A stretch of 64,000 nucleotides of DNA from a virus, in IMG/VR virus record IMGVR_UViG_3300047678_000094, positions 33,449 through 97,448 of that record. One strand, given 5' to 3'. Positions within the stretch are counted from its first letter, which is position 1; each line of letters begins with the position of its first letter. The translations under genes were made by a program, and so were the position numbers. Under the pieces are notes generated by a model that made no database searches, had not been told where the DNA came from, and saw nothing but the letters and a program-made list of their open reading frames with translations. This document shows, one piece after another, positions 1 to 64,000 of this stretch.

Positions 1-1
1 C

Positions 2-3000
2 AAGCGTACATACGAGGAATCAGGTAACTACGTTATCAACCAATTCCTCGTGCTGCCAAAGGATGATAGCACGCTCGCCAACACCGCCAACACATTCCAG
101 ATCATCGTTGATCCAGGCGTGGCTTACATCAAAGGTTATCGCGTCGCGACAACTGGTAACTTCACTAAGAATGTGAACAAAGGTTCAAACACCGTAAACG
201 TACCAGCCGCTACTTCGCGTGTTGCTTACGGTTCATACATCAAAATCAATAACGTTGGTGGTATCTTCCGCTTCAACTACGGTGACACTGTATCTCTGTA
301 TGATACAGCTAAGACTTATCTTTCAGGTATCGGTACTGGTTCAAACGCAATCACAGCACCAAGCGGAAACGTAATTGGTACTGCGCGCATGCGCGGGTTA
401 CTACCAGGAGATAATGCCGGTGAGTATCATCTGTATCTCTTCGACATTAAGATGAGCGCCGGTAAAAACTTTGTAGACACTCGTTCGGTGTACTACAACA
501 ACACGCTTGTCGCTGTCGCTGACACAGTTCTACAATCAAACAACACCCTTCTCCTTGACACTGGTTCGGGCTTTAATGGGCTGCTTGTCAAGAACCACAA
601 AGCTACTGCAGCTGCTAACAGCATCACATACACATACCGCACCTTTGATACATCAAAGACCGCGAACTCAACTGGTTACGCTACAATAACACCTGGTGGT
701 GGACAGGCGTTCCCTTATTCTGGGACATTGACAACACCAGAACGCAAAGAATTCCTCGTAGTTCCAAAAGGTAACTACCAAGCGCAAGTCAACGCTGCTG
801 GTACAGTAACATTCACATCAACAACAGCTAACGTGACTGGATCAGGAACAAGCTTCCTGACCGCATACCGTGCTGGTGACTATGTTAAAGTAGCGAACTC
901 AACAGCCAACGCCGTTGCTCGTGTTCTTAACGTATCTAACAACACCTTCATGACATTGACCGCGAACGCTTCGCTTACTATCGCAAACCAGTCATGTCTG
1001 TATTATCCTAACAACGTACCTCTAGCATTAACCCGCGACGGCAGATCGGTAGTAGTCGAGTCTAACGGCTCGATTACTATCTTTATCGGAAACACTGTGG
1101 CTAACACAGCAGGTTCTGCTGCTTCGATGGATGTTGCTATTGCTTACAACATTAAAGATATCGAAATCAACCCAGATGCGAAAACCATTAAACGTGGTAT
1201 CTACGCTCGTATCAAAACCTCAAACAACTACGCAGGTTCTGTCGGTCCTTGGCCGCTAGGAGCTTCTGATGTATTCCGTATGCGACAAGTGCTGCAAGCC
1301 AATGGTGCTTCGCTAACACTTTCTGTGAACTCTGAGACAGCGGTCGCTAACTCTACTGACTTCATTACGGTGTCGGATAACAAGTTCGCCAATGGTGACT
1401 CGCTGTTGTACTCTAACACAACAGGAGCAGTAATTGTCGGACTCGCAAACAACACAACATACTACGCAGTTGACGCAAACACAACTGGATTCAAACTCGC
1501 TGCGACGCGTAATGGATCCGCGATCGGACTTACAGCGGTCTCTGGTGGCGGAAATCACAGCTTTATCGGAAGTCCTACGTATTTCGCTAACGGAACAAAT
1601 GGGACTGTCGACATCTCAAATGAATTCTATATTGACCACAGACAAAACGAAGACTACCTAGACATATCTTATCTAGTACGTAAACCAAATCTGCCTGCGC
1701 TATCAAACAACGATGTTCTACTTGTGAAATTTGACGCCTTCACATCAACAGCTGGTGTGAAGTCTAAGGACTCATACAACATCACTGATGGTGTGACAGT
1801 TGCTACTATGGGTAACACATCCATCAACACTCTTGAGATCCCGGAAGTTTGGGGTATCAATGGTGAGTATTATGACCTACGTGATCAATTTGACTTCCGC
1901 CCATCAGTAGCAAACACCATCCCGCTGATCTCAGAGGCATCAAACACTTCTATTTTGAACCCAGAATTACCTGCTTCTAAGTTCACAGCATCTGATAAGA
2001 AATTCCCAATTTCAGATTCGGATCTAATAGCTAACGTGTCCTATTACCAAGGTCGCACTGATCGTGTGATCGTGGACGTCTATGGAACTATAGACGTGAT
2101 CCGAGGGTACGACGGTAGAACTGAGCCGCCACCCCCACCAAACGACTCAGTCACTCTTCAATTGCTTGAAGTGCCGCCGTACCCATCACTACCTAAGTCG
2201 ATGACTCCAGCAGTTATTGCTCTGGCAGATACACAGGTCTACAACGGAAAAGGTTCAAGACGTATCTTCGAATACACCGTTGGAACGCCAATCGACTCCA
2301 ACCAACGCGAGCGTCTGCAGATCCGTAACTACAAGATGGAAGACATCGCTTCAATCGAACAGCGCGTGTCTGATCTTGAGTACTATGTGTCATACACTCT
2401 CGCAGAAACTGTGGCTAAGGCTCGCTTCATCCCATCTTCATTGGATGGTGGTGTTGATCGATACAAAGTAGGGTTCTTCGTAGATCCGTTCACGAACTAT
2501 AACTTCGCTGAAACGCAAGACCCCGAGTTCTACGCTACGATCGAAGACGATCAGCTGACAACTCACATCAACGAAACAATTCTAGAGTTCCGTCACGAAA
2601 CAGCTCCAGGTGGTGGTGAGTCTATGGCAACACTAGACTACGTTGAAGTAACAGCTTTCAAACAGCTTGATGCAACAAACGGACCTCTGATTGCAGTTAC
2701 TGCTAATACCGTAACACCTAACACAACACCAGTTGTTCCAAGTCAGAATACAGAAACCGTTACTATCACAACGGTTACCCAGCAAATTACTTCTGAGAAC
2801 AAAGTCAACAAGTCAACAGCTTGGGGTAATGGTACTGTCTACGAAGACTGGACATTCACTATGTCCGCCCTAACAGGACCAGTTGAGATTTATGCCAACC
2901 ATCGCGGATTGTATAATGCATTCGCGGTCTACCAATCTGAAACACCAGAAGGCCCATGGGTAGAAAAAATAAACTCGAACGCAGGTTCTGGTGTTTCTAA

Positions 3001-3847
3001 TGCAGATATCAACACTAAAGGTATCGCGAATCTCGAGATGGGGTTTGGCTTCTACAAACCAGGCGTAACATTCCGCGACTCAAGCGTGGTTCCGGGAACT
3101 TCAATTTACTGGTTCCGCGAACACCAGAAGATTCTCTTCACTCACGATCCAGCTGATGGTATCTACTACATGGTACGTGTCTACAAGGGTCGTAACAGAG
3201 ATCGTACACCATACGGTAACTACGAGTACAAGATCTTCTACCCAACAGACTCAATTTCTAGCCGTACAATCACAACCAACAGCCCAGATACCTACGTATA
3301 CGTTGGTGAGGTTGTTGACATTAACCCACGTAACATCTCAGTTGGTGGATCAAATATTGACGATCCTAGAAACTACCAAGTCTGGACTTCAGTTGGTATT
3401 AAAGGCTACACATCTGATGCGCAGCTTATCAACAACTCTAACCAGTCTTATTGGTACACAACAGGTAGCAAGCACCGTATCTCTATTATCGGCCTGAAAC
3501 CAAACACCGTTCACACGTTTACGTTCGATGGTGTTCTATCAACAGATAAGTGCACTCAGATCCGTACAACCACAGATAACACATCAGGACTGAAATCTGA
3601 TGCTAATGGTACTCTGTCGTTCGACTTCTACAACGATCTTCAAGTGGATTGGGAAACAATCCTGACTAACTTCGCTCAAGATCAAATACGTTCTGGATCT
3701 ACACCAGGGAATAAGTCTTTCACGGTAGCAAGTAGTGATGGAAGTTCAATCGCATCTGGTGTTATTGGTATTTCGCCTTGGCTTAGTTTCCCACAAATAA
3801 GTATTGATTACAATGAGATCTCAAGAGGGCTTCAGATCTTCCAATAA
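2..3847 (+). CDS. Large virion structural protein, probably baseplate/tail (5' partial)
   Basis: The reading frame is already open at base 2 and runs to a TAA at 3845-3847, giving at least 1281 residues. The GTG at base 50 is an internal codon and not a convincing start, so the gene is cut by the window edge. The N-terminal part visible here (YEESGNYVINQF) resembles large DUF4815-type structural proteins of T4-like marine phages (recalled, not searched). The body is rich in Asn, Thr, Ser and Ala, typical of beta-rich virion proteins. A proline run (EPPPPPN) near residue 705 may be a linker between domains. It heads a co-directional block of virion genes; the next start is 28 bp downstream. 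Role inferred: baseplate or long tail-associated structural protein. Confidence 0.8.
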   Translation, partial: KRTYEESGNYVINQFLVLPKDDSTLANTANTFQIIVDPGVAYIKGYRVATTGNFTKNVNKGSNTVNVPAATSRVAYGSYIKINNVGGIFRFNYGDTVSLYDTAKTYLSGIGTGSNAITAPSGNVIGTARMRGLLPGDNAGEYHLYLFDIKMSAGKNFVDTRSVYYNNTLVAVADTVLQSNNTLLLDTGSGFNGLLVKNHKATAAANSITYTYRTFDTSKTANSTGYATITPGGGQAFPYSGTLTTPERKEFLVVPKGNYQAQVNAAGTVTFTSTTANVTGSGTSFLTAYRAGDYVKVANSTANAVARVLNVSNNTFMTLTANASLTIANQSCLYYPNNVPLALTRDGRSVVVESNGSITIFIGNTVANTAGSAASMDVAIAYNIKDIEINPDAKTIKRGIYARIKTSNNYAGSVGPWPLGASDVFRMRQVLQANGASLTLSVNSETAVANSTDFITVSDNKFANGDSLLYSNTTGAVIVGLANNTTYYAVDANTTGFKLAATRNGSAIGLTAVSGGGNHSFIGSPTYFANGTNGTVDISNEFYIDHRQNEDYLDISYLVRKPNLPALSNNDVLLVKFDAFTSTAGVKSKDSYNITDGVTVATMGNTSINTLEIPEVWGINGEYYDLRDQFDFRPSVANTIPLISEASNTSILNPELPASKFTASDKKFPISDSDLIANVSYYQGRTDRVIVDVYGTIDVIRGYDGRTEPPPPPNDSVTLQLLEVPPYPSLPKSMTPAVIALADTQVYNGKGSRRIFEYTVGTPIDSNQRERLQIRNYKMEDIASIEQRVSDLEYYVSYTLAETVAKARFIPSSLDGGVDRYKVGFFVDPFTNYNFAETQDPEFYATIEDDQLTTHINETILEFRHETAPGGGESMATLDYVEVTAFKQLDATNGPLIAVTANTVTPNTTPVVPSQNTETVTITTVTQQITSENKVNKSTAWGNGTVYEDWTFTMSALTGPVEIYANHRGLYNAFAVYQSETPEGPWVEKINSNAGSGVSNADINTKGIANLEMGFGFYKPGVTFRDSSVVPGTSIYWFREHQKILFTHDPADGIYYMVRVYKGRNRDRTPYGNYEYKIFYPTDSISSRTITTNSPDTYVYVGEVVDINPRNISVGGSNIDDPRNYQVWTSVGIKGYTSDAQLINNSNQSYWYTTGSKHRISIIGLKPNTVHTFTFDGVLSTDKCTQIRTTTDNTSGLKSDANGTLSFDFYNDLQVDWETILTNFAQDQIRSGSTPGNKSFTVASSDGSSIASGVIGISPWLSFPQISIDYNEISRGLQIFQ

Positions 3848-3875
3848 ATACCTTGAACTAGGATAAGAGAAACAT

Positions 3876-6011
3876 ATGACGGCTCTCTACAATTACATTC
3901 AAACCTTCTTCGGTGATTACGAAGCAGTAAACAAGTCCCCTGAGTTCATGGTGACTTCGATTGACCTGTTTTTCAAATCAAAACCGTATGCAGATAACAA
4001 CACATCTGGGGCCTCTAAGCCTCAGGTGACGATGTGGTTGTGTGAAATTGACAACAACGTTCCAAATCCCGACAAGAAAATCAAAGACTCAACAACCTGG
4101 GCTGATTGGGATGAAATTGCTTGCTCAACTAACGCAACAGCTTCGACAACCTTCTCTTTCCGCAACCCAGTTCTACTGAAATCTAACACACCTTATGGAA
4201 TCGTTCTGAAATTCCAAGACAGCGGGTTTATTCTCTGGGAAAACGTTCGCGGGGACGCTCTTGTCCGTGAAACAGGAACGACTCAGATCGCATCAACAGG
4301 CTCACAGAGCACAACGGACGGCTCTCTGTTCAAATCAGTGTCTCCAGGGTCTGATGCGATCCGTTATGCGGACCGTGACCTTAAATATGAGATCAAAGTC
4401 GCGAAATTTACCGGTGCGAACACGACAGTTTACGTTGTCAACAAGGATTATGAGTTCTTCACGATCAACACGATCGTCGGCGGGTTCATTCCAGGCGAAG
4501 TTGTCTATAAACAGACGGCAAACGCTACTGGAAACATCGCATTTAGCTCTTCTAACAATTATGTGAGGGGTACAGGAACGATTTTCCAGAATATGTACGA
4601 GGGGCAACAAATTATCATCGACAACGGGTCTGCGAATGACTCTGTGACCGTGAAATCGATCGTTTCTAACACTGAAATGTACATTGAACGTCCTGTCAAC
4701 TTTGAAGGACCAGGAAATTACAAGTCTCCAGTCGCAGGTAGGGTTTTCAAGTATTCCGCACCTTCTAAGACGCTGCATCTTGTTGATTCAAACGCATCAA
4801 ATAGCACATTCAAGTTTGCTGCCGGAGATACTTTGGTTGGAGAGCGTTCAGGAACGACAGCCAACCTAGTTTCTCTCGATAGATACTCTGTCGACAGCTT
4901 TGTACCTAAGTTCACCCTCAATGGTCCGGTTGCCGGTGCGTTTGAGCTCAGCTACAAGATTGCTACTGGAGCTAACACGCTCCAATCCGCATACACAAGC
5001 TTCAGTCTCAACGATATCAATCGTGTTGGCCAAGTATCATATATTCTGTCGCGTTCGCAAGAAGTTGAGGGAAGCTCCCTCTACGGAACAGACAAAAAGT
5101 CGATTGTGGCGAAAATAGACCTACAGCTTACCGGTACAGGTAACGCTTTCACCGCACCATTCATCGACTGTGATGATCTTGATCTAATTGTCAAGAAACA
5201 TGAAGTGAACAACACATATCTAGAAGATCGTGTCTACGTTTCAAGCGCCAACACTTCATACTCATACACTATTGAAGATTACGACACTGAAATCGATCGC
5301 AATGGTCTAGCTGACTCTAAGTACATCTCAAAGAAGGTTACTTACGCCCCAGGTGTGTATGCTGAAGACTTAAAGGTATTCCTTGCAGCTTACAGACCAG
5401 TTGGAACGGAAGTTCGCGTGTATGCGAAAATGCACAATTCCGCTGACGTTGAGCCGTTCGATATTAAAGCTTGGACGCCTCTGGTTCTCGAACAGAACAA
5501 CGCCAAGTATTCTGCAGAGAATGATATAAGCGATTTGATCGAGTATACCTATGGACTACCACAATATCCAGAGATGATGTCTGCTCATGGGGAAAGTAAC
5601 CTTGCGGAATATGGTAACACAGTTATTCTGACCCCGTCTTCATTGGTATCTGTGATTCAGGAAGATGATTTGATCCGCATCTACAAGCCTGACTTCGCAG
5701 AAACAAACCATGAGGTATACTCAGTAATTTCATCCAACACAACAGCAATTGTTGTGAACCGTGCAATTAGAAACACTGATATCGTTAATGGTCTCGGCCA
5801 ACCTGCTGTGGCCGTTGGTATTGAGAAACTCAAGTACAAAAATATCGCATTCAACAACCTCGCGAATGATAACGTAGCCCGTTACTACACATCATCTAGA
5901 ACAGAATTCGACAACTTCAATACAATGCAAATTAAGATTGTTCTTCTATCTGATGCCTCAAACAAGAATCCACGCGTTGAACAAATCCAGGCAGTTGGGG
6001 TGAGTGCTTAA
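3876..6011 (+). CDS. Virion structural protein (711 aa)
   Basis: This 711-residue protein has the same Asn/Thr/Ser-rich composition as the gene before it and contains segments such as FSFRNPVLLKSNTPYGIVLKF that suggest beta-sandwich domains. No enzymatic motif is visible. Its stop overlaps the start of the next gene (TAATG), indicating translational coupling. By position between the large upstream structural gene and the fibre genes it is probably a baseplate or tail protein. I do not recognise a specific T4 counterpart. Confidence 0.75.
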   Translation: MTALYNYIQTFFGDYEAVNKSPEFMVTSIDLFFKSKPYADNNTSGASKPQVTMWLCEIDNNVPNPDKKIKDSTTWADWDEIACSTNATASTTFSFRNPVLLKSNTPYGIVLKFQDSGFILWENVRGDALVRETGTTQIASTGSQSTTDGSLFKSVSPGSDAIRYADRDLKYEIKVAKFTGANTTVYVVNKDYEFFTINTIVGGFIPGEVVYKQTANATGNIAFSSSNNYVRGTGTIFQNMYEGQQIIIDNGSANDSVTVKSIVSNTEMYIERPVNFEGPGNYKSPVAGRVFKYSAPSKTLHLVDSNASNSTFKFAAGDTLVGERSGTTANLVSLDRYSVDSFVPKFTLNGPVAGAFELSYKIATGANTLQSAYTSFSLNDINRVGQVSYILSRSQEVEGSSLYGTDKKSIVAKIDLQLTGTGNAFTAPFIDCDDLDLIVKKHEVNNTYLEDRVYVSSANTSYSYTIEDYDTEIDRNGLADSKYISKKVTYAPGVYAEDLKVFLAAYRPVGTEVRVYAKMHNSADVEPFDIKAWTPLVLEQNNAKYSAENDISDLIEYTYGLPQYPEMMSAHGESNLAEYGNTVILTPSSLVSVIQEDDLIRIYKPDFAETNHEVYSVISSNTTAIVVNRAIRNTDIVNGLGQPAVAVGIEKLKYKNIAFNNLANDNVARYYTSSRTEFDNFNTMQIKIVLLSDASNKNPRVEQIQAVGVSA

Positions 6012-6208
6012 TGGATGTATTCGTTAGGGCAAAAGATACTGGCGCGATCATAAATACGAATGCTAAAGAATTATATGCGATAAAGAAAAAGCGTGAGGAA
6101 GCGAAGCAAACAAAAGAGACGCTCAAACGTCTTGATACTCTAGAGAATGAAGTAAGAGAACTGAAGGAGCTAATTAGAGGGCTCACAAAAGGGACGGTAG
6201 ATGTCTGA
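6011..6208 (+). CDS. Small coiled-coil protein
   Basis: The 65-residue product is highly charged, and residues 23-60 (KKKREEAKQTKETLKRLDTL and onward) form an obvious heptad-type coiled coil. The start overlaps the previous stop by one base (TAATG) and the end overlaps the next gene by 8 bp, so it belongs to the same translationally coupled unit. It could be a trimerising or connector peptide for the neighbouring fibre or baseplate proteins. That role is inferred from position only. Confidence 0.65.
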   Translation: MDVFVRAKDTGAIINTNAKELYAIKKKREEAKQTKETLKRLDTLENEVRELKELIRGLTKGTVDV

Positions 6209-7346
6209 AGCTATTGCAAACGTTAACATTCTAGCCGACTCTTTCGAGGGTTGGCTAAATCGACATAACCAAATGTCGTATCTAATGTCCTATTCGGTCA
6301 TTACCGCCAACGTGAGCGGTGCAAACACAGGTAACTCTACAGTCTCACGTATCTCTCAACTCTGGGGAACATTCGGAGCTAACACGCTCGTTGCCACAAA
6401 TGGACTTCGTGGTGGTAACGTATCTACAGTGAACGCTCTTCCTGTAGTTGCAAACCTGGAAGTTTACATCGCTGCAGCAGCAGGGGCCAACGTTCCGGTT
6501 TTAAAGGTTGGTAACTCCTCAGTAATTACCACAATTGATCTCTATGGATTAAGAGCTGGTAACGGAACTTCCAACACAGTCATCAGCAACAGTTCTATTA
6601 TATCGCAATCTAATGCGACTGTCAAGTCAATTATCACTCCAACAGAAATAAATGTTGCGAATGGTGCTGTAAACGCTTCAATGACGCCAATCGGCTTTAC
6701 AGCTGGTACTACAGGGGCAAACCAGACCCATATTTACAACGGCGCAAATGTAGTCATCAACAACAGTTCGGTAACTGTCGGAAACGCGACTTTAAACGCT
6801 GTTTTAACCTCGCAAGAACTCCTTATTTCAAACGGTTCTTCGTCATCTTCTGTAAGAAAAGATGGGATCACTACAACAGGAACTCTGAATGTTTCGAGTA
6901 ACGCTACCTTCCTCGGTCCAGTCTCTTCTAACTCGACTGTGTCTCTTGCAAATACGCTTTCCGTCGCTGGAGCGGCTTCTGTAAACAACACCCTCACAAT
7001 CAAGACAGATTACACCTTTGATGTTGGATCAAACACAAACGTCGGCGCGAATGTTACCGCTCCTCAGTTAGTCTACAGATTTCCAAAAGCAGATTTCTCA
7101 TCAGCGAAACTTACCGTTCAGGTAAAAAACGGCACAAACACTCAATTATCTGAAATCGTCATCGCCCACAACTCAACAAACGCATACCTCACCGTATACG
7201 GTACAGTAAGCTCACCACCAAGTGGGAATTCTTCTCCATTGCTCGCAACATTCGAGGCGAACCTAAATAGTGCAAACGTTGAACTTCTTATTATTCAAAC
7301 TCAGGCGAATTCCGCAGTGAAGATCGCCGGACACCTAATTAAGTAA
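6201..7346 (+). CDS. Putative tail fibre / virion protein
   Basis: The 381-residue protein has low-complexity beta-repeat character, with many NxSxxxxx and VxNxSV stretches and abundant Asn, Thr, Ser and Val, as in fibre shafts of marine T4-like phages. The C-terminal part (residues about 275-381) is less repetitive and may form a globular tip or trimer cap. It lies 8 bp before the collagen-like fibre gene. No family-specific motif is visible, so the fibre assignment rests on composition and context. Confidence 0.65.
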
Positions 7347-7354
7347 GGGAACGT

Positions 7355-8767
7355 ATGGCCGACTCCAGGTTCAAAGCAGATAAAGGTCTCCGTGTAAGCG
7401 GAGACACAGCCATATTCGACACAAACTCCGCGTTTATTGCAAATGTAGATGTGGTCGGTACAGTGTCTGTTAACGGCGCAATTATTCCAGGTGCAAATGA
7501 TACGATGACGATTGGTTCGACCAATCGTCGAGTAGCATCCATCAACCTCACAACACTATTTGTTGCAAATAGTACTACCGTTCCAAATCTTACCGCAAAT
7601 AACGCTGACACCGTTTATGGTCTCACAACAGCAGGATTTGTAGCTGTTATTGGATTGGCTAACGGTGTGTCGCGTGTGTTTATGGGTTCGAACACAGTTA
7701 CAGTTACCAACGGTAACGGAACCAACGGCAACCCAACATTCTCTATTCCAATTCAAGGTGGATTGTTTGCGAACACCACTGGCGTGTACGTTAATGCTGA
7801 ATCAATCCCAGTAGGAACATTGCCGATTGCTCGTGGTGGTACTGGTGGTAACACACAGCAACTAGCGGCTCGTGGTGTTCTCCCACCACAAACAGGAAAC
7901 AGTGGAAAATTCCTGAAGACAGATGGTTCAGATTCTACTTGGGAAACCGGTCCAGTAGGTTACACAGGTTCGCAAGGTGCTATTGGTTACACAGGTTCAC
8001 AGGGCCCAGCAGGTCCTGCTTCTACACAAGGCTATACTGGATCTATAGGTGCCACCGGCCCAACAGGTCCTACCGGACCAGCAGGACCAACAGGCCCACA
8101 AGGTTCAACCGGATTTACTGGATCTATCGGCGCAACTGGTCCAGCAGGACCAACAGGCCCAGCAGGACCAACTGGCGCAGCAGGCCCAACAGGACCAACT
8201 GGTTTAACCGGTCCAACGGGACCAATCGGATACACCGGTTCTCTTGGCGCTACAGGACCGACAGGACCGACAGGATCTACTGGTCCAACAGGCCCTTCAG
8301 GACTAACCGGACCAGCAGGACCAACGGGTGCTACGGGGCCTACTGGATCTACGGGACCAACAGGCCCTAGCGGACCAACAGGTCCACAAGGTTCAACCGG
8401 ATTTACTGGATCTATCGGAGCTACAGGCCCAACCGGAGCAGGTGGACCAACCGGGTCAGCTGGTCCAACCGGACCCACCGGCCCAACAGGCCCATCAGGT
8501 CTAACAGGATACACAGGATCTATTGGAGCCATAGGCCCAACAGGCCCAACAGGTCCAACAGGATTTACTGGATCTATCGGAGCTACAGGTCCAACAGGCC
8601 CAACAGGCCCAACAGGTCCAACAGGATTTACTGGATCTATCGGAGCTACAGGTCCAACCGGACCTACTGGTGCAACCGGTCCTACCGGTCCAACTGGTGC
8701 TACGGTTTACACGCAATCAGGCAACCCAGGAGCGGCACCTACAGGTTCTATCTGGATACAAATCTAA
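7355..8767 (+). CDS. Collagen-like tail fibre protein
   Basis: The protein is 470 residues long. Residues 1-200 resemble phage fibre attachment domains, including [12 protein letters not shown], a motif common before fibre repeats. Residues about 205-452 are an almost uninterrupted Gly-X-Y collagen-like array dominated by GPTGPTG and [10 protein letters not shown]. Such arrays form trimeric collagen-like shafts in phage fibres. The C-terminus ([17 protein letters not shown]) is a typical short fibre tip linker. The repeats are also near-identical in DNA and therefore likely to vary in copy number. The stop overlaps the next start (TAATG). Confidence 0.85.
7958..8710 (+). repeat. Collagen-type Gly-X-Y coding repeat array
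   Basis: Tandem 9-bp units encoding GPT, GPS, GPA or GAT are interspersed with longer units encoding [10 protein letters not shown]. Two of the longer units near 8560-8660 are nearly identical in DNA, consistent with recent expansion by recombination or slippage. The array lies wholly inside the collagen-like fibre gene. Confidence 0.85.
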
Positions 8768-9318
8768 TGCCTAGTTTCAAATTATCAACGAAGGGTTATA
8801 CTGGCGGGAGTTGGCAAGGCCCAGGTACAAGTTTGTACACTTATAGAAGTGGATCATGGCAAGTACCAGACAACGCTTTCTACTACAGTGGTAGCGCATG
8901 GGTAAGATTTTTTGGCGATGATGTCTTATTCAACCACGGAAATTTGTCTATTCGTGGAGTTGGATATGATGAATTGCAAGGTGGAGAAGGTGGTGATCCA
9001 TTTTGGCTACATTTTTATGGTTCAGGACGTTATACTCTCAAAACAGATGGAACAGTGGAATATGAAGGATTAGGAACAACGGGTTCTACTCCTGGATCAA
9101 CCTCAGGTACTTGGGCTGAAGCTGGTATAACTTCTTCTTTGTATGAGGTTCAATGGAACCAAGCTGGATATGGTGCAACTTGGTATGATCTTGCGGGACA
9201 AATTGATTTTCTTGTCAATGAAGGTAACTATGGTGATTATTCTGGTACGCTTCAAATTAGACACAAAGAATCTCAAATTGTTGTTTCATCATTTACTCTA
9301 GCCATAAACGTGGATTAA
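8767..9318 (+). CDS. Putative fibre-associated protein
   Basis: The 183-residue protein is rich in Gly, Tyr, Trp and Ser and starts directly on the stop of the collagen-like gene (TAATG). The first 60 residues repeat short GSWQxP and SGSAW patterns. The C-terminal part (from about residue 110) ends in TLQIRHKESQIVVSSFTLAI, which is similar in style to the C-terminal part of the 184-residue protein encoded at 18048-18602. It may be a fibre tip or adhesin. I do not recognise a named family. Confidence 0.6.
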   Translation: MPSFKLSTKGYTGGSWQGPGTSLYTYRSGSWQVPDNAFYYSGSAWVRFFGDDVLFNHGNLSIRGVGYDELQGGEGGDPFWLHFYGSGRYTLKTDGTVEYEGLGTTGSTPGSTSGTWAEAGITSSLYEVQWNQAGYGATWYDLAGQIDFLVNEGNYGDYSGTLQIRHKESQIVVSSFTLAINVD

Positions 9319-9320
9319 AA

Positions 9321-9656
9321 ATGGCAGCTAAAGCAAACATAGTAATTGATCAGGGCGCAAATCTATTATTCACTGTTATAGTAACAGATGTTGATGGAAT
9401 CGCATTAGATCTTACAGGCTACACTGGTGCTGCTAAGATGCGGAAGGAGTACACTTCTTCTAACGCTGCTGCTACCTTTACTGTCGTTATCACAGCAGGT
9501 GATGGTCAAGTAGACTTGTCTTTAACAGCGGTACAGACAGCAAATATCACAGCTGGTGAGTATGTGTATGATTGTGAGCTAACGAAGACATCTTCCAACA
9601 CAACATCTAGAATTGTTGAAGGTAGAGCTACGGTTACACCTGAAGTAACGAGATAA
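9321..9656 (+). CDS. Baseplate/fibre Ig-like domain protein
   Basis: The 111-residue protein has the pattern of small Ig-like domains found in baseplate upper or fibre proteins. It begins with a hydrophobic strand (NIVIDQGANLLFTVIVTD), continues through LDLTGYTGAAKMRK, and ends with a strand pair around YVYDCELTKT. It follows the previous gene by 2 bp. A structural or adhesion role is inferred; there are no catalytic motifs. Confidence 0.6.
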   Translation: MAAKANIVIDQGANLLFTVIVTDVDGIALDLTGYTGAAKMRKEYTSSNAAATFTVVITAGDGQVDLSLTAVQTANITAGEYVYDCELTKTSSNTTSRIVEGRATVTPEVTR

Positions 9657-9658
9657 GT

Positions 9659-9865
9659 GTGTATACCTCAAACACCATAACGATAATGGTAACGAACAAC
9701 GGCGGTTTACTAATACCGGCTGTTGGTGAGACATCTGTTAGAATTAAAGTGGTAGAGAATAATGGTTTGTTACAAGCAGCTAATTCCATGATAACCAAAC
9801 ATATCACGACTGCAGAATTGCCGGTAAGACAGCAAACAGTAAGGGTTCCCAGGGAACCCCTCTAG
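9659..9865 (+). CDS. Small hypothetical protein at the end of the fibre block
   Basis: The 68-residue frame starts with GTG at 9659, three bases after the previous stop, and ends 4 bp inside the convergent glycosyltransferase gene. The sequence has two beta-rich stretches (NTITIMVTNNGGLLIPAVGE and SVRIKVVENNGLL). Coupling to the upstream gene supports it being translated. Function unknown. Confidence 0.5.
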   Translation: MYTSNTITIMVTNNGGLLIPAVGETSVRIKVVENNGLLQAANSMITKHITTAELPVRQQTVRVPREPL

Positions 9866-12507
9866 TTTTCTATTCTATAAACGCTTTGGCCGTAGTGGTC
9901 GCATCTGATACTAGGATCAACGAAAATTCTATATCCCACAGCCCGAGCTTTTTGACAAAAATCGACATCTTCACTAAGTGAATCCTCAGCTTTGATAGCC
10001 CTGTGGTAATCAAACTGAGGATATCCTATTTTGCGAAGAACATCTACCTTAATCAGAGCACAACCAAGTCCAACAGCACCAACCTCAAATAAATTTGGTG
10101 ATGGAAACGCTTTAGTACTGTAGTAGGGGGTGTAGTCCATCTTGAAAACTTCAAGGACCTGGCTTGGTTTGCGCTGACGATAGATTCCTCCGACAACATC
10201 TTTACCATGATTTATCAAACGTGCCACGGTCGTTGGTGCAAAGGCAATGTCGTGATCAACACACATTAGATAATCATAATTGTTCTCTATCGCATAGTTC
10301 GCGATGAGATTCCTGACTTGATCTACATTGTATCCGTAGAAGTATTGGAAGTCCATCACAACACCGCCTGGTGTTACTTGTTCGTAAATTGATTTGAATG
10401 TTTCCGGTTCAATGTATCTTGCCGTTGGAATTGCGATCAATAATCTCTTTGGCATTACGTTCTGCTCCAGTGCCTTCTTAGCGTTACGTGTTTGTTCTTC
10501 AGAATTTACCTTGTAGTCGTTCTGAGGATTCAAATCATTATACACAACTTGAATTTCCTTTACCGCCACAATCTCATCTGGCTCGCATCTCTCTATCATC
10601 TCATAGAACATAGCTGTGTCACCACCAGCCATCATCCATTTACCATCAGCATCTTTTAGTTGCTCGCGCCTAATACCCTTGATGAGATTAGAAGAGAAAG
10701 TACGAAGATGCGTGTATGGAATATTCCATGGGAATAGGTGTGTTCTATACGACTTATTCTCTTTGATGTGTAGAGGATAGTCTTGTGCGATGAGTGGTAT
10801 GTTGTCAGCCATAGACCAACAGCTACCGTATGTGAACTTCGCACCTTCTTTGATGTAGAGATCATTCAAGCGACTGAAGATATAAGGATCGTTCTTGAGT
10901 TTGTCATCCCCATCTAGGATGATACAAATCTCACCATTCGGATCCTTACAGAAGTCGTCGATATTATCCATAATGCGGAGTTGATTTAGTACCGCTCCAT
11001 CACGCTTTTCTGAAAGATAGAAGAGTTTAATTGTATCAGCGCCAACCCAACCTAATTCGTCTCGTACTTGACTGATAATTCTTTTAGTATCATCTGTTGA
11101 TGCGTCATCTGATATGTACATCACATAGTTTGAGTAGTCTTGAGCGGCTACCGAACGCATACACTCTTCAATGTACCTTTCACCATTACGAACTGTCGTG
11201 ATGATGTTTATCTTACGTTCTTTGAATTCGGTTCGTTCATAATTGTCTTCTGGATTTGTCCAGCGACGATTGAATACGCGCTTCACCTTTTGGTTGATAG
11301 TTGTTGCGCGACGTTGTTCTTCTACGGGGAGATATCCACCAACCTTACGGTAGATGTGTTGTTTCCACTGAAGAGCAATGGTATCCCATGTGGCAATGTC
11401 TTTGATAACATCACAGTAGTTCTGTTTTTGCATGTAGAGATAAGTGTTCTCGTAAGCAGCCACTACTGTGTTTACAAAGTTCTCCACTTGCCATTCTTCA
11501 TTGATATTGGGATACAGAACGTTTGGTGTGGTTGAATAAGGTAACTTGTAGCATGCCATATCAATAGCTGTTTCCTCAAGAGCACCAAAGTTCGCGGTAA
11601 TGACTGGTGTTCTATGGTAGAGAGCTTCAAGCGTTGAGATACCAAACGTTTCCGGATACTCCGTTGGGTAAAGCATAAACCCAGCTGTCTTAATGATATC
11701 CGCTACTATTTCTTGCGTTACGGAACCGGTGAATGTGACATTCAAGTCTGGCCTTATTTGCATCTTCTCTTTCCACAACTTAACATCTTCACCTTGCTTA
11801 TCAAGCTTGTCACCAGGGAAATTGTAGTATCCACCAATAATAGTAAGTCGCGCATCTTGGATACGCGTGCGCACGCGAGGCCAGACTTTCTCAAGTAGCA
11901 CTCTCATACCTTTGGTGTAAGCGGCATTGAATACAAAGTGGTTGTGATCTCGTGGAATACTTGATTCTTTTCCGTAATCGTTCACACCATTACGTGTCTG
12001 CCAGATTGCTCGTTTGAGCATCTCAAAGTTACGACGATTTCCGGTGTGATCACAATTAGTAATGTAGGATGTGTGGAAATCTGATAGAGTCCAGACCTCA
12101 TCAAGTAATCCATTCACTACCAACGGTTCAATAGAACTATCGTCTACGGTAAAGGTATCGTGCATCCACAGCACCCTTAGCTTTGCCTTCTTAACGAAAT
12201 CACCAGCAAAGCTGTTGCAAATAGGATCTGAACTTTCATAGAAGATAGTAGGCGATCGAACCGATATCACGATATCAGCAGGATTTACAGGACCGTTCTT
12301 GACGTTTCTGTATTCTACTCCATTATACCAATCTTCATCTTCTATCTTACAGTTATTGTAGACTGTAACACCAAAACCGATTTCTTGGAGTTCTCTAGCC
12401 ATAGAGATAACTGCGGACTCAGAACCACCTAGCCCTCGTTCATTCAGCGTATCACCATTATACTCAAGACCGTTTGGGTCAACAAATGCAATTTTCAACG
12501 TATTCAT
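9862..12507 (-). CDS. Three-domain glycosyltransferase (GT4 + GT2 + GT-A-like)
   Basis: The 881-residue protein contains three transferase-like modules. Residues 1 to about 390 are a GT-B, GT4-type enzyme: an N-terminal Rossmann strand (MNTLKIAFVDPNG), GLGGSE near residue 26, and the EALYHRTPVI region near residue 292. Residues about 425-665 are a GT2 domain (INIITTVRNGERYIEECM, with SDDAS and LDGDD motifs). Residues about 690-881 are a third GT-A-like domain with YLMCVDHDIAF. It is the only large gene on the minus strand and sits between fibre genes, so it may glycosylate fibre or virion proteins, host envelope sugars or modified DNA. A strong sigma70-like promoter precedes it, unlike the late-type neighbours. 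Domain calls are firm; the substrate is unknown. Confidence 0.88.
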   Translation of the reverse strand: MNTLKIAFVDPNGLEYNGDTLNERGLGGSESAVISMARELQEIGFGVTVYNNCKIEDEDWYNGVEYRNVKNGPVNPADIVISVRSPTIFYESSDPICNSFAGDFVKKAKLRVLWMHDTFTVDDSSIEPLVVNGLLDEVWTLSDFHTSYITNCDHTGNRRNFEMLKRAIWQTRNGVNDYGKESSIPRDHNHFVFNAAYTKGMRVLLEKVWPRVRTRIQDARLTIIGGYYNFPGDKLDKQGEDVKLWKEKMQIRPDLNVTFTGSVTQEIVADIIKTAGFMLYPTEYPETFGISTLEALYHRTPVITANFGALEETAIDMACYKLPYSTTPNVLYPNINEEWQVENFVNTVVAAYENTYLYMQKQNYCDVIKDIATWDTIALQWKQHIYRKVGGYLPVEEQRRATTINQKVKRVFNRRWTNPEDNYERTEFKERKINIITTVRNGERYIEECMRSVAAQDYSNYVMYISDDASTDDTKRIISQVRDELGWVGADTIKLFYLSEKRDGAVLNQLRIMDNIDDFCKDPNGEICIILDGDDKLKNDPYIFSRLNDLYIKEGAKFTYGSCWSMADNIPLIAQDYPLHIKENKSYRTHLFPWNIPYTHLRTFSSNLIKGIRREQLKDADGKWMMAGGDTAMFYEMIERCEPDEIVAVKEIQVVYNDLNPQNDYKVNSEEQTRNAKKALEQNVMPKRLLIAIPTARYIEPETFKSIYEQVTPGGVVMDFQYFYGYNVDQVRNLIANYAIENNYDYLMCVDHDIAFAPTTVARLINHGKDVVGGIYRQRKPSQVLEVFKMDYTPYYSTKAFPSPNLFEVGAVGLGCALIKVDVLRKIGYPQFDYHRAIKAEDSLSEDVDFCQKARAVGYRIFVDPSIRCDHYGQSVYRIEN

Positions 12508-12521
12508 TCAAACATCATCCA

Positions 12522-12529
12522 TATAAATA
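12522..12529 (+). promoter_or_regulatory. T4-type late promoter
   Basis: A perfect TATAAATA lies 59 bp upstream of the ATG at 12588, in the divergent intergenic region. This is the -10 word recognised by gp55-containing RNA polymerase in T4-like phages. It would drive the downstream fibre genes late in infection. Confidence 0.6.
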
Positions 12530-12554
12530 AGGGGTGAACCAATATTCAATATTT

Positions 12555-12583
12555 AGTATACCTTAAAGATAGGCTGAAGTCAA
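12555..12583 (-). promoter_or_regulatory. Sigma70-like promoter of the minus-strand glycosyltransferase
   Basis: Read on the minus strand, TTGACT (12583-12578) is followed after exactly 17 bp by TATACT (12560-12555), about 48 bp before the ATG at 12507. The spacing and near-consensus hexamers suggest early expression by host RNA polymerase. The -35 element overlaps the ribosome binding region of the divergent gene at 12588. Confidence 0.7.
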
Positions 12584-12587
12584 GGAA

Positions 12588-13787
12588 ATGTCTGAAGAAA
12601 TCACCTACATCGCAACAAACACAGATATCCAAGTTATCGACACCTTTGATCCGGGTGAAGTAAAGGCTTTGTCGTATTTGTGTCAGATAGATACTGAAGC
12701 AGAGACGGGGTTTGTTCAATTCAAAGTAGTTCATGATGGAGTTACAGCAGGTATCACACAACAAGGGTTGTCTGTTTCAGACAATTCACCTTTAAGTTTT
12801 GATGCTAACATATACTCGCACTCAGGTGAGATTAAGGTAACTCCGGTTTCGCAGCCAACAACCATTGTTATGGAAAAGACGACTATCCTCGCTAACAATT
12901 ATGCCGAACACACAAAGTGTGGCCGCTGGATTAAACACACTGAAGGTTTCGCTTTGAACTCTGACACTGTGGTTGTTAGACAAGCAAACAATAATGTGTA
13001 TGATGAACCGAGCGTCTATCTGACATCAAACACACTTGGTCCTGTTGAAGATGGACCTAATCTATTATCTAATCCGACGTTCTCTGATACCTCAGGTTGG
13101 ATTCCACATAATGATGCTGTCTTATCAAATACTATTCTAACCACGAGCAACATTTACAAAGACAACTTTATCTATCAAGCCTTCGAAGCAGAACTAGGTT
13201 ACACATACCGAGCTTCAGTTTCTGGAAGTAATGGGTCTATGGTGGTAGGAACAACACTCTCAGATAACAACTATGTTGATACCGAGTTAGCTATCAACGT
13301 TGATCGCGAGTTCACACCGAACACCGTTACCGGAATGTACTATTCGCTTGGGCATACGAATTCTGGTGACACATCTCTATTGGAGAGCTATCTTTATAAG
13401 ATCGTTCCTTTCAACACATATCGCTATGACCTCGGAACGTTCTTTATCAAGTGGGCTAACACCGCAGTAAACACCGTTCTCTGGGAGATGCTAACAGTAG
13501 AGGGTTATCCGCGTGAAGTGAAGATTAACTCTAATGGTGATGTTCAGATCACCGAAAACACGACTATACTAGTGATTGGTGCTCAAAGTGGTGGAAACAA
13601 CAAGCTTGCATTCAGTTACGAGGATGGAATTGTTGCTTCTCTTAATGGAAATTCCGTGGTCTCAAACCTAAATATTGAGATACTGGATAATATGATGACG
13701 CTTGAATTTGTGGCTCCGTTTTTACAATTCTCATACGTTCCAACAGTTATCTCAAACACCGAATTGGTAGTCCTATCGAATGGCTAG
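12588..13787 (+). CDS. Putative fibre/adhesin protein with carbohydrate-binding-like segment
   Basis: The 399-residue protein starts at an ATG preceded by AAGGAA. Residues about 155-280 (LLSNPTFSDTSGW and following) match the usual opening of a galactose-binding or CBM-like jelly roll in phage adhesins (by pattern, not by search). Its end overlaps the start of the giant fibre gene by 8 bp. It is probably a fibre or receptor-binding component. Confidence 0.6.
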   Translation: MSEEITYIATNTDIQVIDTFDPGEVKALSYLCQIDTEAETGFVQFKVVHDGVTAGITQQGLSVSDNSPLSFDANIYSHSGEIKVTPVSQPTTIVMEKTTILANNYAEHTKCGRWIKHTEGFALNSDTVVVRQANNNVYDEPSVYLTSNTLGPVEDGPNLLSNPTFSDTSGWIPHNDAVLSNTILTTSNIYKDNFIYQAFEAELGYTYRASVSGSNGSMVVGTTLSDNNYVDTELAINVDREFTPNTVTGMYYSLGHTNSGDTSLLESYLYKIVPFNTYRYDLGTFFIKWANTAVNTVLWEMLTVEGYPREVKINSNGDVQITENTTILVIGAQSGGNNKLAFSYEDGIVASLNGNSVVSNLNIEILDNMMTLEFVAPFLQFSYVPTVISNTELVVLSNG

Positions 13788-16700
13788 AAAAAAAGAGTAT
13801 TTTGAAAACGATGTAGCTCTGCAAGGCATTTACGCTGCAGGCTCTCTCGGTACAGCCGGACAGGTTCTTAAGTCTGATGGAGACAGCGTATATTGGGGTA
13901 CAGATTCTGCTTCCGGCGGAGATGCAGCCACACTAGACGGATACGACTCTACAGCGTTTGTGCTCGTAACAGATTACGAAGATTCTGATGTTCTAACAAA
14001 AATTAAAAACGTAGATGGGTCCGGATCGGGTCTTGATGCAGACCTTCTAGACGGCCATGACACATCATACTTTGCCACAGCTTCAAGTCTAGGTTCGTAT
14101 CTACCATTGGCTGGTGGCACGATGACTGGTGATTTGCTTATTAGTGCTGGACATGGACTTGCTTGGTCAAACAGTTCAGCAAATCGTATTTACATAGAAA
14201 ATAACGGCACAAATTGGACTTTTAATCGCCAAACATCGGTTCCTGCCTATATCGATACGCCATTCTATGTTCCACTTGCCACTGGTGTTCTTACTTTCAA
14301 TACTGGACCATACGTCGGTGCTAGCGTAATCTGGCACGCCGGTAACGATGGTGCAGGCTCAGGTCTTGATGCTGACTTGCTGGATGGTATGAACACCACA
14401 ACGGTTGGTGCAGTAAGCTCAATCTTAGCACTAGATTCCGGTGGTACTGCAACAGCATTACAATTTAATGCTTCTACAACAACACCTTATTACGCGTTCT
14501 ATCAGAGTGGCGCCGCTACTAATGAGAAGCGTTGGTATTGGGTTGCTACTGGTGGAGTTCTCTACCTCCGCACCATCAACGACGCGTTTAGTAGTGACAG
14601 CACTGTTCTTTATTTTACACGCTCAGGACAAACTCCTGGTGTTGCGCAATTTACTGTGCCATTGGGTACAACAGGACAAACGTTTGCTATCGGAAGTGTC
14701 GCCAACCCACGTTTCTATATGTACAATAGTAGCGGTACTGCTTCAACTTTAGTTGCTGGAGCCGACAGTGGTGCTGCTTGGATTGGAACATTTACGAACA
14801 GCTTCTTTTCTCTTTATGCAAATTCTGCAGAAAGACTTAGAGTAACAACTTCTGGGTCTCTATTGAGAGATGGTGCGTACACGATATGGGACAGTAACAA
14901 TGACGGTTCCGGATCGGGGCTTGATGCCGACACAACCGATGGATATCATTTAAACCAAAACGTGCTGACAACAAGTTCTCCTAGATTTGTCGGTGTTGGT
15001 GTTGCATATAGTGGAGGTTCACCAGAATTTTATCTCGATGGTGGATACACAGCATTCACCGGAAACTCCAACAATCCCGGTCTTCGTATTCAAAGATATA
15101 CAGGCAACTACTACGTAGATTTTATACACGACACAAATGGAACCGGTGAACATCTTCATATTGCTGTTCGCTCCGGCGGAGCAGCTGTAGCTACACTACG
15201 CATTTATCCAACAACTATGACCTTCTTGGGCAACACAGTTTGGCATGCCGGTAACGATGGCGCGGGTTCTGGTCTTGATGCCGATTTGCTTGATGGTATA
15301 AACAGCACGTCGTTTGCAAGATTAGACACGGATCCAACGTGGGTCTCGGGGCGAATAGTTCAGTTCACAATGAACAGCAACATTGCTCTATCGAGCGCGA
15401 CGAGCAGTGAATATTACGCTCTGGCTGCTCTTGGAAACGGGACTGGAGCCGCTGTAATTTCATTCCACCGTCCAGGATCATTCGCGGCGTATCTTGGACT
15501 TGATACGGACAATGGTCTGAAGTACGGCGGCTGGTCTGCGGGAGGACCGTTTACAGTCTGGCACTCCGGTAACGACGGTTCTGGCTCTGGTCTTGATGCT
15601 GATACCGTTGGTGGATTAAACTCCACGCAATTTCTGCGTTCAGATATAACCCAACAAGGTGGCGTCGCATATCTGGCGCAAGATTTCAATACTTATCCAA
15701 ACGTGTATAACGTCTCGTTTGCCAACATTACCGGTTCAACCAATCTGCCAACTGGTATGGCCTCAGTTAACTCGTACCGCTTTATCATGGCCGGTGGAGA
15801 TACGGCTGGGCGTGGAGTTGACCTTGTTGTCACACAGGAAAATCCTTATGCAAATATGTTCTTCAGGGAGCGAACATACGGCGGTTGGAGCAAGATTTGG
15901 CACAACAACAACGATGGCGCAGGTTCTGGTCTTGATGCCGACTTGCTCGACGGGTACAATATCGGCACATCGGGCGCCGCCATTGGCCTACTAAACGCTG
16001 CGTGGACTAGAAGTGCTGTCACTACGTTCACTCAGGGCTACGGCGTCCTCTTCGCCAACTCGGGCGCTACGCACGGCATCTTCGACTACAACAACACCGC
16101 CCTTATCATAACCTACAATACGTCTGATTGGGCTTCATCAGTTCGTATCAATTCAGCCAGCACGGATATTTATGCGAACTCAGTTCCGCTATCGTGGAAC
16201 GGACAAACCATAAACCTATCTTCAACAGCGAACCCACGTTTCTACATGTACAACAACGCCGGAACGGCTTCTACACTTATCGTAGGGGCTGATAGTGGTG
16301 CGGCATGGATTGGTACGTTCACCAACTCAAACTTCTCGCTTTACGCGAATTCATCGGAACGTCTCCGTATAGGCCCATCGGGGTCGCTTCTGCGCGATGC
16401 AACTCACACGATGTGGGACGCCAACAACGACGGCGCAGGTTCTGGTCTTGATGCCGATCTGCTTGATGGATACAGCAGCGAAGCATTCGCCCGTCTCGCT
16501 GCAACGTCAATATCCTTTACGAGTGCTGCTTCGGGCTTCAACGTGTTTCTCTCGAAATATGTGTACTTCAATATTATTGACCAAACATCAACGGATGGCC
16601 AGACAGGTATTCGGATCACAACCAAAAATGGTGCTGGTGTAGACAAACACACCTACATCTACACGACCTCAGGCAATGATCTACGCATTCAACAAGGTTC

Positions 16701-18045
16701 CGGCACGGATGGCCTAATATGGACTTCGGGTAACGGTGGTTCCGGTTCTGGTCTTGATGCCGATCTGCTTGATGGTATGGACTCCGGACGTTTTGTCTCT
16801 GGTGGTGCCACCGGAAAATCAGACGGCTCCCAGACGAACATGAATTCCAATACCCTGCGTTCTGGATTCTACTACGCAAACGCTCCAACTAACTATTCAG
16901 TAAATGATTGGTTGAATTGGATACAAGTTCGCGCGGATGCGTGGGGAGATGGTAGCCAGTACGGGTTCCAGATCGCTGGAGCTTTCCATAGTGATAACCT
17001 TCATTATCGTCGCCATACGAATGGAACCTACTATGGCTGGAATTCCATTTGGCACGCCGGTAGCGATGGTGCTGGTTCGGGCTTGGATGCGGACTTGCTC
17101 GATGGATTGAACGTCGGTACGTCCGGTTCTGCTATTCCAAATCTTGCTGCGGCCAACATCTTCGGAACGGTTCAGACGATCACGGCTGGAACCGCCGCGA
17201 CTGTAACGGAATTGATTAGGTTCAGGCCGTCTGACTATGCGACAGGCAAACCGTATCTGTTTATCCAAAACGTCGCCGCGCAGAATTATCATATTGGTCT
17301 ATGGGACGGCACCAACAACAATGGAACAATTACCTTTGATACAGCAGTTGGGCTTCCGGGGGGAAGCACCGTGGGTGGCTATTATCCGTGGACGTCGAAC
17401 AACGACGGCGCAGGTTCTGGTCTTGATGCCGATCTGCTTGATGGCTACAACACAGCAACAGCAGCTACCGCCTCAACGGTCGCTGTTCGTGATAGTTCTG
17501 GTGATATCTACTCTTCTTCCATATATGTCTCAAACTGGCTTAGAACCACAGGTTCTGCTGGTTGGTATAGCCAGACATACGGTGGTGGTACGTGGATGGA
17601 AGATACCACATACGTTAAAATATACGGCAGCAAGGCGCTTTACGTTGCTAACAACATTGATGCAACAGGCAACATCACAGCTTACTACTCTGATGAACGC
17701 CTCAAAGAACGTACAGGTATCATTAATGGAGCGTTGGACAAGATTGAAAGTCTTGATACGTTCTACTACAAAGAAAACGATATTGCTCGTTCGCTTGGGT
17801 ACAAAAACGACAAAGAACAGGTTGGTATGTCTGCACAACAAATTCAAAAGGTGCTTCCACACGTTGTTCATCGCGCGCCTGTGGACATTAAAGTCAATGA
17901 AGATGGGACACAATCCTCTAAATCGGGAGAAGAATATTTAACAGTAGATTACGCACGTGTAATGCCACTTGCGATTGCCGCTATTAAAGAACTTCGCTCT
18001 GAAGTTGCTTCTCTTCGTGCAGAAATTGCATCAATGAGGAAATAA
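13780..18045 (+). CDS. Giant tail fibre with S74 intramolecular chaperone
   Basis: This 1421-residue fibre has a repetitive shaft and a C-terminal Peptidase_S74 (endosialidase-type) intramolecular chaperone. The chaperone begins at YYSDERLKERTG, where Ser1304 and Lys1309 are the expected autocleavage dyad, and ends in a heptad coiled coil (AIKELRSEVASLRAEIASM). The shaft holds ten copies of a [GN]xDGxGSGLDADLLDG module that separate domains of about 50-170 residues. Two long segments (from about residues 305 and 814), each including ADSGAAWIGTFTNS, are internal duplicates. S74 domains fold trimeric fibres and are then cut off. The host-recognition role is inferred from this architecture. Confidence 0.88.
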   Translation: MARKKEYFENDVALQGIYAAGSLGTAGQVLKSDGDSVYWGTDSASGGDAATLDGYDSTAFVLVTDYEDSDVLTKIKNVDGSGSGLDADLLDGHDTSYFATASSLGSYLPLAGGTMTGDLLISAGHGLAWSNSSANRIYIENNGTNWTFNRQTSVPAYIDTPFYVPLATGVLTFNTGPYVGASVIWHAGNDGAGSGLDADLLDGMNTTTVGAVSSILALDSGGTATALQFNASTTTPYYAFYQSGAATNEKRWYWVATGGVLYLRTINDAFSSDSTVLYFTRSGQTPGVAQFTVPLGTTGQTFAIGSVANPRFYMYNSSGTASTLVAGADSGAAWIGTFTNSFFSLYANSAERLRVTTSGSLLRDGAYTIWDSNNDGSGSGLDADTTDGYHLNQNVLTTSSPRFVGVGVAYSGGSPEFYLDGGYTAFTGNSNNPGLRIQRYTGNYYVDFIHDTNGTGEHLHIAVRSGGAAVATLRIYPTTMTFLGNTVWHAGNDGAGSGLDADLLDGINSTSFARLDTDPTWVSGRIVQFTMNSNIALSSATSSEYYALAALGNGTGAAVISFHRPGSFAAYLGLDTDNGLKYGGWSAGGPFTVWHSGNDGSGSGLDADTVGGLNSTQFLRSDITQQGGVAYLAQDFNTYPNVYNVSFANITGSTNLPTGMASVNSYRFIMAGGDTAGRGVDLVVTQENPYANMFFRERTYGGWSKIWHNNNDGAGSGLDADLLDGYNIGTSGAAIGLLNAAWTRSAVTTFTQGYGVLFANSGATHGIFDYNNTALIITYNTSDWASSVRINSASTDIYANSVPLSWNGQTINLSSTANPRFYMYNNAGTASTLIVGADSGAAWIGTFTNSNFSLYANSSERLRIGPSGSLLRDATHTMWDANNDGAGSGLDADLLDGYSSEAFARLAATSISFTSAASGFNVFLSKYVYFNIIDQTSTDGQTGIRITTKNGAGVDKHTYIYTTSGNDLRIQQGSGTDGLIWTSGNGGSGSGLDADLLDGMDSGRFVSGGATGKSDGSQTNMNSNTLRSGFYYANAPTNYSVNDWLNWIQVRADAWGDGSQYGFQIAGAFHSDNLHYRRHTNGTYYGWNSIWHAGSDGAGSGLDADLLDGLNVGTSGSAIPNLAAANIFGTVQTITAGTAATVTELIRFRPSDYATGKPYLFIQNVAAQNYHIGLWDGTNNNGTITFDTAVGLPGGSTVGGYYPWTSNNDGAGSGLDADLLDGYNTATAATASTVAVRDSSGDIYSSSIYVSNWLRTTGSAGWYSQTYGGGTWMEDTTYVKIYGSKALYVANNIDATGNITAYYSDERLKERTGIINGALDKIESLDTFYYKENDIARSLGYKNDKEQVGMSAQQIQKVLPHVVHRAPVDIKVNEDGTQSSKSGEEYLTVDYARVMPLAIAAIKELRSEVASLRAEIASMRK
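14018..17452 (+). repeat. Ten dispersed GSGLDADLLDG-coding modules
   Basis: Copies lie near 14018, 14347, 14902, 15256, 15571, 15910, 16429, 16735, 17065 and 17406. Each encodes roughly WHAGNDGAGSGLDADLLDG. Two copies diverge at the end (LDADTTDG and LDADTVGG). The modules are conserved at DNA level and so offer homology for swapping the intervening fibre domains. Confidence 0.8.
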
Positions 18046-18047
18046 CT

Positions 18048-18602
18048 ATGACACTGGCAGCATCAGGCGCTATAACTCTGGTTGACATAAGAAACGAATT
18101 CAAGGCTGCTTCAGGTGCAGTAAGTTTGTCGGAAATGTATAGAAGTGGGACATATGTTCCACCATTAACAGCTAACGCTGGTATCCCAACTTCTGGGCAG
18201 ATTCAACTTGATGATTTCTATTCAACTACTGTGGTAACAGACATGGATGCCTCATATAGTGCAGAATCAATTGGAATTAAAGGTGGTGGATCTACAGTAA
18301 GTTTTACTGTAGGTAATGACGGAAACATAGCATCTATATGCATTCCTTCTATTGTTACCAATTTCAGTGATACTTGGGTAGCTTCTAGTTCTGCTCCTGG
18401 TTCTTGGTACGAGGTATATGTTAGCGTCAGTTCTGGAACCTCTCCGACCGGAGCCTCTTTAAATACTTGGCTAGCACTGAGTAGTGATAGAACTTGGACT
18501 CTCAGTAGCTCAGCTAGCTGTACGTTGACTCTGAAAATTCGACATAAATATAATACCGCTTCTGAAGAAACATGTACAATCTACTTAACCGCAGGCGCAT
18601 AA
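18048..18602 (+). CDS. Putative fibre-associated / adhesin protein
   Basis: The 184-residue protein starts 2 bp after the giant fibre gene. Residues 1-65 resemble small phage tail proteins (ITLVDIRNEFKAASGAVSLS and QIQLDDFYST). The remainder is a Ser/Thr-rich beta domain ending CTLTLKIRHKYNTASEETCT, similar in style to the end of the protein encoded at 8767-9318. It may be an adhesin that caps or assembles with the fibre. No specific family is recognised. Confidence 0.6.
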   Translation: MTLAASGAITLVDIRNEFKAASGAVSLSEMYRSGTYVPPLTANAGIPTSGQIQLDDFYSTTVVTDMDASYSAESIGIKGGGSTVSFTVGNDGNIASICIPSIVTNFSDTWVASSSAPGSWYEVYVSVSSGTSPTGASLNTWLALSSDRTWTLSSSASCTLTLKIRHKYNTASEETCTIYLTAGA

Positions 18603-18611
18603 GGAATTTCA

Positions 18612-19124
18612 ATGTCTTCGATCGATTGGATGATAGATCAGCAAATAAAATCTGGTAGACCCATGACTTGTTCGTTCGTAGTTTTGGCTAAAGAATACAA
18701 AGCTATCCACGATGCTGAGACTAAACCAGCAGCAAAAATTAAGATAGAAAACAATTTCAGAAAAGCATTGATGGCTTTACCTGAATTTGAACCAGTTCAT
18801 TCTAGAATGATCATATCTTACTTACTGGCTAATCCGAATAACTATACTCCTGCTCAAAGAACTCTTATACTAAATGATCACATAAATTATTTGATCTCTA
18901 AAATAACTCCTGAATCAAGAGCCACTACGTTGAGTTTTTTAGAAAGTCTACTACCGAGTAATAAGAGAGCAGGGAAATTGGGGGACCATCCCGCTTTAGC
19001 TGCTCTCATTCAAACTAAGATTCTAAATTTTACACCAGCTAAACAACTACCAAAAAAACCAGAAATTTCGGTGTCAACCACGCCTATTATTGTATCTGTA
19101 GGTCCCCCATCAACCAAGTCATAA
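18612..19124 (+). CDS. Hypothetical protein, possibly fibre assembly
   Basis: The 170-residue product is predicted mostly alpha-helical (residues 10-130) with a Pro/Ser-rich tail. The gene is AT-richer than its fibre neighbours. A helical protein directly behind fibre genes is often a chaperone, but no motif here proves it. Confidence 0.5.
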   Translation: MSSIDWMIDQQIKSGRPMTCSFVVLAKEYKAIHDAETKPAAKIKIENNFRKALMALPEFEPVHSRMIISYLLANPNNYTPAQRTLILNDHINYLISKITPESRATTLSFLESLLPSNKRAGKLGDHPALAALIQTKILNFTPAKQLPKKPEISVSTTPIIVSVGPPSTKS

Positions 19125-19126
19125 AA

Positions 19127-19134
19127 TATAAATA
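19127..19134 (+). promoter_or_regulatory. T4-type late promoter
   Basis: A perfect TATAAATA sits immediately after the stop at 19124 and 25 bp before the ATG at 19159. Confidence 0.6.
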
Positions 19135-19158
19135 AAGCGAAGAAGTAAGGAAACTCCA

Positions 19159-19713
19159 ATGAGTACTGAGAATATGGAATACACCGTCAACAAAAAAGAC
19201 GATAAGACAGCAGAGTTGATTCTTATCGATCCGGATTCTGGGATCGTCACAACCAGAACTATCAATATTTTTGATTGTAAAAATAAAGCTCAGCTTGATG
19301 AAAGAATCGAAGCTCACCTTAGAGCCTTTGCCCACAGAATTAATGTTGGTGTTATAACAACGTCTTCTCTTCCAGCAGTAGATTTGCCATCTGACATCGT
19401 AGTTGACCCAACTCTTTCTAAAGCTAGCCAGCTGGTTCTATTGGATGTCATCGAAGCAAAAACTGGAGAAATGCTCCAGCAAGCCGAAGAAAATTTAACA
19501 AAGTTAATTAAAGAAGACGAAGACGAAGAAGCTGTCATAGAAGCTAAAGAAAAAATTGCAACAATCAAAACTTCAGTCGAGTCTATTTTTGCAGTTAAAA
19601 CTGAAACTCTTGCTCTTGTAGAACCAGTGAAAGAGGAAGTATTTGTAGAACCGGAAGTGCTGAATAATACTTTGCCAAAAACTCCAGTTCCACCAACAAC
19701 AAAACCAAAATAG
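19159..19713 (+). CDS. Hypothetical acidic protein
   Basis: The 184-residue protein has a beta-rich N-terminus (residues 8-40) and an acidic helical middle (LTKLIKEDEDEEAVIEAKEK, about residues 115-134). It ends in a proline/threonine tail (PKTPVPPTTKPK). It is driven by its own late promoter, so it is probably expressed with structural genes. I do not recognise a family. Confidence 0.5.
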   Translation: MSTENMEYTVNKKDDKTAELILIDPDSGIVTTRTINIFDCKNKAQLDERIEAHLRAFAHRINVGVITTSSLPAVDLPSDIVVDPTLSKASQLVLLDVIEAKTGEMLQQAEENLTKLIKEDEDEEAVIEAKEKIATIKTSVESIFAVKTETLALVEPVKEEVFVEPEVLNNTLPKTPVPPTTKPK

Positions 19714-19719
19714 AGTTGG

Positions 19720-19727
19720 TATAAATA
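19720..19727 (+). promoter_or_regulatory. T4-type late promoter
   Basis: A perfect TATAAATA lies 65 bp upstream of the ATG at 19792. Confidence 0.55.
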
Positions 19728-19791
19728 TACTTGATGGTGGATGAGACACATCCCATCACCAAAATCACCTAACAAATAGAGAGAAAAGATT

Positions 19792-20049
19792 ATGAAAGTA
19801 GCACCTAAACTATCTAAAACTAAACCAAGTGATCCTGTAGGAGAAAGCATGAAGAAACAACACAAAGAACCTACCGTGAATGTGGTTCTGACTGCCAAAC
19901 AATTTAATATTGTGATGGCTGGACTTGGTGAACTACCACACAAACATGTTGGTAATCTCATTAATGAACTTGTGGCGCAAGTTCAACCGCAGGTCGAAGA
20001 GAAACCACCCGCGAAGGCTTCAAAAGCCCCACCAGCATCTGAAGAGTAA
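19792..20049 (+). CDS. Small hypothetical protein
   Basis: The 85-residue product has a basic N-terminus, a central VVLTAKQFNIVMAGLGELP segment that resembles small phage proteins with a helical LTxxQ.N core, and an Ala/Pro/Lys-rich tail. Its stop overlaps the next start (TAATG). Function unknown. Confidence 0.5.
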   Translation: MKVAPKLSKTKPSDPVGESMKKQHKEPTVNVVLTAKQFNIVMAGLGELPHKHVGNLINELVAQVQPQVEEKPPAKASKAPPASEE

Positions 20050-20240
20050 TGCTTCGGCATATTCTTTTCAATCTACAATCATCTGAATATAGTGTTGATG
20101 TTGTTCCTTCTTTCGCTTTATTCGAGAGAAATCTCGATGTCGCAGAGATCGATCTAACATCAACACTTGTATCATTCCGAAGACAAATTATGGAAAGAGT
20201 TGATAATTATGAACCAAATGATGAAAATATGGACAGCTAA
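20049..20240 (+). CDS. Small hypothetical protein
   Basis: The 63-residue frame starts on the preceding stop (TAATG), with a GAAGAG ribosome-binding element just upstream. Its 3' end overlaps the dioxygenase gene by 32 bp. No motif is recognised. Coupling at both ends argues for translation. Confidence 0.45.
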   Translation: MLRHILFNLQSSEYSVDVVPSFALFERNLDVAEIDLTSTLVSFRRQIMERVDNYEPNDENMDS

Positions 20241-20781
20241 TCTCAACGGTCAGTTTGTAGATGCTATCTGCGAGGTTGGAGATAAACAACCAATCGCTCA
20301 AACAGGCATTGGATTCGCCGGAGAATCTAATGGCATTGATACAATAAGAAAGAGTGAGATTCGGTGGATCAACACATACGATCTAAACCACAAGTTCATC
20401 GTTGACACGCTCTGGAATTTTGCCAACGATGCTAATCGCGACCACTTTGGGTTTGATCTTAACTATCTCAGAGACATCCAATACACAACCTACAAATCTG
20501 AGAACAGTGGTAAGTATGATTGGCACCAGGACACCTTCTGGCTTAACCCTACCGCGAATCATCGCAAAATATCAATGATCATCCAACTCTCAGATCCCAA
20601 AGAGTATAGCGGCGGAGAATTCCAAGTTGATCCGGAGTTTGGTGTCCTGGATCAACAATCTGTGAAACAGAGAGGAACCGTGATAGCATTTCCTTCATTC
20701 TTAAGACATAGAGTAACACCAGTCACTTCCGGGATCAGAAGAAGCCTTGTTTGCTGGATAGAGGGACCTAAATTCAGATAA
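20209..20781 (+). CDS. 2-oxoglutarate/Fe(II)-dependent oxygenase (PKHD-type)
   Basis: The ATG at 20209 has GGAAAGAG 9 bp upstream and is preferred over a weaker in-frame start at 20167. The 190-residue protein is a double-stranded beta-helix oxygenase: the HxD iron ligands are His106 and Asp108 (WHQDTFW), the distal His is His167 (FLRHRVTPV), and Arg177 in SGIRRSL is placed to bind 2-oxoglutarate. This matches small prolyl-4-hydroxylase-like PKHD proteins common in T4-like phages. The substrate (protein side chain or nucleotide) is not evident. It lies directly before the neck gene 13. Confidence 0.85.
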   Translation: MNQMMKIWTANLNGQFVDAICEVGDKQPIAQTGIGFAGESNGIDTIRKSEIRWINTYDLNHKFIVDTLWNFANDANRDHFGFDLNYLRDIQYTTYKSENSGKYDWHQDTFWLNPTANHRKISMIIQLSDPKEYSGGEFQVDPEFGVLDQQSVKQRGTVIAFPSFLRHRVTPVTSGIRRSLVCWIEGPKFR

Positions 20782-20811
20782 ATAGCTGAATAGACCCACT
20801 GGAGAGGTATA

Positions 20812-21552
20812 ATGAGCGTTCCTACATCAAGAGCCCTATTCAAAGAGTGGTGCCTCAAGAAACTCGGCAAGCCAGTCATTTCGATCAACGTATCTGACGA
20901 TCAGGTAGATGATCGTATCGACGAGGCTCTGAAGTACTACTATGATTACCACTTCGATGGTACCGAGAAAACATACTACAAGTATCAGCTAACTCAACCA
21001 GACATTGATGCTGGATGCATTCCAGCACCGGAAAATCTTCTGGGTGTGGTTGGCGTATTCCCAGTTATGGGATCGTATGCCGGATCAAACATCTTTAACA
21101 TCCAGTATCAGATTGCTTTGAATGAGATCTGGTCTCTAACAAGCATTCAGCTTACACCATACTACCTTGCGATGGAACATATCGCCCTGATCAACGAATT
21201 GTTTGTTGGAAACCAACGTATACGCTTCAATCGACACACTAATAAGATTTACATTGATATGGATTGGACACAGGCCGTTGTCGGTAAGTGGATTGTTGTT
21301 GAAGGATATCTTCTGGTAGACCCAGACACATACACTGATGCTTGGTCTGATCGTTGGCTTCAACTGTACGCTACAGCCAAAATCAAAGAACAGTGGGGTA
21401 ACAATCTGTCTAAATTCTCTGGTATGCAATTACCAGGTGGAGTTCAATTCAATGGACAAGCTATCAAAGATGAAGCAGTTGCAGAGATTAAAGATCTTGA
21501 AGCCCGCATGATCAATGAGTTCAGCCTGCCTCCTGAAGATATGGTAGGCTAG
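20812..21552 (+). CDS. 13: Neck protein gp13
   Basis: The 246-residue protein has the gp13 signature of T4-like phages: an N-terminal SRALFKEWCLKKLGKPVI followed by QVDDRIDEALKYYYDYHFDG. gp13 and gp14 close the packaged head and form the neck to which the tail joins. The start has GGAGAGG upstream. Gene order 13-(endonuclease)-14-15 is that of the superfamily. It is followed directly by an inserted homing gene. Confidence 0.9.
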   Translation: MSVPTSRALFKEWCLKKLGKPVISINVSDDQVDDRIDEALKYYYDYHFDGTEKTYYKYQLTQPDIDAGCIPAPENLLGVVGVFPVMGSYAGSNIFNIQYQIALNEIWSLTSIQLTPYYLAMEHIALINELFVGNQRIRFNRHTNKIYIDMDWTQAVVGKWIVVEGYLLVDPDTYTDAWSDRWLQLYATAKIKEQWGNNLSKFSGMQLPGGVQFNGQAIKDEAVAEIKDLEARMINEFSLPPEDMVG

Positions 21553-21557
21553 ACATA

Positions 21558-21601
21558 CGTTTTTATAAATAGACTCTGAAAAGGAGATCTATTATGAGTG
21601 A
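21558..21601 (+). promoter_or_regulatory. Homing-gene leader cassette: late promoter plus strong RBS
   Basis: This 44-bp segment is identical to 30961-31004. It contains the late promoter TATAAATA (21564-21571), the ribosome binding site AAGGAGAT and the first codons of the endonuclease gene. The flanking sequences differ, so the leader belongs to the mobile gene rather than to gene 13. Confidence 0.8.
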
Positions 21602-22313
21602 GAAATACGGTTTTGTATACATCTGGTACGATCGCAAACACAAGCGATTCTATATTGGGAGTCACTGGGGAACTGAAGATGATGGGTATATCTGTTCATC
21701 TACTTGGATGCGAAATGCATATAAACGAAGACCAACAGATTTTAAAAGAAAAATTTTGAAACACGTAAAAACAAATCGCAACGATCTTCTTTTAGAAGAA
21801 CATAGATGGCTGTTGATGATTCCTAAGGAATCATTGGGTAAAAATTATTACAACATGACACAACACTTAAACGGTCATTGGGAAACAGAAGAAGAACGAC
21901 GTTTATCTTTAGTTGATAAGATATCTCTTCATACAAAAGAAGCTATGCAAAGACCTGATGTTCGAAAGAAATATCTGGCTGGTTTACAGAAACGTAACAG
22001 TATACAAAGCATCGAAGCCAAAAAGAAACGTTCTGAATCTATGAAACGTACAATGGCTAAAAAATTCCCAATTGAATCTAGATTTAAATACGAAACCAAA
22101 TTTGGTTCTGATGAATACAAAATTAATATGGGGAAAACAATATCAGAATCTTGGAAACATAGAGACAAAAAGAAAATAGGGAAGAAAATTTCCGCAAGCC
22201 TTAAAGGTGTACCAAGACCATCTATGTTGGGTCGTAAATGGTGGAATAATGGTTCTATAAATAGAAGATCTATATTACCACCAGATGCAACTTTTGTTGC
22301 AGGAAAAGTTTAA
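21594..22313 (+). CDS. GIY-YIG-like homing endonuclease
   Basis: The 239-residue protein starts with a GIY-YIG-type module (GFVYIWYDRKHKRFYIGSHW) and continues with a basic helical region and a tail (GRKWWNNGSINRR) typical of phage homing enzymes. It is a close paralogue of the products at 30997 and 38463. It is free-standing between genes 13 and 14, and its stop overlaps the gene 14 start (TAATG). The gene is AT-rich compared with its neighbours, as expected for a mobile insert. Function inferred: DNA nicking or cleavage that spreads the gene to phages lacking it. Confidence 0.85.
   Translation: MSEKYGFVYIWYDRKHKRFYIGSHWGTEDDGYICSSTWMRNAYKRRPTDFKRKILKHVKTNRNDLLLEEHRWLLMIPKESLGKNYYNMTQHLNGHWETEEERRLSLVDKISLHTKEAMQRPDVRKKYLAGLQKRNSIQSIEAKKKRSESMKRTMAKKFPIESRFKYETKFGSDEYKINMGKTISESWKHRDKKKIGKKISASLKGVPRPSMLGRKWWNNGSINRRSILPPDATFVAGKV
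22256..22263 (+). promoter_or_regulatory. Late promoter for gene 14 inside the homing gene
   Basis: A perfect TATAAATA lies 49 bp upstream of the gene 14 ATG and within the 3' end of the endonuclease frame. The mobile gene thus carries, or was inserted upstream of, the promoter that keeps gene 14 expressed. Confidence 0.6.
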
Positions 22314-23041
22314 TGGCAACCAATCCGTATATTAATGCGTTCTACAATGAACCTGAACAGGATCTGATGGATGATCTTGTGATGGAGAGCATTAAATTTT
22401 ATGGACATGATTGCAACTACATCGTTCGTGATACTGTAGAAGTGGACGAAGTTTACGGCGAAGCTCCACTAACAGAATACAATCGCGCATATATGTTAGA
22501 TTTCTATATCCGTAACTTTGATAGTTACGAGGGTGACGGTGTCTTCCTTTCTAAATTCAATCTTGAGATTCGCGACAGCTTAACTCTGACTGTATCATTG
22601 AAGAACTTCAAAGCAGAAATTGGACAAGCCGAAAATTTATCAAGACCACGCGAGGGTGACCTAATACACGTGCCAATGGATGGTCGTGTCTATGTCATCA
22701 AATTCGTCAACAAAACCCCGGTGTTTTACCAGATGGGTAAGATCCAATTCTACGATTTGACTTGTGAGGTGTTCGAGTATAGTAACGAGAAATTCAATAC
22801 TGGTATCCAAGCTGTTGATAACATCTACCGTAACCGTTCAGTAGACATTACAAATTTCGCTCTACTAACGCAAGACGGCTATATGATTGCCGACCAAGAT
22901 GGTTACCCAATCATACAAGGTGGATATGATATTGACGGACAATCTGGTGACTCCGGCGATGACAGTGGCGAGATCCAGAATGAGTCTAATGCCGTTCTAG
23001 ACTGGAGCGAACGAGATCCATTCAGCGAAGGAAATGTGTAA
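22313..23041 (+). CDS. 14: Neck protein gp14
   Basis: The 242-residue protein opens with MATNPYINAFYNEPEQDLMD and ESIKFYGHDCNYI, the conserved start of gp14 head-completion proteins in cyanophage-like T4 relatives. A central HVPMDGRVYVIKFV strand also fits. gp14 joins gp13 at the portal to complete the neck. Its start overlaps the stop of the upstream mobile gene. Confidence 0.88.
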   Translation: MATNPYINAFYNEPEQDLMDDLVMESIKFYGHDCNYIVRDTVEVDEVYGEAPLTEYNRAYMLDFYIRNFDSYEGDGVFLSKFNLEIRDSLTLTVSLKNFKAEIGQAENLSRPREGDLIHVPMDGRVYVIKFVNKTPVFYQMGKIQFYDLTCEVFEYSNEKFNTGIQAVDNIYRNRSVDITNFALLTQDGYMIADQDGYPIIQGGYDIDGQSGDSGDDSGEIQNESNAVLDWSERDPFSEGNV

Positions 23042-23049
23042 TAAAAACA

Positions 23050-23282
23050 AGAGACTAGAAGAAGAATTTCTGAAACGAGACTTAGAAAGATAGAATCTGG
23101 AGATCTAGTTATAGTCGGACACAAACACAATGAAAGTTCAATAAATAAAATTAAAGAGAAACGTGCATTACAAATTTTCTCTGAAGAAAGTAAAAAAGAA
23201 GATGCGAGAATCAGCCAAAGGTAGACGCTGGTACAAATGTCCAGAAACAGGTAAACGTGTTTTCTATAGAGAGGCTGCGTAA
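23050..23282 (+). pseudogene. Remnant of a homing endonuclease gene
   Basis: Between genes 14 and 15 lies an AT-rich stretch with no intact gene. One frame (about 23056-23220) reads RRISETRLRKIESGDL and on to KKEDARISQR before a stop. A second frame from 23202 reads MRESAKGRRWYKCPETGKR and ends YREAA plus stop. The second piece matches the tail style of the other homing genes here (KWWNNG, ending KAA), and its stop overlaps the gene 15 start (TAATG) exactly as in intact copies. It looks like a frameshifted, 5'-truncated homing gene. Confidence 0.6.
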
Positions 23283-24097
23283 TGTTTGGGCAGACCTGGT
23301 CGCATGATATTATGCGTAAATACGTCATCATTTTTGGGACGTTATTCAACAACATCTACATCACACGAAACAGCTCAAAGGGTGCACCAACCAAAACGAT
23401 TAAGGTGCCACTGACATACGCACCAAAAGAAAAGATGCTTGCGCGTGTTAACGCCGATCCTGATCTTGATAAAGCGATCGCCATCACTCTGCCGCATATG
23501 TCGTTCGAGATCAACAACTATCAGTACGCACCAGATCGTAAACTTACAACGATCGGAAAGCACTACAAAAATCAAACTGATGGTACAACAAAGTATGTGT
23601 ACCAACCTGTTCCATACGACATCGTTTTCAACCTCTATATTATGGTTAAGAATGCCAACGATGGCACGAAAATCGTTGAACAGATTCTGCCATACTTCAC
23701 ACCAGAGTTTACTGTCACCGCGAACATTCTTCCGGAGATGGGTAAGACTCTTGATATTCCAATTGTCCTAAACGACACTTCAGTGCAGGACATTTACGAT
23801 GGGAACTTTGAAACAAGGCGCTCTCTTGTTTGGGTTCTCACCTTTACTATGAAGGGCTATCTCTATGGTCCAATTCGACAGTCCTCGTTGATTCACTTCG
23901 CAAACACAGGATTCATCCTATCTGATGACCCCACAAACGCGAATACCGCATCACCACGAGTAGCAACAGTAACGGCACAACCAGGTCAGCTTGCTAATGG
24001 AGAAGCTACTTCTAACATTGCACTGACTGTATCCTATGACGATGTAGATCCGAATAGTGATTACGCCTTTATCAACCAATTCTCAGAGACTCCGTAA
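23282..24097 (+). CDS. 15: Tail sheath stabilizer / completion protein gp15
   Basis: The 271-residue protein has the gp15 pattern MFGQTWSHDIMRKYVIIFGT followed by IKVPLTYAPKEKMLARV. gp15 forms the ring that caps the contractile tail and binds the neck. Gene position 14-15-16 is conserved. It starts on the stop of the homing-gene remnant, and its stop overlaps the gene 16 start (TAATG). Confidence 0.92.
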   Translation: MFGQTWSHDIMRKYVIIFGTLFNNIYITRNSSKGAPTKTIKVPLTYAPKEKMLARVNADPDLDKAIAITLPHMSFEINNYQYAPDRKLTTIGKHYKNQTDGTTKYVYQPVPYDIVFNLYIMVKNANDGTKIVEQILPYFTPEFTVTANILPEMGKTLDIPIVLNDTSVQDIYDGNFETRRSLVWVLTFTMKGYLYGPIRQSSLIHFANTGFILSDDPTNANTASPRVATVTAQPGQLANGEATSNIALTVSYDDVDPNSDYAFINQFSETP

Positions 24098-24528
24098 TGA
24101 GTAACGATCTAGACAAAGCACTCAATGTAGCGCCAGCCAAAGACACCCCTCTTGTGCATGGGGAACTTGTTGTTCCTGTTGTAGAACAACTTCCAGCTGT
24201 CATTGATGCTGACTCTTCAGATGATAAAGAGGTGGATGAAGATTTCCAACTCGCCCGTGAAAACATAAAAGAATTGCTTGAGCAAGGCAAGGACGTCTTC
24301 GCTGAGATGCTCCAGGTCGCCAAACAATCGCAACATCCAAGAGCATTCGAGGTCTTAGGCAACCTCATGAAAATTGCGGTTGACACCAACAAAGACCTAT
24401 TAACGCTTAGAAAGCAAAAAAGGGAGTTGGTCAAGAAGACCGATGGGTCCCCAACTACGGTAAACAACAACCTGGTGTTGAGTACAGCCGATCTTCTCAA
24501 ATTGATCAAAAATCAGACTAATGAGTAA
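24097..24528 (+). CDS. 16: Small terminase subunit gp16
   Basis: The 143-residue protein shows the gp16 core: DEDFQLARENIKELLEQGK, then AKQSQHPRAFEVLGNLMKIA, then NKDLLTL. gp16 recognises DNA and regulates the gp17 packaging motor. The length is near that of T4 gp16. It overlaps the start of the terminase large-subunit gene by 8 bp, which is consistent with coupled synthesis. Confidence 0.9.
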   Translation: MSNDLDKALNVAPAKDTPLVHGELVVPVVEQLPAVIDADSSDDKEVDEDFQLARENIKELLEQGKDVFAEMLQVAKQSQHPRAFEVLGNLMKIAVDTNKDLLTLRKQKRELVKKTDGSPTTVNNNLVLSTADLLKLIKNQTNE

Positions 24529-25459
24529 CGAAAGACAATCATACTTAGGAAACCCGAAACTAAAAAGATCTAACGTCGCTGTCGAATGGACACCCCTTCA
24601 GTTGAAGGAGTACATAAAATGCTCGCAAGATCCAATTTACTTCATCCACAAATACTGTAAGATCATTCACGTGGACCGAGGCTTGATTAACTTCAAGCTG
24701 CACGAATTCCAAGAAGAGATGATCCGAACGTTCTCGGAAAACCGTTTCGTAATATGCAAGATGCCGCGTCAGGTGGGTAAGACCACGACGACAGCATCAT
24801 ACATTTTGTGGAAAGTTATCTTCAACGAATACACCAACGTCGCTATTCTTGCCAACAAAGACAAGAAGGCCCGAGAGATTCTGGACAGAATTCAGAAAAT
24901 GTTCGAGAACCTCCCAAGCTGGATGCAGCAGGGTGTTACAGAATGGAACAAAGGTAACGTTGAACTTGAGAACGGTTCTAAGATCGTTGCTACATCTACA
25001 TCTTCATCTGCCGCTCGTGGTGACACCTACAACCTTGTTTACCTTGATGAGTTTGCGCACGTTGAACGTAACATCCAAGACGACTTCTTCACATCCGTGT
25101 ACCCAACCATTTCATCGGGTGAAAAGACGCAGCTTATCATTACATCCACACCAAAGGGTATGGAGCTCTTCTACAAAATCTGGATTGATTCTGAAGAAGG
25201 TCGCAACAGCTACAAGCGCGTTGAGGTTCACTGGTCAGATATTCCTGGTCGTGACCAGAAGTGGAAAGAACAAGAGATCGCCAACACCTCGGAAGATAAG
25301 TTCCGCCAGGAATACGAATGTGTTGATGGAAAAACAAAAATAACCATTAGAAACAAGAAAACTGGTAAAACCAAGAAACTTACAATCAATAAATTTATAA
25401 ATATGATTGTAAGTTCCTCGGAGAACGAAGATGCACTACAGAAAAGTGTGGGAGAATAA
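24521..25459 (+). CDS. 17: Terminase large subunit gp17, N-terminal extein plus split-intein N fragment
   Basis: The 312-residue product carries the packaging ATPase: Walker A PRQVGKTT (Lys87), Walker B LVYLDEFAH (Asp176, Glu177) and motif III ITSTPKG. The terminase sequence stops after FRQEYE (residue 266). From Cys267 the sequence CVDGKTKITI is an intein start (block A), and it runs 46 residues to the stop. The missing nuclease half is encoded from 25993 after an HNH gene. The nucleophile Cys267 and the acceptor Cys in the second gene would rejoin the exteins as ...EYE-CEFLGS... by protein trans-splicing. Without splicing the ATPase domain alone would be made. Confidence 0.92.
   Translation: MSNERQSYLGNPKLKRSNVAVEWTPLQLKEYIKCSQDPIYFIHKYCKIIHVDRGLINFKLHEFQEEMIRTFSENRFVICKMPRQVGKTTTTASYILWKVIFNEYTNVAILANKDKKAREILDRIQKMFENLPSWMQQGVTEWNKGNVELENGSKIVATSTSSSAARGDTYNLVYLDEFAHVERNIQDDFFTSVYPTISSGEKTQLIITSTPKGMELFYKIWIDSEEGRNSYKRVEVHWSDIPGRDQKWKEQEIANTSEDKFRQEYECVDGKTKITIRNKKTGKTKKLTINKFINMIVSSSENEDALQKSVGE
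25319..25456 (+). other. Split intein, N-terminal fragment (IntN, 46 aa)
   Basis: Coding bases for residues 267-312 of the first terminase gene. It starts with the catalytic Cys and contains only the block A region plus a short helix (LTINKFINM). No block B motif is present, so the break lies between blocks A and B instead of at the canonical position after block B. This is the atypical layout that I recall for the AceL-TerL intein. Confidence 0.85.
25396..25403 (+). promoter_or_regulatory. Late promoter inside the intein N fragment, for the HNH gene
   Basis: A perfect TATAAATA sits 27 bp upstream of the HNH gene start at 25431, within the IntN coding sequence. CTCGGAGAACGAAG just before the ATG supplies a GGAGAA ribosome binding site. 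Confidence 0.6.
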
Positions 25460-26003
25460 ATTTGGAAAAATCCCAACCGATGAAAATGGATTTAAATATG
25501 AAATACACCACATAGATGGTAACAGAAAAAACAATTCTATTGAAAATCTACAATGTATAACAATTTTGGAACATCTTCAAATTCACATAAACCGTGGTGA
25601 TTGGGGTGCTGTTGCTCTCATTGGAAAGAGAATTGGTCTTGGACCAAAATATATGTCAGAAGTCCAAAGAGGTGTTAAACGCCTGGGAGTTGGCGGTGCT
25701 AAAAAAGGAAGAACACCTTGGAACAAAAACAAAAAAGGGTGTTTCTCAAAGGAAACAATTGATAAGTTTAAAACTTCCAGAAAGGGTAGAAGATTTTCGC
25801 CATTGAAAATTTCTGATTCTGATTGTCAAAAAATTATCTCATTGTATGCTAATAAACCAAAAATGGTTGGAGCTGGCAAGAAAAGCAAAAACGGTAGAAT
25901 AATGTCTTATGAGACAGCTTTCAGCAATTGTATTTCTAAAGAATATAGCGTTACTCCAAAACAAATATGTAACATAATAACAGGTAAACGTAATGTTCTA
26001 TAA
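25431..26003 (+). CDS. Free-standing HNH homing endonuclease between intein halves
   Basis: The 190-residue protein has an N-terminal HNH nuclease motif (YEIHHIDGNRKNNSIENL, residues about 24-41), then basic repeats (NUMOD-like GAKKGRTPWNKN and KTSRKGRRF), and a C-terminal DNA-binding helix-turn-helix-like segment. It overlaps the IntN-bearing gene by 29 bp and the IntC-bearing gene by 11 bp, so it is embedded exactly in the break of the terminase. It is the likely agent that mobilises the intein/terminase locus. AT content is high relative to the terminase exteins. Confidence 0.88.
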   Translation: MHYRKVWENKFGKIPTDENGFKYEIHHIDGNRKNNSIENLQCITILEHLQIHINRGDWGAVALIGKRIGLGPKYMSEVQRGVKRLGVGGAKKGRTPWNKNKKGCFSKETIDKFKTSRKGRRFSPLKISDSDCQKIISLYANKPKMVGAGKKSKNGRIMSYETAFSNCISKEYSVTPKQICNIITGKRNVL

Positions 26004-26316
26004 GAACGATAACTTTGAAATTCTAACACCAAGTGGCTTCAAAGAGTTTGCTGGTGTGCAGGAAGTTATCAAATGTGGTAAAATAGAACTGACGTTGAAC
26101 AATGGTAACAGATTAATCTGTGCATCCAAACACAACATTTTGACTGATAGTGGTTGGATTGAATCTGGAAAATTGAGAAGAGACAGCAAAGTAATTACCA
26201 AAGATGGTTTGGTCGGTTTATACCACATTGAACTTTTGGATGACGAACACACATTTTATGATATTGTCGGTGTTCCTAATTTTGAATACTATACTAATGG
26301 TATAGTTTCTCACAAC
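25993..26316 (+). other. Split intein, C-terminal fragment (IntC, 108 aa)
   Basis: Residues 1-108 of the second terminase gene. It holds the block B, F and G regions and ends in His107-Asn108 before Cys+1. Its opening MFYKNDNFEILTPSGF resembles the C fragment of the AceL-TerL intein, which sits at the same terminase site (from memory). Confidence 0.85.
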
Positions 26317-27180
26317 TGCGAATTCCTTGGTTCCGCCAACACCCTTATCCACCCTTCTAAGTTGCGCACATTAGCTTGGAAAAAACCAATCAAACAAAAC
26401 CATCTTGGGCTCAAGGAATACTATGAGCCTGATCCAAACACCGTATATGCGATGGTGGTGGACACGGCCCGTGGTGCAGGGGCAGACTATTCCGCATTCA
26501 TCGTGGTGAACGTTTCGACGTTCCCATACAAGATTGTCGCGACGTTTAAGAACAACACCATCTCACCATTGATTCTGCCAAACATCATTTACGAGACGGC
26601 TAAATACTACAATAATGCTTTGGTACTTGTAGAGACAAACGATATTGGTCAACAGGTAGCAGATATTCTACACTACGATCTAGAGTATGAGGGTATGCTT
26701 GTTTCTGCCATGTCTGGTCGTAACGGCCAGTCGCTATCTGGTGGTTTCGCAACGTCTACCCATAAAGGAGTGAGAACAACAAAACAGGTCAAGAGAATTG
26801 GATGCGCCACATTAAAGACGCTTGTTGAGTCAGACAAACTTATCATCGAGGATGCTGATGTCATTTATGAGTTAACGAGATTCGTGCTCAAAGGACAGTC
26901 ATATGAAGCTGAAGATGGTAATGATGATCTTGCTATGTGCTGTGTTCTATTTGGTTGGCTTTCTACTCAGTCATACTTACGAGAAATTACGGACCTTGAT
27001 GTTAGGAAAAAGATCTACGAACAAAACGAAAGAATGCTCGAAGACGAAATGCTCCCATTCGGGATCTTTGCCACCGGGGACGATGAAATAGACGAAAAAA
27101 TCAACGACGCTCCTACAGTTCTTGACCGACGTCCTAGAGACGAGTTCGGTGGGTTCTTTGGAAGCGCCGCAACAGACTAA
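25993..27180 (+). CDS. 17: Split-intein C fragment plus terminase large subunit gp17, nuclease half
   Basis: The first 108 of 395 residues are intein: ILTPSGFKEF, a block-B-like ASKHNIL, block F FYDIVGVPNFEYYTNG and block G IVSHN ending at Asn108. Residue 109 is the acceptor Cys, which opens the C-extein CEFLGSANTLI, the normal continuation of T4-like gp17. The C-extein (287 aa) has the RNase-H-like nuclease, with Asp157 in MVVDTARGAGADYS and the DGNDDLAMCC motif. The two exteins sum to about 553 residues, a normal size for the cyanophage-type enzyme. Trans-splicing is expected to be needed for a functional packaging motor. Confidence 0.92.
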   Translation: MFYKNDNFEILTPSGFKEFAGVQEVIKCGKIELTLNNGNRLICASKHNILTDSGWIESGKLRRDSKVITKDGLVGLYHIELLDDEHTFYDIVGVPNFEYYTNGIVSHNCEFLGSANTLIHPSKLRTLAWKKPIKQNHLGLKEYYEPDPNTVYAMVVDTARGAGADYSAFIVVNVSTFPYKIVATFKNNTISPLILPNIIYETAKYYNNALVLVETNDIGQQVADILHYDLEYEGMLVSAMSGRNGQSLSGGFATSTHKGVRTTKQVKRIGCATLKTLVESDKLIIEDADVIYELTRFVLKGQSYEAEDGNDDLAMCCVLFGWLSTQSYLREITDLDVRKKIYEQNERMLEDEMLPFGIFATGDDEIDEKINDAPTVLDRRPRDEFGGFFGSAATD

Positions 27181-27202
27181 AATTCGCGTGGAACCAGCGT
27201 TT

Positions 27203-27210
27203 TATAAATA
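27203..27210 (+). promoter_or_regulatory. Late promoter of gene 18
   Basis: A perfect TATAAATA lies 42 bp upstream of the tail sheath start; GTAGGGAGAA supplies the ribosome binding site. Confidence 0.65.
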
Positions 27211-27251
27211 AGAGTAACAGCTAAACCACCCGTAACGATTGTAGGGAGAAT

Positions 27252-29813
27252 ATGTCGATGACGTTCCAAGTAAGCCCAGGTATCAATGTATCAGAGATTG
27301 ATTTAACAACCTCTATACCAGCCGTGGCGACCGCAGTAGGTGCGTTCGCAGGTCCATTCAACTGGGGACCCATCGGTAAATTTTCACTAATCACAGGCGA
27401 GAATGATCTCGCAGCCCGTTATGGAAAACCTAACAGCGACAACTTCGAGAGCTTCTTCTCAGCGGCAAACTATCTCGCTTATGCAAATCGTCTCTATGTA
27501 AGTCGAGCAGCTAAGACAAGCGGTTTCTCAAACACAGTCACGACAGCCCTTATCGGAAACAACGTTCTTCTCGCATACTCTTCAGATGCTGGTCTAGCGG
27601 CTGGATATGGCGTGTTCGGAACAGGTATCCCAGATGAAGCAACAATCGTTTCTGCAAACAACACCGCTCTGTCGAATACTTTCAACGCCAACACCGCTGT
27701 TGCATCAAACGGACAAATCACTCTGTCTGCAAACCCATTCGTAACTGGTGAAACCGTAGTTTACACTACAGCTACAGGTAACACTGTACTAACAGAACTT
27801 GCAAACAACTCAACGTACTTCGTGCGTGCAGCAAACACAACCACCCTTTATCTTTCTGCTACAGTCGACGGATCTGTTATCACCCTTACAAAAGGTGTGA
27901 CGGAAGCTGGACACACACTAACTCGTAGCGGCGTGACTCGCGTAACTCTCTCAGCAAACGCCACAACCGGAAACGTTGCATCGCCACAGCTGACCACGGT
28001 CAACTACTTTGACACTGCTCTATCATTCAACGCTGTAGCAAACTCTGCCGCAGTGACAAACCGTTCAGCGGCTATCGTAAAGAACTCTGATCATTACGAT
28101 ACTGTAACCTTCCCTTCAGGTGTTGAGTGGGTGGCAAAATACCCATCCGACCTTGGTAACTCTCTGAAGGTATCCGTGTGTGACTCTGCTGACCAATATC
28201 AGTCAACACTTACACCATACTCAATGACAGCTGGTGGTGTTACATCCAACAGCACAGTAATCCCAGGCGGAGCAGGAATCACTGTTGCGCTGAACGCAAA
28301 CAGCGCCACAATCTATGTCGCCAACTCTGCCACACTGAGCTCAGCAAACGCTGCACTTCTTGCAGAAGGGCTAGCTGATTCGTTGATTGTTGGTGACGTT
28401 CTTGAAGTTGGAAACAACTCTATCAACAAGCAAAAACTGAAGATCTCTGCAATCGGTGCTGTGTCGACAGCTTCTGGTAACTCTTCGTTCACTGTGAGCT
28501 TCGATGGAACATATGCTCTGTCAACAGCCTTCTCAGCTAATACGATTTCTCGTTACTGGGAATATGCTTCGATTGTTGGAAAAGCCCCAGGAACAAGCCC
28601 CGCTGTTGAAGCTCTAAACCGTAGCATTGTGGATGAACTTCACATCGTTGTGGTTGATGAAGATGGCAAATTCTCTGGCGCGCCAGGAACTGTTCTCGAA
28701 GCATTCACAAGCCTATCACGTTCTACGGATGCTCGTAACGATGATGGTTCGTCAGGATACTACAAGACAACAATCAACGACCTATCTCGCTATCTCTGGT
28801 GGGCTGCAGACCGTCCAGGAGCCGCTTCAAACACCGCTGCTCTAGTCGCTGCTTCTACAGCACTTGTACCATACACAGTTTCTCTGACAGGTGGTACAAC
28901 TGGTGCTTCTGAATCAGACATCGCTGCGGCCGACCTGGCAGCTGCTTGGGATCTATTCGCAGATACAGCATCTGTAGATGTATCACTTCTGATCGCAGGT
29001 AAACCAGCCGGTGCCTCTGGAACACAGATGGCCAACTACATCATCGACAACATCGCAGAAGCTCGCAAAGACTGCGTCGCCTTCATCTCACCACAGAAGT
29101 CTGACGTTGTCAGAACTGATGGTGCTGAGGCTGACTCTGTAGTAACCTTCCGCGATGGTCTCCGTAGCACTAGCTACGCTGTGATGGACTCTGGGTACAA
29201 GTATCAGTATGACAAGTACAATGATGTGTATCGTTGGGTTCCTTTGAACGGTGACATCGCTGGTCTAACAGCCCGTACCGACCAAACACGTGACCCTTGG
29301 TTCTCACCAGCCGGATTTAACCGTGGTTCTATCAAGAACGTGGTAAAATTGGCTTGGAACCCAAAACAAGCAGCACGTGACGTTCTGTATGGTAAAGGTA
29401 TTGATCCAGTTGTTACTTTCCCAGGACAAGGTACAATCCTCTTTGGAGACAAAACTCTACTGACCAAGGAAAGCGCCTTTAACCGCATTAACATTCGTCG
29501 TCTCTTCATTATCCTAGAAAAAGCGATTGCTAACGCCGCAAACGCAATGTTGTTCGAATTCAACGACGAGTTTACTCGTGCGCAATTCAAGAACATTGTT
29601 GAGCCTTTCCTCCGTGATGTGCAAGGTCGCCGTGGTATCTACGACTTCCGCGTAGTCTGCGACGAAACAAACAACACATCAGAAGTAGTTGATAGTAGTC
29701 GCTTCGTTGGTGATATCTACATCAAGCCAGCTAAGTCGATTAATTTTATTCAATTGAATTTTGTCGCAGTGCGTTCAGGTGTTGAATTTGATGAAATCAT
29801 CGGACAATTCTAA
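27252..29813 (+). CDS. 18: Tail sheath protein gp18
   Basis: The 853-residue protein begins with VSPGINVSEIDLTTSIP and GAFAGPFNWGPIG, the standard sheath N-terminus. It ends with the conserved sheath C-terminal region (FNRINIRRLFIILEKAIANA and DGKLWIDVRVKPA-like DIYIKPAKSINFIQLNF). T4 gp18 is 659 residues. The extra length lies in an Asn/Thr/Ser/Ala-rich insert (about residues 90-440) that probably forms surface domains. Sheath subunits contract during injection. The gene is followed immediately by an inserted homing gene. Confidence 0.93.
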   Translation: MSMTFQVSPGINVSEIDLTTSIPAVATAVGAFAGPFNWGPIGKFSLITGENDLAARYGKPNSDNFESFFSAANYLAYANRLYVSRAAKTSGFSNTVTTALIGNNVLLAYSSDAGLAAGYGVFGTGIPDEATIVSANNTALSNTFNANTAVASNGQITLSANPFVTGETVVYTTATGNTVLTELANNSTYFVRAANTTTLYLSATVDGSVITLTKGVTEAGHTLTRSGVTRVTLSANATTGNVASPQLTTVNYFDTALSFNAVANSAAVTNRSAAIVKNSDHYDTVTFPSGVEWVAKYPSDLGNSLKVSVCDSADQYQSTLTPYSMTAGGVTSNSTVIPGGAGITVALNANSATIYVANSATLSSANAALLAEGLADSLIVGDVLEVGNNSINKQKLKISAIGAVSTASGNSSFTVSFDGTYALSTAFSANTISRYWEYASIVGKAPGTSPAVEALNRSIVDELHIVVVDEDGKFSGAPGTVLEAFTSLSRSTDARNDDGSSGYYKTTINDLSRYLWWAADRPGAASNTAALVAASTALVPYTVSLTGGTTGASESDIAAADLAAAWDLFADTASVDVSLLIAGKPAGASGTQMANYIIDNIAEARKDCVAFISPQKSDVVRTDGAEADSVVTFRDGLRSTSYAVMDSGYKYQYDKYNDVYRWVPLNGDIAGLTARTDQTRDPWFSPAGFNRGSIKNVVKLAWNPKQAARDVLYGKGIDPVVTFPGQGTILFGDKTLLTKESAFNRINIRRLFIILEKAIANAANAMLFEFNDEFTRAQFKNIVEPFLRDVQGRRGIYDFRVVCDETNNTSEVVDSSRFVGDIYIKPAKSINFIQLNFVAVRSGVEFDEIIGQF

Positions 29814-30398
29814 ATGATAGATCGCACACCATATACTTACTTGATTGGCTGGAAACATCTAAACTTGTGGTATTTTGGTGTGCGATATGCTAAAAATTGT
29901 CATCCATCAGAATTATGGAAAAAATATAAAACATCATCAAAAAAAGTTTTAGAACAAGTAAAACTTTCTGGTAATCCAGATGTTATTGAGGTTCGTGATA
30001 TATTTGATTGTGTTGAGAAGGCTAGAAATCATGAACATAAAGTTTTGAAAAAACTTGGTGTTATTCGATCATCTAAGTGGTTAAACGAAACAGATAATAA
30101 ATCGTTCTCAATCGAAGCTTCTAGAAAGGCATCTCTTTCTGATATTTCTAGATTGAGAAAATCTAATTCGCATATTGGTAAACCTGGTCCAAACAGAGGC
30201 AGAAAATTTTCAGAAGAAACTAAAATGAAAATGTCTTTGGCTAGAAAAGGTAAGAAACGGCCTGAACACTCCGAAAAGATGCGCAAGGCTCAAAAAGATG
30301 GTGGATTCCATAAAGGTTTTTTACATACTTTAGAAACTCGCCAAAAAATGAGTAATTCTAGATTGAATTACTGTGCATCAAAACAACTAAATAATTAA
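29814..30398 (+). CDS. Putative GIY-YIG/NUMOD homing endonuclease
   Basis: The 194-residue protein has a divergent GIY-YIG-like start (YTYLIGWKHLNLWYFGVRYA), a basic middle and NUMOD3-like DNA-binding repeats (NRGRKFSEETKMKMSLARKG, then KKRPEHSEKM). It belongs to a different subfamily from the other four intact homing genes here. It starts directly after the gene 18 stop with no ribosome binding site of its own, so it may be translated by coupling. The AT-rich base composition supports a mobile origin. Confidence 0.78.
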   Translation: MIDRTPYTYLIGWKHLNLWYFGVRYAKNCHPSELWKKYKTSSKKVLEQVKLSGNPDVIEVRDIFDCVEKARNHEHKVLKKLGVIRSSKWLNETDNKSFSIEASRKASLSDISRLRKSNSHIGKPGPNRGRKFSEETKMKMSLARKGKKRPEHSEKMRKAQKDGGFHKGFLHTLETRQKMSNSRLNYCASKQLNN

Positions 30399-30417
30399 GA
30401 ATTAGGAGAATAGAAAT

Positions 30418-30954
30418 ATGGCCTTCTCGATCAACGAAATCAAAAGTCAGCTTGCCGGTGGTGGTGCTCGTCAGAACCTGTTCCAAGTTCGTATTACGAA
30501 CCCCGCGAACGGATCAGCTGACATCAAGGTACCATTCCTTGTTCAAGCTTCGCAAATCCCAGCTGCCGGGTTGGGAACCATTCAGGTCCCTTACTTCGGC
30601 CGCACTATCAAACTTGCCGGCGATCGCCAATTCGCTGCCTGGGAAGTTTTGGTAATCAACGACGAAGACTTCAAAATCAGAAATGCTATGGAAGAGTGGT
30701 CTAACAAGATCAACCGCTTCCAAGGTAACATCCGAGAACTGGCAAACTACAAGTCTCAAGCTCAGGTAATTCAATATGGTAAGGACGGCACCATCCTACG
30801 CGAGTATGAGTTTGTCGGTCTGTGGCCTTCTCAAATTTCTGAAATCAGCCTTGACTGGGGTTCTAACGATCAAATCGAAACGTTCGGTGTGACCTTTGAG
30901 TATGACTTCTGGAGAGTTTCCGGTGGTACAACAGGAAACGCTGGAGGACAGTGA
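30418..30954 (+). CDS. 19: Tail tube protein gp19
   Basis: The 178-residue protein starts MAFSINEIKSQLAGGGARQN and contains PFLVQASQIPAAGLG and FGRTIKLAGDRQFAAWEV, the signature of T4-like tail tube subunits. Hexameric rings of gp19 stack inside the sheath. The position after gene 18 is conserved, although a homing gene now separates the two. Confidence 0.93.
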   Translation: MAFSINEIKSQLAGGGARQNLFQVRITNPANGSADIKVPFLVQASQIPAAGLGTIQVPYFGRTIKLAGDRQFAAWEVLVINDEDFKIRNAMEEWSNKINRFQGNIRELANYKSQAQVIQYGKDGTILREYEFVGLWPSQISEISLDWGSNDQIETFGVTFEYDFWRVSGGTTGNAGGQ

Positions 30955-30960
30955 GACGGC

Positions 30961-31004
30961 CGTTTTTATAAATAGACTCTGAAAAGGAGATCTATTATGA
31001 GTGA
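30961..31004 (+). promoter_or_regulatory. Homing-gene leader cassette, second copy
   Basis: These 44 bp are identical to 21558-21601 and include TATAAATA (30967-30974) and AAGGAGAT. The ACGGCCGT palindrome followed by TTTTTAT at its left edge could also act as a weak terminator after gene 19. Confidence 0.8.
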
Positions 31005-31680
31005 AAAATATGGGTTTGTATATGTTTGGTATGATTGTTGGAGAAAGATGTTCTACGTTGGTTGCCATTGGGGAACTGAAGATGATGGATATATTTGTTC
31101 TTCTGACAGAATGCGAAAAGCTTATCGAAGAAGACCAGAAGATTTCAAACGTCGAGTAGTGTTTCGTACAAACGAATCAAGACAAACACTACTCGACGTT
31201 GAAGATAGTTGGTTGAAGTTGATAAAAGAACACGAGATTGGAAAAAAATACTACAATCTCCGTGTTCACAAATTTGGTCACTGGTCTGCTGTCAAAGATT
31301 TATCGTTAAGTGTTAATCAAAAACTTTCTAGAGCACACAAAGGATACCACCGATCGCCTTCTACAGAATTCAAAAAGGGACAACGAATATCTCCATCTAC
31401 TGAATTTCAGAAAGGTGTCGGCTCGTTCAACTCTGGTAAAACGTTAGAAGAACAATTTGGAAAACGACGTGCTTCAGAAATTAAGAATAAGATGTCAAAA
31501 ACCAAAAAAGGAAAACCACTAAACTCTCCTACTAAATTCAAACCTGGTCAGCCTAGCTGGAATAAAGGATTGAAACGTACTTTTATCACAAATGGTTATG
31601 TTACTAAAGCATTATATGGTGATGATATAAGTATTCCTGAAGGATGGCGTAATGGTATGAAAAGTAGGAAAGCTGCATAA
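30997..31680 (+). CDS. GIY-YIG-like homing endonuclease
   Basis: The 227-residue paralogue of the 21594 product starts MSEKYGFVYVWYD and shares FYVGCHWGTEDDGYICSS. The C-terminal half is basic with repeated ST(E/K)FKxGQ motifs and NUMOD3-like segments. It is inserted between genes 19 and 20 with its own late promoter. Its stop overlaps the portal gene start (TAATG), and the protein ends in KAA like its relatives. Confidence 0.85.
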   Translation: MSEKYGFVYVWYDCWRKMFYVGCHWGTEDDGYICSSDRMRKAYRRRPEDFKRRVVFRTNESRQTLLDVEDSWLKLIKEHEIGKKYYNLRVHKFGHWSAVKDLSLSVNQKLSRAHKGYHRSPSTEFKKGQRISPSTEFQKGVGSFNSGKTLEEQFGKRRASEIKNKMSKTKKGKPLNSPTKFKPGQPSWNKGLKRTFITNGYVTKALYGDDISIPEGWRNGMKSRKAA

Positions 31681-33254
31681 TGGACCTTTTCGGTTTCAGA
31701 ATAACACGTAAGATTGATGGGAACGCGCCTCCGGTGTCTTTTGCTCCAGAGCAAAAGGATGACGGGGCGGTTCTCGCAGCTGCAGGTGGTATTCAAGGTG
31801 TATACATCGATCTTGATGGTAGCATCAGGAACGAAGCGGAGCTTGTCTCTAAATATCGTGAAATGTCGATGCATCCTGAGATCGACATTGCGATCGATGA
31901 CATCGTTAACGAAGCTATTTGCCTTGAAGACCTTAAGAAAACAGTCACTCTTAATCTAGACGAACTAGAACAACCACCAAAAATTAAAGAAATCATTCAA
32001 GGGGAATTCAATAATATTCTCAACTTGCTTGAGTTTCAGCATGGTGGGTATGAACTGTTCCGCCGTTGGTATGTGGATGGTAGACTCTACTACCACTTAA
32101 TCATCGATAACAAACTTCCGCAACTTGGCGTCCAAGAAATCCGTTATGTTGATCCTCGCAAAATCCGTAAGGTGCGTCATGTTAAACAGAAACAGATTCA
32201 AGGTATGCCGATCGTAGAGACGGTCGATGAGTATTATGTGTACAACCCTCGTGGGTTTGCTAAAGCTGTCTCTTCACCAGCAACGTTTTTTGGTGACAGT
32301 GGACAACTCACCGGACTTCGTATCTCAAAAGACGCGATCGCCCACTGCACCAGTGGATTAACTTCTATTAATGGTGATGTGGTTACTGGATACCTTCAAA
32401 AAGCCATTAAACCGCTTAACCAGCTTAAAGCGATGGAAGATTCGCTTGTCATCTATCGTATTTCAAGAGCCCCGGAACGTCGCGTGTTCTACATTGACGT
32501 TGGTAACCTCCCAAAATTAAAAGCTGAACAGTACCTTCGTGACGTTATGACGAAGTTCAAGAACAAGCTCGTCTATGATGCATCAAGCGGAGAAATCCGT
32601 GATGATCGTAAATTCATGACCATGCTAGAGGACTTCTGGCTACCAAGACGCGAAGGCGGTAAGGGAACAGAAATCACAACTCTCCCAGGTGGACAAAACC
32701 TTGGTGACATCGACGATATCAAATACTTCCAGAACAACCTGTATAAGTCTCTGAACGTTCCTATTACACGTCTCGACCCAACGCAGGCGTACACGCTCGG
32801 TCGTGCTACAGAAATTACCAGAGATGAGGTTAAGTTCACTAAGTTTGTGAAGCGCCTTCGCTCCCGTTTCTCTGATCTGTTCAATAAGATTCTTGAAAAA
32901 CAACTGATTTTAAAGGGTATCATCAACCAGGATGAATGGAAACAGATCAGACCATTCTTCCAGTACGTTTTTAACGATGATAGCCATACATCTGAACTGA
33001 AGGATCTGGAAATTCTCCGCGACCGCATCGAAGCGGTTGCCAACATGGCCGGTAATGGTATTACTGGAAAATATATGTCTCACCAGACTGTGCGTAAACA
33101 GATCCTTAAACAGAGCGAAGAAGATATCGAGCGCGAAAATGAGCTCATTATGGAGGAAATGACTAACCCAATTCTGTTCCCTCCAATGGAAGAATTAGCT
33201 CCAGCGCCTGAAGGACCACCACAAAGAAAACATCCGACACCCAAGAAAAAATAA
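31680..33254 (+). CDS. 20: Portal vertex protein gp20
   Basis: The 524-residue protein is the T4-like portal: EIDIAIDDIVNEAI, LRYVDPRKIRKVR-type IRYVDPRKIRKVRHV, RAPERRVFYIDVGNLPKLKA, DLFNKILEKQLILKGI. Twelve copies form the ring through which DNA is packaged and ejected and which starts prohead assembly. Length equals that of T4 gp20 (524). The start lies on the stop of the mobile gene. Confidence 0.95.
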   Translation: MDLFGFRITRKIDGNAPPVSFAPEQKDDGAVLAAAGGIQGVYIDLDGSIRNEAELVSKYREMSMHPEIDIAIDDIVNEAICLEDLKKTVTLNLDELEQPPKIKEIIQGEFNNILNLLEFQHGGYELFRRWYVDGRLYYHLIIDNKLPQLGVQEIRYVDPRKIRKVRHVKQKQIQGMPIVETVDEYYVYNPRGFAKAVSSPATFFGDSGQLTGLRISKDAIAHCTSGLTSINGDVVTGYLQKAIKPLNQLKAMEDSLVIYRISRAPERRVFYIDVGNLPKLKAEQYLRDVMTKFKNKLVYDASSGEIRDDRKFMTMLEDFWLPRREGGKGTEITTLPGGQNLGDIDDIKYFQNNLYKSLNVPITRLDPTQAYTLGRATEITRDEVKFTKFVKRLRSRFSDLFNKILEKQLILKGIINQDEWKQIRPFFQYVFNDDSHTSELKDLEILRDRIEAVANMAGNGITGKYMSHQTVRKQILKQSEEDIERENELIMEEMTNPILFPPMEELAPAPEGPPQRKHPTPKKK

Positions 33255-33290
33255 AACATAAATATAACAGATTCAACGGAGAACTATCCC

Positions 33291-33701
33291 ATGCCAGAGC
33301 TAAAAGACCTAGTACAATTCGCTCTTGACAAGCAACCATCGAAGTTCAAGGACGCCTTCGCGGAACTCCTTGCAAATCGCGTTGTTGATCGAGTAGATGA
33401 ACTCAAAGCAGAAATTTCAGCGAACATGTTCGGTGAAGCTCCTGAAGAAGACGAAGAAGATCTCGATGATTCTGACGATGACGTGGTATTCGACGACGAC
33501 GAAGATGTTCTTGTAGATGACGAAGATCTCGCAGATTTTGATCTCGATGACGAAGACATGCCAGCCGACGATGAAGAAATCGACTTCGAAGATGAATATG
33601 AAGACGGAATAGTAGATGAGGATGATGATTCTTTTAATGAGGAAAGTCTCGACGCCCTAGAAGAAGAGACAACACATATTCACGCTAAAGCAGGCAAATA
33701 A
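33291..33701 (+). CDS. Acidic prohead core protein, gp67-like
   Basis: The 136-residue protein has a short N-terminal conserved segment (ELKDLVQFALDKQPSKFKDA) followed by a very acidic stretch with runs of Asp and Glu to residue 130. This is the pattern of the gp67 prohead core proteins located between genes 20 and 21 in T4 relatives. A CATAAATA late-promoter variant lies upstream at 33258-33265. It is probably an internal scaffold component that is degraded by gp21. Confidence 0.75.
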   Translation: MPELKDLVQFALDKQPSKFKDAFAELLANRVVDRVDELKAEISANMFGEAPEEDEEDLDDSDDDVVFDDDEDVLVDDEDLADFDLDDEDMPADDEEIDFEDEYEDGIVDEDDDSFNEESLDALEEETTHIHAKAGK

Positions 33702-33703
33702 CA

Positions 33704-34702
33704 ATGACTAAGACATTAGGAAAACTGCGCCAGCAAACACTTAAACTAAAAGAGCTAGATGCTCCTTCGAGTGTTTCAAAAGGCACAAAGAATTTTGTGA
33801 AGAAACACGTGTATGTTGTGCATCCTGATGCTAACGAAAACGATGATGACGTATTCAAGGCCACAAACGTAAAGAAAGCAAAACGCTTTCCCGAACACGG
33901 CTATGAGAATGGACAAGACAAAGACGTCTATGAAGATTTCGATCGTGAAGAATATCACAAGACACAAGCAGATATCCATAACAGATATGCTGATGCTGTT
34001 GAAAAGAAAGACCCTGGTAAAGCTATTGTTTATCGTGAACTTGCTAGAAAGCATCTCCACCAAGCCAAAAAACATTCTCGTTTCCACGATTCAGTGACTA
34101 TGAAGAAAGGTCGCACCCGTGGAGAAGATCTTCTCGGAGATCATCGCGCTTCTCGTCGTATGGAAGGACAGCGACTTAAGGATCGTCAGAGAACAGAAGA
34201 AACTGAGCTTGATGAAATTTCCACGCCATTTGTTGTAGCTTTGAGTAGAGCTTTGCGTATCAAAAACGCTAGAAGCGGTGGTGGAGGATCATCTAATCGA
34301 AAGAAGTTGGAGAAACTTCGTCTTAAGAACAACAAACGTGAGCTTCTACTCAAACCTTCAATGCAAGACCCAGCGCAAACTGCGAGTATGGCGGCCTTTG
34401 ATGCTAAGATCGGACGTGCTGCTGAATACAAAGGTCACATGGCTGCCAAAGCAAAACGTGATGCAGCCAAGAAATATTGGGGTGAAGAAAAAATGAACGA
34501 AGATCATCACGAAGTAGCAGCTGGTAAGTATTCAGAAGGTTATGAGCACATTGAAGCTCTCAGCGAGAAAGATCAAGCTCTTCTTGTAGATACATATAAT
34601 AGTCTCACTAAAGAAAACCAAGAACGCTTCCTTGAGCTTGCTGAATCAGAAGAAGGTGTCGATCAACTTATTGACTTCGCCATCACACAAAGGGTTGACT
34701 AA
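33704..34702 (+). CDS. Putative prohead core / internal head protein
   Basis: The 332-residue protein is strongly charged and mostly helical, with basic N-terminal and middle portions and an acidic C-terminal helix (LAESEEGVDQLIDFAITQ). The place between the gp67-like gene and the protease gene suits an internal core protein such as gp68. It contains several possible gp21-type cleavage contexts. The family is not recognised with certainty. Confidence 0.55.
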   Translation: MTKTLGKLRQQTLKLKELDAPSSVSKGTKNFVKKHVYVVHPDANENDDDVFKATNVKKAKRFPEHGYENGQDKDVYEDFDREEYHKTQADIHNRYADAVEKKDPGKAIVYRELARKHLHQAKKHSRFHDSVTMKKGRTRGEDLLGDHRASRRMEGQRLKDRQRTEETELDEISTPFVVALSRALRIKNARSGGGGSSNRKKLEKLRLKNNKRELLLKPSMQDPAQTASMAAFDAKIGRAAEYKGHMAAKAKRDAAKKYWGEEKMNEDHHEVAAGKYSEGYEHIEALSEKDQALLVDTYNSLTKENQERFLELAESEEGVDQLIDFAITQRVD

Positions 34703-35112
34703 TGACCGTTACGGTACAGAAAAATCAGAAGAATGGTGTCGTAACCATCCACTTCAACGCTAGCGGTTCAATCGTTATTGCTGGTAACAACAGTGTGTCC
34801 AACGTAGCTATTGGCGCTGAGATAATCGAGACAGCTCCAATTAACCAGGTTTGGGCAGGATCACCATCTGGTAACGCAGCTTATTGGGAAATTAAACGTG
34901 ATGGCACACTGGTCGCAACAATCGACTCTACGTGTTATCTCGACTTCGCCGGCAACGGAAACCAGCTTACAGTAGCTGCCAACGGTGCCAACCTTACCGC
35001 TAACCTTATTGGTGCAACATCCGGTTTCCTTGTTGTCGAGCTACAGAAACTCGGCGCTGGTGGAAGACCGCCGCTTGGTGCTAATAGCGACTACTTTGTA
35101 GCAGGACAGTAA
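34702..35112 (+). CDS. Putative capsid-associated protein
   Basis: The 136-residue beta-rich protein starts on the last base of the preceding stop. It has strands such as GVVTIHFNASGSIVIAG and FLVVELQKLG with AYWEIKRDG in the middle. A small beta protein in the head cluster may be a capsid decoration or head-tail protein. This is inferred from location only. Confidence 0.55.
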   Translation: MTVTVQKNQKNGVVTIHFNASGSIVIAGNNSVSNVAIGAEIIETAPINQVWAGSPSGNAAYWEIKRDGTLVATIDSTCYLDFAGNGNQLTVAANGANLTANLIGATSGFLVVELQKLGAGGRPPLGANSDYFVAGQ

Positions 35113-35117
35113 CCACA

Positions 35118-35984
35118 ATGAAACTCATCACAGAAGTTTACGAAGACGTAAAACTTGTCACAGAAGGCAAGGAAGGCGAAGCGAAAACACACTTCATCGA
35201 AGGTGTGTTCATGATGGGTAACATTCAAAACCGTAACGGGCGTTTCTATCCAGTCAATGTTCTGGAAAACGCCGTAACGAAATATCAAAAAACATACATC
35301 GACAACAAACGCGCATTTGGTGAACTTGGGCACCCAGAAGGTCCATCTATTAACCTTGATCGCGTATCCCACCTTATTGAGAAACTAGAACGCAACGGCG
35401 ACAATTATATGGGTCGCGCGAAGATTCTCGACACACCAATGGGTAACATTGTTGTAGGAATTCTCAAAGGTGGTGGTAAGATCGGGGTTTCGACCCGTGG
35501 TCTTGGATCACTAGAAGAAACAAACAAGGGTTACAAGCTTGTTAAAGACGACTTCTTCCTTTCGACAGCGGCCGATATCGTGGCCGATCCATCAGCACCA
35601 GATGCCTTCGTAAATGGCATCATGGAAGGCGTTGATTGGTGCTGGAAGAACGACCAACTAATCGCGGAAAAAACCCGCACTGCAGTTGAAAAAGCTGTAT
35701 CATCCCGCGAACTGGAAGATCGAAAGCTCAAAATCTTCGAAAACTTCATTCGTGGAATTGCTTCTTTAAATGAGACCACACGGTCCATGAATTTGGTGCA
35801 TGATTACAAAGGAAATCACATCGGCTATCAATCTAAATCTGGTGAATACTTTGCCAAACCAGCAAATGGTGGTTTCGGTCACGAAGAAAATTCATCTGCT
35901 AGACCATCAGGATCTAGAGTATCCAACAAAACAATCTTAATGCACTATAAAGATAAAGATTCAAAGTCAAAACATTATAAATAA
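35118..35984 (+). CDS. 21: Prohead core protease gp21
   Basis: The 288-residue protein is the T4-type maturation protease: NRNGRFYPVNVLENAVTKY, FGELGHPEGPSINLDRVSH with the conserved His, and GKIGVSTRGLGS with the catalytic Ser region. It cleaves scaffold and capsid proteins during head maturation. T4 gp21 is about 212 residues, and the standard part ends near FENFIRG (about residue 214). The last 70 residues are a Gly/Ser/Lys-rich extension not usual for the family. The late promoter for gene 22 overlaps its final codons. Confidence 0.92.
   Translation: MKLITEVYEDVKLVTEGKEGEAKTHFIEGVFMMGNIQNRNGRFYPVNVLENAVTKYQKTYIDNKRAFGELGHPEGPSINLDRVSHLIEKLERNGDNYMGRAKILDTPMGNIVVGILKGGGKIGVSTRGLGSLEETNKGYKLVKDDFFLSTAADIVADPSAPDAFVNGIMEGVDWCWKNDQLIAEKTRTAVEKAVSSRELEDRKLKIFENFIRGIASLNETTRSMNLVHDYKGNHIGYQSKSGEYFAKPANGGFGHEENSSARPSGSRVSNKTILMHYKDKDSKSKHYK
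35976..35983 (+). promoter_or_regulatory. Late promoter of gene 22
   Basis: A perfect TATAAATA lies inside the last codons of gene 21 and 27 bp upstream of the gene 22 ATG; AACGGAGTTAAGGAAA forms the ribosome binding site. Confidence 0.65.
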
Positions 35985-36010
35985 TACTAGATAAAACGGA
36001 GTTAAGGAAA

Positions 36011-36970
36011 ATGCCTAAAGCAACCAAGTCAACCGTAGCAGAAGAATCAGCAGCAGCTGCTACGCTTAAACCAAATCCATCGCGCGCTTCTATGCTCGCG
36101 ACGTTCACACAGATGCTTGCTCAGCTAGGTATGGAAGATCTTACTCACTTCTTCAACGACTCGATTGCACAAATCGGTAAAGAAGCAGCTAACATCGATC
36201 CAAACGCCGCTGCTAAAAACGTAGCAACTATCGCAACAAAAGAAGACATCGACGAAGTATTCGCCGGTGAAGAACTCTCAGAAGAATTCAAGACCAAAGC
36301 TGCTGAGATCTTCGGAGCTCTTGTTGAAGCGCGTGTCGTGCTTCGTACAGCAGAAATCGAAGAACAGTTCGAAGAAAAGATGAAAGATGAAGCGGAAGCT
36401 ATCATCGAACAGGTAACGGACACACTTGACCAATACCTAAACTACGTAGCTTCTGAATGGCTCAAAGAAAATGAAGTTGAAGTTGAAAAATCACTTCGTT
36501 CTGAAATCGCCGAGTCGTTCCTCGAAGGTCTCTACAATCTCTTCACTGAAAACAACATCAAGGTTCCTGAGGCAAAGATTGACGTTGTCGAACAACTCGC
36601 AGCACGTGTTGAGCGACTTGAAGCAGAACTAGACGAAGAAGTAAACAAGAACATTGAACTCCAGACTGAAATCGAAGAAGGTGCCCGTGCCGCTGTATTC
36701 GCTGATGTGACTGAGGGATTGGTGGCAACGCAAGTTGAGAAATTCCGCACACTTTCGGAAGGAATCGAATTTGCTGATCCTGAATCATTCAAACGTAAGC
36801 TTTCTGTGATCAAAGAAAAACACTTCTCTGGTAAGTCAGATACAGCACCAAACTTTGGTGTTCTGACAGAAGAGAATGATGTACCGCTAGACGAAGCTGA
36901 TGTTAAAAAACCAGCTAACCCAGCTATGAGTCGTTATGTTCAAGCTATCTCCCAGACTTCTGGGGAATAA
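36011..36970 (+). CDS. 22: Prohead scaffold protein gp22
   Basis: The 319-residue protein is helical, Glu/Ala-rich and has long coiled-coil stretches (AARVERLEAELDEEVNKNIE). It also has the gp22 landmark IEFADPESFKRKLSVIKEKHF. gp22 forms the main scaffold core that shapes the head. Its position between genes 21 and 23 is conserved. Confidence 0.9.
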   Translation: MPKATKSTVAEESAAAATLKPNPSRASMLATFTQMLAQLGMEDLTHFFNDSIAQIGKEAANIDPNAAAKNVATIATKEDIDEVFAGEELSEEFKTKAAEIFGALVEARVVLRTAEIEEQFEEKMKDEAEAIIEQVTDTLDQYLNYVASEWLKENEVEVEKSLRSEIAESFLEGLYNLFTENNIKVPEAKIDVVEQLAARVERLEAELDEEVNKNIELQTEIEEGARAAVFADVTEGLVATQVEKFRTLSEGIEFADPESFKRKLSVIKEKHFSGKSDTAPNFGVLTEENDVPLDEADVKKPANPAMSRYVQAISQTSGE

Positions 36971-37047
36971 CCCAACTCAAGCACTATAAAAGACTAAATA
37001 AATCTAACAACGAGAGAAAATTAAATCTCACTAAGGAGTAGAAGAAA

Positions 37048-38397
37048 ATGTTAGCCAAAGAACTTTACAAGAAGTGGGGAGAAGTGCTTGAGCACAAAGA
37101 CCTGCCAGAACTCAAAGCTGGTCAGCGTAAGTTTGTGACAGCTCACTGCCTTGAGAACACAGAGACTGCTCTGCGCGAATCAGGCCAGTTCGGCTCTCAG
37201 CAACTCCTTGGTGAGGCTGTGCCTACCAACGCTACAGGCTCAAACGTCGACAACTTCGACCCAGTTCTAATTTCACTGGTTCGCCGTTCGATGCCAAACC
37301 TTATCGCCTACGACATTTGCGGCGTTCAGCCTATGACAGGACCAACTGGTCTTATCTTCGCAATGCGTTCACGTTATGCGAACCAAGCCGGAACAGAAGC
37401 TTTCTATAACGAAGCTGATGCTGGTTGGTCTTCACGCTCAGGGGCTAACGCCGCTGTAGCTGCTACCGGCGCTTCTGGCGCTACGGACTTCGGTGCCAAC
37501 ACTGTTGGTACCGCACCAGGCGTTTCAAACAACGCAGGTAACTCGACCTACAACACAACCATGGGTCTAATCCTTGGTACGGCTGAAGGTCTGGGATCTA
37601 ACTCAACGGCTATCTTCCCAGAGATGGCGTTCAGCATCGAGAAAGTGACCGTTTCGGCCAAATCTCGTGCTCTGAAAGCCGAGTACTCACTCGAGCTTGC
37701 ACAAGACCTGAAAGCTATCCACGGTCTTGACGCTGAGACAGAACTTTCGAACATCCTTTCAGGCGAAATCCTGGCTGAGATCAACCGTGAAGTTGTGCGC
37801 TCAATCATCATCACTGCTAAACAGGGTGCAACCGAAGGTACTACAACTTCAGGTATCTTCGATCTTGATACAGACTCAAATGGCCGTTGGTCAGTTGAGA
37901 AGTTCAAAGGTATGATGTTCCAGATCGAACGCGAAGCCAACAAAATCGCCCGCGACACCCGTCGTGGCCGTGGTAACATGATCATCTGTTCTTCAGACGT
38001 CGCTTCGGCTCTGAATGCTGCAGGTGTTCTTGATTACACACCAGCCCTTGCTGGAAACAACCTCGCAGTGGACGATACAGGTTACACCTTCGCCGGTGTC
38101 CTAAACGGTCGCACGAAAGTGTTCCTCGACCCATACGCTGGTGCCAACTATATGGTATCTGGCTTCAAGGGTGCGAACGCCTTCGACGCCGGTCTCTTCT
38201 ACTGCCCATACGTGCCACTACAAATGGTGCGTGCTGTTGACCCATCAACGTTCCAACCAAAAATCGGCTTCAAAACCCGTTATGGTATGGCACCAAACCC
38301 ATTCGCAAAAGGCACAACAGCTGCCGATGCGAACGCCGCTCTCGAGCAAGACTCGAACGTTTATTATCGTCGTATGCTCATAAATAATCTGATGTGA
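37048..38397 (+). CDS. 23: Major capsid protein gp23
   Basis: The 449-residue protein carries classical gp23 blocks: FDPVLISLVRRSMPNLIAYD, ICGVQPMTGPTGLIFAMRS, KAEYSLELAQDLKAIHGLDA, ANKIARDTRRGRGN and VFLDPYAGANYMVSGFKG. It forms the hexameric capsid lattice after gp21 trimming. It is shorter than T4 gp23 (521 aa), as in cyanophages. AAGGAG precedes the ATG. No perfect TATAAATA is present upstream; CTATAAAAG near 36983 is the nearest candidate. Confidence 0.96.
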   Translation: MLAKELYKKWGEVLEHKDLPELKAGQRKFVTAHCLENTETALRESGQFGSQQLLGEAVPTNATGSNVDNFDPVLISLVRRSMPNLIAYDICGVQPMTGPTGLIFAMRSRYANQAGTEAFYNEADAGWSSRSGANAAVAATGASGATDFGANTVGTAPGVSNNAGNSTYNTTMGLILGTAEGLGSNSTAIFPEMAFSIEKVTVSAKSRALKAEYSLELAQDLKAIHGLDAETELSNILSGEILAEINREVVRSIIITAKQGATEGTTTSGIFDLDTDSNGRWSVEKFKGMMFQIEREANKIARDTRRGRGNMIICSSDVASALNAAGVLDYTPALAGNNLAVDDTGYTFAGVLNGRTKVFLDPYAGANYMVSGFKGANAFDAGLFYCPYVPLQMVRAVDPSTFQPKIGFKTRYGMAPNPFAKGTTAADANAALEQDSNVYYRRMLINNLM

Positions 38398-38412
38398 TGG
38401 ACTCTGTAAATG

Positions 38413-38420
38413 TATAAATA
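38413..38420 (+). promoter_or_regulatory. Late promoter overlapping the post-gene-23 hairpin
   Basis: A perfect TATAAATA lies directly after gene 23; its last three bases form the base of the hairpin described next. It would drive the homing gene at 38463. Confidence 0.55.
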
Positions 38421-38447
38421 ATGGCGAGGCTTCGGTCTCGCCATTAT
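38418..38447 (+). terminator. Strong UUCG-capped hairpin after gene 23
   Basis: ATAATGGCGAG (38418-38428) pairs perfectly with CTCGCCATTAT (38437-38447). The loop closes further as G-C around a TTCG tetraloop, giving about 13 bp. No T-run follows (TCATTTGG), so it may act as an mRNA-stabilising or partly terminating structure. Confidence 0.65.
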
Positions 38448-38462
38448 CATTTGGAGAGTCTA

Positions 38463-39170
38463 ATGCAAGAAGAATATGGTTTCGTATACATTTGGTACGA
38501 CAAAAAGATGAATAGATTTTATGTTGGTTGTCATTGGGGACGTGTAGATGATGGATATGTGTGTAGTTCTAAGTGGATGCGTAATGCATATAAACGAAGG
38601 CCATCCGATTTCAGAAGAAAAATCCTTACAACAAATATCACAGATAGATCTGAACTACTAGAAGCGGAATTCAAGTGGCTTTCTATGATTAAAGAATCTG
38701 AACTAAAAACAAAATATTACAACTTATCGAAACATCATTTCGCTCATTGGTCTGCCAGACCTGATGCTAAATCAATTGCAAAGAAATCTGGAGATTCTCG
38801 CAGAGGCAAATCACCAAACAATGACCCAAAAATGCTGATTGAACGTGGAAAGAAGATTTCCGCTAAGATGTCTGGAAGAACATTCTCCGCTGAACATAAA
38901 GAGAAACTCCGTCAAGCGAAGCTTGGTAAGAAACAAACCGAGCGGCAGAAATTAAAACGTTCTGAAAGTCTAAAATTTGCATGGGCAAACGGCAACAGAC
39001 CACGTAAGAAACCTTCTATGACTATTGAAGAACAAGGTAAGCTTTCATCCAACAGACTTAAAGGTCTCTGGTCTGACCCTATATGGGCAGCGTCCCAGCG
39101 CGAAAAGCTTCGCATTGGCGCTCGGCAGAGATACCTAAATAAATCGAAGCAGACGAAAGAAGCTGCCTAG
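38463..39170 (+). CDS. GIY-YIG-like homing endonuclease
   Basis: The ATG at 38463 follows TTTGGAGAG with correct spacing; an earlier in-frame ATG at 38421 lies inside the hairpin and is less likely. The 235-residue product (MQEEYGFVYIWYDKK, FYVGCHWGRVDDGYVCSS) is the third member of the paralogous family at 21594 and 30997. Its tail has NUMOD3-like repeats and ends in EAA. Its leader differs from the identical leaders of the other two. It is inserted after the capsid gene. Confidence 0.85.
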   Translation: MQEEYGFVYIWYDKKMNRFYVGCHWGRVDDGYVCSSKWMRNAYKRRPSDFRRKILTTNITDRSELLEAEFKWLSMIKESELKTKYYNLSKHHFAHWSARPDAKSIAKKSGDSRRGKSPNNDPKMLIERGKKISAKMSGRTFSAEHKEKLRQAKLGKKQTERQKLKRSESLKFAWANGNRPRKKPSMTIEEQGKLSSNRLKGLWSDPIWAASQREKLRIGARQRYLNKSKQTKEAA

Positions 39171-39181
39171 TAGAGTTCAAC

Positions 39182-39207
39182 TGGGCCGTTCTGCAAGGAG
39201 CGGCCCA
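39182..39207 (+). terminator. Candidate terminator hairpin
   Basis: TGGGCCG (39182-39188) pairs perfectly with CGGCCCA (39201-39207) around a 12-nt loop, followed by CATTTCTAT. The T-tract is weak. The location between the late head genes and a sigma70-like promoter fits a transcription boundary. Confidence 0.5.
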
Positions 39208-39244
39208 CATTTCTATAACACAAAGAAATAATTTCAACTTTCGC

Positions 39245-39272
39245 TTGACTAACCTGCAAAAGACGATATAAT
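39245..39272 (+). promoter_or_regulatory. Sigma70-like promoter
   Basis: TTGACT (39245-39250) and a perfect TATAAT (39267-39272) are separated by 16 bp, 32 bp upstream of the ATG at 39305. This would start a transcript running through uvsY and uvsW. Confidence 0.7.
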
Positions 39273-39304
39273 CAGTAATGTCACTGTGAATACCGAGGAC
39301 CATT

Positions 39305-39820
39305 ATGACTGACAGTATGCCTACCAATATCAATATGCTAAGTCAACTTGGCTTTAAGTTTACGCTGGCGCGCGCTCCGAACCTTGTTTACTTCACGAAT
39401 GTTGTAGAGTTACCAGGTATAAATCTCAGTGTGGCAGAGCAGTCAACCCCATTTGTTTCAATACCTTTTAGCGGTAAGTGTTCTTATGAGGATCTTACCA
39501 TACAATTTAAAATCGATGAGAACTTCGGTAACTGGCTTGAGTTACATGATTGGATCACTGCATTAGGTTCTCCAGTTGATTTTAGTGGATTTCGTACTCT
39601 CAAAGAAAAGCCTCTAGGAGACAAAAAAGGCTTGACTTCTGATATAGAACTCACTATAATGAAGAGTAGTATGACACCTAATGTTGGGATCACATTCAAG
39701 GATGCGTTCCCTGTATCAATTTCCCCATTGACGTTTAGTTCCCAGGATCTTGATGTTGAGTATCTTTCGGGTACTGCTTCATTCAGATATCTCTCTTATT
39801 CAGTACGTAGAACTACCTAA
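39305..39820 (+). CDS. Tail-tube-fold structural protein (gp3/gp19-like position)
   Basis: The 171-residue protein contains FKFTLARAPNLVYFTNVVEL, LPGINLSVAEQ, IPFSGKCSYEDLTIQFKIDE and NWLELHDWITALG. These features resemble T4-like tail tube or tail-completion proteins of the Hcp-like fold. In cyanophages a tail completion gene (3) lies between genes 23 and uvsY, as here. An exact name is uncertain. The start follows GAGGACCATT. Confidence 0.65.
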   Translation: MTDSMPTNINMLSQLGFKFTLARAPNLVYFTNVVELPGINLSVAEQSTPFVSIPFSGKCSYEDLTIQFKIDENFGNWLELHDWITALGSPVDFSGFRTLKEKPLGDKKGLTSDIELTIMKSSMTPNVGITFKDAFPVSISPLTFSSQDLDVEYLSGTASFRYLSYSVRRTT

Positions 39821-39906
39821 TGCTTCGGAAGCCCTGCACTCGCGAAGACTGTAAAGGGTTCTATTTCCCTGAAGGCGGGACACGGTGTTACAACAAAGAT
39901 TGTTAG
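39820..39906 (+). CDS. Cys-rich micropeptide (28 aa)
   Basis: The start ATG overlaps the preceding stop (TAATG). The 28-residue product has four cysteines spaced CxxxxC and CxxxxC (residues 6, 11, 23, 28), suggesting a small zinc knuckle. No homologue is recognised. Coupling and the cysteine pattern support translation. Confidence 0.45.
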   Translation: MLRKPCTREDCKGFYFPEGGTRCYNKDC

Positions 39907-39949
39907 TAAAACGTGAAGCTTCAAAACACAGGTAAGAAGGAAGAAAGAG

Positions 39950-40036
39950 ATGCTAAGTAGGATTATCCTAGGAATCGGTTGTGCTCTGGCTGTTGCTGCA
40001 CTGATTTATCAAATCTACATTATGATGACGCCTTAA
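39950..40036 (+). CDS. Single-pass membrane micropeptide (28 aa)
   Basis: The product MLSRIILGIGCALAVAALIY plus eight more residues is one hydrophobic helix. GAAGGAAGAAAGAG precedes the ATG. The uvsY start is 2 bp after its stop. Probably an inner-membrane peptide of unknown role. Confidence 0.5.
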   Translation: MLSRIILGIGCALAVAALIYQIYIMMTP

Positions 40037-40037
40037 A

Positions 40038-40475
40038 ATGAAGCTTGATGATATTTTTACATTATGGGAAGCCGACAGCAAGATCGACAGGACGGAGTTG
40101 GGTGAGGAAAGCCTCAAGATAGCCCAACTCCACCACAAGTATTTTAAGATCTTCTCCAATGAACGTCTTACACTGAAGAAGCTCACCGTTGACTACAAAC
40201 GGTTAAAGCTCCAGAAGTATGAGTTCTATACAATGGGACCAACGGAAGAGTCACAGAAGCTAGGATGGGAACTCCCACCACAGGGTAAGATTCTCCGCGC
40301 GGATGCAATGCAATATGTTGAGAACGATAAAGACATCGTTGAGATTTCACTGAAGATTGGCCTCCAGGAAGAGAAGCTTGAACTTCTAGAGTCTATCATT
40401 AAGGGCCTAAATAGTCGTGGGTTCAATATCAAGACAGCACTAGATTACCTGAAATTCACCAGCGGAGTTAATTGA
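40038..40475 (+). CDS. uvsY: Recombination mediator UvsY
   Basis: The 145-residue protein matches UvsY of T4-like phages: MKLDDIFTLWEADSKIDR, then ELGEESLKIAQLHHKYFKIF, with the C-terminal LLESIIKGLNSRGFNIKTAL. UvsY loads the UvsX recombinase on single-stranded DNA coated with gp32. The length is close to that of T4 UvsY (137). Gene order uvsY-exonuclease-uvsW fits the cyanophage-like layout. Confidence 0.93.
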   Translation: MKLDDIFTLWEADSKIDRTELGEESLKIAQLHHKYFKIFSNERLTLKKLTVDYKRLKLQKYEFYTMGPTEESQKLGWELPPQGKILRADAMQYVENDKDIVEISLKIGLQEEKLELLESIIKGLNSRGFNIKTALDYLKFTSGVN

Positions 40476-40477
40476 TC

Positions 40478-40984
40478 GTGGATTATTATGTAGACTTTGA
40501 GTTCACAAAATTCGAAGGTGAGATTATCTCTGTCGGAATCGTTTCAGAAACGGGTAAGGAACTCTACCTCGCTCTTACTGATAGGGTTCTGAAGGTTGAA
40601 GAGAACCAAGGACTTATTGATCCTTGGGTTGTAAAGAATGTGATTCCTCTTATTGATGCCGGAGACGCTGAAGCGGAACGCTATGATGAGCGTCGCGATA
40701 TCAAAGAAAAGTGGCCTCTCAGAATCTATCAATACCTACTTGACACACAGAACCACGTAAGACAACCGGCAACCTTTATCACCGATTGGTGGGAGGATGT
40801 AAAGTTAATGTCTGGTCTGATGATTACAGGACCAGGCGCTTCTATCAACGTCCCGCACGGCACCTTTGTCGTAACTCGCGCAGATACGTATCCAACAACT
40901 CTTGAAGGCGCTGTACAACACAACGCTCTTTGGGATGCGCGTGTACTGAAGCATGAGATCGGGAGATTCCAGGAACGATATTAA
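40478..40984 (+). CDS. 3'-5' exoribonuclease-like (DEDD) nuclease
   Basis: The 168-residue protein shows DEDD exonuclease motifs: DFEFTKFEGEIISVGIV supplies the first Asp and Glu, and HNALWDARVL supplies the HxxxxxD-type C-terminal motif. This matches the small Rv2179c-like exoribonuclease family often found in T4-like phages. GTG at 40478 is preferred because GGAG lies 10 bp upstream; a TTG at 40472 is also in frame. The stop overlaps the uvsW start region. Likely acts on RNA ends, with substrate unproven. Confidence 0.75.
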   Translation: MDYYVDFEFTKFEGEIISVGIVSETGKELYLALTDRVLKVEENQGLIDPWVVKNVIPLIDAGDAEAERYDERRDIKEKWPLRIYQYLLDTQNHVRQPATFITDWWEDVKLMSGLMITGPGASINVPHGTFVVTRADTYPTTLEGAVQHNALWDARVLKHEIGRFQERY

Positions 40985-42462
40985 TGAGTGATGAAGTCTT
41001 CCTCAAGTATGTGGACAATGTCCATGTAAAAGTAGTAGCAAACCCCGGCATCGTTAAGGAGCTTGGGGATGAATTCACATTCTATGCGCCAAACTACAAA
41101 TTCCACCCAAAATACCGCTCGCGTATGTGGGACGGTCGTATTAGATTATGCAACAGTGTAACAGCATTATTGTACGCCGGTCTTGCACAACGTGTAAAGA
41201 AATTTTGCGAGTCAAGAAACTACGAGTTTAAGTTAGATGACAAGCTACTCTATGAAGACGTCTCTGAGCACGAGATCAAAGAGCACATCAAGAAGCTTAA
41301 GATTCCGAAACACTTTGATGAACGTGAGTATCAAATTGACTCAATCATCAAGTGTATTCGTACCGGCCGTAGAACCCTTCTTTCTCCTACGAGCTCAGGT
41401 AAGTCCCTGATCATCTACGTGATCGGCACTTGGTATGCAAAGCACAAGAAGTTGATTATTGTGCCGACGATCTCTCTTGTGAACCAGCTGGAAGGCGACT
41501 TTCGCGACTACGGATACAAAGGTAAGATCCACAAGTCAACTGATAAAGGGGGTCTATCAAAAGAGATGAATATCAAGGCTGACATGGTTATTACAACCTG
41601 GCAGTCTCTAAACAACGGTAAGACAAAGATGTCGAAAGGTTGGTATAACCAGTTCGGTGTGGTGTTCGGGGATGAGGCCCACGGCGCCAAGGCTACCTCG
41701 CTAATCCAGATTCTGTCAAGCATGACGAATTGCCGTTACCGCTTCGGAACAACTGGAACGCTTGATGGTGAACCTCTGAATGAAACAACAATCGAAGGTT
41801 TGTTTGGACCAAGATACCAATCGATTTCGACCCGCGAATTGATTGATCAAGGATTTGCCTCCAAGTTTCAAGTTAAATGCCTGGTGCTACGCTATTCAGA
41901 AGCTGACTGTAAATTAGTAAGGGGTATGAAATATCCAGATGAAGTGAAGTTTCTAATTAACCATTCAAAGAGAAATAAATTCATAAAGAACTTGACTTTG
42001 AGCCTGAAAGGGAATAAGCTTGTATTCTTCCGTCAACGTGACCACGGAGATATCATCTATCAACTAATTATGGATGGGAAGAAAAAGAAGAACGTCTTCT
42101 ACATCGATGGTACGATTAGTGGCGATATGCGCGAGCAAATTCGCCATGCAATCGAGGATGAAAAGGACGCTACGCTAATTGCATCGCTTGGTACAACATC
42201 AACGGGTACCAACATTAAACGCCTACACCACATGATTTCTGCCTGGCTCGGTAAAGGCAGAATTAAGGTGTTACAGTCAATTGGACGCATGTTACGTTTA
42301 CACGCCGAGAAAGAAGCAGAAGGAGCCATCCTTTATGACATCGTGGATGACCTAAGTATTAAGAACCACCAGAACTATGCTTTGAAGCATTTTACACAAC
42401 GATGCGCAATTTATGATTCTGAAGAGTTTGAGTACAAGATCTACAACATAGGATTAAAGTAA
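40984..42462 (+). CDS. uvsW: DNA/RNA helicase UvsW
   Basis: The 492-residue superfamily 2 helicase has motif I SPTSSGKS, motif II GDEAHGAKA, motif III GTTGT and motif VI IQSIGRMLR-type QSIGRMLRLH. The N-terminal domain (YAPNYKFHPKYRSRMWDGRI) is the UvsW-specific DNA-binding region. In T4, UvsW unwinds R-loops and branched DNA, switching from origin-dependent to recombination-dependent replication. Length is close to the T4 protein. Confidence 0.95.
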   Translation: MSDEVFLKYVDNVHVKVVANPGIVKELGDEFTFYAPNYKFHPKYRSRMWDGRIRLCNSVTALLYAGLAQRVKKFCESRNYEFKLDDKLLYEDVSEHEIKEHIKKLKIPKHFDEREYQIDSIIKCIRTGRRTLLSPTSSGKSLIIYVIGTWYAKHKKLIIVPTISLVNQLEGDFRDYGYKGKIHKSTDKGGLSKEMNIKADMVITTWQSLNNGKTKMSKGWYNQFGVVFGDEAHGAKATSLIQILSSMTNCRYRFGTTGTLDGEPLNETTIEGLFGPRYQSISTRELIDQGFASKFQVKCLVLRYSEADCKLVRGMKYPDEVKFLINHSKRNKFIKNLTLSLKGNKLVFFRQRDHGDIIYQLIMDGKKKKNVFYIDGTISGDMREQIRHAIEDEKDATLIASLGTTSTGTNIKRLHHMISAWLGKGRIKVLQSIGRMLRLHAEKEAEGAILYDIVDDLSIKNHQNYALKHFTQRCAIYDSEEFEYKIYNIGLK

Positions 42463-42864
42463 ATGAGTACAACAATCATACGCCTTATGAGTAGTGAGAC
42501 TATTATTGGTGATGTTGTTGGTAAAGACAAAGAGCGTGGAGCGCTGATGATACAGCACCCGGTTCTTTTAGAAACAGTGTACGCGAACGATTCACGATAT
42601 GTGTTGATGCGCGATATGCTAAAGGATAGCCGTGAAATTGTCATGCCGATAAACGCCATGAACATCATGTATAGCTATCAAGCAGCACCTGAGGTTGAAG
42701 CCTACTACAGAGGTTGTCTCCCAGCTTTTGAAAAAGCAAAGGTCGCTCACATAGAAATGTATAAAGAAATGTTAAAGGAGTTAGCAGCTGGCACAATTGA
42801 ACAAGGTATGTTCGAAGTAGCTGATAAAAAAATGCTACAACCCTCCTCCAACACAATGAATTAA
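42463..42864 (+). CDS. Conserved hypothetical protein, LSm-like N-terminus
   Basis: The 133-residue protein starts directly after uvsW. Residues 3-60 (IIRLMSSETIIGDVVGKDKE, then AMNIMYSYQAAPEVE) resemble the Sm-like small beta-barrel proteins of cyanophages. The C-terminus is helical (FEKAKVAHIEMYKEMLKEL). No activity can be assigned. Confidence 0.6.
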   Translation: MSTTIIRLMSSETIIGDVVGKDKERGALMIQHPVLLETVYANDSRYVLMRDMLKDSREIVMPINAMNIMYSYQAAPEVEAYYRGCLPAFEKAKVAHIEMYKEMLKELAAGTIEQGMFEVADKKMLQPSSNTMN

Positions 42865-42876
42865 AGGTATCTAGTT

Positions 42877-43494
42877 ATGGCTAAACGCGAAAAAGTTCAC
42901 TATGTGGACAACAAGAGATTATATGAAGACATGGTTAAGTTCATTGCAGCTTATCGTATTGCTGTGAAAAAGGGAGCTGAGAAACCACGAATTCCAGAGT
43001 ACGTCGGTGCGTGCATATTGAAGATTGCACAACGCCTGTCTCTGCGTCCTAACTTCATAGGATATACATACCGTGATGAAATGGTGGGTGATGGCATTGA
43101 GAATGTCCTCACCTACATTCACAACTACGATCCAGAAAAATACAACAATCCATTTGCATACTTCACTCAGATCATCTACTTCGCCTTTCTCCGTCGCATG
43201 GATAAAGAGAAGAAGCAGTCATACATCAAGCACAAGATGCTCGAGCAGAGTTCTCTTATGAACCTGTTGGCTGATATGCCAGGTGGTGAGACTAATGAGG
43301 ACGGCCACTCGGTAACAGTAATGGTAAACGTCGATGGACGCCTAAACGATCTCGTCAACAAATTCGAGAAACGTGGCGTTAAGACGAAGAAGAAACGTGG
43401 TGTTGAGAAATTCGCGGATGACGCGGACCCACCCTTCTTAGATCCACATCCTGACGATGTGAAACCTGAAAACAAAAACGAGGAAACTGTATGA
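42877..43494 (+). CDS. 55: Late transcription sigma factor gp55
   Basis: The 205-residue protein carries the gp55 pattern: ILKIAQRLSLRPNFIGYTYR, EMVGDGIENVLTYIHNYDPE and NPFAYFTQIIYFAFLRRMDKEKK, corresponding to sigma region 2. It directs host RNA polymerase to TATAAATA promoters, which are abundant in this window. The C-terminus is acidic and lacks an obvious hydrophobic sliding-clamp tail like that of T4 gp55. It overlaps gene 47 by 4 bp. Confidence 0.93.
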   Translation: MAKREKVHYVDNKRLYEDMVKFIAAYRIAVKKGAEKPRIPEYVGACILKIAQRLSLRPNFIGYTYRDEMVGDGIENVLTYIHNYDPEKYNNPFAYFTQIIYFAFLRRMDKEKKQSYIKHKMLEQSSLMNLLADMPGGETNEDGHSVTVMVNVDGRLNDLVNKFEKRGVKTKKKRGVEKFADDADPPFLDPHPDDVKPENKNEETV

Positions 43495-44549
43495 AAATAG
43501 CTATCGTTACTGACACACATTTTGGAGCTCGTGGGGACAGTGTTATTTTCGCCGATTTCTTTAATAAATTCTATGATGAAACTTTCTTCCCATACCTGAA
43601 GAAGCACAATATCTCAAGAGTGTTTCACCTTGGTGATGTTGTTGATAGACGTAAGTACATTGCTTATCTGACGGCCCGTAACTTGCGCAACTTTGTTGAG
43701 AAGTGTACGGAAATGAACCTTGAGCTTGATGTGATCGTCGGTAACCACGACACAACATTCAAGAACACAAACGAAGTCAACTCTATGCGTGAGTTGTTCT
43801 CCAACAGCAATCTGAAGATTCGTTACTATGACTCACCTGAAGAGATTGAGGTAGATGGCACGAAGATCGCTATGTTACCCTGGGTTTGTTCAGGTAACTA
43901 TCAAGAGTCTATGGAGTTCGTTAATAAGACGAAAGCCCAGATCCTATTTGGTCACCTTGAGATCGCCGGGTTCGAAATGTACCGTGGATCATATGCGGAC
44001 GGTGGCTTTGACATGAATATCTTCGATAGATTTGAGATCGTATGTTCAGGACACTTCCACCACAAGTCAACTCGCGGTAACATCAACTACCTTGGTGCAC
44101 CGTATGAAATGACGTGGTCCGACTTTGACGATGATCGCGGCTTCCATATATTTGATACAGATACCCGTGAGCTCACATTTATCAAAAACCCACACAATAT
44201 TTTCGAGAAGATTTATTACCGAGATGAAGATTGGGACCTGAAGAACGTCACGGATTTTGATGCGGAAAGTCTTCGCGGAAAGTATGTGAAGTTGATTATT
44301 GAAAATAAGACAAATCCTTACCTGTTCGGATTGCTGATTGAGAAGATTGAGAAGGCAGGCCCGGCAAATCTACAGGTGCTTGAGGATTACTTTAGTATTA
44401 ATCCAGAGGATGAAGAGTCTATCAACGAAACCGAGGACACCATTACCATCTTAAAGAAAGTGGTGGAGCAATTAGATGTTCAGGTAGACAAGAAACAGCT
44501 TGACAACTTCCTTGGGAAGTTGTATACTGAAGCGATGGCGATCGAGTAA
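43491..44549 (+). CDS. 47: Recombination nuclease subunit gp47 (Mre11/SbcD-like)
   Basis: The 352-residue metallophosphoesterase has the motifs DTHFG (Asp8, His10), HLGDVVDR, VGNHDTTF and SGHFHHKS. With gp46 it forms the Mre11-Rad50-type complex that resects DNA ends for recombination-dependent replication. Length (T4 gp47 339 aa) and gene order are standard. Confidence 0.95.
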   Translation: MKIAIVTDTHFGARGDSVIFADFFNKFYDETFFPYLKKHNISRVFHLGDVVDRRKYIAYLTARNLRNFVEKCTEMNLELDVIVGNHDTTFKNTNEVNSMRELFSNSNLKIRYYDSPEEIEVDGTKIAMLPWVCSGNYQESMEFVNKTKAQILFGHLEIAGFEMYRGSYADGGFDMNIFDRFEIVCSGHFHHKSTRGNINYLGAPYEMTWSDFDDDRGFHIFDTDTRELTFIKNPHNIFEKIYYRDEDWDLKNVTDFDAESLRGKYVKLIIENKTNPYLFGLLIEKIEKAGPANLQVLEDYFSINPEDEESINETEDTITILKKVVEQLDVQVDKKQLDNFLGKLYTEAMAIE

Positions 44550-44560
44550 GGATTTATTTT

Positions 44561-46288
44561 ATGCATATCCTCTTTAAGAGCATAAAATGGCAGAATTTCA
44601 TGTCAACGGGTAACCAGATGACAGAAATTAAACTCGACAAGTCGAAATCCACACTTGTTGTGGGAGACAATGGCGCTGGAAAATCTACCATGCTTGATGC
44701 CCTTAGTTTTGCTCTGTATGGTAAAGCCTTCCGTGACATTAACAAACCTCAGCTGATCAATTCTATCACTGGCAAAAACTGCCTGGTTGAGTGTGAGTTC
44801 AAGATCGGCGGTAAAGAGTATCTCGTGCGTAGAGGTATGAAGCCTTACTTCTTTGAGATCATCCAGAACGGTAAACTGATCAACCAAGACTCAAGAGTTA
44901 CTGAGTATCAGGAAATGCTCGAGAAGCACATCTTGAAACTTACCCACAAGTCATTCGGCCAAATTGTTGTTCTTGGTTCTGCCAATTTCGTTCCGTTCAT
45001 GCAGCTTGCTCCTTACGTTAGACGTGAGGTGATCGAAGACCTTCTTGATATTCAGATCTTCTCAACGATGAACACTCTCCTTAAGGAGAAGGTGAACGAA
45101 AACAAAGCTTCTATAATGGAAGTAGAGCAGCGTATCCTGCTGATAGAAAACAAAATCGATCTTCAGAAGAAACACATCCAGTCTATCAAGGACAACAACG
45201 ACTCGTTGATAGAGAACAAACGTGAAGTGATACAAGAAACAATGGATAAGATCACCGAGGCTAATCTCGAGATCTCAAGATTGAAAGAGGATCTGACTTA
45301 CAATATGGATGCGATTACTGATGAGCGTAAGATTACCGCGAAGCTCAGTAAATCTTTAAGTCTTGAGAAACAGTTGTCAGAGAAAGTGAAAGCCACGAAG
45401 CGTGAAATTAAATTCTATCACGATAATGATGATTGTCCTACGTGCAAGCAAGCTCTTGAAGCTTCGTTTAAGGCGAATAAGATCTCCAAGAAAACTGCTT
45501 CGCTAGACAAGTATATTAATGGCATCGCTCAACTCGAGGCGGAAATTGCCGCTACTGAAGAACGCCTCGACGACATCAAAGCGATCCAGAAAATCATCGA
45601 TAACATTAACCGTAACATCGACAGTCTGAACAACCAGATCTTCAGCTGGAATGAGAACATTACTCTTTTAAACAATGAAATTGAGACGATCCGAAACAAC
45701 ACCAAAATCATCGACGGTACCAAGTCCGATGTGAAGAAATTAAAGGATGATCTTAAAATCGAATCCAAATTAAGGCGTGAACTATTTGAAGAAAGGACAC
45801 TGATTAACATCTCCAGCTTCCTTCTCAAGGACAACGGGGTTAAAACCAAGATAATTCGTCAATATGTGCCTGTGATGAATAAACTCATCAATAAGTACCT
45901 GAGTGCACTAGACTTTTTTGTTCAATTTGAGCTCAATGAGAAATTTGAAGAAAGCATCAAATCCCGCTACCGTGATGAGTTCAAATACAACTCATTTTCA
46001 GAAGGGGAAAAAACCAGGATAGATTTGGCTTTGTTGTTTACGTGGCGTACGATAGCTAAAATGCGTAATTCCGCCTCAACCAACCTTCTTATTATGGATG
46101 AAATCTTTGATAGTTCTCTTGATTCGAATGCGACTGAGGAACTTCTTAAGATCCTTGAAAATTTCGCATCAGATGTAAACGTTTTCATCATCAGTCATAA
46201 AACCGATGCACTTTACGATAAATTTCGTTCAGTAATTAAATTCGTAAAAGACAAGAATTTCAGTAAAATGGTCGCCGAGAAGGTATAA
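44561..46288 (+). CDS. 46: Recombination nuclease ATPase gp46 (Rad50/SbcC-like)
   Basis: The 575-residue protein has an N-terminal ABC ATPase (VVGDNGAGKSTMLDALSFAL), two long coiled-coil arms flanking a CPTC zinc hook (DDCPTCKQAL, about residue 292), the ABC signature SEGEKTRIDLAL and Walker B LLIMDEIFDSSLD. It works with gp47 at DNA ends. Length is close to T4 gp46 (560). Confidence 0.95.
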   Translation: MHILFKSIKWQNFMSTGNQMTEIKLDKSKSTLVVGDNGAGKSTMLDALSFALYGKAFRDINKPQLINSITGKNCLVECEFKIGGKEYLVRRGMKPYFFEIIQNGKLINQDSRVTEYQEMLEKHILKLTHKSFGQIVVLGSANFVPFMQLAPYVRREVIEDLLDIQIFSTMNTLLKEKVNENKASIMEVEQRILLIENKIDLQKKHIQSIKDNNDSLIENKREVIQETMDKITEANLEISRLKEDLTYNMDAITDERKITAKLSKSLSLEKQLSEKVKATKREIKFYHDNDDCPTCKQALEASFKANKISKKTASLDKYINGIAQLEAEIAATEERLDDIKAIQKIIDNINRNIDSLNNQIFSWNENITLLNNEIETIRNNTKIIDGTKSDVKKLKDDLKIESKLRRELFEERTLINISSFLLKDNGVKTKIIRQYVPVMNKLINKYLSALDFFVQFELNEKFEESIKSRYRDEFKYNSFSEGEKTRIDLALLFTWRTIAKMRNSASTNLLIMDEIFDSSLDSNATEELLKILENFASDVNVFIISHKTDALYDKFRSVIKFVKDKNFSKMVAEKV

Positions 46289-46300
46289 GGAGTTACGCGC

Positions 46301-46618
46301 TTGAGATACCGTATTGTTGAAAGCCCATTGGGAAACTGTAGAATACAGGTTGGTGGGAAACTCCCATTCACATGGGTATTCCTTAAACGACCAGAAGGAG
46401 ATAATCGTTGGCTAGTATGGACTGGTACTTACGCAGAAGCGTTCGAAAGATGTCAGAAGCTGGAGATGGAAGCGAAGAATTCCAAAATGAAATACTACTA
46501 CCCACCCCTAACACCACCACTCCCGAAAGCACCAATTCGAACAGATCTTCCGAAGACAGAACCGCTTCCCCCATACCACCCAGGCCTAGGAGCGATACTA
46601 CTCAATGAACGACTATAG
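46301..46618 (+). CDS. Hypothetical protein
   Basis: The frame starts with TTG at 46301, placed 8 bp after a strong AAGGAG. The 105-residue product has an N-terminal beta-rich half (RIQVGGKLPFTWVFLKRPEG) and a Pro-rich C-terminal half (PPLTPPLPKAPIRTDLPKTE). It is followed by a gene overlapping it by 14 bp. Function unknown. Confidence 0.55.
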   Translation: MRYRIVESPLGNCRIQVGGKLPFTWVFLKRPEGDNRWLVWTGTYAEAFERCQKLEMEAKNSKMKYYYPPLTPPLPKAPIRTDLPKTEPLPPYHPGLGAILLNERL

Positions 46619-46847
46619 TCAAAGTTACAAAGTTTTGGCGGACAGCCTTGGTGTTCCTCTAATCCCGAAACGAAAAGCTCCAAACCGTATTGATACAAAT
46701 GGACCGGTTGCTGTTTGTGGAGAATGTGGTGTGACTGTTTACCGTGTTATGGCTTATAGCTGTCCACATCAAAATTGCCCATGTGGTCTTGGTTCAGCCG
46801 GATCACTTTGTCTAAATAATAATGAATTGAGTGGGAGCTTGAAATAA
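46605..46847 (+). CDS. Small zinc-ribbon-like protein
   Basis: The 80-residue protein contains CGECGV and CPHQNCPCG, a four-to-five cysteine arrangement with a His that would bind zinc. The stop overlaps the peptide deformylase start (TAATG). It may bind nucleic acid. No named family is recognised. Confidence 0.55.
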   Translation: MNDYSQSYKVLADSLGVPLIPKRKAPNRIDTNGPVAVCGECGVTVYRVMAYSCPHQNCPCGLGSAGSLCLNNNELSGSLK

Positions 46848-47431
46848 TGGAAACGCAACAACCCTTACCAGAATTTAAGATTGAGGGGTCGGCGATGTTC
46901 ATCCCGACGGCTTTACCGTTGGTGTCTGAAAACGATCCAATTCTTAAACAGAAAACAGAACGATTTGACTTTGACAATCCACCGATGAACCCGGTCCAAT
47001 TGTATCAAAACTTAGGCCGAACTCTGATGGCGCATGACGCGCTTGGACTCGCTGCACCCCAAGTTGGACTGCCGTATCGGTTCTTTGTGCTTAGAACAGA
47101 AAATATTCTTGGAGTTTTCAACCCGATTTTGGTTGATAAATCTGAGGAAGAGGTTACAATGGAGGAAGGTTGTCTCTCATTCGTCAATCTATTCATTAAG
47201 ATCAAACGTCCACAGCGCATTCGCGCTCGTTTTACGACGCCGGATGGTCAGACGCAAACAGCAGTGTTTGATGGAATGACCGCGAGGGCGTTTCTACACG
47301 AGTATGATCACCTTGAAGGTAAGGTATTCACAACGGTCGCGAACCGTTTCCACCTTGATGCGGGTAGGAAGAAACGTCACCTAATAAAGTCCGGTAGATA
47401 TACCGTGAGTCATGTCATTAAGGAGGCCTAA
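46847..47431 (+). CDS. def: Peptide deformylase
   Basis: The 194-residue enzyme has all three deformylase motifs: GLAAPQVGL, EEGCLSF with the metal-binding Cys, and HEYDHLEG with two His ligands and the catalytic Glu. It removes the N-formyl group from nascent proteins. Phage deformylases are known from T4-like cyanophages, where they are thought to support host or phage protein turnover. It lies upstream of the dioxygenase in the same direction with no gap. Confidence 0.95.
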   Translation: METQQPLPEFKIEGSAMFIPTALPLVSENDPILKQKTERFDFDNPPMNPVQLYQNLGRTLMAHDALGLAAPQVGLPYRFFVLRTENILGVFNPILVDKSEEEVTMEEGCLSFVNLFIKIKRPQRIRARFTTPDGQTQTAVFDGMTARAFLHEYDHLEGKVFTTVANRFHLDAGRKKRHLIKSGRYTVSHVIKEA

Positions 47432-48799
47432 GTGGTCAAGATTATTGTTGCAAAAACTAAGCACGACTGCGAACATCTTCTCGGGCAGTATCTTGATGAG
47501 TCGCACTTTGATACGCTTGTCACAGAAGATGTAGATTGCTATATGCCACCAGACTGCGACATCGCGACGCAAGCTCAATGTGGTGGAGATTGCGAAGTAT
47601 GTCCATCAGGAACAGATGAACGCCGCATCGCATTCAAATTCCGTAAGAATTACTTTTCGAAGAAACTGAGAGATCCTGCATATGAAGGGCTCAAGGAAGC
47701 TGCTACCGAGTCTCAAAATCGTGGACTGGCAGCTGGCCCACGCGGTGCTAGCCTTAGTGTCGATGGGCGTGGTGGTCGTGACTGGGTTACTGATTATGAG
47801 CTAGAAGTTCTTGACTTCTTCCTTAACGACACAAGTCGCCTGTGGGATGGACCCACCATTCCTGAGATCCGCGCCAAATACAAGAACAAAGCCAAGTCTG
47901 ATGAGACACGCGGTACTGTGTGGCTTCGTTCACAAGTAACCAAAGAATATCCCGAATACCACAATTGGTTTGATACTTGGGTTGATAAAATCAAGGAGCT
48001 TCCTCGTGATGAGCAAAAAGCCGCTGCTAAAATTGTCGCTGAAAAGTGGATTAGTTATACTAACTACGCTAAGTCTGTCTACTCTGGAGTCGCTGGTTGG
48101 TATGATAGGTATCCGCGTATCCCGTTTGGAAGAGCTACGTCTTACACTCGGGATAACCCTGAAAAATTCGCTCTCGCCTACCCATTCCTCCAAGCCCTAA
48201 ATAAAGGGTACAAGGATTTGATGCCGTGGCGTTGGGGAAACCAGAAGGCTGCGGCTGATAAATTGGATCAGAGATATCTGGTTCCAAAAACTGTCTTCAC
48301 CACAATCACAGTGAACAAGTCTTTCCGTACAGCAGCCCACCGTGACGCTGGTGACTTCCAAGAAGGTATCTCCAATCTTCTAACGCTCGGTGATGGTGAG
48401 TATACAGGTGGATACCTGATCTTCCCAGAGTACCGTATCGCCGTAGACGTTCGCCCCGGCGACCTGCTACTGGTAAACAACCACGAGATCATCCACGGTA
48501 ACACCGAGATTAAATTGAATCATCCAGATGCTGAACGCATCTCAATCGTGTGCTATTTTCGTGAAAAGATGCTTGAGCTTGGAAGTTTTGAATATGAGAA
48601 AACCCGTGAACAATATGTCGAAGATAGAAGAAAAAACAAAGACCACCCCGCTCAAAGACCTCTCTGGAACGGTATTACACCCGGAATGTGGGATGAACGA
48701 GAGTGGTATGACTATCTTGGGAGTAGATTGGGGGACGACGCCGTCCGTAAGTATCACCCGGATGCGTTTGCTTCCTCCCTTGATGCGTTTTTCGCGTAA
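47432..48799 (+). CDS. TET/JBP-like 2-oxoglutarate dioxygenase acting on DNA bases
   Basis: GTG at 47432 follows AAGGAGG. Residues about 290-390 of 455 form the TET/JBP-type double-stranded beta helix: His303-x-Asp305 (AAHRDAGD), EYTGGYLIFPEYRIAVDVRP, distal His355 (IIHGNTE) and Arg369 (ERISIVCY). These bind Fe(II) and 2-oxoglutarate. Phage TET-like enzymes are known to hydroxylate 5-methylcytosine in DNA, with glycosyltransferases extending the product. Two glycosyltransferase genes follow here. The N-terminal about 110 residues include a Cys cluster (CGGDCEVCPS) of unknown role. The last residues ASSLDAFFA resemble a sliding-clamp-binding tail and match the end of the GT4 protein encoded at 49297. 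Confidence 0.85.
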   Translation: MVKIIVAKTKHDCEHLLGQYLDESHFDTLVTEDVDCYMPPDCDIATQAQCGGDCEVCPSGTDERRIAFKFRKNYFSKKLRDPAYEGLKEAATESQNRGLAAGPRGASLSVDGRGGRDWVTDYELEVLDFFLNDTSRLWDGPTIPEIRAKYKNKAKSDETRGTVWLRSQVTKEYPEYHNWFDTWVDKIKELPRDEQKAAAKIVAEKWISYTNYAKSVYSGVAGWYDRYPRIPFGRATSYTRDNPEKFALAYPFLQALNKGYKDLMPWRWGNQKAAADKLDQRYLVPKTVFTTITVNKSFRTAAHRDAGDFQEGISNLLTLGDGEYTGGYLIFPEYRIAVDVRPGDLLLVNNHEIIHGNTEIKLNHPDAERISIVCYFREKMLELGSFEYEKTREQYVEDRRKNKDHPAQRPLWNGITPGMWDEREWYDYLGSRLGDDAVRKYHPDAFASSLDAFFA

Positions 48800-48816
48800 C
48801 ATCAGGATGCCTAAAT

Positions 48817-48912
48817 ATGTCTAGTTATTTCCGTCGCTGGGTAATAGTTGCAATCTGTGCTGCTATTGTAGTTGCGATGGTATATTACTCGGCTGGAGAA
48901 GGTGTTTACTGA
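48817..48912 (+). CDS. Single-pass membrane micropeptide (31 aa)
   Basis: The product MSSYFRRWVIVAICAAIVVA plus eleven residues is a basic N-terminus followed by one transmembrane helix. Its TGA overlaps the next ATG (TGATG). No homologue is recognised. Confidence 0.5.
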   Translation: MSSYFRRWVIVAICAAIVVAMVYYSAGEGVY

Positions 48913-49169
48913 TGCGAGAACTACAAGAAAAGAAACTTTTGGCTAGAGTTAAATCTGCGATCAAAGGCCGTGTTGATGCCGCCAAATCGTTTGGAAAGAA
49001 CTTTTCTCACTACGCAAAAAATCCACACATCCCGGTTCCAGGTACTAGTCCTGAAGAAAAAGATGCTAGACGTCGCTATAATGATTACATGAAAACAAGA
49101 CAGCGTCGTCCGGGTGATTTGGATGAAGGAGTCTTCAGCCAACGTAAACCAGACAAACCAAAATTGTAA
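48912..49169 (+). CDS. Small basic hypothetical protein
   Basis: The 85-residue product is Lys/Arg-rich throughout (KKLLARVKSAIKGRVDAAKS, KDARRRYNDYMKTRQRRPGD). It starts on the stop of the membrane micropeptide. The high charge would suit DNA or membrane-surface binding. Function unknown. Confidence 0.5.
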   Translation: MRELQEKKLLARVKSAIKGRVDAAKSFGKNFSHYAKNPHIPVPGTSPEEKDARRRYNDYMKTRQRRPGDLDEGVFSQRKPDKPKL

Positions 49170-49177
49170 GAGGAAAA

Positions 49178-49264
49178 ATGACAAACCTATTAGAAAGAGT
49201 CCGTGCACTTCATAAAATGGCAAGAGAAACAGCTGTACACCATGGCATAGTGAGAGTTGACTAA
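49178..49264 (+). CDS. Micropeptide (28 aa)
   Basis: AAGAGGAAAA precedes the ATG. The peptide MTNLLERVRALHKMARETAV plus eight residues is predicted helical and amphipathic. It lies 32 bp before the GT4 gene. Only the ribosome binding site and spacing support it. Confidence 0.4.
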   Translation: MTNLLERVRALHKMARETAVHHGIVRVD

Positions 49265-49296
49265 AACCTTTTTATGTTTTATGATGGAGAATTTGT

Positions 49297-50643
49297 TTGA
49301 AAATTATGGTAGCTATGCACGACTTCAACAATTTTGGAGGCATCATCAATCACAACGAACAGTTAATTGCGGGTCTTAAGGATCTCGGTCACACCGTTAC
49401 GTTCGCTTATATCAAAACCACAACCAAGCCATCCTATTCTGTAGACACCTCAAAGGTTCCAGATGGATATGAGATTGGCGCTGGAACAGGCCTGCCTGTC
49501 CATCAAGGTAACGGATACATTTCTCCATACTACAGCATGAAGAATTCTGAGTCCGTCGCGAAATTCGTGAAGGATGCGAATGAACATGACATCCTTATCT
49601 GGCAGTCGATCTTCGGCTTCAAATCTCAAGCCACCGAGAAGGACAAAACATGGCTACCTATGATCGAAGGGGTATCCGCCAAACAGATAGCGGTTATACA
49701 CGACGGGAACCTAAAAAAGCTGTACAGCTGGATTTACCGTTTTGCGAATCACCTGGCAGGCCTAGCGTGTGTCCATCCGGCTGCTATGAAGCAAGCGGAT
49801 TTCATGCCTGTGCCTCGGAACATGATTCTGAACCCACAGGATGTCTCCGAGGTAGAAGTTGTCCCGTTCACCAAACGGAAAAACCAACTCCTAGCCCCAC
49901 AAACATTCAAACGCTGGAAGCGTGTAGACGACCTGGTTGCGGCGGTGCCATATATAGATGGTTCTGTTCTAATTGCCGGGGACGGTATGGAGCGAGCATA
50001 TATGGCTTCAGAAGAAAAATGCAAGCCTGAATACTACTGCACCAAAGAGCTTGACCCTGATGCTACAGAAGATCGCCTTGGTAAACGCATCTGGCAGAAC
50101 GCTCTTGATTCTGGAAAAATGGAATATCTAGGATTTATCACAGGTGCGTCCCGTGACAAAATACTAAATAACTCTAAGTTCCTCCTTGATCCCAGCTGGT
50201 CGCTGACGTACGGAGAACACTTTAACCGCTCTATCGTAGATGCTATGCGCGTAGGATGCGTGCCGATCGCTCGTAACTATGGTATTAGCGACAACGTTGA
50301 TGGAAACGGAACGCTCTTCAAGCCGGGTGTTAATTACCTGATGATTCCCCACGATGTTAAGCCGAAAGAGTTCGGTCGTCTCGTAAATGAGTGCTTCTTA
50401 ATTAGTCCCAGCGCATATGCCTACATGGTCGCTCAGAACAAGGAAGTGATCAAAAATTTCGACCGCGAAAAGATTGCGCAACAATTTGTCAATCTTGCTA
50501 TGGGCAAGAAAGGCAGTGGATATTATGAGAAGGCCGAAACTGGTCGTCTGAATATCGACAACAACGTGACCCAAAAAACGGGTGACAAAATCTGGGACGA
50601 ACACTTTGAAGTCCCTTCTTCTCTTGATAGCTTTTTTTCATAG
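49297..50643 (+). CDS. GT4-family glycosyltransferase with clamp-binding-like tail
   Basis: The TTG at 49297 has GGAG 7 bp upstream and gives MKIMVAMHDFNNFGGIINHN, a GT-B Rossmann start. The C-terminal lobe has LIAGDGMERAYM, a strand/helix with LLDPSWSLTYGEHFNRSIVD and AMRVGCVPIA, the usual GT4 donor-site Glu region. The 448-residue protein ends in VPSSLDSFFS, matching the end of the TET-like protein (ASSLDAFFA). It sits in the same cluster as the dioxygenase. The likely role is to glycosylate hydroxymethylated bases in DNA; glycosylation of other acceptors cannot be excluded. Confidence 0.82.
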   Translation: MKIMVAMHDFNNFGGIINHNEQLIAGLKDLGHTVTFAYIKTTTKPSYSVDTSKVPDGYEIGAGTGLPVHQGNGYISPYYSMKNSESVAKFVKDANEHDILIWQSIFGFKSQATEKDKTWLPMIEGVSAKQIAVIHDGNLKKLYSWIYRFANHLAGLACVHPAAMKQADFMPVPRNMILNPQDVSEVEVVPFTKRKNQLLAPQTFKRWKRVDDLVAAVPYIDGSVLIAGDGMERAYMASEEKCKPEYYCTKELDPDATEDRLGKRIWQNALDSGKMEYLGFITGASRDKILNNSKFLLDPSWSLTYGEHFNRSIVDAMRVGCVPIARNYGISDNVDGNGTLFKPGVNYLMIPHDVKPKEFGRLVNECFLISPSAYAYMVAQNKEVIKNFDREKIAQQFVNLAMGKKGSGYYEKAETGRLNIDNNVTQKTGDKIWDEHFEVPSSLDSFFS

Positions 50644-50652
50644 GAAATGATT

Positions 50653-51087
50653 ATGGGTAACATTACTACAAGCATTACAGACGAACAAAGGGTCTTGGCT
50701 GAAAAAAACGCCAAAGAAAATGGTGGTGGATTACGCTACAATATCGGAAAGCTGAAATACAACCTTATCCCACCAGAGTGGGAACAAGGACTTGCTCACC
50801 TTCTTACAGTTGGTTCTTGGAAATACTCCGATCGCAACTGGGAGAATGGACTTGCTTGGGACGACACGATCGCCGCTCTTAAACGTCACCTGAATAAGTG
50901 GTTGAGTGGTGAAAACTATGATCCTGAAACTGGATCACATCATCTGATATCAACCGCCTGGAATGCGCTCGTTCTCTTTTCAATGCAAATCCGCGGCAAA
51001 GGTAAGGATAATGTTCCTCGCCCAAAATATGTCATGGAAGTTTTCGTTAAGGGAACACTTAAAGACCCGACAAAACCAAATACGTAA
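50653..51087 (+). CDS. dATP/dGTP diphosphohydrolase-like (MazG-related) enzyme
   Basis: ATG at 50653 has AGGAA 6 bp upstream; an ATG at 50647 is also possible. The product (144 aa) shows the phage dATP/dGTP diphosphohydrolase N-terminal-domain pattern: LRYNIGKLKYNLIPPEWEQG, WKYSDRNWENG, LKRHLNKWLSGENYDPETG, HHLISTAWNALVLF. Related proteins remove purine dNTPs, or in Z-genome phages shape a modified nucleotide pool. Here it lies between two glycosyltransferases and a TET-like gene, which suggests a link to DNA modification. Substrate not determinable from sequence. Confidence 0.78.
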   Translation: MGNITTSITDEQRVLAEKNAKENGGGLRYNIGKLKYNLIPPEWEQGLAHLLTVGSWKYSDRNWENGLAWDDTIAALKRHLNKWLSGENYDPETGSHHLISTAWNALVLFSMQIRGKGKDNVPRPKYVMEVFVKGTLKDPTKPNT

Positions 51088-51092
51088 ATTGC

Positions 51093-51121
51093 TTGCCTTT
51101 CGGGGCGACCTAAGCTATAAT
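51093..51121 (+). promoter_or_regulatory. Sigma70-like promoter
   Basis: TTGCCT (51093-51098) and a perfect TATAAT (51116-51121) are 17 bp apart, 20 bp before the ATG at 51142. It could also feed the replication genes 45, 44 and 62 downstream. Confidence 0.65.
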
Positions 51122-51141
51122 TGACAAACATAAGGAATAAC

Positions 51142-52047
51142 ATGGAAAACCAAAGCGTAGGACCTGCCCCAAGTCCATCACCAAGTGGGGGAATGCAAAT
51201 TCAGATCCCAATTGAGAAACTGCGTGAGAGAAAACTCTTCGTTGCAACTCCGATGTATGGTGGTCAGTGTAGCGGGATGTTTGCTCGTTCTTGTGCAGAC
51301 CTTTCGGCTCTTTGCACAAAGTACGGCATCCAACTCCGCTACTACTTTCTCTTCAACGAATCTCTGATCACACGCGGCCGTAACTACTGCGTCGACGAAT
51401 TCCTACGTTCCGGTTATACGCACATGATGTTCATCGACTCGGATATTGGATTCAACGCCAACGACGTTATCGCATTGATGGCAATGCAATCGCCAGATCC
51501 AAAAGATGATAATTACGATATCCTCTGTGGTCCCTACCCAAAGAAGTGTATCTCTTGGGAGAAGATTAAGATGGCCGTGGATAAAGGATTTGCTGATGAA
51601 GACCCGAACGTCCTAGAACGGTTTGTTGGTGATTACGTTTTCAATCCAGTCGGTGGAACGAAAACAATTCAGATCAATCAACCAACAGAAATTCTCGAAG
51701 CTGGAACAGGGTTTATGATGATCCGTCGTAACACCTTTGAGAAATTCGCTGCGGCTTATCCTCAACAAGCATATAAACCTGATCACGTAAGAACTGCTCA
51801 CTTCGACGGTTCGCGTGAAATTATTGCTTACTTCGATACGCCAATCGACCCAGAATCAAAACGCTACCTTTCAGAGGACTATATGTTCTGCCAATGGACT
51901 CGCAAGATCGGACTGAAAGTGTGGTTCTGCCCATGGATGAAACTCCAACATGTTGGATCGTTCATCTTCGGTGGTTCTCTAGCTGACCTTGCACAAATCG
52001 GAGCATCAGCCACCGCTGACCAAGCTCAAATCAAGAAACCAAAGTGA
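51142..52047 (+). CDS. GT-A-fold glycosyltransferase-like protein
   Basis: ATG at 51142 with AAGGA 5 bp upstream is preferred over the TTG at 51121, which overlaps the -10 box. The 301-residue protein has a GT-A pattern: KLFVATPMYGGQ, ESLITRGRNYCVDEFL, MMFIDSDIGFNANDV with a D-x-D-like motif, and EAGTGFMMIRR. It is similar in style to the third domain of the 881-residue protein at 9862-12507 (CVDHDIAFAP). Directly upstream of gene 45, it ends the presumed DNA-modification cluster. No clamp-like tail is seen. Confidence 0.75.
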   Translation: MENQSVGPAPSPSPSGGMQIQIPIEKLRERKLFVATPMYGGQCSGMFARSCADLSALCTKYGIQLRYYFLFNESLITRGRNYCVDEFLRSGYTHMMFIDSDIGFNANDVIALMAMQSPDPKDDNYDILCGPYPKKCISWEKIKMAVDKGFADEDPNVLERFVGDYVFNPVGGTKTIQINQPTEILEAGTGFMMIRRNTFEKFAAAYPQQAYKPDHVRTAHFDGSREIIAYFDTPIDPESKRYLSEDYMFCQWTRKIGLKVWFCPWMKLQHVGSFIFGGSLADLAQIGASATADQAQIKKPK

Positions 52048-52061
52048 TAGGATAACACACA

Positions 52062-52721
52062 ATGCAACTTTCCAACGAGACGAACTCAGTTCTGAAAAAC
52101 TTCGCCAGCATCAACCCGAACCTTCTGGTGAAGCCTGGTAAGAGCCTTCGCACTATCTCTCCGACCAAGTCGGTCATGGCTCGCGCCACCGTCGCGGAGA
52201 AATTCGACAAAGGCTTCGCGATCTTCGATCTGAGCCAGTTCCTCGGCCGTCTGTCGCTCTTCGACAAGCCGGAACTGACGATCAACGAGTCCTTCATGGA
52301 AATCTCTGAAGGTGAAGAATACTCCGAGTTCGCATTCGCGGATCAGGAGAACATCGTAGCTCCGCCTGAGAAAGAGATCACCCTGCCGAAAGCAGAGATC
52401 AACTTTGAGCTCACGGAAAAGGACTTCTCCAAAGTCATGAAAGCCATGAGCGTATCCGGCCTTCCGGAAATCGCTGTGTCTGGCGAAGATGGTAAACTCC
52501 AGCTTCAAGCCATTGACTCCAAAGGTGTCAGCAAAGACGTCTTCACAATCAACATCGGCAAGACGAAACTGAAATTCCGCATGATCTTCCGTGCGGACAA
52601 CCTGAAGATCATCCCCGGCGATTATGCCGTGGCGATCTCTTCGAAAGGTCTCGCCCATTTCAAATCGGAGAAGGTTGAGTACTGGATTGCTGTTGAGCAA
52701 AACAGCAAGTTCGAAGGCTAA
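52062..52721 (+). CDS. 45: Sliding clamp gp45
   Basis: The 219-residue protein begins TNSVLKNFASINPNLLVKPG, the gp45 signature, and contains LSQFLGRLSLFDKPEL and AFADQENIVAPPEKEI. gp45 trimers encircle DNA, tether the polymerase and activate late transcription with gp55. Length is near T4 gp45 (228). It is a candidate partner for the SSLDxFF tails in the modification enzymes upstream. The gene is GC-richer than most of the window. Confidence 0.95.
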   Translation: MQLSNETNSVLKNFASINPNLLVKPGKSLRTISPTKSVMARATVAEKFDKGFAIFDLSQFLGRLSLFDKPELTINESFMEISEGEEYSEFAFADQENIVAPPEKEITLPKAEINFELTEKDFSKVMKAMSVSGLPEIAVSGEDGKLQLQAIDSKGVSKDVFTINIGKTKLKFRMIFRADNLKIIPGDYAVAISSKGLAHFKSEKVEYWIAVEQNSKFEG

Positions 52722-52745
52722 TCGTTCTCAACAAGGACACTCATT

Positions 52746-53684
52746 ATGATGATTCGTGAAGAATTCCTCTGGGTTGAAAAGTACCGTCCCAAGACTATCG
52801 ACGACTGTATCCTCCCAGAAAAACTTAAAGCGTCATTCCAAAGGTTCGTTGAGCAGAAAGAAGTTCCAAATCTTCTTCTGAGCGGCGGACCCGGAGTTGG
52901 TAAGACAACTGTTGCACGCGCTATGCTCGAGCAACTCGGTTGCGATTACATCGTTATCAACGGTTCTATGAATGGTGGTATTGACACCCTTCGAACCGAT
53001 ATCCAAAACTTCGCTTCATCTGTATCACTTACAGGTGGGCGTAAGTATGTCATTCTCGACGAGGCAGATTATCTTACTACTGCAACTCAACCAGCCCTCC
53101 GTAACTTCATGGAGGAATTCTCTAAGAACTGTGGCTTCATTCTGACTTGTAACTTCAAAGACAAGATCATCGCACCACTTCACTCGCGTTGTTCCGTTGT
53201 AGATTTCAAGATCACAAAGCTAGAAAAAGAAGAACTGGCGAAACAGTTCCTGAAGCGTGCCATGAACATTCTTAAGGCGGAGAATGTTGAGGCGGATAAA
53301 GGAGCCGTGGCTGGGGTGATCGTCAAGTTCTTCCCAGATTGGCGTAGGGTCCTCAACGAGCTCCAACAATATGCTGCTACTGGTAAGATTGATTCGGGTA
53401 TCCTGACAAATCTTCAAGATGTAAATCTGACGAAATTGATGGAATATCTGAAGGGTAAAAACTTCACCGCTATGCGTAAGTGGGTTGGTGAGTCGGATCT
53501 CGATGGCGTTTCTGTTTTCCGTGTCATCTATGATAAAGCAGAACAGTACGTTGTCGCCTCTTCAATCCCAAGTCTTGTCATCCTGATTGGTAAGTATCAA
53601 TATCAACATTCATTCGTATCTAACCCGGACATCAACATCGTAGCATTCCTCACAGAGTGTATGGTGGAATGTGAGTTCAAGTGA
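52746..53684 (+). CDS. 44: Clamp loader large subunit gp44
   Basis: The 312-residue AAA+ ATPase opens WVEKYRPKTIDDCILPEKLK with Walker A SGGPGVGKTT, Walker B VILDEADYLT and a sensor/arginine-finger region HSRCSVVDF. With gp62 it opens and loads gp45. Length near T4 gp44 (319). AAGGACACTC precedes the start. It overlaps the next frame by 4 bp. Confidence 0.95.
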   Translation: MMIREEFLWVEKYRPKTIDDCILPEKLKASFQRFVEQKEVPNLLLSGGPGVGKTTVARAMLEQLGCDYIVINGSMNGGIDTLRTDIQNFASSVSLTGGRKYVILDEADYLTTATQPALRNFMEEFSKNCGFILTCNFKDKIIAPLHSRCSVVDFKITKLEKEELAKQFLKRAMNILKAENVEADKGAVAGVIVKFFPDWRRVLNELQQYAATGKIDSGILTNLQDVNLTKLMEYLKGKNFTAMRKWVGESDLDGVSVFRVIYDKAEQYVVASSIPSLVILIGKYQYQHSFVSNPDINIVAFLTECMVECEFK

Positions 53685-53920
53685 GTTGGATTGAGAAGAT
53701 CTTTGACCTAATTGGTCTTCGAATTGAGAAGATTCCAACGAAGATTTGTATCTTCTGTGATGGTCCTTTACCTTCGGAACCAGCAAAGGTAATCGTCAAT
53801 GACGGTTCGGAGGTCGAAATTTGTGAGATCTGCGAGAAGATCCTCGAGCTATCCAACAAAGCCGTTAGAACGGGCAGAGCCCCGGAAAAGGATGAAGAAG
53901 ATGGCGACCAATCCTTTTGA
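53681..53920 (+). CDS. Small zinc-finger protein
   Basis: The 79-residue product starts with GTG overlapping the gene 44 stop (GTGA). It contains CIFCDG and CEICEK, two CxxC pairs 25 residues apart that form a zinc ribbon, and an acidic C-terminus. It overlaps gene 62 by 20 bp, so it is part of the clamp-loader operon. Function unknown. Confidence 0.6.
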   Translation: MSWIEKIFDLIGLRIEKIPTKICIFCDGPLPSEPAKVIVNDGSEVEICEICEKILELSNKAVRTGRAPEKDEEDGDQSF

Positions 53921-54281
53921 TTTTGTTTCAAGCGTAAACTTCACCAAGCGACACCTGATTAAAGAAGGTGAGGCGGATGAGAAGTCTTATCTTCCGTTTA
54001 TGGTAAACACCGCCTTGTCTTACTTCCCAGACACGGTGGAATACGCCAATATCATGAACATGAATTATCACCTGGACAACAAACTTCAGTATGATTATCT
54101 TTTTCACATAGTTAGACCAAAAAAACGTTTTAGTAAATGGGTTAAAAAAGAAACAGACACAATACTTCTTGCTATTTCAAAATATTATAAGTGTAATATC
54201 ACAAGAGCAAAGGAGTATAAGTCAATATTGACTGGAGACGAGATTAATCACATACTTCTTGTTTTAGAATCTTGTTCTTGA
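53901..54281 (+). CDS. 62: Clamp loader small subunit gp62
   Basis: The ATG at 53901 (MATNPFDFVSSVNFTKRHLI) has AAGG 9 bp upstream. The 126-residue protein shows LPFMVNTALSYFPDTVEYAN and LDNKLQYDYLFHIVRPKKR, the gp62 core. It is shorter than T4 gp62 (187), as in cyanophages. From about 54095 the coding sequence becomes distinctly AT-richer than the 5' half, and its 3' end overlaps a broken GIY-YIG gene on the other strand. This suggests that the tail was replaced or co-converted. Confidence 0.87.
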   Translation: MATNPFDFVSSVNFTKRHLIKEGEADEKSYLPFMVNTALSYFPDTVEYANIMNMNYHLDNKLQYDYLFHIVRPKKRFSKWVKKETDTILLAISKYYKCNITRAKEYKSILTGDEINHILLVLESCS

Positions 54282-54584
54282 TGCAAGATTTCCATGATAT
54301 CTTGAGATTGCTTGGTTTGTGGCATTTTCCACCCAAACACATATTGTAAGAATTTTGATCTTTAACGATACATTCGTTTACAATATTTTGTTCTGCTGTA
54401 AAAGCTTCTTGAATTGTGTCATAAAACGAAATTATTTCACGTTTGAAGTTTTTCTTATTGCTCTTTTTAATGCAACACCAGATCCTAGATAGCCGTCTTT
54501 GATGTCATTTGTTGAATGAACTCCGATATAGTACTTGTTGTTTATTTTGTTGATTGTTTTATATGTGAAAATATAAATAGTCAT
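54244..54584 (-). pseudogene. Frameshifted GIY-YIG homing endonuclease (Seg-like)
   Basis: On the minus strand an ATG at 54584, preceded by a perfect AAGGAGG, opens MTIYIFTYKTINKINNKYYI with GVHSTNDIKDGYLGSG, a clear GIY-YIG N-terminus. The frame stops after 50 codons. Another frame continues the same protein with NFKREIISFYDTIQEAFTAE and YNMCLGGKC, ending at 54244 inside gene 62 on the opposite strand. The break falls in the R-K-x-G-x-x-N-F region, consistent with a small deletion. The copy is probably inactive. Confidence 0.8.
54572..54579 (+). promoter_or_regulatory. Late-promoter word upstream of regA
   Basis: A perfect TATAAATA on the plus strand lies 118 bp before regA. It overlaps codons 2-5 of the minus-strand homing remnant, so chance occurrence is possible. 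Confidence 0.35.
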
Positions 54585-54697
54585 GCTGGCCTCCTTCTAG
54601 GTTAGAGTCGGTGGGACTGGTACTCCGCGACCGATATTCTATTTATAATAAATATGCTTGATAACTTAGAAGACATAAAGAAAGCACTAGGTGAAAG

Positions 54698-55093
54698 ATG
54701 AATGTTGTTGATAGTCTGTTAGAAGTCACCCTCAAAGAGAAGGACGACTTCCTGAAGGTCATGGAGACCCTCACCCGCATTGGCATTGCCTCGCGGAAGG
54801 ACAAAGTGCTTTACCAATCCTGTCACATTCTGCACAAGAAAGCCCGTTACTACATCGTCCATTTTAAGGAACTCTTTAAGATAGACGGGAAGCCGACGGA
54901 TCTTTCCGAATCTGATATCCAGCGAAGAAATGCCATTGCGCTACTCTTAGAAAGCTGGGGACTATTACAGATCGTTAATAAAACAATAGCAGAAGAGAAT
55001 ACTGTCTCGCCTAATACTATCAAGGTAATACCATTCAAGGAAAAGAATGATTGGTCCCTTACCCCAAAGTATAACATCGGTAAAAAGCGTTAA
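54698..55093 (+). CDS. regA: Translational repressor RegA
   Basis: The 131-residue protein matches RegA: VDSLLEVTLKEKDDFLKVME, TLTRIGIASRKDKVLYQSCH and ILHKKARYYIVHFKELFKID. RegA binds the start region of many early mRNAs and blocks their translation. Length is near that of T4 RegA (122). A 15-codon frame (54655-54702) ending in KKALGER precedes it and may be a leftover of a gene 62 end. Confidence 0.94.
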   Translation: MNVVDSLLEVTLKEKDDFLKVMETLTRIGIASRKDKVLYQSCHILHKKARYYIVHFKELFKIDGKPTDLSESDIQRRNAIALLLESWGLLQIVNKTIAEENTVSPNTIKVIPFKEKNDWSLTPKYNIGKKR

Positions 55094-55138
55094 GTTTCAG
55101 GGTTTTACGACTTAGTAGAAAAAAAGTTGTAAAACCGC

Positions 55139-55167
55139 TTGACAAAAAGACCGAAAAGCGGCATACT
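55139..55167 (+). promoter_or_regulatory. Sigma70-like promoter
   Basis: A perfect TTGACA (55139-55144) and CATACT (55162-55167) are spaced 17 bp apart, 24 bp upstream of the ATG at 55192. Confidence 0.7.
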
Positions 55168-55191
55168 GAGACGGTGATAGGAGATACGCCT

Positions 55192-55374
55192 ATGGACGTT
55201 TTGGTTTACCGCCTCGCAACGCTTGATGACAGTATTGACCGTGTTGAGCAACTTGCAGATGAACTTGATTCCCGCCTTCGTCGTGGGGAACGCCTCGCTG
55301 ATGAGGAACTCGATTGGCTCGATTGGGCCAACAGCGTCACCAGCACGGCCAATTCTCAGCCGGTGGCCGCGTGA
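55192..55374 (+). CDS. Small acidic hypothetical protein
   Basis: The ATG at 55192 follows AGGAGA with 7 bp spacing and lies just downstream of a sigma70-like promoter. The 60-residue product is acidic and helical (LATLDDSIDRVEQLADELDS). It is the first of three small overlapping early genes. A 66-residue version from GTG at 55174 is less likely because it would start at the transcript end. Confidence 0.6.
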   Translation: MDVLVYRLATLDDSIDRVEQLADELDSRLRRGERLADEELDWLDWANSVTSTANSQPVAA

Positions 55375-55547
55375 TGAAATTCCATAACGAGGATGGCACA
55401 CTCAAAGGTGATTTGGATGAGCGATATACGTTCGCGTGTGAGGAGCTTGATCTGATGCTCCAAACCGGACACATTACGCGTAGTCAATACTACTCTGAGT
55501 GTCGTAATCTAGAACGCGAATTTTATGGAGACGACTATGTCGATTGA
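55374..55547 (+). CDS. Small hypothetical protein
   Basis: The 57-residue product starts on the preceding stop (TGATG). It is acidic with an amphipathic helix (TFACEELDLMLQTGHITRSQ). Coupled early gene of unknown role. Confidence 0.55.
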   Translation: MKFHNEDGTLKGDLDERYTFACEELDLMLQTGHITRSQYYSECRNLEREFYGDDYVD

Positions 55548-55833
55548 GATGACAGTTTACGATTTCGTCACAGATCAGGAAGTACCTGTCGCGGTTCGAT
55601 ATTCTGTCGGACCTGGGAAATACGCTGTTCAGATGTGCGTTCCTTTTAAGCGGTGGCTTGAGTTGTGTGAGTTTTTCTCTGACGTAATTGAGGATGATGG
55701 ATTTCGACCGACAGGTCGTCGTTCTATAGCTAAACATCACATGGCTTTTTGGGTCAATAAAGCTGAGTATGTGAATTGGACCTATGTTGAGAACGTTCCA
55801 AGTTCTCACACCAAGGGAAGAGAACACAACTAA
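55537..55833 (+). CDS. Small hypothetical protein
   Basis: The ATG at 55537 has GGAG 7 bp upstream and overlaps the preceding gene by 11 bp. The 98-residue product is a mixed alpha/beta protein (MTVYDFVTDQEVPVAVRYSV, FKRWLELCEFFSDVIEDDGF). No family is recognised. A tRNA region follows. Confidence 0.55.
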   Translation: MSIEMTVYDFVTDQEVPVAVRYSVGPGKYAVQMCVPFKRWLELCEFFSDVIEDDGFRPTGRRSIAKHHMAFWVNKAEYVNWTYVENVPSSHTKGREHN

Positions 55834-55839
55834 TAACCT

Positions 55840-55938
55840 GACCACGTAGCTCAGTTGGATTAGAGCAGTAGCCTTCGTCTTTATAAAGGCGTGATGGACC
55901 TGCAGGTCCATCACGTTCCGACGAATGTAAAAGTTATT
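55840..55938 (+). other. Degenerate tRNA-like segment with a perfect palindrome
   Basis: GTAGCTCAGTTGGATTAGAGC is a textbook D-arm, but the downstream part does not complete a cloverleaf. It reads instead into GCCTT...AAGGC and a perfect 26-nt palindrome at 55890-55915 (stem CGTGATGGACCTG). It is probably a broken tRNA gene interrupted by the palindrome; a processed unusual RNA is an alternative. Confidence 0.4.
55890..55915. repeat. Perfect 26-bp palindrome
   Basis: CGTGATGGACCTG is followed directly by its exact reverse complement. A gapless palindrome could form a cruciform or serve as a protein binding or cleavage site. No T-run follows, so a simple terminator is unlikely. Confidence 0.7.
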
Positions 55939-56013
55939 GCCCCGTTCGTCTAATGGAAAGGACACAAAACTTCTAATTTTGTAATCGTGGTTCGATTCCA
56001 CGACGGGGTGCCA
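55939..56013 (+). tRNA. tRNA-Arg (anticodon TCT)
   Basis: Full cloverleaf: acceptor GCCCCGT/ACGGGGT, D-stem GTCT/GGAC, anticodon stem CAAAA/TTTTG around loop CTTCTAA (anticodon TCT), T-arm CGTGG-TTCGATT-CCACG, then G and encoded CCA. It reads AGA codons. Confidence 0.9.
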
Positions 56014-56057
56014 AACCGATAAATACTCTGTCAGTCGCTTAAACACAGGAAAACAAT

Positions 56058-56582
56058 ATGAGATCGCTAGCAGAAGTCTTTGTTGAAGTTCTTTCAGAAG
56101 AAAAACCTTACCGCGTAAGGATTTCTGGTAAGGGTAAACGCGCTGGCCAGGTGCGTGTCACTATGAGTGATGCAGAAGCGCAGCGCCACCGTTCGCCTTC
56201 GATCTTGAAAGATCGTGAACCGCAGGTTGGTGATCACGTTCGCAGACCTTATGATTGGAACACTGTTTCGGTCGTAACTAAAGTAGAGAAGAAAGCTGAG
56301 CCTGATAAATACGGTAATACTCATACAATTACTCACCAAGCTCTTGGACGTATTTGGTCAACCAAATCAGGATCGCCTGCTCAGGGTAATGGATACAAAC
56401 CATCTAAAGTAGCGACACCACCAAAAACGGTTTCTGTTGGTCTACACCCCAAGCATGGTTGGCATTCAGATCCAGGTCGCTATAATTCCAGCCATCATGA
56501 TACACAACCTCAGGGTTATGAGCACTTTGTTGTGACACCGAAAGCCGCCAGCTATTTGGATTTATATAAAGACAAAAAATAA
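56058..56582 (+). CDS. Hypothetical basic protein
   Basis: The 174-residue product has a helical N-terminus (MRSLAEVFVEVLSEEKPYRV), then a basic, His/Pro-rich region (HPKHGWHSDPGRYNSSHHDT). ISGKGKRAGQVRV is a motif I associate with small T4-like phage proteins of unknown function. There is no recognisable catalytic signature. Confidence 0.55.
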   Translation: MRSLAEVFVEVLSEEKPYRVRISGKGKRAGQVRVTMSDAEAQRHRSPSILKDREPQVGDHVRRPYDWNTVSVVTKVEKKAEPDKYGNTHTITHQALGRIWSTKSGSPAQGNGYKPSKVATPPKTVSVGLHPKHGWHSDPGRYNSSHHDTQPQGYEHFVVTPKAASYLDLYKDKK

Positions 56583-56599
56583 CGCTGAAGTTTGTATGT

Positions 56600-56719
56600 A
56601 TGTATACGGACGGAAAGGTGAAAACTGTCTACTTTCCGTCCAAAGAACAATTCCTGATGTTTGTCCAATCCGAGGGTGACCATCTAGTAGAGTGGACTGA
56701 AGTTGTAATTCCTGATTGA
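56600..56719 (+). CDS. Micro-ORF (39 aa)
   Basis: The frame MYTDGKVKTVYFPSKEQFLM plus 19 residues looks like a real small protein (alternating beta pattern, ends WTEVVIPD). It lacks a good ribosome binding site and could begin at a non-ATG codon upstream (56585, CTG). Its stop overlaps the -35 box of the next promoter. Confidence 0.4.
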   Translation: MYTDGKVKTVYFPSKEQFLMFVQSEGDHLVEWTEVVIPD

Positions 56720-56744
56720 CATTGGACCCGATACCGGGTATATT
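56716..56744 (+). promoter_or_regulatory. Sigma70-like promoter directly at the kinase start
   Basis: A perfect TTGACA (56716-56721) and TATATT (56739-56744) are 17 bp apart. The -10 ends 6 bp before the ATG at 56751, so the transcript would begin at or very near the start codon. Confidence 0.7.
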
Positions 56745-56750
56745 AGGTGA

Positions 56751-57302
56751 ATGATGCGACAAATTCTCGGTAAAGAAATTCCTGAACTGATCATAATGAT
56801 TGGTCCTTCTGGGTCAGGTAAATCGACCCTCGCGAAGGATCTCAAGCATCCGATCGTTTCGACAGATACAATCCGCCAAAATTTGTTTGGGTTGAGAGAC
56901 GATAAGATTGATCCGGAAGCTTACACGCAACAAGGTTTCAGCGACACCTTTGCCGCTGCTAAATTTGTTGTAGAAGGATATTTGCGCGCTGGACAATCAG
57001 TTATCTATGATGCGACCAATCTAACAAAGAGCGATCGGCGTCAGTTTCTGTTGTGGCTTGGGCTGTTGGATAACACACCTTTGCTTGAACGTACAAGGGT
57101 CAGCGTTGTTTACTGTATTGTTGATCGCCCGTTGAACGATAAGATAAATTCTTATCGAGCGCGTGTTAAATCAGGTGATCCTGTTTACCACACAAGCGAA
57201 GATATCATACAACGACACCATGATAAGATGCAGACGCATCAAATTGATGCAGTGTTGGGTGATGGAATTCCTTGGATTACCGTTTGGGATTATCGCAAGT
57301 GA
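56751..57302 (+). CDS. Polynucleotide kinase-like P-loop kinase
   Basis: The 183-residue protein has Walker A GPSGSGKSTLAKDL (residues about 18-31), STDTIRQNLFG, and YDATNLTKSDRRQF, the pattern of the 5'-kinase domain of T4 Pnkp and related RNA/DNA kinases. The C-terminal 3'-phosphatase domain of T4 Pnkp (301 aa) is absent. With the RNA ligase 1 gene downstream it may form a tRNA-repair pair. The transcript may be leaderless. Confidence 0.82.
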   Translation: MMRQILGKEIPELIIMIGPSGSGKSTLAKDLKHPIVSTDTIRQNLFGLRDDKIDPEAYTQQGFSDTFAAAKFVVEGYLRAGQSVIYDATNLTKSDRRQFLLWLGLLDNTPLLERTRVSVVYCIVDRPLNDKINSYRARVKSGDPVYHTSEDIIQRHHDKMQTHQIDAVLGDGIPWITVWDYRK

Positions 57303-57529
57303 GAGATTTTTTTGGAAATGATCTGAAGGTTGGTGATGAGGTCGCATTCTGCGAGCCTGGTTATCGCAACCTGATTACTGGAAAGATCCTCAATTTCACA
57401 CCACAAAAAGTGCGTGTTCAATACTTTGCGATGGACAAACGCAATACGACCTATTTGAGTGAACCGAATTTTCTCGTCAAGAAAATTCCTGTGTCAGTAA
57501 GAGATTTGATGGGTAAGGACGCCTGGTGA
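57299..57529 (+). CDS. Small hypothetical protein, SH3-like
   Basis: GTG at 57299 overlaps the kinase stop (GTGA). The 76-residue product (LKVGDEVAFCEPGYRNLITG, KVRVQYFAMDKRNTTYL) looks like a small beta-barrel domain. Function unknown. Confidence 0.55.
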   Translation: MRDFFGNDLKVGDEVAFCEPGYRNLITGKILNFTPQKVRVQYFAMDKRNTTYLSEPNFLVKKIPVSVRDLMGKDAW

Positions 57530-57554
57530 ACTAAACAAAAAGAAGAAAGAGAAA

Positions 57555-57746
57555 ATGAAGAATATTGTTGTTGCTGCTCTGGCAGTTATTTCTTTGTCTG
57601 CTTGTAGTGGTGGTGGAACCCCAGCGGTTCCTCCTACTCTAGAAGAACAGGGTATTGAGAAAGTTTGTACCCCGGCCGATCCGACCACAGGTACACCTGA
57701 AGTTTGCGTTTGCAAAACCGCAACTGAAGCAACTACCTGTCCATAA
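57555..57746 (+). CDS. Small phage lipoprotein
   Basis: The 63-residue product has a signal peptide with a lipobox (LAVISLSAC, Cys17 acylation site) followed by a Gly/Pro/Thr-rich mature part with three more Cys. Expected in the host inner or outer membrane facing the periplasm. Phage lipoproteins often act in superinfection exclusion or lysis, which is not shown here. Confidence 0.7.
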   Translation: MKNIVVAALAVISLSACSGGGTPAVPPTLEEQGIEKVCTPADPTTGTPEVCVCKTATEATTCP

Positions 57747-57748
57747 TT

Positions 57749-58062
57749 CGTAGGGAATTCTTCTGTTATACCTACGTGCGTGCTGTTCTAGAGCAGTCGA
57801 GTTCAACAGAAATTGACGTACTTAATTCTGAGTCTGACGTACGCTCTTAAAATGACTTCGGGCAGTCCTGGCCTGCCGTAAAAGCCAGGGGCTATTTTTA
57901 AGCAGTGGATTGAAACAGACCCGAAAATACTGACGAAGCAGGGATGCATCCCGGATGAAGCGGTAATTGGTAAGTAGGGCGTCACTCGGTGACTGGCTTA
58001 ATATCGTGAAAGCCGACGCAGAAGGCTTGACTTTGGTGGACGGGAGAGAAATCCACACAGAT
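57749..58062 (+). ncRNA. Candidate structured RNA between lipoprotein and MazG-like genes
   Basis: About 330 bp without a plausible gene contain many local hairpins in order: CGTAGG/CCTACG (57749-57776), CCTGGC/GCCAGG (57867-57889, followed by ATTTTTA and thus also terminator-like), palindrome GGGATGCATCCC (57941-57952), GTCAC-TCG-GTGAC (57981-57993), AAGCC/GGCTT, and GTGGA/TCCAC (58036-58056). TGACGTAC is directly repeated near 57833. No known RNA family is recognised. It could be a free RNA or a long 5' leader of the next gene. Confidence 0.4.
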
Positions 58063-58079
58063 TTTATGAAAGAGAGATT

Positions 58080-58439
58080 ATGAGTCAACTTGATGGATAT
58101 ACGATTGATGCTGGTGAATGGGTAAGAAAAGTTTTTCCAGATGAAATTGTTTTTGATGGTATCGAAAGATGCAGTCGCTTTTTGGAAGAATCTCTTGAGC
58201 TCGTTCAGGCTCTAGGATATGATCGCGAAAAAGCCCATGTTCTTGTAGATTATGTATTCAGTCGCCCGGCTGGTGAAAAACGCCAAGAGCTTGGTGGTGT
58301 GATGGTAACTCTTGCCATTTTGTCTTATGTCAATTCTATGCATATGTGGGATGAGGGACAATACGAATTGCGTCGTATAAGTAAACCTGAAGTGATTGAA
58401 AAGATCAAAGAGAAACAAAAATCGAAACCTAAATTTTAG
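58080..58439 (+). CDS. MazG-like nucleotide pyrophosphohydrolase
   Basis: The 119-residue protein has the all-alpha NTP-PPase pattern: RFLEESLELVQALGYDREKA with the EExxE metal motif, then SRPAGEKRQELGGVMVTLAI with the second acidic helix. Phage members hydrolyse (d)NTPs or alarmones. AGAGAGATT precedes the ATG. Its last base is the first base of the following tRNA-Asp. Confidence 0.75.
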   Translation: MSQLDGYTIDAGEWVRKVFPDEIVFDGIERCSRFLEESLELVQALGYDREKAHVLVDYVFSRPAGEKRQELGGVMVTLAILSYVNSMHMWDEGQYELRRISKPEVIEKIKEKQKSKPKF

Positions 58440-58515
58440 GACCATTAGCTCAGCGGTTTAGAGCTTCCCGTTGTCTGCGGGAATGTCGCCGGTTCGAATC
58501 CGGCATGGTTCGCCA
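58439..58515 (+). tRNA. tRNA-Asp (anticodon GTC)
   Basis: Cloverleaf: acceptor GGACCAT/ATGGTTC, D-arm GCTC...GAGC, anticodon arm TCCCG-TTGTCTG-CGGGA, T-arm GCCGG-TTCGAAT-CCGGC, then G and encoded CCA. Confidence 0.93.
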
Positions 58516-58520
58516 CTATT

Positions 58521-58601
58521 GTTCTTGTAGCTCAACTGGACCAGAGCATCAGATTACGAATCTGGGGGTTGATGAGGGTTCAAATCCTTCCAAGAACGCC
58601 A
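58521..58601 (+). tRNA. tRNA-Arg (anticodon ACG)
   Basis: Cloverleaf: acceptor GTTCTTG/CAAGAAC, anticodon arm TCAGA-TTACGAA-TCTGG-type, T-arm GAGGG-TTCAAAT-CCTTC, G and encoded CCA. A34 would be deaminated to inosine by host TadA to read CGN codons. The variable loop is slightly long. Confidence 0.85.
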
Positions 58602-58607
58602 CAATTC

Positions 58608-58790
58608 ACGAGACCTCTGTATGCTGTCACATACGGCCTTGACAGAGGACAGTCTAGTAAGCTGACACTTTCCTGTCACCGGAACGACAAAGGTCTCGTG
58701 TCTTAGTTCGCAGGCTGGGTGTAGCCAGTTGCTAGTTCGATTCTAGCAGTAAAGATGGGGTCGCTCCACAGGAGTTGCAATACTCCCCCT
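58608..58790 (+). ncRNA. Candidate structured RNA after the Asp/Arg tRNAs
   Basis: No gene is present. ACGAGACCT (58608-58616) pairs perfectly with AGGTCTCGT (58691-58699), enclosing hairpins CCTCTGT/ACAGAGG and TGACA/TGTCA. Just downstream is a GGCT/AGCC hairpin and a perfect T-arm-like stem-loop, TGCTAG-TTCGATT-CTAGCA (58730-58748). It could be a highly diverged tRNA, a tRNA fused to an extra domain, or a new RNA. No family is recognised. Confidence 0.4.
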
Positions 58791-58812
58791 GAGATTTTAT
58801 TATGAGGATGTT

Positions 58813-59316
58813 ATGTTTCCACTGATCAAACATATCGATGATGTGCTACCGCATATCGCTGACAAGCCCGAGATCGCTCGGATCGAAAAGGATGGGTACA
58901 CCGTTCTAGACTACATCTACGCTGGTGTCAGCACCTTTGACAACGCTTTCGCCCGCGAGTGCCGTGGCCTAAAGTTTGACTCACAAGGTAATCTGATCGG
59001 GCGACCGTTCCACAAGTTCTTCAATCTGAATGAGACTGAAGAAACGAAATTCGAAAACCAAGACTGGAGTCAGCAACTCTTTATTCACAACAAGTGGGAT
59101 GGTTCTATGATCCATCCGGCTCTTGTTAATGGTGAGCTTGTGTTCATGACTCGTAAGGGTGTAACTGATGTTGCGCTTCAAGCTATGTCTGAATGTGAAT
59201 ACGATGCGGATGAAATGATTCGTCATATTCGTGATGGGTTCACGCCTATCTATGAGTTCATCTCACCGAACAACAAAATCGTTCTTCACTACGACGAAGC
59301 TCGACTTGTGCCTTAG
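58813..59316 (+). CDS. rnlA: RNA ligase 1 (Rnl1), N-terminal part up to an in-frame amber codon
   Basis: The 167 residues match T4 RNA ligase 1. CRGLKFDSQGNLIGRPFHKF and FNLNE precede nucleotidyl-transferase motif I NKWDGSMI with Lys94 as the AMP acceptor; YEFISPNNKIVLHYDE is motif IIIa. Translation meets TAG at codon 168, exactly where the aligned T4 enzyme has a Leu, and the same frame continues with matching sequence. Motifs IV and V lie beyond the stop. Alone this half cannot be an active ligase. The gene is either broken by one base change, read through, or expressed as two pieces. Confidence 0.85.
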   Translation: MFPLIKHIDDVLPHIADKPEIARIEKDGYTVLDYIYAGVSTFDNAFARECRGLKFDSQGNLIGRPFHKFFNLNETEETKFENQDWSQQLFIHNKWDGSMIHPALVNGELVFMTRKGVTDVALQAMSECEYDADEMIRHIRDGFTPIYEFISPNNKIVLHYDEARLVP

Positions 59317-59319
59317 AAT

Positions 59320-59922
59320 ATGCGTCATAGAGAAACTGGTGCTTACAATCGAGATCGTTTCCAGAATAACGCTGTTCATCTTGTGCAAAACGTTTCATAC
59401 TTTGAAACTCTTCTACAGCAAGTTAAAAGCAACACCGGTCTAGAAGGTATTGTGATTCAGTTTGATAAGCCTTCGCGGTTTATCAAGTTCAAGGCGGATG
59501 ACTACGTTGCTATGCACCGGGTCCTTGATGAAACCGCTCACGAAAAGCGGGTTCTGGCTTTGATCATGGATGACAAACTGGATGATGTGATTCCGCTTAT
59601 TGCTCCGGAACGTGCGGAACACCTGAAGACTTACGCCGCTGTTGTCAATGAATCTCTACTTCGTGAAGCGAATAGAATTTACACTTATGTTCATTCAACA
59701 CAATACATGTCACAGAAAGAGTTTGCTGAAGTTGTTCAACGCGATTTTATAAAGCCTGAACAAAGCTTTCTCTTTAGAGCTAGAACTCTTGAATTTCTTG
59801 ATACATATTCTATTCTTGTTATGCTCAAGGAATTCTTCAAGAAGACGCTAACGACGCAAGTTAAAGTTGATTCTTGGAGAGTATTTCTTGGCTACCCCAA
59901 GTTTGAAATGCAAGTTGACTAA
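59320..59922 (+). CDS. rnlA: RNA ligase 1 (Rnl1), C-terminal part after the amber codon
   Basis: In the same frame as the upstream half, an ATG lies one codon after the TAG (TAGAATATG). The 200 residues continue the Rnl1 alignment (MRHRETGAYN aligns with VRENETGEY of T4), include motif IV EGIVIQF and motif V FIKFKADDY, and have a C-terminal tRNA-recognition domain. The immediate ATG allows termination-reinitiation, so a two-chain ligase is conceivable. The joined product would be 369 residues (T4: 374). Confidence 0.8.
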   Translation: MRHRETGAYNRDRFQNNAVHLVQNVSYFETLLQQVKSNTGLEGIVIQFDKPSRFIKFKADDYVAMHRVLDETAHEKRVLALIMDDKLDDVIPLIAPERAEHLKTYAAVVNESLLREANRIYTYVHSTQYMSQKEFAEVVQRDFIKPEQSFLFRARTLEFLDTYSILVMLKEFFKKTLTTQVKVDSWRVFLGYPKFEMQVD

Positions 59923-59937
59923 ATAAACTACAATTAT

Positions 59938-60014
59938 CCGAGTATAGCGCAGTCTGGTAGCGCATCTGCTTTGGGAGCAGAGGGTCGTTGGTTCGAATCC
60001 AGCTTCTCGGACCA
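59938..60014 (+). tRNA. tRNA-Pro (anticodon TGG)
   Basis: Cloverleaf: acceptor CCGAGTA/TTCTCGG with one T-T mismatch, D-arm GCGC...GCGC, anticodon arm TCTGC-TTTGGGA-GCAGA, T-arm with TTCGAAT, A and encoded CCA. Confidence 0.9.
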
Positions 60015-60089
60015 ATTAGGTGGTAATCAGAGTCATATGTCTGGTACTTAAATTGAGGCGGGCGATGCCTCAAGCCACTCTATTAAATG

Positions 60090-60097
60090 TATAAATA
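60090..60097 (+). promoter_or_regulatory. T4-type late promoter
   Basis: A perfect TATAAATA lies 25 bp upstream of a 22-codon frame with AAGGA at 60110. Confidence 0.5.
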
Positions 60098-60122
60098 GAA
60101 CGAACTTTAAAGGATAAATCCA

Positions 60123-60191
60123 ATGATTACGATTTTTGCAACAGTTTTTCTTTTCATCATCGATGTGTTCGGTGATAGAAACAGAGGGTAA
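60123..60191 (+). CDS. Membrane micropeptide (22 aa)
   Basis: The peptide MITIFATVFLFIIDVFGDRN plus two residues is a short hydrophobic helix with a charged tail. It has a late promoter and AAGGA ribosome binding site at proper distances. Tiny and without known homologues, so tentative. Confidence 0.4.
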   Translation: MITIFATVFLFIIDVFGDRNRG

Positions 60192-60235
60192 GATGTCAGA
60201 CGGTTGGGACGGAGTAGCCCCGCGACTCTAATTTT

Positions 60236-60320
60236 GCCTCTGTGACGTAATTGGTAGCCGTGCCAGACTTAGAATCTGGTGTCGTAAGACGTAGGAGTTC
60301 GAGTCTCTCCAGAGGCACCA
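60236..60320 (+). tRNA. tRNA-Leu (anticodon TAG)
   Basis: Class II tRNA: acceptor GCCTCTG/CAGAGGC, anticodon arm CCAGA-CTTAGAA-TCTGG, long variable arm (TGTCGTAAGACGT), T-arm GGAG-TTCGAGT-CTCTCC-type, A and encoded CCA. It reads CUA and other CUN leucine codons, not the UAG stop. Confidence 0.92.
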
Positions 60321-60335
60321 AAATTTTAAAATTCT

Positions 60336-60412
60336 TGCGGGGTAGAGCAGCGGTCAGCTCGCCAGTTTCATAAGCTAGGAGGTCGGTGGTTCGAATCCAC
60401 CCTCCGCAACCA
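60336..60412 (+). tRNA. tRNA-Met/Ile2 (anticodon CAT)
   Basis: Acceptor TGCGGGG/CTCCGCA, D-arm GAGC...GCTC, anticodon loop TTCATAA, T-arm GGTGG-TTCGAAT-CCACC, A and encoded CCA. The body resembles initiator tRNA in the D-arm, but the three G-C pairs of an initiator anticodon stem are missing and the stem has a C-A mismatch. The amino acid identity (Met or lysidine-Ile) is unresolved. Confidence 0.85.
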
Positions 60413-60419
60413 AAATTGA

Positions 60420-60496
60420 TGGCGCGTAGCATAGTTGGTCTAATGCAACGGTCTCCAAAACCGTGATCACCGGTTCGAATCCGGTCCCGCCTGCCA
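60420..60496 (+). tRNA. tRNA-Trp (anticodon CCA)
   Basis: D-stem GCAT/ATGC, anticodon arm ACGGT-CTCCAAA-ACCGT, T-arm ACCGG-TTCGAAT-CCGGT, G and encoded CCA. The acceptor stem TGGCGCG/CCCGCCT has two mismatches (positions 1-72 and 6-67). Confidence 0.85.
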
Positions 60497-60535
60497 TTAT
60501 TAAGCATAGTTAATGAAGAAAGTTTCAAAAACTGC

Positions 60536-60564
60536 TTGCTTCTTTCCCATTCTCGGGGTATACT
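60536..60564 (+). promoter_or_regulatory. Sigma70-like promoter of the large structured RNA
   Basis: TTGCTT (60536-60541) and TATACT (60559-60564) are separated by 17 bp, directly upstream of the 1-kb non-coding structured region. Confidence 0.65.
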
Positions 60565-60569
60565 GATGA

Positions 60570-61566
60570 TACTGAGACGAAAGAGTAAAGCTCTATCAAA
60601 AACGTCAGTAACAAAACTAAGAGTAATTTTATGATCTGAAAATGGAATATTGGGTCGTTTAGGGTCCAACCTTCGGGTGAAGAATAAGCATCGTGAGATG
60701 CCCAAAGCGGTGAAGTCTACATAACCGCGCCAATTAAATGGTTCGTCTAAACAAGCCTGCTCAAACCCGAAAGGGTTCCTTCGTGTCGACTGCGGAGGTA
60801 TGAGTGAAGGTGGTGTTGAGGAAAGAACCGTCATCCTAACTGACAAGGAAGGATGCGGAAGACTGGATTGGTACCCGGCTCTCAGCGACCAAACCATCGA
60901 ACTCGGATGAGGAATGGTAGTGAGTTTGTGTAAGGGGTTGCACCCAAATGCTTGCTCGCAATGTTAAAGGTAGATGGCTCAGGCCATAGATCTTGAAACA
61001 TGACTGAGTAGCCCGCAAGGCAAAAGGTACGAGGCGTGTTGTATTTGGTATCTAACAAGGTACTGAGCAACTGAAGTAGCACGTCTTAGTAGATTCAATC
61101 AAGATGCTCATCGGTAGGGCGTCAGCTTTTTAATGCTGAAGGAAGTTGGTTCAAACCCAACCTCGATTATCAAAAAACGCAAAGTCTACTTCGGTTATAT
61201 GTGAAAGACACCTAATACTCGGATCCGCAAGGGTAACTGAGTCCAGCGAAACTCGCAAGGTCTAGCTGGTTGAGGACAGAAGGTTCGTAGGGAGTTAGCG
61301 CTCTCGAATAGCTCGCAAGGCTAACGGAATGGAAGACCTCGAATAGCATATAGCGACAAGTCTAATGCCTGACTTTAAAAACGGCGGTGTTGATACGATA
61401 CGGTGCTACTTCTACAGGGTGCCGTGGATGTCGGGAGAATAGTAGCTCGCAAGGCTTCTAATAATGCCCGGAGTTGTATCACTAGAGGGAGTAATCTCAT
61501 CCCTTCGTAAATTTGTGGCGCCGCTCTTGAATGGTCCATGGTCCATGTGCCACGGGGCGGCGCCAA
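60570..61566 (+). ncRNA. Large ornate structured RNA candidate (GOLLD/ROOL-like), about 1 kb
   Basis: No plausible gene lies between the tRNA-Trp and 61583. The region has its own promoter and dense hairpins with stable tetraloops: ACC-TTCG-GGT (60669-60678), GCATC-GTGA-GATGC (60688-60701), AACCC-GAAA-GGGTT (60764-60777), CATCCT/AGGATG (60832-60855), ATGGC-TCAG-GCCAT (60974-60987), ATCC-GCAA-GGGT (61223-61234), CCAGC/GCTGG (61243-61269), GTTAGC/GCTAAC (61294-61325). It closes with GGCGCCGC/GCGGCGCC (61517-61564). CGCAAG recurs five times (61014, 61226, 61254, 61314, 61448). A tRNA cloverleaf is embedded at 61097. Size, tRNA association and phage context match GOLLD or ROOL RNAs, whose function is unknown; the family match is untested. 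Confidence 0.65.
61097..61172 (+). tRNA. tRNA-Lys-like cloverleaf with 8-nt anticodon loop, inside the large RNA
   Basis: Acceptor AATCAAG/CTCGATT (one A-C mismatch), D-stem GCTC/GGGC with GG in the loop, anticodon stem TCAGC/GCTGA enclosing an eight-base loop TTTTTAAT, T-arm GTTGG-TTCAAAC-CCAAC, discriminator A then TCA instead of CCA. A TTT anticodon (Lys) is the simplest reading, but the extra base is unusual. It may be a structural mimic within the RNA and not a working tRNA. Confidence 0.55.
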
Positions 61567-61582
61567 GCCATTTGGAGTTATC

Positions 61583-61792
61583 ATGTTTGAATACGAGCTT
61601 GAATTCTATAAAGACGATGTGAAGCTGAAGACGACGAATTTCACCGCCAGTGGCCAGGATCTTACTATGGAAGAAGTAGCCGGACAGGTGTATCGTCTCT
61701 CAATGGTAGCAGGATACGATCGGGACTATGACACGGTCATTGTTTATGATCCTTCTGGAACCAGAAACTACAGTATTGATTTGGTAGAATAG
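61583..61792 (+). CDS. Small hypothetical protein
   Basis: The ATG at 61583 follows TTTGGAGTT. The 69-residue product (MFEYELEFYKDDVKLKTTNF, VAGYDRDYDTVIVYDPSGTR) looks like a small beta-rich acidic protein. An upstream in-frame ATG at 61538 lies within the closing stem of the structured RNA and is not preferred. Function unknown. Confidence 0.55.
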   Translation: MFEYELEFYKDDVKLKTTNFTASGQDLTMEEVAGQVYRLSMVAGYDRDYDTVIVYDPSGTRNYSIDLVE

Positions 61793-61795
61793 TGC

Positions 61796-61869
61796 ACGCG
61801 AGTAGCTCAATGGTAGAGCATTGCACTGATAATGCAACGACGTGAGGTTCGATTCCTTCTCTGTCCGCA
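61796..61869 (+). tRNA. tRNA-Ile-like (anticodon GAT), acceptor stem poorly paired
   Basis: D-arm GCTC-AATGGTA-GAGC, anticodon arm TTGCA-CTGATAA-TGCAA and T-arm with TTCGATT are all clear. The acceptor ACGCGAG against TCTGTCC pairs badly and no CCA is encoded (GCAA follows). It is either a decayed tRNA-Ile or a tRNA needing repair. Confidence 0.5.
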
Positions 61870-61882
61870 AATAGGAGATACT

Positions 61883-62080
61883 ATGAAATACGTTTTAATT
61901 GCCTTTGCTATGCTCAGTATGAGCGCCTGTGACACCCCTGAACAAATCGCTGCAAGACGCGAAGTCTTCAACGAGTGCATGGATAAAGCCGACAAGGTGA
62001 AAGAGTCGAATTTCGCTCTCTTCAACAAGGGTGATGATCTTATTGCCGCTTGTGAAGGTTACGCTCGCCGCAACTCGTAG
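61883..62080 (+). CDS. Small phage lipoprotein
   Basis: The ATG at 61883 follows AGGAGATACT. The 65-residue product has a lipoprotein signal (MKYVLIAFAMLSMSAC, Cys16) and a charged helical mature part (QIAARREVFNECMDKADKVK) with two further Cys. Probably anchored in the envelope facing the periplasm; role unknown. Confidence 0.7.
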   Translation: MKYVLIAFAMLSMSACDTPEQIAARREVFNECMDKADKVKESNFALFNKGDDLIAACEGYARRNS

Positions 62081-62084
62081 GATG

Positions 62085-62092
62085 TATAAATA
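62085..62092 (+). promoter_or_regulatory. T4-type late promoter very close to a start codon
   Basis: A perfect TATAAATA ends 4 bp before the ATG at 62097, so any transcript would begin at or after that ATG. It may serve the next gene at 62330. Confidence 0.45.
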
Positions 62093-62096
62093 AGTC

Positions 62097-62321
62097 ATGT
62101 TCGAAAACTACTTCATGATTTTAACAGATCCTGCTGATCCTGTTAAGGTTAAAGGCGCAAATCGGATTACTCTTGCTGAGGCTCGCCAAAAGATTATGTC
62201 TCAGAAAACAGACACATTGATTTACATCAGCAAGGGATTACAAAATCTACTTTCTCGTGCTGAAACAGAGTTTATTGCTGATATTGAAAAAGACGCTTCA
62301 GTGTTTGAGGCGCACACTTAG
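62097..62321 (+). CDS. Small hypothetical protein
   Basis: The 74-residue product is alpha/beta with a C-terminal helix (LLSRAETEFIADIEKDASVF). No ribosome binding site is clear; AAATAAGTC precedes the ATG. Function unknown. Confidence 0.5.
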   Translation: MFENYFMILTDPADPVKVKGANRITLAEARQKIMSQKTDTLIYISKGLQNLLSRAETEFIADIEKDASVFEAHT

Positions 62322-62329
62322 GAGCTAGT

Positions 62330-62890
62330 ATGAACACTCTAACCAGAATTAGAACTGTTTTAGGAGAGAAGGTTCTTTCTCCGGGATTCAATCCAGAGCA
62401 TAACAAGTATCGGGAACATCATCGTGGTGAAATCCACAATATGCTCCGTAAGACTTACTCTGATATTGGCGGGTATGGTGGTCTAGGTTCTGGCAGTAAG
62501 GCTGAATCAGATTCTATTCACCACGACATTACTCATACTAACATCAAGATGACTAAACGTGATGGAAAGCTCACGACAGTAAATCTTTACAGAGATCAGC
62601 ACGGCAGAAAGAGCGTTGCCTCTGGAACCGATGGAACGAATCAAGGTAAAAGAGATTTTCTAAAAAACAAGAAAGAAGATTTAGCTCAGAAACGCGCATG
62701 GGGTGAAGTTTCTGGTAAACCAGAGCATCTAATGAGAAAGCTCGGCGCACCAGTGATAGATCCTAAACATGTTCATGGGTTAACTGGAAAGACGATTACC
62801 CCACACCCAGATGGTGAACACTACACACGAGACATTGGTGGTCATCTGCACACCAAAATAGCTTTTGGATACCCTAAAAAGAGTAGTTAA
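62330..62890 (+). CDS. Hypothetical protein
   Basis: GGAGCTAGT precedes the ATG. The 186-residue product is basic and His/Gly-rich, with EHHRGEIHNMLRKTYSDIGG, ESDSIHHDITHTNIKM and RDQHGRKSVASGTDGTNQGK. The Arg-Lys/Gly pattern is reminiscent of acyl-CoA-binding loops of GNAT-type proteins, but the match is too weak to assign. Function unknown. Confidence 0.5.
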   Translation: MNTLTRIRTVLGEKVLSPGFNPEHNKYREHHRGEIHNMLRKTYSDIGGYGGLGSGSKAESDSIHHDITHTNIKMTKRDGKLTTVNLYRDQHGRKSVASGTDGTNQGKRDFLKNKKEDLAQKRAWGEVSGKPEHLMRKLGAPVIDPKHVHGLTGKTITPHPDGEHYTRDIGGHLHTKIAFGYPKKSS

Positions 62891-62918
62891 TCAGTTGTTT
62901 TTATTTGGGATATTATGC

Positions 62919-62947
62919 TTGACAATAACCCCAAAATAGAGCATAAT
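62919..62947 (+). promoter_or_regulatory. Sigma70-like promoter giving a leaderless transcript
   Basis: A perfect TTGACA (62919-62924) and CATAAT (62942-62947) are 17 bp apart. The ATG at 62954 is 6 bp after the -10 box, matching the expected transcription start. Confidence 0.7.
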
Positions 62948-62953
62948 CATCAT

Positions 62954-63484
62954 ATGAGAAAGCTTATTGTCTACTTCCATGGTTATGGGTCGAACGCGAA
63001 CACTGATAAGGTGAAGCGACTTCGAGATGGATTGAAAGATGCGGAGGTTTTTGCTTGGGATATTGATATTGATCCTGATGTGGCTTTCGACCAACTCTCT
63101 GATCATATCAATATGGAAATCCTTGCAGAAAAACCGCTTGAAGCGCAAGCGAAATTAATCTTCGTCGGCACATCCCTTGGTGGATGGTACGCCCAGCAGA
63201 TGGCTGATATGTATGGCTGTGAAGCCTTCCTTATCAACCCAGCCTTCGATCCTGGTAACAGCTTGAAGAAGTATGGTGTTTCTAATGAGATCATTGAAGC
63301 TTATAAGCCGTTGAATTTCAGAAGCTGCTACCACTACTTCATCGCTAAAGATGACGAAGTAATCGACTTTGAACTAGTTAGAGAAGAACTGGAAAAGCTG
63401 AATACTACGTTCGTTGATGGTGCTGGGCACCGTTTCAACGGTCCCGAATTTGATCTTGTGATCAACGCAATTAATGCTCTCTAA
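62954..63484 (+). CDS. YqiA-like alpha/beta-hydrolase esterase
   Basis: The 176-residue protein opens MRKLIVYFHGYGSNANTDKV and has the nucleophile elbow GTSLGGWYAQQMA, FLINPAFDPGNSLKKYG, AKDDEVIDF (acid) and GAGHRF (catalytic His), the UPF0227/YqiA pattern. Substrate unknown. The ATG at 62954 is chosen because a longer frame from 62915 would start inside the promoter. The mRNA is probably leaderless. Confidence 0.82.
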   Translation: MRKLIVYFHGYGSNANTDKVKRLRDGLKDAEVFAWDIDIDPDVAFDQLSDHINMEILAEKPLEAQAKLIFVGTSLGGWYAQQMADMYGCEAFLINPAFDPGNSLKKYGVSNEIIEAYKPLNFRSCYHYFIAKDDEVIDFELVREELEKLNTTFVDGAGHRFNGPEFDLVINAINAL

Positions 63485-63528
63485 GGAATTCAAATCGTTG
63501 ATAGTTGAAACAGTAGATAAATATGTAA

Positions 63529-63604
63529 GGGCCTTTGGTGACAGAAGGTAACATGCCTGCTTTGCACGCAGGAGAAGACGGGGCGGTACCGTCAAGGTCC
63601 ACCA
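63529..63604 (+). tRNA. tRNA-Ala-like (anticodon TGC) with non-canonical T-loop
   Basis: Acceptor GGGCCTT/AAGGTCC, anticodon arm CCTGC-TTTGCAC-GCAGG, T-stem GACGG/CCGTC, discriminator A and encoded CCA are good. The T-loop reads GGCGGTA instead of TTCRANY and the D-stem is only about 3 bp. It may be a diverged tRNA-Ala or a tRNA mimic. Confidence 0.55.
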
Positions 63605-63690
63605 AGTTTCTGGGGCGGCTGATATCCTTAAACAGCCCTGTGGTTCAAGCCCAGTGCTCGGGTGTTTAGGAAACCCGTAGGCTCCACCAA
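63605..63690 (+). other. Structured tRNA-like segment ending in CCA
   Basis: Stems GGCTG/CAGCC, CTG-GG-TTCAAG-CC-CAG and CGGGT/ACCCG occur in a row, and the segment ends GGCTCCACCA. A GGGGC near its start can pair with GCTCC near its end. It looks like a broken or unusual tRNA next to the tRNA-Ala-like gene; no standard cloverleaf could be drawn. Confidence 0.35.
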
Positions 63691-63701
63691 AGGATGTAGT
63701 T

Positions 63702-63914
63702 ATGGAAGATTTTGAAATTGAAGTCGTTCACGTTAAAGCCAATCCACAAAGTCAGTTAGACCTTTCAGAATGGACAATTGAAGAAACGCAAGATCTCATG
63801 GCCTACCATAGCATAGATGTTGAACGTTGGTTGATGTACCCTGATGGTGCTCCGTGGCATATTAAACTGTTGTGGTTTATCGAAGATAGCTGGTATAAGG
63901 TGACTGGAAGATGA
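63702..63914 (+). CDS. Small hypothetical protein
   Basis: The 70-residue acidic protein is Trp-rich (LSEWTIEETQDLMAYHS, WLMYPDGAPWHIKLLWFIED). AAAGGATGTAGTT precedes the ATG. Its stop overlaps the next start (ATGA). Function unknown. Confidence 0.5.
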   Translation: MEDFEIEVVHVKANPQSQLDLSEWTIEETQDLMAYHSIDVERWLMYPDGAPWHIKLLWFIEDSWYKVTGR

Positions 63915-64000
63915 ATGTCATTTCTGTTTGTAAGAATGTTATTCAAAGCAACAACAAGCGTGGGTGGGTAAATCCTGATCCGGCTATTCGGATTTCTAAG
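63911..64000 (+). CDS. Hypothetical protein (3' cut by window end)
   Basis: An ATG overlapping the previous stop opens a frame that is still open at the window end (MNVISVCKNVIQSNNKRGWV and ten more residues). Too short to assign. Confidence 0.4.
   Translation, partial: MNVISVCKNVIQSNNKRGWVNPDPAIRISK

Follow-up and report, generated by a model that had tools for sequence, protein, structure and literature searches.

How does a phage assemble its packaging motor when the gene for the large terminase subunit (TerL) is broken in two, and what put the break there? This question is raised by a stretch of 64,000 nucleotides (here called the window) that corresponds to positions 33449-97448 of a 97,448-base IMG/VR virus record (IMGVR_UViG_3300047678_000094) and encodes a T4-type structural module with tail sheath, tail tube, portal, protease, scaffold, and major head protein. 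We propose that terL of this T4-superfamily phage very probably carries a mobile fractured-gene cassette, whose workings would combine protein trans-splicing with nuclease-driven homing.

Three overlapping open reading frames (ORFs) were found in three different frames between positions 24521 and 27180; these and all other features described here lie on the plus strand. ORF 1 (24521-25459, 312 amino acids [aa], frame 2) encodes the N-terminal half of the terminase followed by an N-terminal intein fragment (IntN), ORF 2 (25431-26003, 190 aa, frame 0) is a free-standing HNH endonuclease gene, and ORF 3 (25993-27180, 395 aa, frame 1) encodes a C-terminal intein fragment (IntC) followed by the rest of the terminase. 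Neighboring ORFs overlap by 29 nt (IntN/HNH) and 11 nt (HNH/IntC). Pfam searches returned Terminase_6N (1.9e-28) for ORF 1, HNH_3 (1.6e-13) for ORF 2, and Terminase_6C (7e-13) for ORF 3, in which Intein_splicing was detected below threshold (8e-4). The ATG of the HNH gene is preceded at 7 nt by an SD-like GGAG, and that of the IntC ORF, also at 7 nt, by an SD-like AGGT. The original prediction of a terminase split into two genes, with an HNH gene in the gap overlapping both, was thus confirmed in its coordinates, domains, and overlaps.

Three ORFs in three frames with short overlaps might also be produced by an assembly error or by frameshifts in the gene for a contiguous intein. However, the break, the gene order, and the short overlap all recurred in three contigs of other metagenomic origin (74 to 80% protein identity), and tens of loci showed the arrangement with different nucleases. 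In 64 of the 65 three-gene loci listed, the stop of the nuclease gene overlaps the start of IntC, and in the remaining one the two abut (taking the start codon closest to the stop biases this count towards overlap). Together with the SD-like sites ahead of the second and third genes, these observations leave hardly any room for a broken gene or an assembly artifact.

The TerL-N extein (24521-25318, 266 aa, Terminase_6N) comprises a large-terminase ATPase domain like that of T4 gp17 and ends FRQEYE. It is directly followed by IntN (25319-25459, including the stop), which contains the block A side only, reads CVDGKTKITIRN...QKSVGE, and has its last 29 nt within the HNH gene. The predicted change from EYE to an intein-like Cys was found, but not the predicted length: the Cys is followed by 45 rather than 46 codons, giving 46 residues in total. 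IntC (25993-26316, 108 aa), whose ATG lies 11 nt inside the HNH gene, ends GIVSHN, and the TerL-C extein (26317-27180, 287 aa plus stop, Terminase_6C), an RNase H-like nuclease domain, starts immediately afterwards at Cys+1 with CEFLGS; here the prediction of 108 intein residues, SHN, and then C-EFLGS was exact. Joined in silico, the exteins amount to 553 aa and align without gaps to the unbroken TerL of a near relative (L167), with 94.2% identity. In an alignment with T4 gp17 (3ezk), the insertion point falls between T353 and A354 and adjoins the hinge between the ATPase and nuclease domains. No second terL was found in the 97-kb record, which is a fragment.

Sequence, fold, and catalytic residues all identified the insert as an atypically split intein of the AceL/Cat type at the gp17 hinge, interrupted between blocks A and B as had been predicted. 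All residues of a class 1 intein are present: Cys1, the block B His (26131-26133), the block F Asp (26260-26262), the penultimate His and terminal Asn (26311-26316), and Cys+1. The four IntC residues (H47, D90, H107, and N108) were invariant among 51 IntCs from the metagenome loci listed, and D90 was still conserved at a level of at least 90% when the IntCs of three isolate phages were added. Block B contains Ala where many inteins carry Thr or Ser; its His is retained. Block B resides in IntC, and the IntN of 46 aa lies within the range of ∼15 to 46 aa for a break between blocks A and B. The window IntN is the longest among the loci listed, and its last ∼15 residues are without counterpart in most relatives.

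An AlphaFold2 model of IntC (pLDDT 96.4, pTM 0.83) adopted the HINT fold. In a Foldseek search, its top PDB match was 6dsl (E 3e-7, probability 1.00, TM-score 0.79), which is Cat, a consensus engineered intein with an atypical split site, followed by gp41-1 and VidaL; each of the 49 PDB matches at E≤1e-3 was an intein or a related HINT domain. By sequence, too, 6dsl was the best match, found by phmmer with a query combining IntN and IntC (1.6e-12). Since the IntC of a sister locus at the same terminase site (L052) matched CatC at 4.5e-57, the family includes a biochemically characterized trans-splicing intein. The match to the Cat structure and the recurrence in tens of independent contigs confirmed that the intein and its layout are far beyond chance.

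AceL, GOS, and Cat, with IntN/IntC lengths of 25/104, 37/115, and 30/104 aa, respectively, splice in trans (PMC11766414). Like AceL-TerL, GOS-TerL, and Cat-TerL, the window intein has a terminase host, a short IntN, a long IntC, and a break between blocks A and B, and it has Cys1 and Cys+1 in common with AceL and Cat (PMC11766414). It differs from all three in its longer IntN (46 aa) and from Cat in that its IntC is only about one-third identical to CatC. The Cat match suggests that its insertion site is the same as that of AceL-TerL.

Comparison with the related locus L014, the IntN of which is 85% identical to that of the window, yielded dN/dS ratios of 0.15 for IntN, 0.11 for the HNH gene, and 0.05 for IntC. 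These values indicate that all three parts of the cassette have been kept functional. The three genes would provide a TerL ATPase half with IntN, an HNH homing endonuclease, and IntC with the TerL nuclease half; IntN and IntC would then come together for trans-splicing of the class 1 type, restoring a normal TerL of 553 aa. Dependence of the packaging motor on trans-splicing would fit all data, including the single terL in the fragment record and the selected catalytic residues.

Alternatively, the halves might stay unspliced, with ATPase and nuclease functioning as two subunits that the intein remnants hold together. The break lies at a hinge between domains that fold independently (with a structure for each, 2o0h and 3c6a), and a split enzyme can be active without splicing, as is the NrdA of phage Aeh1, split by mobE, according to the account of Friedrich 2007 given in PMC10448857. 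Mere holding together, however, would require neither (near-)invariant catalytic residues nor an IntC dN/dS as low as 0.05, and in vitro splicing is documented for homologues inserted at this site (PMC11766414), so that we consider unspliced subunits very unlikely. A third route to an intact terminase would be removal of the insert at the RNA level, by a group I or II intron or a programmed frameshift. HNH genes are frequent in phage introns, and terL introns occur in related phages (PMC10448857), but conserved intein halves are encoded on either side of the HNH gene, and the insertion junction at Cys+1 is exact to the codon. An Rfam search of positions 24300-27400 (E≤1) returned no intron match and one irrelevant hit, and a group I or II intron harboring the HNH gene was therefore rejected, as no intron RNA structure was found in this interval. 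Rejoining at the RNA level is, in our estimate, exceedingly improbable.

How common is this arrangement? Scanning IMG/VR with an IntC profile yielded at least 270 relatives, the best 80 of which were taken further. At least 76 loci from IMG/VR and isolates have an N-extein that ends at the hinge site and an IntC thereafter, and they are mostly split around a nuclease gene. Adding the loci from a tail scan (described below) and removing duplicates and nine records with empty or other sites resulted in 86 loci among the matches listed. Among these, free IntNs at the hinge site measured 26 to 46 aa, and a nuclease gene in the gap was the commonest state. Other states comprised a nuclease fused to IntN (VP-1, L002; 1.244.A, L161), a split without nuclease (EniLVp02, L009; L036; L069; and others), and a contiguous intein at the hinge site (L027). 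The IntCs of L069, without nuclease, and L075, with nuclease, were 99% identical, which indicates that the split persists through gains and losses of the nuclease gene. One further candidate, annotated in cyanophage ACG-2014d as "terminase plus endonuclease V," was rejected as an ordinary unbroken terL with a gene upstream.

The locus is therefore one of a known kind, the fractured gene with an atypically split TerL intein, and its layout is common in environmental phages. Fractured genes in which a split intein is accompanied by a free-standing homing endonuclease gene have reportedly been described from phage-like metagenome contigs by Dassa and colleagues. In AceL NrdHF, a GIY-YIG gene occupies the gap between the split halves (PMC7891396). 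As in these cases, a split intein interrupts an enzyme gene in the window and a free-standing endonuclease gene lies between the halves; what differs is the terL host, the atypical split, and the HNH_3 nuclease with a site-specific tail. Cultured phages also set limits to its novelty. That all three parts (IntN, nuclease, and IntC) should be new in one natural phage genome, as had been implied, found no support, as Yersinia phages phiR1-RT and TG1 and Pseudomonas phage PspYZU05 have the same three overlapping genes (TerL-N plus IntN, nuclease, and IntC plus TerL-C). Unlike in the window, their insertion is at the Walker B site (YIDE/C...HN/CAF) and their nuclease is a different one, presumably akin to the EDxHD/Vsr-like family. 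The Walker B split is also carried by phage kaaroe, a relative on laboratory E. coli K-12, and by JK32 on XL1-Blue. Nor is a split intein new at the hinge position, as it occurs at the very same terminase site in the cultured Vibrio phages VP-1, 1.244.A, and EniLVp02 and in tens of environmental contigs. VP-1 and 1.244.A also have the nuclease tail in common with the window, but their nuclease is fused to IntN and has a GIY-YIG head in VP-1 and an unclassified head in 1.244.A, whereas EniLVp02 is without nuclease.

Several signs suggest that the cassette (25319-26316, 998 bp) is foreign and mobile. A search with TerL-C recovered six contigs (L167 to L172) with 95% identity in TerL-N and 93% in TerL-C, all of which lack the cassette and have an exact empty site, reading GAATACGAG followed directly by TGCGAGTTC. 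L014, on the other hand, carries the cassette though its exteins are only 81% and 75% identical to those of the window. Between the window and L014, synonymous differences amounted to 0.64 in the cassette versus 0.865 in the exteins (a gap of 0.22 with a 95% bootstrap interval of 0.12 to 0.32), in a comparison that is near saturation. The GC content of the cassette, 33.6%, was below that of all other 998-bp segments of the window (44.1%, standard deviation 3.3), and third-position GC was 0.25 to 0.34 in the cassette versus 0.46 to 0.55 in the exteins. No co-conversion tract was visible beside the insertion site, where identity neither rises nor drops. The data fit a horizontal arrival of the cassette after the split from the L167 lineage.

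The HNH protein (25431-26003) presumably drives this mobility. Its catalytic head (residues 1 to 80, 25431-25670) is I-TevIII-like with the motif EIHHIDGN...NNS..NL...H...H and, over residues 1 to 78, 45 to 46% identical to I-TevIII and T4-type HNH_3 enzymes, the C-terminal part of which is unrelated and whose genes reside in group I introns or stand alone. A NUMOD3-like linker motif (GVGGAKKG.TPWNKNKKGCFSKET, 25680-25790), generic among phage homing endonucleases, leads to a C-terminal tail (residues 121 to 190, 25791-26003) that is presumed to bind the target. With an HNH_3 motif and a C-terminal putative DNA-binding part, the protein is probably an HNH homing endonuclease. A fold search of the PDB with its model returned nothing significant (the top hit was I-HmuI, E 1.1). 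Scanning with the tail only, intein sequence left out, we found 60 contigs. Matches reaching beyond residue 90, past the NUMOD3 motif, were located at this terminase site in 41 of 42 contigs; contigs matching the NUMOD3 motif alone had it elsewhere, except L140, whose contig ends there. The sole long match away from terL (L155) was set aside as a different GIY-YIG plus NUMOD3 protein with 28% identity. Guided by its site-specific tail, the nuclease would cut insert-free terL in a co-infecting phage, and break repair would copy the whole IntN-HNH-IntC cassette into the cut gene.

It could be objected that splicing is real while the HNH protein is a passenger, or was recruited for packaging or regulation, in a vertically inherited cassette. 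Split forms without nuclease do persist (L009, L036, L069, and others), and terminase-adjacent HNH proteins can aid packaging, at least in the HK97 case as cited in PMC10448857. Nevertheless, the closest relatives have empty sites, the cassette diverges less at synonymous sites and is foreign in its GC, the HNH motif is intact and under purifying selection, and the tail is confined to the terminase site, all of which speaks against this reading; we regard it as unlikely. The original claim that the HNH gene mobilizes the cassette is in this way well supported, if indirectly, by the empty sites, the foreign GC, the lower synonymous divergence, and the site-confined tail.

The gap nuclease, which carries an HNH head in the window, mostly has a GIY-YIG head at other loci. 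Among the 55 hinge-site nucleases scanned in the loci listed, 25 matched GIY-YIG, 15 HNH_3, and 8 DUF559/MTES_1575, and one C-terminal tail was common to the HNH_3 and GIY-YIG versions. In trees with long branches and some forks open, and with the unclassified head of L161 counted with GIY-YIG, the tail tree required 5 head-label changes (4 to 5 in bootstraps; mean of 10.6 after shuffling), at least 3 of them forced by well-supported branches, and the HNH label needed 4 changes in the IntC tree. The clearest close pair with different heads consisted of L126 (GIY-YIG) and L135 (HNH), with 73% identity in IntC and 42% in the tail. The part that reads the target has apparently served with more than one type of cutting part, and coupling of TerL-C translation to the nuclease gene is a plausible consequence of the conserved overlap. 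For both together, that is, a nuclease modular by descent, its tail kept while HNH_3 and GIY-YIG heads were exchanged several times, and TerL-C translation coupled through the overlap, we see about an even chance. No description of repeated head exchange on one target-specific tail was found in the open-license literature searched.

Trans-splicing combined with homing appears to be the most likely mechanism at this locus. The terminase site provides a well-dated natural series at one and the same codon of an essential phage gene, extending from the empty site to the split with nuclease: empty, contiguous intein, split without nuclease, fused nuclease, and free HNH, GIY-YIG, or Vsr-like gene. 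This series is material for testing how the association of split inteins with homing nucleases arises. A modular nuclease, if true, would be a natural case in which a single targeting domain serves several cutters, and stop-start coupling, if true, would tie the essential TerL-C to a selfish nuclease gene. The cultured relatives make the assembly of a packaging motor by protein trans-splicing testable in a real infection.

At the hinge site of terL, Ser1 inteins resembling the published split intein GOS-TerL were found in the loci L029, L034, L038, L043, L057, L062, L066 and L083, where they were paired with nucleases of the DUF559/MTES_1575 type (370 to 390 aa). One further Ser1 locus, L133, carried in place of this type a GIY-YIG nuclease with the C-terminal tail shared with the HNH_3 nucleases of the site. 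In another terL locus (L026), the gap region and IntC shared a single open frame of 296 aa, an arrangement that resembles a fusion of the nuclease with IntC and not with IntN. The terL gene of Campylobacter phage IBB_35 (L007) contained more than one intein-like insert together with nuclease ORFs. These inserts were read by the original authors as an intein plus an intron (PMC3322345), and are worth re-reading with stacked split inteins as an alternative. In contig IMGVR_UViG_3300008108_001632, the N-extein ran straight into CEFLGS (41 codons), and a nuclease tail, IntC and TerL-C were nonetheless present downstream; either the assembly joined an empty allele to an occupied one, or part of the locus was duplicated.

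Elsewhere in the window, a peptide deformylase homologue was encoded at 46847-47428 (phrog_2890, 5.9e-38). The tail tube gene (30418-30954) was flanked on either side by a free-standing gene matching the homing endonuclease family phrog_314, at 29814-30398 (with NUMOD3) and 30997-31680. Since the former was missing in the near relative L167, in which its flanks were contiguous, the stretch around the tail tube gene is a second insertion hot spot.

Follow-up and report, generated by a model that had tools for sequence, protein, structure and literature searches.

A phage GOLLD RNA with a tRNA-like domain in its linker, and a possible role for that domain as a decoy

The locus

The window analysed here is a stretch of 64,000 nucleotides, positions 33449-97448 of a 97,448-base IMG/VR virus record. 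Its structural genes are of the T4-like, contractile-tailed phage type (portal phrog_213, major head protein phrog_138 and a tail sheath), and a clamp loader and an SbcCD-like nuclease are also encoded. The region of interest, 60536-61566, lies within a cluster of tRNA genes, with neighbouring Pro, Leu, Met and Trp tRNAs called by ARAGORN. As a preliminary description of this DNA had stated, no credible gene is present in this stretch of about 1 kb: the only ORFs are overlapping antisense frames, none of them plausible, and a protein-coding gene is ruled out.

The same description had proposed a large non-coding RNA resembling GOLLD or ROOL or, failing these, a new large RNA class, and had named in advance a cmscan search against the two Rfam models as the check. 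That search settles the matter in favour of GOLLD. RF02032 aligns end to end at 61031-61503 (model 1-416, all 416 positions) with 200.7 bits against a cut-off of 150 (E 3.7e-55), whilst the ROOL covariance model finds no match within 60400-61700 even at E values up to 1. Because the GOLLD match is complete and well above the gathering score and ROOL is absent, we identify the region as a full-length GOLLD RNA of a phage. ROOL, which shares with it size, phage origin and tRNA neighbourhood, is ruled out, and the end-to-end match likewise excludes a new class. Several general traits of GOLLDs are present: the RNA is borne by a phage with T4-like structural genes and lies near tRNA genes, its 3' domain contains a variable linker of the kind that sometimes holds a tRNA (here within the RF02032 match) and there is a separate, less conserved but structured 5' domain. 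The features of the locus are as follows.

60536-60564, + strand: promoter-like hexamers TTGCTT (60536-60541) and TATACT (60559-60564), 17-nt spacer, read directly; weak
60571-60652, + strand: possible 5' leader with a small hairpin, from folding and alignment; not conserved in relatives
about 60653-61030, + strand: GOLLD 5' domain, tRNA-slot subclass, from homology to the phage GOLLD L039 and covariation in 12 sequences
60904-61030, + strand: 3' end of the 5' domain, matched by model R1, with the terminal GAGTAGCCCGCAAGGC... hairpin
61031-61503, + strand: GOLLD 3' domain (RF02032)
61073-61079, + strand: linker-closing helix, 5' strand GAAGUAG, seven pairs, covariation in 32 sequences
61097-61169, + strand: tRNA-like domain in the GOLLD linker (RF00005, 44.4 bits; not called by ARAGORN)
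61127-61134, + strand: eight-nucleotide 'anticodon' loop UUUUUAAU, from structural parsing and the cmscan alignment
61186-61192, + strand: linker-closing helix, 3' strand CUACUUC, same covariation set
61290-61305, + strand: hairpin GGGAG-UUAGCG-CUCUC at the L21a place, from its position in relatives and its self-complementary core
61517-61564, + strand: GC-rich hairpin with an 8-bp stem (61517-61524 / 61557-61564), read directly and from folding

Other parts of the window also deserve mention. The terminase large subunit gene is seemingly split between ORFs 24521-25459 and 25993-27180, about 530 bases apart, which match positions 262-453 and 450-626 of phrog_2; there is no Rfam intron match, and an intron, an insertion or a frameshift are all possible. 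A TET/JBP-type 2OG dioxygenase (47432-48799) is followed by a glycosyltransferase-like protein (49297-50643, below the Pfam cut-off), a pair that suggests hypermodification of phage DNA bases. A T4-RnlA-like RNA ligase gene (58813-59922) contains an in-frame TAG at 59314-59316, its two halves matching consecutive parts of phrog_562, which may reflect read-through, a pseudogene or a sequencing error.

Motifs, folding and transcript ends

Some of the sequence features first noted in the region hold up better than others. The CGCAAG element does occur five times (61014, 61226, 61254, 61314 and 61448), far above the mean of 0.28 in dinucleotide shuffles (maximum 3), and the GC-rich 8-bp stem and the embedded tRNA cloverleaf are also there. 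'At least eight' hairpins with GNRA or UUCG loops was too generous, since five remain under a strict rule of 4 bp or more (shuffles: mean 0.7, maximum 4), and so was 'a good sigma70-like promoter', as the hexamers agree with the consensus at 8 of 12 positions, fall below the promoter-scan threshold and are not listed by the scanner. When single-sequence folding is compared with shuffles, the 5' domain gives z = -3.2 and the 3' domain z = -1.1, so that the folding energy of the latter is not in itself exceptional; firm support for the RNA comes from the covariance model and covariation rather than from folding energy.

The GC-rich hairpin begins 13 nt past the end of the GOLLD model and is not followed by a U run. 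Since some other GOLLDs of the tRNA-slot type have a hairpin or terminator-like element at the same place, the transcript probably ends here, the hairpin being a candidate terminator or end stabiliser. A terminator scan inside the GOLLD RNA matched the tRNA-like region only, no better than in shuffles. A 10-nt inverted repeat (61073/61403) was also considered and set aside, being at about chance level for 1.1 kb.

The 5' domain and the tRNA-slot subclass

The Rfam model covers only the 3' half of GOLLD, leaving 60653-61030 unmodelled. This part of the window is 65% identical over 339 nt to the upstream region of L039 (E 7e-32, in a database limited to some 40 upstream regions); several more relatives align. 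RNAalifold predicts 76 pairs across 12 phage GOLLD 5' domains, 64 of which show compensatory changes, meaning that in one or more sequences both partners differ and still pair.

From the last ~125 nt of these 12 sequences we built a covariance model, R1. It matches the window with 105.5 bits, although the window is one of its training sequences and this match is not independent. More telling is that, among held-out GOLLDs, R1 matches immediately 5' of the 3' domain in 19 of the 22 with a linker tRNA, including those of Caulobacter phages, DSS3_MAL1 and mycobacteriophages, and in only one of 24 without (XacN1), a contrast (Fisher p 8.5e-9) between groups that were gathered by different sequence patterns and that contain related, non-independent phages. 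GOLLDs near the Rfam consensus (about 300 bits) carry other 5' ends. These two observations lead us to recognise a tRNA-slot subclass of GOLLD. We consider it highly probable that the window RNA belongs to it, its parts being this 5' domain, the Rfam 3' domain and, in the linker, a tRNA-like domain; that confidence covers identity and anatomy only, and the decoy function discussed below is a separate and much more tentative step.

The env-38-like loci show no match to the window 5' domain by blastn or by R1 (which represents the last ~125 nt only), and the window does not have a 5' domain of the env-38 type. The GOLLD 5' domain is described in the literature as divergent, and the mismatch separates a subtype without excluding membership of the GOLLD family.

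Several loci collected during the search fell outside this picture: three contigs found with the tRNA-slot patterns (L092, L096 and L097) proved not to be GOLLD, and two RNA-ligase relatives (L055 and L058) have tRNAs and no GOLLD in the stretch examined. In DSS3_MAL1, XacN1 and CcrKarma, GOLLD has a permuted tmRNA (RF04321) nearby (L034 4546-4962; L035 2631-3050; L033 3199-3517, minus strand).

The linker and its embedded tRNA

The tRNA-like domain is set off from the rest of the 3' domain by a 7-bp helix that is unbroken in all 32 slot GOLLDs compared, with both-sided changes in five of the seven pairs. Across the linker region of the same 32, 25 of 34 predicted pairs show compensatory changes. 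Such changes preserve the D, anticodon and T arms, and the consensus prediction contains no acceptor stem. Elsewhere among GOLLDs the place of the tRNA is taken by an unstructured linker or a hairpin.

Direct counts in 36 embedded tRNAs, with arms parsed automatically (poorly for the Bongo-type linkers L082, L083 and L085; L093 was set by hand), show where the acceptor stem is lost. The four inner pairs are mostly retained, whilst the three outer positions are paired in 14, 17 and 22 of the 36. All three outer pairs are present in 3/36 embedded tRNAs compared with 196/218 free tRNAs from the same contigs; put the other way, outer pairs are broken in 33 embedded and 22 free tRNAs. The contrast holds for the 29 embedded domains that ARAGORN calls as tRNAs, two of which are complete. 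A CCA is encoded by two of the 36 (L091 has ACCA) and by 151 of the 218 free tRNAs. The anticodon arm is better preserved: the loop has 7 nt in all but six cases (6 or 8 nt), U33 is kept in 26 of the 30 seven-nucleotide loops (the other four having G, A or C) and a purine at 37 is mostly preserved.

In the window copy, the loop UUUUUAAU resembles a Lys-UUU loop with one extra U. Six of seven acceptor pairs form, including the three outer ones, with one A-C mismatch elsewhere in the stem, which makes this copy less degenerate at the outer acceptor than most embedded tRNAs. The domain is followed by AUCA instead of CCA, and the 7-bp acceptor, 7-nt loop and CCA of a functional tRNA are all wanting. 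CCA can be added after transcription. A second tRNA-like sequence (61800-61861; 44.9 bits over model positions 5-66 of 71, and likewise missed by ARAGORN) lies about 300 nt past GOLLD and its acceptor end looks truncated too.

Several embedded domains have entered the databases as tRNA genes. The 'tRNA-Lys', 'tRNA-Arg', 'tRNA-Gly' and 'tRNA-Leu' of L033, L034, L037 and L084 are in fact the tRNA-like parts of unannotated GOLLDs, and the phiCbK and CcrKarma GOLLDs are annotated in GenBank solely as tRNA-Gly and tRNA-Lys. GenBank entries for phage 'tRNA genes' should thus be treated with caution, as some are pieces of GOLLD RNA.

Anticodon turnover

The 36 embedded domains contain at least 17 different triplets, including unusual AUG anticodons in L039 and L054. 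When disjoint pairs at least 0.80 identical in the tRNA body are compared, one of seven embedded pairs shares its anticodon, as against all 23 free pairs (Fisher p 1.2e-5), a contrast that weakens (p 0.05-0.07) once the cut-off is lowered to 0.65-0.70. The clearest case is that of 14 Caulobacter phage records in which the tRNA body is identical and five adjacent loop bases (33-37) take three forms: UCUUA in the Karma group, GUCCU in the phiCbK group and AUCCU in BL57. Karma and phiCbK differ at five of seven loop bases with a fourfold-site divergence of 4.2%, which under independent neutral changes has P about 3e-6, a figure that would carry less weight had the changes come in a few clusters; with small indels permitted, the five differences possibly represent three mutational events. 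Comparison of these sequences shows that the anticodon of the linker tRNA changes independently of its body.

Since free Lys-CUU and Gly-UCC tRNAs are encoded elsewhere in both Karma and phiCbK, the embedded forms are redundant for codon supply and fill no codon gap. One free tRNA has also switched: that at L100 12509-12586 / L113 12635-12712 is Gly UCC in phiCbK and Arg UCU in CcrKarma, three bases apart. This is a recent anticodon switch outside GOLLD, and switching per se is therefore not GOLLD-specific. Pairing of the anticodon loop within its own GOLLD was examined as an explanation and rejected, as complements are about equally common in other GOLLDs (loop-complementary 6-mers in 14 of 29 own GOLLDs against 11.9 expected from cross comparison).

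Cage assembly

The env-38 GOLLD has been solved by cryo-EM as a 14-mer nanocage with the linker pointing into the closed interior (PMC12286853); cage formation has been shown for other GOLLDs only. One contact in such cages is the self-complementary kissing loop L21a (bridge B8). The window has a self-complementary UUAGCG loop at 61290-61305, whose mapping onto env-38 numbering is inferred, and env-38-like GOLLDs have GGCC cores at the matching loop. The loop agrees with assembly, without proving it. We infer that the window RNA folds into a hollow homo-oligomer like the env-38 14-mer; if it does, many copies of the tRNA mimic would sit inside the cage. That env-38-like GOLLDs have no match to the R1 part of the window 5' domain counts against this picture.

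What might the embedded tRNA do?

The domain is probably a caged, non-decoding mimic rather than a working tRNA. Our proposal for its function is a tentative one: the caged mimics may act as bait for host factors that read anticodon arms, anticodon nucleases being an example, with the triplet tracking whichever host enzyme the phage encounters. The anticodon-loop architecture would then be kept whilst the triplet turns over because the decoy faces changing host enzymes. A kept anticodon arm, a changing triplet and, usually, no normal acceptor end are more easily reconciled with a bait than with a tRNA used in translation. It has been suggested that the anticodon loops of phage tRNAs evolve under pressure from anticodon nucleases, loop mutations in free phage tRNAs being seen as nuclease escape (PMC10264068). 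A T4-RnlA-like RNA ligase and a polynucleotide-kinase-like protein are encoded within about 4 kb upstream of GOLLD; such enzymes repair cleaved tRNA-Lys in T4-like phages (PMC10264068), and these neighbours may lend circumstantial support to an anticodon-nuclease theme. Several points tell against a decoy, however: the window copy retains its three outer acceptor pairs, no loop has been matched to an anticodon nuclease target, the free Arg UCU/Gly UCC tRNA switched in the same two Caulobacter phages and the Caulobacter loop changes are perhaps only three events. In addition, GOLLD was reportedly dispensable for phage production in L. brevis (cited in PMC7567579).

The alternative that survives best is a structural one: inside the cage, the tRNA would fill out the linker or help it to fold, and its anticodon loop would drift freely. 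We regard this as plausible, if short of probable. It would account for the preservation of the closing helix and tRNA arms whilst the loop varies, and it sits well with a linker that tolerates variation to the extent that other GOLLDs have unstructured or hairpin linkers. Free drift does not, however, predict that U33, purine 37 and the 7-nt length should be mostly preserved, nor, unless changes were clustered, the extent of the Caulobacter loop difference at so low a divergence.

It is rather unlikely that the domain serves to dock GOLLD on ribosomes or tRNA-handling proteins through elbow recognition, for instance in ribosome storage or silencing late in infection, with the anticodon being secondary. 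The D and T arms are well preserved and GOLLD has reportedly been pulled down with ribosomes (as cited in PMC12286853), but the linker of the solved GOLLD faces the closed cage interior (PMC12286853) and docking leaves the anticodon turnover unexplained. Least probable of all is an ordinary phage tRNA, excised from the GOLLD transcript by RNase P and other processing enzymes to supply codons: the frequent U33, the ARAGORN calls, the GenBank annotations as tRNA-Lys, -Gly, -Arg or -Leu and the ACCA of L091 speak for it, but the broken outer acceptor stems, the rarity of CCA, the 6- and 8-nt loops, the four loops without U33, the AUG anticodons of L039 and L054, the free Lys-CUU and Gly-UCC tRNAs in both Caulobacter phages checked and the failure to detect a product of the Mycobacterium pseudo-tRNA by Northern blot (PMC6582537) all speak against it.

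Relationship to known GOLLDs and outlook

With env-38 (PMC12286853) the window RNA shares the end-to-end 3'-domain match, a phage location near tRNAs, separate 5' and 3' domains, a variable linker and a self-complementary loop at the L21a position. It differs in the R1 part of its 5' domain, which the search did not detect in env-38-like GOLLDs (those of about 300 bits), and in having a tRNA-like domain with a 7-bp closing helix where env-38 has a short disordered linker loop. Mycobacterium and mycobacteriophage GOLLDs (PMC6582537) likewise lie in a tRNA cluster with a pseudo-tRNA within the GOLLD gene, but their loops differ (UGA, UAG, GGA, 8 nt); in mycobacteriophages Bongo and Estes R1 recognises the 5' domain weakly, this domain being much more divergent. 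The phiCbK and CcrKarma GOLLDs have the same architecture and an R1 match, with 70% identity between the Karma group and window positions 61006-61187, and differ in loop sequence and outer acceptor pairs.

Whilst tRNAs in some GOLLD linkers have been published (PMC12286853, PMC6582537), neither the slot subclass and its 5' domain nor the absent outer acceptor stem and the turnover of the anticodon is described in the literature searched. These four features are apparently new, with priority uncertain as the first description of GOLLD (2009) and the 2020 survey of Mycobacterium GOLLDs lay outside the search.

GOLLD was still of unknown function in the 2025 cryo-EM study (PMC12286853). Taken at its broadest, our proposal is that a widespread subclass carries a caged mimic that cannot be charged in the usual way and whose loop diversifies as bait for anticodon nucleases of the host or other anticodon-reading defences, which would make GOLLD an RNA-only counter-defence; we think this possible but doubtful. 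The comparison nevertheless provides a testable clue: the putatively caged tRNA swaps its anticodon faster than its body, keeps the shape of the anticodon arm and usually has no normal acceptor end. If this clue holds up, a loop swap in a laboratory Caulobacter phage could reveal what the cage is for.
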